Positions 1-24,851 of a stretch of 24,851 nucleotides of DNA are shown one piece after another. The position numbers and the translations under genes are program-made. Within the stretch, counting starts at the first letter, position 1. The number at the start of each line of letters is the position of its first letter. The stretch comes from a virus. The notes beneath the pieces are model-generated. The model had not been told where the DNA came from and did no database searches. It was given only the letters and a program-made list of their open reading frames with translations. The DNA is taken from IMG/VR virus record IMGVR_UViG_3300001460_000185, positions 1-24,851 of that record; one strand, written 5' to 3'.

Positions 1-473
1 CAAAGGAACTTCTTATTCTTCATAAAGGCGACAATAAAAAACTTAGAATTAAAATAGGACACAATAACATAAGTCAAATTAAAGTTGGTGATGTTGTCAA
101 TGTGGAAGTTAAACAAGAAAATATTCCTAGAAATCAATACATTGTTTTAGAAATTACTCACTTAATGACTGGCTTACTTGAATTAGAATTAGGAAAATAC
201 AGTAAGCAATTAGAAGATAGATTTTCCGAACTTACTGTTGATGTTGATACTGCTCAAACATTACAGAATACTAGAAATAATGAGCAATCAACTGCTCTTG
301 GTTTCTTAGAAACTGTTAAAATTAAACCAATTAGACTATTAGTTCGCAAACGAACAACAACGGGTTCAATGACACTTGGATTCACGACAGCATTAAATAC
401 AGGAACAGCACCACTTGGATTCACAGGTGGGGCCACAATCACCTATACAGACTTAGTGGAGGAAGAATTTTGA
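1..473 (+). CDS. Tail/baseplate hub-like protein, C-terminal fragment
   Basis: The reading frame is open through the left edge (first full codon at base 3), so only the last 156 residues are visible; the internal GTG at 102 is not a convincing start. The visible part begins with a beta-rich stretch containing IKVGDVVNVEV and then NQYIVLEITHLMTG, a pattern seen at the end of phage baseplate hub or late-control-D-like proteins. The C-terminus is Thr/Gly-rich with two copies of an LGFT element. It overlaps the next gene by four bases (TTGA) and opens the tail module. The structural role is inferred from this pattern and from the tail-fibre neighbour; the exact family is uncertain. Confidence 0.6.
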   Translation, partial: KELLILHKGDNKKLRIKIGHNNISQIKVGDVVNVEVKQENIPRNQYIVLEITHLMTGLLELELGKYSKQLEDRFSELTVDVDTAQTLQNTRNNEQSTALGFLETVKIKPIRLLVRKRTTTGSMTLGFTTALNTGTAPLGFTGGATITYTDLVEEEF

Positions 474-847
474 TAACTGACTTATTACGAGATAAAATTG
501 CAGAATACATAGTAAGCATTGTAAATACTGCGGCTGAAGGAGATGTTGGATTAGGTGGTAATTCAACAAGTCCAGCCGCAACCACATTAGATGTTCCTTT
601 AGGTGTCACTACTTCACAATATGTCGCAACTCGCTCCGGTGACAATGTAGTTGAAATTAAAATAATGGTCGAAGGTTCAAATATTACAGGTAAAGTTATT
701 CGTGAAGCAAGTTTTGGAGCAAATGAAAATAATTTTATAAGTGATGGTAATGATGATTTTATGTTATCGAGAGTAGCATTTGAAGGCGTTGGGCCATTTG
801 CGTCAAACGAACAATTAGAAATATTTTTAATGTTAGAGGTGGAATAA
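470..847 (+). CDS. Small virion/tail structural protein
   Basis: This 125-residue protein starts at TTG, which overlaps the previous stop; a GGAGGA ribosome binding site six bases upstream supports that start. An N-terminal helix (MITDLLRDKIAEYIV) is followed by a beta-rich, Gly/Thr/Val-rich body. A conserved-looking end (residues about 100-125, with FEGVGPF and LEIFLMLEVE) resembles small baseplate or tail-adaptor proteins found just before tail fibres in marine phages. I do not recognise a named family. Its position between a hub-like protein and the tail fibre points to a tail role. Confidence 0.5.
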   Translation: MITDLLRDKIAEYIVSIVNTAAEGDVGLGGNSTSPAATTLDVPLGVTTSQYVATRSGDNVVEIKIMVEGSNITGKVIREASFGANENNFISDGNDDFMLSRVAFEGVGPFASNEQLEIFLMLEVE

Positions 848-848
848 G

Positions 849-2582
849 ATGGTCGAGAATAATCCGCACAAGATTTCAACAATGGGACAAGGTGGTTCTT
901 TAGCCGCAATTACAGACGCTTCAGACTTTCCCCATACAGGTTTAATTAAAGGTCTTTCCCTAATGGCAAGACAGAACATCGTTGTAAAAAACAATTCAAA
1001 TGATTTTGATATTACCCAATCAACTGCTAACAGTGGAACTGTTGCAGTATCAGCAGGAACATACCTTAGAGATGGAAAATTATACACTGCTCAATATAAA
1101 ACAGGAACAACTGCCGCATCATTTACATTTGGTTCTAGTGAATTAATAACAACCTATGATAAGGGTTATCATCTTGTTGTTGTTGACAAAAATAACTTTA
1201 TTCTAATACGAAAGCCGACAGTAGCAAATAAAGTACCCGACTACACTTCTGGCGATACTATTATTGCTATTGTTGAATACTCATCAACTACAAGTAGTGG
1301 AGCAAGAAATATTCAGTTTTTAACAACAGATAAAGCCGCAAACAGTTTAAGTATTGCATATGATAATTCTAATGTTTATACAGAAGTAGGTAATATTGAA
1401 GGAGCAAGCGGTGGAACAACTATTACAAGCACTGGGACTCTTACTCTCGATGCTGATGATACCAAAATAACAGCAAGTTCGGATGGAAAACCAACATTAA
1501 CATTAGAAAATACTGCGGGAGTTGCTTCTGCCGCTAATGAGCCAGAAATCATCTTTAGCAGAACAGGTGCTTCGGATTCTTCTACATCGGGAGATTTAGG
1601 TAGGATTATGTTTAAGGGTAAAGATGATGGTAATGCCACTCATACTTATGCTCAAATAACAGGGGAAGCATTAGATGAAACAGGTGGAACAGAAGACGGA
1701 AGATTAAGATTTATTACTGCATTAGGAGGGGCAGACAATACTGAATTTTTAAGAATATCTGGTAGTGAGGGAGTTATCGTTAATCACGATAAAAACAATA
1801 TTGACTTTAGTGTTATGGGAGATACGAATGACCATGTATTAAATGTCGATGCAGGTACAGAAAAAGTAGGCATTGGTGTCAATAATGCAAAAACAAGGCT
1901 AACAGTTGAAGGTGCAATTACATTAAAAGAACAAGCAAACGCAGATGCAGATACAGCCGCTTATGGACAAATATGGACAAAGACCGCTACTCCAAATGAA
2001 CTGTATTTTACCAATGATGCAGGTAATGATATTCAATTAACAACAGGGGCTACCGGACCACTATTGACAGGAAAACATTCTATTTGGGTTCCTTCTTCGG
2101 CCATGACCCCCTTAACAACAAATGGCTGTTCTGCATTAACTCAAGTTGAAATGACAGCAGGAAGGCCGGAATTACAAGTATTGGACTTTGCCGCCGATGC
2201 TGACGACCACGCTCAATTTACTGTTGCTTTCCCTAAATCTTGGAACGAAGGAACAGTGACTTTCCAACCATTTTGGACTGTCACAGGAACAAATACAGGT
2301 ACGGCAGTTTGGAATTTAACGGGTATAGGTGTTGATGATAACTATGTAATTAATAGTAACTATCCTTCAGCAGCCGCTACCGGAGCAAAGGCACATAGCG
2401 GTACTTCTAACGACCTTAATGTTAGTGCAGAAAGTTCTGCATTAACGATAACAAATGCTTCTGTTGATAGTGTGACTTACTTTAAATTAAGTTTAGAAAC
2501 AAGTTCTAGTTCACAAACGGGAACAGTTCGTCTTATTGGTTTAAAAATGTTCTATGATATTAATGCGGGGAATGACGAGTGA
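849..2582 (+). CDS. Tail fibre / receptor-binding protein
   Basis: This 577-residue protein is rich in Thr, Ser, Gly, Ala and Asn, as expected of a trimeric fibre. Residues about 1-160 look like an attachment region. The middle (about 170-340) carries GxxT beta repeats and a stretch with ITGEALDETGGTEDGRLRF, a module seen in fibres of marine bacteriophages. A second module, AAYGQIWTKTATPNELYFTN followed by DAGNDIQLT (about 375-400), is also phage-typical. The C-terminal 180 residues are a separate beta-rich, probably receptor-binding domain. A GAGGTGG ribosome binding site precedes the ATG. No catalytic or chaperone domain is visible. It probably binds the host surface. Confidence 0.75.
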   Translation: MVENNPHKISTMGQGGSLAAITDASDFPHTGLIKGLSLMARQNIVVKNNSNDFDITQSTANSGTVAVSAGTYLRDGKLYTAQYKTGTTAASFTFGSSELITTYDKGYHLVVVDKNNFILIRKPTVANKVPDYTSGDTIIAIVEYSSTTSSGARNIQFLTTDKAANSLSIAYDNSNVYTEVGNIEGASGGTTITSTGTLTLDADDTKITASSDGKPTLTLENTAGVASAANEPEIIFSRTGASDSSTSGDLGRIMFKGKDDGNATHTYAQITGEALDETGGTEDGRLRFITALGGADNTEFLRISGSEGVIVNHDKNNIDFSVMGDTNDHVLNVDAGTEKVGIGVNNAKTRLTVEGAITLKEQANADADTAAYGQIWTKTATPNELYFTNDAGNDIQLTTGATGPLLTGKHSIWVPSSAMTPLTTNGCSALTQVEMTAGRPELQVLDFAADADDHAQFTVAFPKSWNEGTVTFQPFWTVTGTNTGTAVWNLTGIGVDDNYVINSNYPSAAATGAKAHSGTSNDLNVSAESSALTITNASVDSVTYFKLSLETSSSSQTGTVRLIGLKMFYDINAGNDE

Positions 2583-3043
2583 GTTTTGGTTATGTTGTTC
2601 TTGGTTTCAATTCTTATCCTAAGAGGGGAGAAGCCGCTCCTTCAAATGTATTGATTCAAGATGCCGCAGGTAATGACAATAGATTTACTACTACCATCGG
2701 AGGGTCAGCAACTAATGATAATGATTTCCAAGCCCCCTTTGCTGTTCAAGCAGGGCAAGCCATAACTTTTGGTTTTTATTCTCAACATACTGGAAATGTA
2801 TCGCAATACGCATGGTCAATACTTAATATAAATGACCTTGAAGGAATAGTGGCATCATATAGCATCAGTCCTAGTAGTGGAGTAATTGATGGAGGTACTG
2901 GTACAAACTGGACTAATTTGGTTATAACAATCGCAAGTTCAATAAATCCCGGCGCACAAGCAGAACATCAAGTAAGATTAAGTACACAAAATAGTGGCGG
3001 TACAACAATTAAAGATTATACATTGATATTAATGTCACCATGA
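2579..3043 (+). CDS. Ig-like virion or tail-tip protein
   Basis: This 154-residue protein starts at GTG, overlapping the tail-fibre stop as GTGA. It is almost entirely beta-strand in character. Residues about 90-154 look like an Ig-like/PKD-type fold (YSISPSSGVIDGGTGTNWTN, ending in a terminal DYTLILMSP strand). There is no signal peptide or membrane segment. It is translationally coupled to the fibre and the following peptide, so it is probably a fibre-associated or accessory virion protein. The family is not identified. Confidence 0.5.
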   Translation: MSFGYVVLGFNSYPKRGEAAPSNVLIQDAAGNDNRFTTTIGGSATNDNDFQAPFAVQAGQAITFGFYSQHTGNVSQYAWSILNINDLEGIVASYSISPSSGVIDGGTGTNWTNLVITIASSINPGAQAEHQVRLSTQNSGGTTIKDYTLILMSP

Positions 3044-3150
3044 TAAAAAAAGAGACAATAGTAAAAGTATTTCTTATACTTATTGCAATTAGTTATTTAA
3101 TTGGGCTATGGCTTGGGCCTAGTTTTGTTGGTAATCGTTATAACTATTAA
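3040..3150 (+). CDS. 36-residue single-span membrane peptide
   Basis: The ATG overlaps the previous stop as ATGA. The peptide has a charged start (MIKKETIVK), one hydrophobic span (VFLILIAISYLIGLWLG, residues about 10-26) and a short polar tail with Arg and Tyr. It is the last plus-strand gene. Size, single span and position after tail genes would fit a holin- or spanin-like lysis peptide or a minor virion membrane protein, but nothing in the sequence proves either. Confidence 0.5.
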   Translation: MIKKETIVKVFLILIAISYLIGLWLGPSFVGNRYNY

Positions 3151-3197
3151 ATAAATAAAAGCAAAAAATTTTGCGTAAAAAAAGGCGAGCCGACCCG
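3151..3197. terminator. Convergent intergenic spacer with T-tracts
   Basis: This 47-base gap is where plus-strand tail genes and the long minus-strand operon converge. Read on the minus strand it contains a T7 tract (3177-3183) and a T6 tract (3163-3168), the usual signal for archaeal termination. The short inverted repeat GCAAAA/TTTTGC at 3161-3174 adds a small stem. For the plus strand the first T-run (T5 at 3215-3219) lies inside the opposing gene. Termination is inferred from these runs and the gene orientation. Confidence 0.5.
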
Positions 3198-3356
3198 TTA
3201 GGGCCGACCCGCTATTTTTGTTTCAACACTCCAAATACCATTACACTTCCTACATTCCCATAATTTTATTTGGTCACTTGAACCAACATAAAAACCTAAG
3301 ATACGCTTCGCCAGCGTATTCTCGCCGCAATACTTACAAGTTTGCTTTAAACTCAT
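3198..3356 (-). CDS. 52-residue zinc-ribbon microprotein
   Basis: The ATG overlaps the upstream gene's stop as ATGA. The protein has two CxxC knuckles, CKYC at residues 7-10 and CRKC at 35-38, separated by about 24 residues. This is a zinc-ribbon spacing like that of small transcription or replication factors. Its last codons lie in an unusually GC-rich stretch containing a repeated 9-mer, GCCGACCCG (3189-3197 and 3203-3211); the first copy lies just past the stop codon. It is the last gene of the minus-strand operon. It probably binds nucleic acid or protein; the specific role is unknown. Confidence 0.6.
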   Translation of the reverse strand: MSLKQTCKYCGENTLAKRILGFYVGSSDQIKLWECRKCNGIWSVETKIAGRP

Positions 3357-3508
3357 TTTTGCTCGCCTTGCGTATCTTCCCCAAGTAGTCTGCTAATGTA
3401 TTCTTCAACACTTTTTTCAGTGATATTTGAACCACCAAACGCTGCAAAGAATAGCAACGAAACTACAATTAAGAAAATAAACAGGCCAAACCATTCTGCT
3501 GTGGACAT
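3353..3508 (-). CDS. 51-residue single-span membrane protein
   Basis: The ATG shares one base with the stop of the exonuclease gene (TAATG). The hydrophobic span WFGLFIFLIVVSLLFFAAF covers residues about 6-24 and is followed by a polar, mostly acidic tail (about 25-51) containing a short amphipathic helix (EKSVEEYISRLLGE). The tail probably faces the cytoplasm if the N-terminus is outside. No family is recognised. Tight coupling between an exonuclease and a zinc ribbon supports a real gene. A membrane-anchoring or lysis role is possible but unproven. Confidence 0.55.
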   Translation of the reverse strand: MSTAEWFGLFIFLIVVSLLFFAAFGGSNITEKSVEEYISRLLGEDTQGEQK

Positions 3509-4110
3509 TACCAATCAACTCCTAAATCTATAAATTCTTCTTTTTCAATAGAGAATGCTTTTACAATACCATTCTCTTTACCATAACCCCAAAGGTCATA
3601 AACTAACTGTGTGTCTTTCATACAATATTCAACTACCTCATCATATCTTCCCATCTTCCATAACTTAGGTGCATCTGCACTATCCATGAGTTTTGAATCA
3701 TCCATAGTGCATTTAACTAAGTTTTTCAATTGGAATCTTTCTCCATGTCCTTTGAGTAAATCTTTACTAGTATCAATATATTGCTTGTCATTCAAATACT
3801 TATGAATGCAATATATATCCATTGAATCTCTCAAGATAGGCAAATCAAAGGCTACAATGTTATGCCCAAGTAATTGCCCGCCCTTTTGAAAATGGTCGTC
3901 TAAATCATATTTAAGTTCTTGTAAAGATTTAACAACATGACCACTTTTAGCAAATGAATCGACTGGCTCATCAACATAAACAGTTCCAGTAGTTCCATCC
4001 CATGTTGCTACTGTTGATACTTGAAACATGTGAGTATTACTAAAGCCACCTATTTCGTGTGACATGTTTTTTGTTTCAATATCCAGTGCTAAAACAGACA
4101 TAGGAATCAC
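3508..4110 (-). CDS. DnaQ-like DEDDy 3'-5' exonuclease
   Basis: This 200-residue stand-alone exonuclease removes nucleotides from DNA (or possibly RNA) 3' ends by two-metal chemistry. Visible motifs are Exo I LALDIET (D10, E12), Exo II GHNIVAFDLP (N84, D89), an extra IDTSKDL segment, and Exo III Y162-C-M-K-D166, the DEDDy signature. There is no polymerase domain. The start is either GTG at 4110, which overlaps the previous stop as GTGA, or ATG at 4101; neither has a clear ribosome binding site. The virus's PolB has its own exonuclease domain, so this is a second activity, perhaps for host DNA degradation, repair or Okazaki processing. Confidence 0.85.
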   Translation of the reverse strand: MIPMSVLALDIETKNMSHEIGGFSNTHMFQVSTVATWDGTTGTVYVDEPVDSFAKSGHVVKSLQELKYDLDDHFQKGGQLLGHNIVAFDLPILRDSMDIYCIHKYLNDKQYIDTSKDLLKGHGERFQLKNLVKCTMDDSKLMDSADAPKLWKMGRYDEVVEYCMKDTQLVYDLWGYGKENGIVKAFSIEKEEFIDLGVDW

Positions 4111-4328
4111 GAACCGTTAGACCAAAGTTTTGAAATCTTTGCACTTTCTTCATCAACAGGTTCTTCTCCACCAATTCTTCGCTTTAGAAAAGCAACAATG
4201 TTTGTGTTTGCTACTGATAGCATACTACAACATTCCCAACCTTCATCACCATAAGTATCTAATGTCTCAATTATTACCTTCGGGCCTTTCGTTATGTCAA
4301 AAACGACATATGTATTTTCGTACTTCAT
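4107..4328 (-). CDS. DUF4177-like small protein
   Basis: This 73-residue protein shows the pattern of the DUF4177 family: a strand-rich start (YVVFDI), then a segment ending DEGWECCSML (G30-W31-E32) and a final strand VAFLKRR (47-51). Homologous small proteins are widespread but of unknown function. The C-terminal 20 residues are charged and probably disordered. The ATG overlaps the helicase stop as ATGA and the stop overlaps the exonuclease GTG. Its place between helicase and exonuclease hints at a replication accessory role, which is only inference. Confidence 0.55.
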   Translation of the reverse strand: MKYENTYVVFDITKGPKVIIETLDTYGDEGWECCSMLSVANTNIVAFLKRRIGGEEPVDEESAKISKLWSNGS

Positions 4329-5899
4329 TTTTTCACTTCCTTTAGTTTAATGTAGTTTGATTTCCCAATCTTCTTTATTTCAAAGTTAATTTGCACCTTG
4401 TCTTTAAAGATTAAGTTTGTCTGGGAGTTAGACTTCTTTATTACCTTACACATTTCAGCAATATACAGTTTTCTATTAACCCAGTTGTCTTCTGTCTTTT
4501 TAGCCATCTCTTCGTATTTATCTTTAAATGGCTTTGCATTGAACAAAGGCGAGGCCATTCGACGCTCCTTTAGGCTACGCTCAAGCCATTCAACCAGTGA
4601 CATATAACATTGTCGGGTAATGGCCCCTGCTTGCCTAACATTTTGACCCGTTACTTGGAATCTCTTGCTTTTATCTTTAATGTAGGGGGCTTGAGCAATA
4701 GCACATAATACTGCCAACTTGGAAGTGGTAATATACAAGCGGTTGATAAAGAGATTTGCTACCTCTCTAACGAACAATCCACAATCGTTAATATAACCTA
4801 CCATGTTCTCATATTCTAAATCTAGCAAAGCATTCGCAGATTCAGTGTATTCCATCATGGTACACTTAGTTTCTATTTCGCTCTTTCCTTCTTTTAGTTT
4901 TTCTTCATATCTTTCCAAGACCAAATCATACATCTTCATAAATTCTTCAGAAAATTTATCCATTGGGCCTTGTCTATCCTTAAACTTACCAAACTTTGAA
5001 ATCTTTTTCTTTCTAATATTGTGTTGAATTGCTTCTGGAACTTCACGAATATAACATAACATTCTTTGTAAAAGTCCTGTTTCTGTCATAATTCTATTTA
5101 ATTCAGTAGGTGGATAGGTCATAGCCAAAACAGACCTTTCTCCAAAGGTTTCAACCATATCCCCTTCTTTCAATTGTTTCTTCATCACCCATGATTCTCC
5201 ATGAAGACTGTTCAACATTGTGTTTAGAAAAACAACCATATCCACTTGATGAGAATTAGGACTAAAAATGCCAGACCGTTCAAACTCATCCCAATGTGCT
5301 AACCCACTACCTTCTAAAGCACCGTTCATTTTAACTTGAACTTTCTTTCCAGTAAGGCGAGAGTTCCCGTTATCATCTGTTTCCATTTCATCTTGTATTG
5401 CATAATGCCCAACAAGTGCGGCGGATGTTGCTACTTGAACAGAAAACACATCAAACTTCTTTCTTACATAGTGCATTGTAACATTACCATCTTCGTCTTT
5501 TTCAATGTTCCCATTATTGTCCAATACAGGAACTTCGACATTAGTATTAAAACTGTGCTTCTTCTTTGCATTTACTTTCTCAAACACACTTCTGGCAATA
5601 GGTTGCACAAAGTTAGATAGCGTGGTTTTACCTGTACCTGAAGTTTGAATGTGAAGAAAGTGTATTCTTAAATCTTCATATTCTTCTTCAAAGGGTACTG
5701 CAATGAAGTCTTTACATAACTGCCCTAAGATTGTAAAGAAACTAATTACCGCAGGAGTTTCATTAAAGTGAGAAATATCCATTGCTGACTTTTGAAACTG
5801 TTGAACAACGGCAGGTAAGTTTTGCTGAAACACAGCACTTGCTTGCTTATAGTCCTCAAAGATTTCATTCTCGTATTCTTCATTATATTCACTATTCAT
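4325..5899 (-). CDS. P-loop ATPase, putative replicative helicase (DUF3987-like)
   Basis: This 524-residue protein has a Walker A loop TSGTGKTT (residues 86-93, K91), a Walker B strand LAHWDEFE (D204, E205) and a GLLQRM segment near residue 275-280 that resembles the arginine-finger region of DUF3987/primase-associated helicases. An acidic, glutamine-rich N-terminus (1-45) precedes the ATPase core; the C-terminal 200 residues are helical and end in a small, probably winged-helix, basic region. It lies next to primase and nucleases, and no MCM or DnaB is visible elsewhere in the window, so it is the best candidate replicative helicase. The family assignment is tentative; the ATPase call is firm. 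The start overlaps the XPF stop as ATGA. Confidence 0.7.
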   Translation of the reverse strand: MNSEYNEEYENEIFEDYKQASAVFQQNLPAVVQQFQKSAMDISHFNETPAVISFFTILGQLCKDFIAVPFEEEYEDLRIHFLHIQTSGTGKTTLSNFVQPIARSVFEKVNAKKKHSFNTNVEVPVLDNNGNIEKDEDGNVTMHYVRKKFDVFSVQVATSAALVGHYAIQDEMETDDNGNSRLTGKKVQVKMNGALEGSGLAHWDEFERSGIFSPNSHQVDMVVFLNTMLNSLHGESWVMKKQLKEGDMVETFGERSVLAMTYPPTELNRIMTETGLLQRMLCYIREVPEAIQHNIRKKKISKFGKFKDRQGPMDKFSEEFMKMYDLVLERYEEKLKEGKSEIETKCTMMEYTESANALLDLEYENMVGYINDCGLFVREVANLFINRLYITTSKLAVLCAIAQAPYIKDKSKRFQVTGQNVRQAGAITRQCYMSLVEWLERSLKERRMASPLFNAKPFKDKYEEMAKKTEDNWVNRKLYIAEMCKVIKKSNSQTNLIFKDKVQINFEIKKIGKSNYIKLKEVKK

Positions 5900-6591
5900 A
5901 TTTTCACCTTCTTTTCTGAGTTTAAAGTATTTAGAATGCGTGAGGCTAAAACTTGCCCAACGCCTTCAAGGTACTGTAATTCCTCTTCTGTTTGTTCTCC
6001 TATTTCCATAACGGAACCATACTCCTTAATTAAAAGTTTGGCTTTCTTAATTGATACTCCTTTAATACTTGTGAGAACATCAAGTCTTAAATCATCCGTA
6101 GTCACTCTTTTGAATACTTCGGGGCGAATCACATCTCTTTGTATTGGTTTCATCTTACATATTGCCGTGATGATAAGAGATGCTTCTTCTTCTGTTGGAA
6201 CCCAAAAAGCCTTTACATCAGTATCTAATGTAATTCTTCCTATTGCCCCTAAGAATTTGTTGTTTAACATAATACTTCTTGCTGGCTCTTGTATTTTAGC
6301 CTTGCCGTATCTCTTAACATTAAATATCGCTTCTTGAATAGTACCATAGATAATTACAATGTTTGTTTTGTAATGTCTATCCATGTTATCTATTTGAGTC
6401 CATAATCTTTTACTGATTACTGAACCCAAGAAATCTGTTGTTGACTTTGCTTCAAAACATACATCATCAAAAACATAATCTCCTATTTCAATCCACTTCT
6501 TTTCAGTTTGTATATTCAAACTTCTCGCCTTACTCTCAACTAGTTTTACTAACTTAGAGCCTTCTTTTTCCCTGCTATCTATAATTAACAT
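5896..6591 (-). CDS. XPF/ERCC4-family structure-specific nuclease with HhH domain
   Basis: This 231-residue protein has an ERCC4 nuclease fold followed by tandem helix-hairpin-helix. Visible motifs are IIDSREKEGSKL (D5, E8), GDYVF (G37, D38) and EAKSTTD (E47, K49, D53), corresponding to the family's GDx(n)ERKx3D. The arginine of ERK is alanine here. Residues 172-222 hold the HhH pair (IKGVSIKKAKLLIKEYGS and LEGVGQVLASRIL) that binds DNA duplex arms. There is no helicase domain, as in crenarchaeal XPF rather than euryarchaeal Hef. Likely role: cutting flaps, stalled forks or recombination intermediates. PCNA binding, known for archaeal XPF, is not supported by a C-terminal PIP box. Confidence 0.85.
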   Translation of the reverse strand: MLIIDSREKEGSKLVKLVESKARSLNIQTEKKWIEIGDYVFDDVCFEAKSTTDFLGSVISKRLWTQIDNMDRHYKTNIVIIYGTIQEAIFNVKRYGKAKIQEPARSIMLNNKFLGAIGRITLDTDVKAFWVPTEEEASLIITAICKMKPIQRDVIRPEVFKRVTTDDLRLDVLTSIKGVSIKKAKLLIKEYGSVMEIGEQTEEELQYLEGVGQVLASRILNTLNSEKKVKI

Positions 6592-6592
6592 A

Positions 6593-7645
6593 TTAGTCCT
6601 CCTTATCTAAAAAGGTCGGGTATCGCCAACACTTCCCCACGCAATACCCATCGGGGATTAGCACAGTTTTACAGAATGGTGTCTTGTAATTACCAAACAC
6701 TGTAAATCGTGCGTGTTTTCTTGTTTCATATTCGTCCCAGTCTAACCAAATTTCTTCATTGCTTTTTACTAATTCTTTAATCTCGTTCACTATTATGTCT
6801 AATACTTTCTGTTTTTCTGTTGTTGTTTGTAGGGGTCTTCTTTGTGTCAATAAATCTCTATACCAAGAAACAAGGTATGCTCTTGCCATATGCGAGGGAT
6901 TCTCCACCATGATAGCATTATGCAAACATGGAAGGATTGGTAATTTACCACTGTATTCGGGTACTGAAATCTCACCCCCAACCGCTTCAATGGGGGGTGC
7001 GTCGGGAAACTTAGCCTTGTTTTTGCCCCCTTTTTTGAAGGGTATAAGCCTCATACTTGTTGCTAAAGAAAGAATATAACTTACATCTTTTGAAAGGTCT
7101 TCTTTCACCAAGGGAATACAAAAGAGAGAATCACCTTCATTATTTGAAGACGACATATTCACAGTATTTGGCACTCTTCGCAATCGAGTTGTTTGTCCGA
7201 CTCTATCATCAAGGGTTATATCTTTACCTACCTTTGATATTAAATATTGTTTAATCTCTCTAAAGAAAGACTGAATACTTCTCATGTCTTTCGCTTCCTC
7301 TCCGAATATAAACATATGAAAACCACGACCTGAAAAGAAAAGAGTATATTCAAATTCCTGTTCTAATACCAATTCCATAACAACTTTAACATCCCGATAT
7401 GCTTTCTCAATCTTTTCGCCGTGTGCATCAAAATCTAAAAAGATTCTATCTAATATCACAGACGAATCAATTTTCGCCCTTTCTGAAAAATGCTCGAAAT
7501 CATATACTGTCGTATATACATTTGTTCTATTATTTTGAGCATTAACAAACTCAACATATTCATTCCTCGATGAGACTACTTTTCTTTTCATTTGTGGTGC
7601 GTTCTTTATGTGGCTCCCCGCCCATACTTCCCTCGGATATTTCAT
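6593..7645 (-). CDS. Fused archaeo-eukaryotic primase (PriS catalytic + PriL Fe-S domain)
   Basis: This protein makes primers for DNA synthesis. In 350-residue numbering the catalytic motif I is FLDFDAHG (D71, D73), motif II is SGRGFHMFIFG (S105-H110), and RLRRVPNTVN follows near 154-163. The C-terminal third has four cysteines (C240, C325, C335, C339) spaced like the 4Fe-4S domain of the primase large subunit. It is therefore a one-chain PriS-PriL. The start at 7645 is chosen because GGAGGT lies seven bases upstream; ATGs at 7651 and 7666 are also in frame. The gene's first 86 bases overlap the previous gene in another frame. Confidence 0.85.
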   Translation of the reverse strand: MKYPREVWAGSHIKNAPQMKRKVVSSRNEYVEFVNAQNNRTNVYTTVYDFEHFSERAKIDSSVILDRIFLDFDAHGEKIEKAYRDVKVVMELVLEQEFEYTLFFSGRGFHMFIFGEEAKDMRSIQSFFREIKQYLISKVGKDITLDDRVGQTTRLRRVPNTVNMSSSNNEGDSLFCIPLVKEDLSKDVSYILSLATSMRLIPFKKGGKNKAKFPDAPPIEAVGGEISVPEYSGKLPILPCLHNAIMVENPSHMARAYLVSWYRDLLTQRRPLQTTTEKQKVLDIIVNEIKELVKSNEEIWLDWDEYETRKHARFTVFGNYKTPFCKTVLIPDGYCVGKCWRYPTFLDKED

Positions 7646-7934
7646 TTTCATTACCTCCAAAATCAACTGTTGCTGTGTTTAACATTATTCGTATTACTCC
7701 GGCTATCTCACCGGAGAGTTTTGTTTTTATTGCACTTCGCATAACATCTTCAAAGGTATGCCCTACGAAACTTTCATTTATTTTTACTTCCCTTATTAAG
7801 TTAAAGCGTTCACTAAGTTTAGATTCATTATAGATTTCATTACACAGCGAGTCAATAGTGCTTTTTAAGTTGGAGATTTCAGAAAATGTCCAAGCCCTCG
7901 CTAAAACTTTTAGTTTTATTATTTCATTGTTCAT
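7560..7934 (-). CDS. Unknown protein with disordered tail overlapping primase
   Basis: I do not recognise this 124-residue protein. Residues 1-50 are helical (a long amphipathic helix from about 12 to 45), and 50-95 form a mixed domain containing INESFVGHTFEDVMRSAIK. The last 30 residues are Gly/Glu/Lys/Ser-rich and probably disordered. That tail is encoded within the start of the primase gene. Its position between a 44-residue protein and primase suggests a replication or regulatory accessory, without direct evidence. Confidence 0.5.
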   Translation of the reverse strand: MNNEIIKLKVLARAWTFSEISNLKSTIDSLCNEIYNESKLSERFNLIREVKINESFVGHTFEDVMRSAIKTKLSGEIAGVIRIMLNTATVDFGGNENEISEGSMGGEPHKERTTNEKKSSLIEE

Positions 7935-8058
7935 ATTTAATCGCCTCGAATCTATTTAGGAGTGCTTCCGCATATCCCTTTATATCATCGTCATATCTTC
8001 CAAGGTGCAATAAAATAGTTATTGCATCCTCGGCAATTTTATACATACTATCAGCCAT
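7924..8058 (-). CDS. 44-residue helical protein
   Basis: This short frame lies between the Cas4-like nuclease and the next gene, overlapping the latter by 11 bases. The product is mostly one or two amphipathic helices (MADSMYKIAEDAITILLHLG, then a helix rich in Ala/Leu/Arg). It fills what would otherwise be a 128-base gap, which supports it being real. No ribosome binding site stands out upstream. Function unknown. Confidence 0.4.
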   Translation of the reverse strand: MADSMYKIAEDAITILLHLGRYDDDIKGYAEALLNRFEAIKYEQ

Positions 8059-8062
8059 AACA

Positions 8063-8992
8063 TCAAACCCATGTGTCTTCTTGTGCCGCATCACAGATAC
8101 CAAAGAAACTACAAAAAGAACAAGTCTTGTAGTAAAACTTAGTTGGAAATTGCTTCATTTCATAAGCCCTTAGTAGTTTTGCTATGCTATACATAACAGA
8201 AGTCATTGACCTCTTTTTAACTCCCTGTGCAAAAACATAGTTCGATACAGGATAATACCAACCCCAATGAGTTACAGGTATATTTGGGTCGAGACCGTTC
8301 TTAATAAGAACTTCTTCTGGTGCATTTTCAATAAGTAGTTGATAAAACGCCATTTCTTTACGCATACTTCCTGCCTTGTAGTCTTTCCACGGTCCTGTTT
8401 TAAACTCGAAAGGAACATAACCTCCGTTTTCCATAAAGATTCTATCAATGATTCCTTGTATATGAATCTTATAATCTCTTTGTAAGGTAAATGGTTCATA
8501 ATTAAGTGATGCATCTCCCTTGTATGGGCCTTGAGGGATGGTTATTTCCGCATCGAATTTACCTTCATTACATACTGGCAGATACTCATTTGTCTTATTT
8601 TCGGTTCTTGCTTCCAAGTATCGGTTTGTTTCAAACGATGCTATGTTTAGTGAAATATCATAGTATTCATCAATAGGTGTCATTTCTGTAATGTAATCGC
8701 TAACTTCATCAGCAGACATAGAATCTGCTTTCTTAACATCAAATTCATTAAAAAAATCCTCTCTATGATTGTGCAAGACCGTTCCCTTACGCATAGCCTC
8801 CGATTGGTCTTGGGGCAAACGCTGAATATAAGAAAAGTCATACTTTTTATTGCACCAATCAAAAGACCCAAGAGAAGACTTGGTTATTTTTAAGATTGGC
8901 ATAGACGGGTCATTGTAATTCTCCGGTTTCCAATCGTATGTAAATTCATCCATGCCGGATATAACTGCTTCATATTTTTCATCGTTATTCAT
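8063..8992 (-). CDS. Cas4/RecB-like PD-(D/E)XK nuclease with Fe-S cysteines
   Basis: This 309-residue nuclease has the PD-(D/E)XK motifs of the RecB/AddB/Cas4 group: RKGTVLHNH (H74), IQGIIDRIF (D183), VPFEFKTG (E196, K198) and a following QLLIE helix (Q218). Four cysteines, C47 in WCNKKYDF and C291, C294, C300 in CSFCSFFGIC, match the 4Fe-4S ligand pattern of Cas4 and AddB nucleases. No Cas1/Cas2 or CRISPR array is present, so a CRISPR role is unlikely. It probably resects DNA ends during viral recombination-dependent replication or degrades host DNA. It directly follows the PolB C-terminal half. Confidence 0.85.
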   Translation of the reverse strand: MNNDEKYEAVISGMDEFTYDWKPENYNDPSMPILKITKSSLGSFDWCNKKYDFSYIQRLPQDQSEAMRKGTVLHNHREDFFNEFDVKKADSMSADEVSDYITEMTPIDEYYDISLNIASFETNRYLEARTENKTNEYLPVCNEGKFDAEITIPQGPYKGDASLNYEPFTLQRDYKIHIQGIIDRIFMENGGYVPFEFKTGPWKDYKAGSMRKEMAFYQLLIENAPEEVLIKNGLDPNIPVTHWGWYYPVSNYVFAQGVKKRSMTSVMYSIAKLLRAYEMKQFPTKFYYKTCSFCSFFGICDAAQEDTWV

Positions 8993-9877
8993 TTAAAACC
9001 AATCCTCTAATTTTGTTTGTAGTTTTCCTGTTCTTATGCTTGATAAGTCCCAATTCATCGCTCGATAAATAGGTTCGGCCTTTTTCAAGACCTGTTGTGC
9101 GTAGTGTTCCCAATCCGGTTCATAATCATTGAAGTCTTCATAGGTTGTGCCGGACATATATTCCACCGGCTTTTGTTCCTTAGTCAATGGGTTGATAAAG
9201 GTGTCGTTATGTTTAACTTTGAGAAATAAATACGAATCATCAAAGGTCATACCTAATTTCTGTTTAGCGTATAAAACGCCAGCAATTCCCGAACCCACAC
9301 TTGGTCGTTTTCCTTGTAAAGTCACAAACTTGCTTGTTTCAGTGCCGCACTTTGAACACCATTTAATATCCAAACATTCGTACAATCCATACTTTGAATT
9401 GCATTCATTACACTTAACTGTGAATCTGTCACTTTTCAATCTGCTTCTTTTTACTAAAGCAGAAATTGGTATATCTTTTTGTAATGCGGTTGTATAGATT
9501 GCATACAAAAATGCATTTATTTTTCCCAAAGGTTGTTGATTAACCCACTTCTTTAGTGCGTTAGTTTGAATCTCTTTTGCGAAAGGAGTTTCGCTTACTC
9601 TCTTAGCGGTAAATCCTGTCATGGTGAACTTAGGTTCATTCAACCATTCCCCATCCTCCCAAGTAATCATCCCAGCATTTCTGTTTTTTGTTGTGCCAAC
9701 TCCTAATGCGGAGTAATACTTTTCAAATTCCAATACAACGGGGTGTTGTTCTAATCCCATTACATTAGGGAAGTGTTCCCTAACAGAAGACTCTATTTCT
9801 TTGATAGCATCTTGCGCTAATTCAACTGAATCTATTTGAACATAGATTGAGTCAGTGTGTCCATAAACTACTTTCAT
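8993..9877 (-). CDS. polB: DNA polymerase B, C-terminal half (motif C, thumb, PIP box)
   Basis: This 294-residue chain starts with the motif C strand, MKVVYGHTDSIYV, and continues with FEKYYSAL, the KNRNAG element, TGFTAKRVSETPF, and the thumb. The second metal-binding Asp (D9) is kept; the first Asp of the usual YGDTDS is His (H7). Residues 156-177 carry five cysteines (CNEC, YEC, CSKC), a zinc-ribbon-like insertion. The last eight residues, QTKLEDWF, form a PCNA-interacting box. ATG at 9877 overlaps the upstream stop as ATGA with GGGAG upstream; a TTG at 9892 is less likely. It must pair with the N-terminal half at 10872-12554. Confidence 0.9.
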   Translation of the reverse strand: MKVVYGHTDSIYVQIDSVELAQDAIKEIESSVREHFPNVMGLEQHPVVLEFEKYYSALGVGTTKNRNAGMITWEDGEWLNEPKFTMTGFTAKRVSETPFAKEIQTNALKKWVNQQPLGKINAFLYAIYTTALQKDIPISALVKRSRLKSDRFTVKCNECNSKYGLYECLDIKWCSKCGTETSKFVTLQGKRPSVGSGIAGVLYAKQKLGMTFDDSYLFLKVKHNDTFINPLTKEQKPVEYMSGTTYEDFNDYEPDWEHYAQQVLKKAEPIYRAMNWDLSSIRTGKLQTKLEDWF

Positions 9878-10101
9878 TGAGAGTTCTCCCAAATGTTTTG
9901 CTGTTCTTCTAAATGTTCTTCGTATTTGTTAATACGCCATTGTTGATAAACTATACCTTTAGGTAGTTTTGGTAATTTTGTCAAATCCGGTCTAGTAATT
10001 TTAGGTAGTAAAAAACTACCCAAAAACCACTTTTTCATTTTATTCCAAAGTTCACTGTTCAGAAGTCCATGTTCTGTTAATTCTAAGATATATCTATTCA
10101 T
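9874..10101 (-). CDS. 75-residue protein preceding PolB C-terminal half
   Basis: I do not recognise this protein. It has an N-terminal helix (MNRYILELTEHGLLNSELW), a basic, Trp/Phe-containing middle (KMKKWFLGSFLLPK), a Pro/Lys segment with two LPK elements (LTKLPKLPKG), and a charged C-terminal helix with many Glu and Gln. Its stop overlaps the PolB-C ATG, so the two are translationally coupled. A role in polymerase assembly is possible but rests only on position. Confidence 0.5.
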   Translation of the reverse strand: MNRYILELTEHGLLNSELWNKMKKWFLGSFLLPKITRPDLTKLPKLPKGIVYQQWRINKYEEHLEEQQNIWENSQ

Positions 10102-10105
10102 TCAA

Positions 10106-10276
10106 TCACCCCAAGTAATATGTAAATTTCATAGCAGGAGATTCGTGCATCTCTTGTAATTCTTGAATTGCTTTATACATCTTAACAAGATGTTCGTTCT
10201 CCTTATACAAGGATTCAATCTCCGCTTCCAACATTTTAATTTTCTTTTCCATTTGTTTCATTCCAATTTCTTTCAT
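10106..10276 (-). CDS. 56-residue coiled-coil protein
   Basis: The ATG overlaps the previous stop as ATGA. Residues about 5-44 form a Lys/Glu-rich heptad pattern (including KKIKMLEAEIESLYKENEHL), a convincing coiled coil, ending in a short aromatic tail (FTYYLG). Its size and composition suggest a dimerising or bridging peptide. It is one of six small genes between the two PolB halves. Function unknown. Confidence 0.5.
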   Translation of the reverse strand: MKEIGMKQMEKKIKMLEAEIESLYKENEHLVKMYKAIQELQEMHESPAMKFTYYLG

Positions 10277-10404
10277 AGTATCACCGCCATTATCGTTATG
10301 ATGGTTGCTATATTTACGATATTTACCATCATCAATATCTTATTGCTTTTAGCAATCATTAGAAGAAGTTCTTCTAGTAATTCGTTGGTTTTATCCATCA
10401 TCAT
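10273..10404 (-). CDS. 43-residue C-tail-anchored membrane peptide
   Basis: A perfect GGAGGA lies six bases before a run of three in-frame ATGs (10404, 10401, 10398), so the exact start among them is uncertain. A polar helix (KTNELLEELLLMIAKSNK) is followed by a hydrophobic C-terminal segment from about residue 24 to the end (ILMMVNIVNIATIITIMAVI) that could anchor the protein in a membrane. The start overlaps the previous stop and the stop overlaps the next start, both as ATGA. Function unknown. Confidence 0.5.
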   Translation of the reverse strand: MMMDKTNELLEELLLMIAKSNKILMMVNIVNIATIITIMAVIL

Positions 10405-10544
10405 ACATCTTCCTCCTTGAGAATTATAGCGTTCCTCTTTAAGTTGTTCATCATCTTAAGAATGTCACGAATTTCTTCTTTCGTGATTTCCCAAGTTTCA
10501 TCAGTATCATATGATACCTTTACTGTAATTAATTTAGTTTTCAT
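10401..10544 (-). CDS. 47-residue protein
   Basis: The ATG overlaps the previous stop as ATGA, and AGGAGG lies eight bases upstream. The product has an N-terminal beta strand (KLITVKVSYD), a short Trp-containing linker (ETWEITKEE) and a C-terminal helix of about 25 residues. The last codons (KEEDV) are made from the ribosome binding site of the next gene. No family recognised. Confidence 0.45.
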   Translation of the reverse strand: MKTKLITVKVSYDTDETWEITKEEIRDILKMMNNLKRNAIILKEEDV

Positions 10545-10768
10545 ACTCTTCGCCTCCTATACACATTTCTTCCTCCAGATGTTTTTTCTTGAATGCACAT
10601 ATTATTTAAGTAATAGCCTACCGAAACTGTACTTTGGATATATTGGCTATTTCGCCTAGAGCCAAGAATATGAGAATGTATTTGTTTTGCTGAGAAAGGT
10701 TCAGGATAATCCTTTATAGCCTCATCAATCCACTTCTTCATAAATCTATTTAGTTTTGGTTTTTTCAT
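10541..10768 (-). CDS. Small winged-helix-like DNA-binding protein
   Basis: The 75 residues have a basic start (MKKPKLNRFMKKW), helices typical of a winged helix (EPFSAKQIHSHILG and STVSVGYYLNNMCI), and a very basic wing and tail ending NVYRRRRV. The layout resembles the product at 16641-16946, which has LGNLMRRVADKTEMCIE in the equivalent helix position, so they may be distant paralogues. It probably binds DNA. It is coupled to its neighbours by ATGA overlaps on both sides. Confidence 0.55.
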   Translation of the reverse strand: MKKPKLNRFMKKWIDEAIKDYPEPFSAKQIHSHILGSRRNSQYIQSTVSVGYYLNNMCIQEKTSGGRNVYRRRRV

Positions 10769-10875
10769 TCTTCTTCACCTGTTATTTCTTTTATTATTCT
10801 TTCTGCTTCACACAACTTACAGTGATGCTTTGCCTCGAATTGAGGGTTGTGTTTTATTGGTTTTATGCATTTCAT
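10765..10875 (-). CDS. 36-residue Cys/His peptide directly after PolB N-terminal half
   Basis: The ATG overlaps the stop of the PolB N-terminal half as ATGA, and the stop overlaps the next start in the same way. It contains C3, H17-H18, C19 and C22 (HHCKLC), a possible small metal site, followed by a charged helix ending in three Glu. It is too short to assign. Coupling on both sides argues it is translated. Confidence 0.4.
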   Translation of the reverse strand: MKCIKPIKHNPQFEAKHHCKLCEAERIIKEITGEEE

Positions 10876-12554
10876 ACTTCCAACTCCTTCGCTTTGAATG
10901 CGGCTAAACGGATTGCTTCTCTTGCACTTGCTGTAATGCTTGCGGCCAAATTAACATCAGCCCAACCGAATCCTTGAAAGGCAACAATGCCATAAAAAGA
11001 AGCCATTAAACGCTTTACTGCCATTTGATTATTATGCCACTTAACTGCTTCTAAATCATCTCCGGCTTCCCTTGCATCTCGCATAAGTCGCTTATATTCA
11101 TTTCGCAACTCTTTCAGTTCAAGAACGGCTCTTGGCAACAAACCCAATTTATCTGTTTTGTAGTAAAGCATATGAGTTCTTTTTGCTTCGCTAAAATCCC
11201 TCGGTGTAGCAATATCACAACCAAATTCAGTAGGCTCTTCACTTTTAGTTTCCCATGAAATATTGCGAGCAATCATCATTGATGGGTACAATCCTGCAAA
11301 ATCAAAAGCGGCTACTTTAAGATGTAATCCATTTGTATTCTCACTAAGCGGGTCATAAATCATAGCACCTTCGTACTCTTCTCTTTTATCCACTTTACTT
11401 CCAGTCTTACAAATCCAATCTGCATTACGCATAAAGTAAATAGAACCCATATGACTTGCATAAAAACACGCTTCAAATGGTGCTTTAAGTAATCGTTGTA
11501 ATGCAATAATAGCCTCACTACAAAAGTTTGTTTCGTCTATTCGTACAAGCAATTCAACATCTATCAAAGCATATTTCAAATACGCTTCTGTGTCTTCAAG
11601 CCAACCCCTACGATAAAATTCATTCGGGTCTTCAAATTTAGTTTCTTTTGATTTACCTTCTCCGAATAAAGTCTGTGAAATATATTCAAGACTCATTGAT
11701 GGCAAAGTTCCTCTTTGTGAATCATTCCACTGACGCTCAAAAGCAAGGTCTAAATTGAGGGTTATGCGCCCCCCTAAAGGCTGTTGTATGGGAGAGAACC
11801 CACTTTCACCTTTAGAGAAAACAAAGCCATTACCAGCCTTCTTTACACCTTCTATGCGGTTAATAGGCGACATACGCATGGGGTTGATTCCCAACGCACA
11901 ACATCTTTCAAGTAGTTTAGGCAAATCGAACTTAAGTCCAAACCAAGCAATTAACATATCAGGGTCTTTATCAATCATATACTGAATAAAGGATTCAATC
12001 ATTTCTTTTTCAGTATTAAACCACTTAGTTTGAAACTCATGAATAGTTTTACCCGAAACCTGATGGTCAGTAATATTAGGTTCTAATCCTTTAGGAAACC
12101 ATACCCATTGATAATATTTTTTATCATAATTATCATAAACAACAATTACTGTAATCTTATCATGGTGTTCTCCACCTTGTTGCCATTCCATATCCCAATA
12201 CCACTTTCGCAGTTTAAATTCGGGTAGTTCGTCTAACTTATCAATAGCATATCTAAAACCAAAAGGTACATCTGCTTCGTATGTTTTATTCCACATCTTG
12301 CGAGCCTTGTAAATATCGGTGGCTTGTTCGACAATAACTTTTTTCAAGGGCTTTCCTTTTAATGAAAGCCAGTCACCCTTCTCATACTGGAAGGGTCTTG
12401 AAATATACTTGTTTAAGGTATAGTTCTCAAATTGAAACTCATCGTCTTCAATAAAGAAGTATGGTTCAAATGCTTCAAGTTTGAAGCGCCGTTCGCCGTT
12501 CTCTCTCCATGCTGTGTATATGTGTTTTTCATCTATGCATTTACTAATTATCAT
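10872..12554 (-). CDS. polB: DNA polymerase B, N-terminal half (exonuclease, motifs A and B)
   Basis: This 560-residue chain carries the 3'-5' exonuclease domain: WYWDMEW (D121, E123), AWFGLKFDLPKL (D210) and Y328-A-L-I-D332. EYEGAMIYDP links it to the polymerase domain. Motif A is AAFDFAGLYPSMM (catalytic D418); motif B is K514-RLMASFYG (Ala replaces the usual Asn of NSxYG). The chain ends at residue 560 just after the helix SAREAIRLAAFKAKELEV, exactly where single-chain enzymes run into motif C. Motif C is in the gene at 8993-9877. There is no intein sequence at the break. The Exo II Asn usually found before FD is not evident. Confidence 0.92.
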   Translation of the reverse strand: MIISKCIDEKHIYTAWRENGERRFKLEAFEPYFFIEDDEFQFENYTLNKYISRPFQYEKGDWLSLKGKPLKKVIVEQATDIYKARKMWNKTYEADVPFGFRYAIDKLDELPEFKLRKWYWDMEWQQGGEHHDKITVIVVYDNYDKKYYQWVWFPKGLEPNITDHQVSGKTIHEFQTKWFNTEKEMIESFIQYMIDKDPDMLIAWFGLKFDLPKLLERCCALGINPMRMSPINRIEGVKKAGNGFVFSKGESGFSPIQQPLGGRITLNLDLAFERQWNDSQRGTLPSMSLEYISQTLFGEGKSKETKFEDPNEFYRRGWLEDTEAYLKYALIDVELLVRIDETNFCSEAIIALQRLLKAPFEACFYASHMGSIYFMRNADWICKTGSKVDKREEYEGAMIYDPLSENTNGLHLKVAAFDFAGLYPSMMIARNISWETKSEEPTEFGCDIATPRDFSEAKRTHMLYYKTDKLGLLPRAVLELKELRNEYKRLMRDAREAGDDLEAVKWHNNQMAVKRLMASFYGIVAFQGFGWADVNLAASITASAREAIRLAAFKAKELEV

Positions 12555-12555
12555 T

Positions 12556-13323
12556 TTAATTACCTCCCGAATACGGGGCTTTTAATATCTTTCTATCTTG
12601 TCCCACAATAAGTAATGGGAACTCATCCTTTACATAAAAATTCAATGGCTGTAATGGCTCAAAGAAATTATGTAGTGGGCCAGAATACTCAAGTGTTGCC
12701 GCTTCACCGATATGCGATTGTACCTCAATCCCTTGTTCATACTTATTAGAAGCATTTGTAGTGCTTGAAAAGGTTAAGTTACCTTCATCAAAGTTTAATT
12801 TATAGACGCCGCTCTTGACCAATTCACAAAGACCAATGGCATCTTTAAACACTGTTGAATTTAACTTAAACGCACCCTCAAAGTTAGAAGAACCGAAAGC
12901 CCATAGTTTTTCTAATTCTTCTTCATAAGAGATGTGCTTAAGCATTTCACGAATCCTTACAATTGCATCCATGTTTGGGTGATTAACAACCACAGGTAGG
13001 GAAGCAACTTTACTTCCAGAAGAAAGTTTCAAAAAATCTCCACTTTCAAAAATCACATCATCGCCAAACTTTTTCAGATACGGGATAATTGTTTCAGCAT
13101 TACCAATAAAAGAACCATTGTTTATACCTACTACTTCTATTGTGATATTCATACCAAAGGTCATATCCCCATTCCAAATCTCCAAGTCATTACCAGCCAA
13201 AGTCATATAAAAATATGACCCCATCTTAGAAGAAGATAGGCCACTATTACCAAGATACTTTCCTTTACCTTGAATGTCTGATAATGCTTTCTCCATGCTT
13301 TTATTATTTACTACGAATTTCAA
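12556..13323 (-). CDS. pcn: Sliding clamp (PCNA-like)
   Basis: The 255 residues match the usual PCNA length (about 245-260). The fold is indicated by alternating strands and helices in two halves; the C-terminal segment LNFYVKDEFPLLIV followed by KILKAPY matches the end of archaeal PCNA (strand, then Pro-Leu, then LAP). The overall sequence is divergent. As a trimeric ring it would tether PolB, whose C-terminus has a PIP box, and other PIP-bearing proteins in this window. It sits between the RecA-like ATPase and PolB-N. Confidence 0.85.
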   Translation of the reverse strand: MKFVVNNKSMEKALSDIQGKGKYLGNSGLSSSKMGSYFYMTLAGNDLEIWNGDMTFGMNITIEVVGINNGSFIGNAETIIPYLKKFGDDVIFESGDFLKLSSGSKVASLPVVVNHPNMDAIVRIREMLKHISYEEELEKLWAFGSSNFEGAFKLNSTVFKDAIGLCELVKSGVYKLNFDEGNLTFSSTTNASNKYEQGIEVQSHIGEAATLEYSGPLHNFFEPLQPLNFYVKDEFPLLIVGQDRKILKAPYSGGN

Positions 13324-14093
13324 ATCTTACCCTCCCTTAATTCAGGAACACCGTTCCATTGAATATTAGGGGGAGTTCCTTCTCGCACAGTCCATTTGTT
13401 TCCAACTAAATTACCATTAGTCCTTGAACCAATTAATTCAGCAGTAAAATGCAACTCGTTCTTTACCTTCTTCTTTGAGCAGTAAATCTCTTGTTCGAGT
13501 TTTCCTCCCCAATCTTTCCAAGAAGGTTGCACACCAATGGGCGTGTTGTCAACATACTTTTCTGTTTCGTGAGTAATGTAAATTACATCACAGTTCAATT
13601 GGTAAATTGCTTCCAATAGGAAATAGAAAGTCTTATTTCTGTTACCATACTGAAACGGCATAATCTTTGTCACAACTCTTGGATTAGGATTAACCTTTAG
13701 AATACAACTGTCAAGCCAAGTATCAACACCATCCATAACGAATACAATATCTTCACCTGCTTCCATTTGTTCTTTAGCAAAGTTAATGAAGTCAAGAGAG
13801 TTTTGTTCGCTCTTGTCAATATCCATAATGTTATCCTTTCGCATTACAATAGGACAATATACATTGATTCGTTCTGTTGCATCATGGTGTTCAAACCAAG
13901 TTGATTCAACACCTCTATCCCAATCAAGAACATAAATATTCTTATCGGGGAAGTCCAATGCAATTCCAGTCTTTCCGGTCTTGGGTTCTCCCCAAATACC
14001 TAATACCATTCGTGCTTTTCGTTGCGCCCTTTTTTGAGCCATCAATTCTTTAAAGTTTGTTTTTTCTTTCTTAATCCCTAGCAAGCCAATCAC
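13320..14093 (-). CDS. RecA/RadA-like ATPase (Sak4-type)
   Basis: This 257-residue single-domain RecA-fold ATPase has Walker A GEPKTGKT (residues 35-42), Walker B DIVFVMDGVDTW and a following VIYITHETEK strand. It lacks the N-terminal HhH domain of full RadA, and its size and layout fit phage Sak4-type annealing or recombination proteins. The likely role is DNA pairing in recombination-dependent replication with the ssDNA-binding protein. The start is uncertain: GTG at 14093 gives a 23-base overlap with the previous gene, while TTG at 14084 has AGGTGA five bases upstream. The stop overlaps the PCNA ATG. Confidence 0.75.
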   Translation of the reverse strand: MIGLLGIKKEKTNFKELMAQKRAQRKARMVLGIWGEPKTGKTGIALDFPDKNIYVLDWDRGVESTWFEHHDATERINVYCPIVMRKDNIMDIDKSEQNSLDFINFAKEQMEAGEDIVFVMDGVDTWLDSCILKVNPNPRVVTKIMPFQYGNRNKTFYFLLEAIYQLNCDVIYITHETEKYVDNTPIGVQPSWKDWGGKLEQEIYCSKKKVKNELHFTAELIGSRTNGNLVGNKWTVREGTPPNIQWNGVPELREGKI

Positions 14094-14337
14094 CTATATC
14101 ATTTTCATTTATATCCACATCTTTACCATTAGCGGCACACCAAGATTTGATAATACCAAGCAGTTCTTCTTTTGATGAGCAAATCAATCTTGTTTCTTTA
14201 GTTCCGATATGGAACTTCATAAAGTATTCGCCCTTTCTTTTATCGTTTTCGTTCCAAGTTAAAAAGTCAACCTTTGCTAAATCAGCAATATAACTTTCCC
14301 CCTTAAGAATATATTTATTTTCTAATACATCATTCAT
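14071..14337 (-). CDS. Unknown 88-residue protein
   Basis: This protein has a strong GGAGG ribosome binding site and follows the only sizeable intergenic region of the operon. A beta-rich core (YILKGESYIADLAKVDFLTW, then EYFMKFHIGTKETRLI) precedes a C-terminal helix (KEELLGIIKSWCAANG). It is not a recognised family. Proximity to the RecA-like ATPase and ssDNA-binding protein suggests a recombination or replication accessory. Confidence 0.5.
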   Translation of the reverse strand: MNDVLENKYILKGESYIADLAKVDFLTWNENDKRKGEYFMKFHIGTKETRLICSSKEELLGIIKSWCAANGKDVDINENDIGDWLARD

Positions 14338-14516
14338 TTATTTTTCCTCCTTTTAGGATAGGCTTCGCACCCATTCGAGTATCAATTGTTTCCACAAGTT
14401 CACACTTACACTTGTTATACTCTTATTCCCGACATGAATTCTGTAATGTCGCCAACACATCATATCGCATCATAGTTAACCACGACATTTCTACGAGGGA
14501 ATAATAGGAATATCAA
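14338..14516 (-). promoter_or_regulatory. Intergenic region with inverted repeats, candidate promoter or control element
   Basis: This 179-base gap is the only substantial non-coding stretch of the minus-strand operon. It holds two stem-loops, each with a 6-base stem and 10-base loop: acaagt 14394-14399 with acttgt 14410-14415, and cgacat 14430-14435 with atgtcg 14446-14451. The aatgtcg at 14445-14451 can instead pair with cgacatt at 14483-14489, and attccc 14425-14430 with gggaat 14497-14502. A TATA-like AGTATAAC (minus strand, 14414-14421) could serve an internal promoter. A 21-codon frame (14423-14488) ends at TAA and stays open again to the next gene; I do not call it a gene. Confidence 0.35.
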
Positions 14517-21808: not shown

Positions 21809-23314
21809 TTATTCCTCCAATAATACTGCAACTTCAGTAGTCAAGAACAATGATGCAATTGATATGGCCGCATTAAAACTACTCTTTGTTACCTTTACTG
21901 GGTCAATGACTCCTGCTTCAAACAAGTCTTCATACTTTTCAGTGAGTGCATTGTAGCCATAATGGGGATTACCGTTTTGGAAAACATCAACATCAACATG
22001 ACCGCCATTTCTCAATAAAGCAAGAGTCGGTTCAGACAAAGCATCATAAACAATACTATGTCCTGTCTTTTCAATACTTAGATTCTTTCTAGCAGAAAGC
22101 AAACCAAGACCACCACCAACAATAATACCTTCAGCAAGTGCGGCCTTTGTAGCATTTAGCGCATCATCCAATCGTTCTTTCTTTTCACGCATTTCAATAG
22201 AAGAAGATGCACCAATTTGTATAGTAGCGATGCCACCACTTAATCTGGAAATACGCTTCTTCAAACGCTTCTTATCAAAATCATCATCAATAGTATCATA
22301 AACAGATTTCAGTGTCTTGATTCTTTCATCAGCAGATTCACCACCAATGATAGTCGTATTCTCTTTTGTAATGATAATCTTTTCACAAGTACCTAACTCT
22401 TCAAGAGTCACCAATTCGGGGTCGTCTTTGCTTTCATCAGTGTAAAGTTTTCCACCGACAATTGAAACAATGTCAGATAGTTCATCTAATTGAGCATCAC
22501 CAAAGTTAGGTGCTGTTACAACTGCAACTTCAATTGTCTTTTGAAGAACATTCATAATGATATTATTCAATGCACTTCCATCCATTCCTTTCACGAATAA
22601 AACAATCGGTCGCTTATTCACTGCCGCTAATTCCAACATTGGAAGAATCTCCGAAAAGTTCTTCAATGCTAAGTTAGAAGAAAAGATAAGAGGATTGACA
22701 AAGGTTACTTTACCATCCTCACCATTAGCCATTAAGTGACTCAAATACCCTTCATCAACTTCCAACCCTTTACGGACAATCATGCTAGTACGGTGACTAT
22801 TTGATTCTTCCACAGTAATGATACCATCACGGCCAACTCCTTCCAAAGCGGTATTAATTAAACCACCAAGATAACTGTCATTGTTTGCCGCAATTGTAGC
22901 AACAGAAACAATATCAGCATCACCAATATCACAAGCCATCATTTCAAGATGTTCAATAACAATATCTTGTGCTTCCTTCAATTCCTTTGAAAGAGTGTGA
23001 AGGTTAGCAACATCAGCATTAATGATATTTTGACACAATGCTCTAGCAATAATACAAGCAGTAGTAGTTCCGTCGCCGGATTTATCTTGTGCTTTACTTG
23101 CTAAATTTTGAACCATTTGAACCCCCATTTGAACATAAGGGTCGTCATGTGAAACATACTTTGTAATTGTAACACCGTCATTAATAATGACTGGTGGATT
23201 ACCTTGCAAAATTACAGTCTTGGCTTGGGGGCCAAGAGTAGGTAATACTGTTTTAGCAACTAAATCAATTCCTTCCCATAGTTTTTGTTTTACTTCTTCT
23301 CCATGTATAATCAT
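21809..23314 (-). CDS. groEL: Group I chaperonin (GroEL-like)
   Basis: The 501 residues show the Hsp60 order: LPTLGPQAKTVIL, the ATP-site GDGTTT (80-85), an apical domain (about 180-340), and the second equatorial part with LSGGIATIQIGA and DALNATKAALAEGIIVGGG. This is bacterial-type group I, not the thermosome usual in archaea. The C-terminus ends AVLLEE and lacks the GGM-rich tail of GroEL (548 residues). It is in the same operon as a GroES-like gene. It probably forms a folding cage for capsid or replication proteins. GGAGGAATAAGAT precedes the ATG. Confidence 0.95.
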   Translation of the reverse strand: MIIHGEEVKQKLWEGIDLVAKTVLPTLGPQAKTVILQGNPPVIINDGVTITKYVSHDDPYVQMGVQMVQNLASKAQDKSGDGTTTACIIARALCQNIINADVANLHTLSKELKEAQDIVIEHLEMMACDIGDADIVSVATIAANNDSYLGGLINTALEGVGRDGIITVEESNSHRTSMIVRKGLEVDEGYLSHLMANGEDGKVTFVNPLIFSSNLALKNFSEILPMLELAAVNKRPIVLFVKGMDGSALNNIIMNVLQKTIEVAVVTAPNFGDAQLDELSDIVSIVGGKLYTDESKDDPELVTLEELGTCEKIIITKENTTIIGGESADERIKTLKSVYDTIDDDFDKKRLKKRISRLSGGIATIQIGASSSIEMREKKERLDDALNATKAALAEGIIVGGGLGLLSARKNLSIEKTGHSIVYDALSEPTLALLRNGGHVDVDVFQNGNPHYGYNALTEKYEDLFEAGVIDPVKVTKSSFNAAISIASLFLTTEVAVLLEE

Positions 23315-23327
23315 ATCTTATTCCTCC

Positions 23328-23654
23328 TTAAAACGACTTACCATGCATATACTCACGGTTTTTATTGTATTCAATCTTTGCTATAATAGCACCAGCAATA
23401 TCTAAATCATTACCAAAGGCATAATCCATGATACGAATTACCGTATCTGCCAATTCTTCTTCAAGACTACTGTATTCAATAATCTTGTTAGATGATGGAT
23501 TTCCATTCCTTAGTGCTTCAAGTGCTTCACTAAGTTCAGAATGCATTAGAGCAATTCTTTCAGCATCATTAGGGTCTTCTTCCCAGAAACCATGTTTAAC
23601 TGCGTTCTTGTAAATTTTCTTAGAGATTCTATCCCATTCTTTTTCAAAATTCAT
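23328..23654 (-). CDS. MazG-like nucleotide pyrophosphohydrolase
   Basis: These 108 residues show the all-alpha NTP pyrophosphatase signature ExxE(x23)ExxD: E40-L-S-E43 and E67-L-A-D70, in the helices ALMHSELSEALEALRNG and EEELADTVIRIMDYA. Such enzymes hydrolyse (d)NTPs or alarmones and are common in marine phages, where they are thought to adjust nucleotide pools or the starvation response. The gene lies between GroES-like and GroEL genes; the start overlaps the GroES stop as ATGA. Confidence 0.85.
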   Translation of the reverse strand: MNFEKEWDRISKKIYKNAVKHGFWEEDPNDAERIALMHSELSEALEALRNGNPSSNKIIEYSSLEEELADTVIRIMDYAFGNDLDIAGAIIAKIEYNKNREYMHGKSF

Positions 23655-23887
23655 TGTTTCACCTCATATGCATATATCTTGGAGAAGGGAACCACTGTTA
23701 GACTCCCAATCATTTGATATTTAGTACCAGTGTTATCAAAATATACGGTATTACCTACCAAGTATTCATATTCCTTGCTGGTACTTAGGCATTGGCCTTT
23801 GTTGTCTGATTTACTAACGATACCACTACTTCGGCTTGTTTGTTCTGTTTCAACAAGAATCCATTCTCCACAACCTCTTAGAATCAT
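23651..23887 (-). CDS. groES: GroES-like co-chaperonin
   Basis: This 78-residue protein is shorter than GroES (97) but shows its plan: N-terminal strand GEWILVETE, a Ser-rich mobile-loop stretch SRSSGIVSK (compare GGIVL in GroES), then VGNTVYFDNTG (compare VGDIVIFN) and a closing strand KIYAYEV (compare ILAIVE). No other GroES is visible, and a GroEL gene is one gene away. It probably caps the viral chaperonin, in the way phage T4 gp31 works with host GroEL. Identity is inferred from these matches. Confidence 0.65.
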   Translation of the reverse strand: MILRGCGEWILVETEQTSRSSGIVSKSDNKGQCLSTSKEYEYLVGNTVYFDNTGTKYQMIGSLTVVPFSKIYAYEVKQ

Positions 23888-24133
23888 TCAATCCATCCCC
23901 CGTCGATGAGGCCAAGAAGATGCAAATTCTTTTTCAGCGATTGTTCGAAGAAATGCAAATAACATCTTACGCTTATTTTCTGCTTCTTCGGAAGCATCTA
24001 ACAAAGTGCTTTCTAATTCAACTAGAACCGTACGAATAATTGTCACCGTTTCTTCATTGTTTGCCATAAATTCATCGTCTAGTGTATTAGTCCAATCATA
24101 TATCTGTGTAATTCTTTCTTCCCAATTAATCAT
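23888..24133 (-). CDS. Unknown 81-residue helical protein
   Basis: The start at 24133 is set by GGAGGAAG upstream and by the ATGA overlap with the previous stop; a longer frame from 24166 lacks such support. The product is almost all helix, with Glu/Thr-rich segments (EERITQIYDWTNTLDDEF, then NEETVTIIRTVLVELESTLL) and a basic C-terminal part. It resembles small phage proteins of unknown role. It is directly upstream of the GroES-like gene. Confidence 0.45.
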   Translation of the reverse strand: MINWEERITQIYDWTNTLDDEFMANNEETVTIIRTVLVELESTLLDASEEAENKRKMLFAFLRTIAEKEFASSWPHRRGMD

Positions 24134-24411
24134 TCTTCTTCCTCCTTTCCAGCGATTCGCACCCAAGCCTTATTCATGTCTTTGTCAACAAATGTATAAA
24201 CATGGTTCTTGTAAAATTCATTCATTTTATCAGTGTTCTTTCCGACCTTACCCCAAGTAATGCCCTTCCTTTGGCGTGTATTCCCCAAATCAGCAGGGTG
24301 GTTTTCTGCATGTTTCTTGGTTCGTTCTGTAAGCGTAATGGATTTATACTCCATCATTGGCCTATCTTGGTATTTATGCATCGTGCTTATTCCTTCTTTT
24401 ATTTTGCTCAT
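24130..24411 (-). CDS. Unknown 93-residue basic protein
   Basis: This protein is Lys/Arg-rich with no cysteines. The central part GNTRQRKGITWGKVGKNTDK has Gly/Lys repeats, followed by a helix and a strand-like VYTFVDKDMNKAWVRI. The C-terminal EEEE overlaps the ribosome binding site of the next gene. The start overlaps the JAMM stop as ATGA. No family recognised; the basic character would allow nucleic acid binding. Confidence 0.45.
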   Translation of the reverse strand: MSKIKEGISTMHKYQDRPMMEYKSITLTERTKKHAENHPADLGNTRQRKGITWGKVGKNTDKMNEFYKNHVYTFVDKDMNKAWVRIAGKEEEE

Positions 24412-24851
24412 TCTTCTTCACTTCCATTTTTGTATTGTATTTTATATAAGCCATCTTTATGAATACATAATTCATTTGGGGTTTCTTGTTCCCAATGCCC
24501 GAAATGGTCAGGGCCACCTAAAACATAGGCACTTTCCATCAATGGTTCCCAAATAGAAACCGTTCTCCAATCAGTGCCACTGAAATATGCGGCTCCAAAA
24601 GGATGAGTATGAATCCAACATTTAACAGGTAAAGTCATACCAACAGGGTCAATCTTAAAATCAACAAAACCTGCTGTTCCATAAGAGATGTGAAGTTTAT
24701 CTCCACCATCAACAACTACTTGAACCTCAAGTCCATTTAGAATAACAGTTGATGCTTTCCAAATAGAAAGGTGAAAGAACTCATTCGTAAAGTCTTTGTC
24801 TGCTTTGATGTATTCTTCCATAATAGAAGATTCGATAGCATCTTGAAAGAA
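24408..24851 (-). CDS. JAMM/MPN+ metalloprotease-like protein, 5'-partial at window edge
   Basis: The frame is open through the right edge; ATG at 24821 gives a 137-residue form but has no ribosome binding site, so the true start may lie outside. The signature CWIHTHPFGAAYFSGTDW fits the JAMM zinc site HxHx7SxxD exactly (H71, H73, S81, D84 in the 137-residue form). JAMM enzymes remove ubiquitin-like tags; related domains also occur in phage tail assembly proteases. The upstream catalytic Glu is not firmly located. No ubiquitin-like gene is visible in this window. Confidence 0.75.
   Translation of the reverse strand, partial: FFQDAIESSIMEEYIKADKDFTNEFFHLSIWKASTVILNGLEVQVVVDGGDKLHISYGTAGFVDFKIDPVGMTLPVKCWIHTHPFGAAYFSGTDWRTVSIWEPLMESAYVLGGPDHFGHWEQETPNELCIHKDGLYKIQYKNGSEEE

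Follow-up and report, generated by a model that had tools for sequence, protein, structure and literature searches.

The window, the whole 24,851-base stretch of DNA analysed here (virus record IMGVR_UViG_3300001460_000185), carries a group I groEL with a short groES-like gene one gene upstream, and we read this pair, with a probability of roughly 0.72, as a dedicated GroEL-GroES folding cage encoded by a tailed virus of the magrovirus type whose hosts are marine Poseidoniales archaea; the figure applies to the reading as a whole, assignment of the virus included. The magrovirus ring-lid pair is built in an unusually trimmed form, in the segment that joins the two rings, in the C-terminal tail of the ring and in the mobile loop of the lid. 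All three ORFs of the locus singled out by the initial annotation (groEL, MazG-like and groES-like) were present on the minus strand with the coordinates given in Table 1.

Table 1. Position and supporting evidence of the features of the window that are discussed in the text
Feature	Position	Strand	Evidence or remark
groEL, group I chaperonin, 501 aa	21809..23314	(-)	Pfam, PHROG, PDB sequences, structure model
MazG-like pyrophosphohydrolase, 108 aa	23328..23654	(-)	PHROG pyrophosphatase
groES-like co-chaperonin (lid), 78 aa	23651..23887	(-)	family conservation, AlphaFold model, PDB structure matches, profile-profile
133-aa Cys-rich conserved protein, downstream of groEL	21130..21531	(-)	second bait for linkage
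ATP-dependent DNA ligase	18643-20172	(-)	
Clamp loader	15758-16672	(-)	PHROG 5.6e-57
Family B DNA polymerase, two ORFs	10872-12554 + 8993-9892	(-)	other ORFs between
ERCC4/HhH nuclease		(-)	groEL-strand neighbour
PD-(D/E)XK nuclease		(-)	groEL-strand neighbour

Virus group and previous descriptions

The gene set of the window (split PolB, clamp loader, ATP ligase, GroEL and GroES) fits the family Aoguangviridae of the order Magrovirales (PMC10768690). According to the ICTV profile of this family, aoguangvirids encode GroEL and GroES, and a figure legend in the same source lists a split PolB for aoguangvirus YSH_150918, a tailed magrovirus of marine archaea that likewise encodes a group I GroEL and a GroES (PMC10768690). 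Compared by description only, the family has the same two-part PolB, primase, ATP ligase and clamp loader (PMC10768690), the primase match in the window being weak (E 0.055-0.067, below cut-off). A virus-encoded group I GroEL of the same kind is also described for the MGII virus clades 2-4 of Nishimura et al. 2017 (PMC5332604, available excerpt).

The initial annotation had called a virus with both ring and lid uncommon, a judgement that proved too strong: the pair is standard in this group (67 of the 67 loci in which both genes could be reached), magroviruses of marine Poseidoniales with both genes have been published (PMC10768690), and the two genes are also annotated in some Flavobacterium and Cellulophaga phages. 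What appears to us to be new is the shortening of the ring-ring segment, the partial loss of the mobile loop of the lid, the branching of the viral GroEL with Thermoplasmatota and the occurrence of GroEL in 27/193 genomes of the host order. In the literature searched, Philosof 2017 and Prabhu 2025 excepted, we found no description of the lid shape or of the interface deletion, and chaperonin terms are absent from Xu 2023.

Three further features of the window were recorded. The 133-aa protein, a steady downstream neighbour of groEL in these viruses, contains cysteine pairs of the CPIC/CKVC type and gave no convincing family match in Pfam and PHROGs; the same marker was found in 0/193 host-order genomes in a search run without a positive control. 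Positions 24408-24821 gave a weak match to a JAB-type metalloprotease (Pfam Prok-JAB, E=0.0017, below the curated cut-off), and positions 3508-4110 matched a DnaQ-like exonuclease (PHROG DNA polymerase exonuclease subunit, 1.8e-7).

Linkage of groEL and groES

groEL and the short groES are a fixed unit in these viruses. Among 42 loci selected by GroEL (41 loci and the window), a profile search found the short groES upstream of groEL, on the groEL strand, in 39, and in the three loci without it (L003, L004 and L040) the contigs start too near, or inside, groEL. A second set of 80 loci, which shares many contigs with the GroEL-selected set, was fetched with the 133-aa downstream protein, a bait that is itself a neighbour of groEL. 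groEL was present in 74/80 of these loci and both genes in 67/80; in the remaining 13 the contig begins within or near the missing gene, and both genes were found in 67/67 of the marker loci whose contig extends far enough upstream.

The MazG-like gene follows a different pattern from the one first proposed, namely a single cluster of GroEL, MazG and GroES genes. The three genes do lie side by side in the window and its nearest relatives, with MazG between groES and groEL in 15/39 loci, and this adjacency is what a functional cluster would predict; yet MazG is absent from this position in 24/39 loci, and in 12/39 the groES stop abuts or overlaps the groEL start. The cluster therefore stands as a description of the window and its close relatives, is refuted as a general rule by gene order across the 39 loci, and is most improbable as one functional unit of all three genes. 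The MazG-like protein, whose identity comes from PHROG alone (pyrophosphatase phrog_3301, E=3.4e-29; no Pfam match), probably plays no part in the folding machine.

We also noted that one contig of 184733 bases, IMGVR_UViG_3300021958_000021, contains two different magrovirus groEL-groES loci (L037/L096 and L070), and may represent two viruses joined in assembly.

The GroES-like lid

By predicted structure and profile comparison, the 78-aa protein is of the GroES-like beta-barrel fold. Family searches with the window lid returned no family in Pfam or PHROGs, Pfam Cpn10 (PF00166, cut-off 21.1 bits) included, and when 28 relatives of the lid were scanned singly three matched Pfam Cpn10 weakly (best E=0.018) and nine weakly matched the PHROG co-chaperonin GroES (best 0.0089). 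Neither phmmer nor the lid-family profile found a significant GroES among PDB sequences, Cpn20 ranking third at E=0.82 with the profile. An AlphaFold model made from the 28 aligned rows of the lid family (28 representatives) reached a pLDDT of 86.0, and Foldseek comparison of this model with the PDB placed GroES/Cpn10-type structures at all of ranks 1-28 (best E=1.6e-3, none at E<=0.001). VIA-align likewise gave co-chaperonins at all of ranks 1-16, with Z from 8.4 down to 5.9 (best match Z 8.4, rmsd 2.1, 72 aligned); the first rows of another kind were MDR-type oxidoreductases, from Z 5.7, and phage gp31 (1g31, Z 5.9; 2cgt, Z 6.4) was about level with these unrelated enzymes. An hhalign comparison with 20 Poseidoniales, three bacterial and three phage GroES sequences aligned the lid family over its whole length, with E=3.7e-6 in global and 9.8e-6 in local mode, E being reckoned for one comparison, and a probability of 73-83%. 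The initial annotation had made its case depend on the 78-residue protein folding as GroES, and the model matches GroES/Cpn10 in both structural searches; the shortened partner that it had placed one gene upstream of groEL was likewise confirmed.

Within the lid family the putative mobile loop carries an SGI-type motif, the isoleucine of which is invariant in 28/28 sequences, and a glycine is invariant in the alignment as well. The hhalign alignment makes the viral loop about 5 residues shorter than that of cellular GroES, with the gap falling after SGI, and also shows the viral lid to be short at the position of the E. coli GroES roof hairpin, where the Poseidoniales lids, of 88-90 aa, are short too. 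Purifying selection acts on groES, groEL and mazG alike, with a dN/dS for groES of 0.046-0.073 in three of five comparisons with dS unsaturated. Because of this selection, and of its place upstream of groEL in 39 of 42 loci, the lid ORF is not a chance reading frame.

The GroEL ring

On sequence comparison the window GroEL is closer to group I chaperonins than to thermosomes, as the initial annotation had held. Pfam Cpn60_TCP1 matched residues 19-494 (E=7.7e-44), the PHROG GroEL family matched with E=2.9e-110, and all 60 of the PDB sequence matches listed (best E=4e-106) were group I Cpn60/GroEL proteins. The apical segment of the viral GroELs spans 181-187 residues, against 187 in E. coli, and has no helical protrusion insert; a predicted model of the window GroEL (pLDDT 78.7) matches GroEL/Hsp60 structures along its 501 residues, the best structural match being GroEL 8wuw_H (Z 41.4). 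D52, D87 and D398, which from the roles of the E. coli residues we take to be the ATPase aspartates, are kept in 71/71 distinct magrovirus GroELs, the window included, and the apical positions L234, L237, L259 and V263 are hydrophobic in the same 71.

Two parts of the ring are reduced. The C-terminus of the window GroEL reads LLEE, and the GGM tail, correctly reported as lacking in this protein, is found in 0/34 distinct viral GroELs and 0/7 phage GroELs, as against 7/7 of the Poseidoniales GroELs looked at (one partly masked). Anchors 417 and 476 of E. coli GroEL bound a segment that contains the ring-ring contacts E434, R452, E461, S463 and V464; this segment has 43-56 residues in 71/71 distinct viral GroELs and is thus 4-17 residues shorter than the 60 of E. 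coli; it has 59-62 residues in 26/26 Poseidoniales GroELs and varies from 51 to 79 in ten phage GroELs. We relied on segment lengths between conserved anchors because the alignments are unsure at single interface residues and at positions 203/204. The titles of PDB entries among the structure matches of the GroEL model include E434K, E461K and the SR1 single-ring mutant. The shortened segment suggests altered ring stacking in the viral GroEL, short of demonstrating a single ring. A bolder proposal, which we put forward tentatively and hold to be rather doubtful, is that of a minimal viral chaperonin, in which the canonical ring-ring contacts would be lost and a single or loosely joined ring would be served by a roofless, short-loop lid fitting only that ring. 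Were it true, virus proteins would be folded in this way in archaea that are mostly without any group I chaperonin, and cage and lid would have co-evolved outside any host GroE system.

The apical face also differs from that of E. coli, since neither Y203 nor F204 is kept in any of the 71 viral GroELs (the residues that replace them depend on the alignment), whereas Poseidoniales GroELs keep Y203 in 26/26 and F204 in 14/26. This change and the shorter mobile loop are features that a lidless holdase might be expected to show, in which case the viral GroEL would act like phage EL gp146 and the 78-aa protein would be a degenerate remnant that has ceased to cap it; the phage EL chaperonin keeps proteins from aggregating, shows no interaction with E. 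coli GroES and does not refold rhodanese (PMC7185714, available excerpt). We regard such a loss of capping as unlikely. Wherever the contig extends to the lid position, the lid gene is found with groEL, and a remnant would decay, whereas the viral lid is under purifying selection and retains its loop isoleucine throughout the family.

Proposed mode of action and comparison with known systems

We therefore return to the folding cage as the preferred reading, for which we infer the assembly, the number of rings and the clients. The hydrophobic apical helices of the viral GroEL ring would take up unfolded protein; once ATP is bound, the small lid of the virus would be recruited by way of its shortened mobile loop with the SGI motif, and the client would fold inside the lid-closed cage. 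The ring would have descended from the group I lineage of some Thermoplasmatota and later have lost its tail and part of the segment joining the two rings.

The clients of the cage may be considered from gene position and by analogy. groEL lies within a block of replication genes on one strand (DNA ligase, clamp loader and split PolB), so its position gives no pointer to the capsid, and this setting would suit a pair that serves the virus replisome, or one that acts as a general aid in stress and host proteostasis; we judge such non-capsid roles possible, at well below even odds. T4 gene 31 is not adjacent to gene 23, which makes gene position weak evidence either way. The argument against a role away from the capsid is an indirect one: in T4, gp31 acts on the capsid protein gp23 and is needed for it (PMC6318259, available excerpt), and by this analogy the folding of capsid protein by the viral pair is plausible. 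Like the viral lid, gp31 is a phage-made lid of GroES fold and is without roof loops, a feature that the viral lid shares by alignment; its mobile loop is longer (22 vs 16 residues), whereas that of the viral lid is shorter, and gp31 caps the host GroEL, whereas here the ring is viral too (PMC6318259, available excerpt).

Other viral chaperonins resemble the pair in part. Flavobacterium phages immuto and elemo and Cellulophaga phage Calle_1 have annotated ring and lid genes, adjacent or one gene apart, which differ from the magrovirus pair in having lids of 83-101 aa, GroELs outside the archaeal-viral clade and bacterial hosts. Phage EL gp146 and AR9 gp228 are viral group I-like rings too. The EL chaperonin has altered ring-ring contacts (PMC7185714, available excerpt) and is listed as needing no co-chaperonin (PMC5934643, available excerpt); AR9 gp228, the one of the two placed in a first tree, was very divergent there from the window GroEL. 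Among cellular systems the GroEL-GroES of Poseidoniales is, with that of other Thermoplasmatota, the nearest relative, and its lids are similarly short at the roof hairpin; unlike the viral proteins, its rings keep the GGM tail (7/7 looked at) and the full ring-ring segment, and its lids keep a longer mobile loop.

If confirmed, the magrovirus proteins would constitute a natural GroE pair of ring and lid of very small size, with which a virus brings a complete folding cage into a thermosome-folding cell of an order that, as sampled, is mostly without group I chaperonins. With ring and lid both viral and the host background usually blank, the pair would be a clean test system for how much of the lid loop, the roof and the ring-ring contact caged folding needs, and for whether the capsid proteins of the virus demand a cage of their own.

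Origin of the viral GroEL and chaperonins of the host order

Judged from a GroEL phylogeny, the nearest cellular relatives found of the viral GroEL are archaeal GroELs of the Thermoplasmatota. The tree comprises 60 rows, among them 33 magrovirus, 12 Poseidoniales, five Thermoplasmatota, five bacterial and five phage sequences; in a first tree long branches met, and AR9, Manatee Spring, Calle_1, elemoF and YC were dropped before the tree was rebuilt. The 33 magrovirus GroELs form one clade (support 100/100), and together with the 12 Poseidoniales and four other Thermoplasmatota GroELs they split from the five bacterial and five phage sequences (100/100), few bacterial phyla being sampled in this comparison. 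The fifth Thermoplasmatota GroEL (L264) fell outside the grouping, towards bacteria and phages. As sister of the viral clade, Poseidoniales alone and Poseidoniales plus the four other Thermoplasmatota rows were not separated by the topology test (p-AU 0.106). The viral stem is long, at 1.3 changes per column, and the event is therefore probably old.

Of the description of the chaperonin as bacterial-type, the assignment to group I thus held, while its cellular affinity proved to be archaeal; the comparison with host and bacterial Hsp60 that had been suggested as a check set the viral protein with Poseidoniales and four other Thermoplasmatota, apart from bacteria and phages. That the chaperonin is of group I would agree with direct acquisition of the pair from a bacterium or a bacteriophage. 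Such a source is very unlikely given the fully supported split from the five bacterial sequences, of few phyla, and the five phage sequences, and given that a grouping of magrovirus with phage GroELs was rejected with p-AU 1.1e-15. The affinity of viral GroEL to Thermoplasmatota agrees with Nishimura et al. 2017, who found GroEL in 20/58 putative MGII virus genomes, grouping with MGII GroEL (PMC5332604, available excerpt). In the same source 18 other putative MGII virus genomes had a thermosome, so that the lifestyle is possible with a thermosome in place of a group I chaperonin (PMC5332604, available excerpt).

Host-order genomes were sampled as 193 genomes of the order of G001 (MG-II). GroEL was found in 27/193, GroES in 30/193 and both in 26, and the true share may be higher because the genomes are largely partial and their completeness is unstated; in a sample of the phylum GroEL was matched in 20/292 genomes. 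Two host-order genomes, at G126:C205 and G151:C20, carry a weak, longer Cpn10-like ORF (frames of 133-139 aa) and no GroEL match. A search among genome contigs for a close relative of the viral-type GroEL yielded 20 stretches that matched the pattern, of which 0 were confirmed. An 18-base probe pattern reached 67 genome contigs, most of them titled as Marine Group II, Poseidoniales or Euryarchaeota; the search for GroEL covered 24 of these, and GroEL exceeded the family cut-off in 3/24, with weaker GroEL-profile matches in 24/24 that we read as thermosomes.
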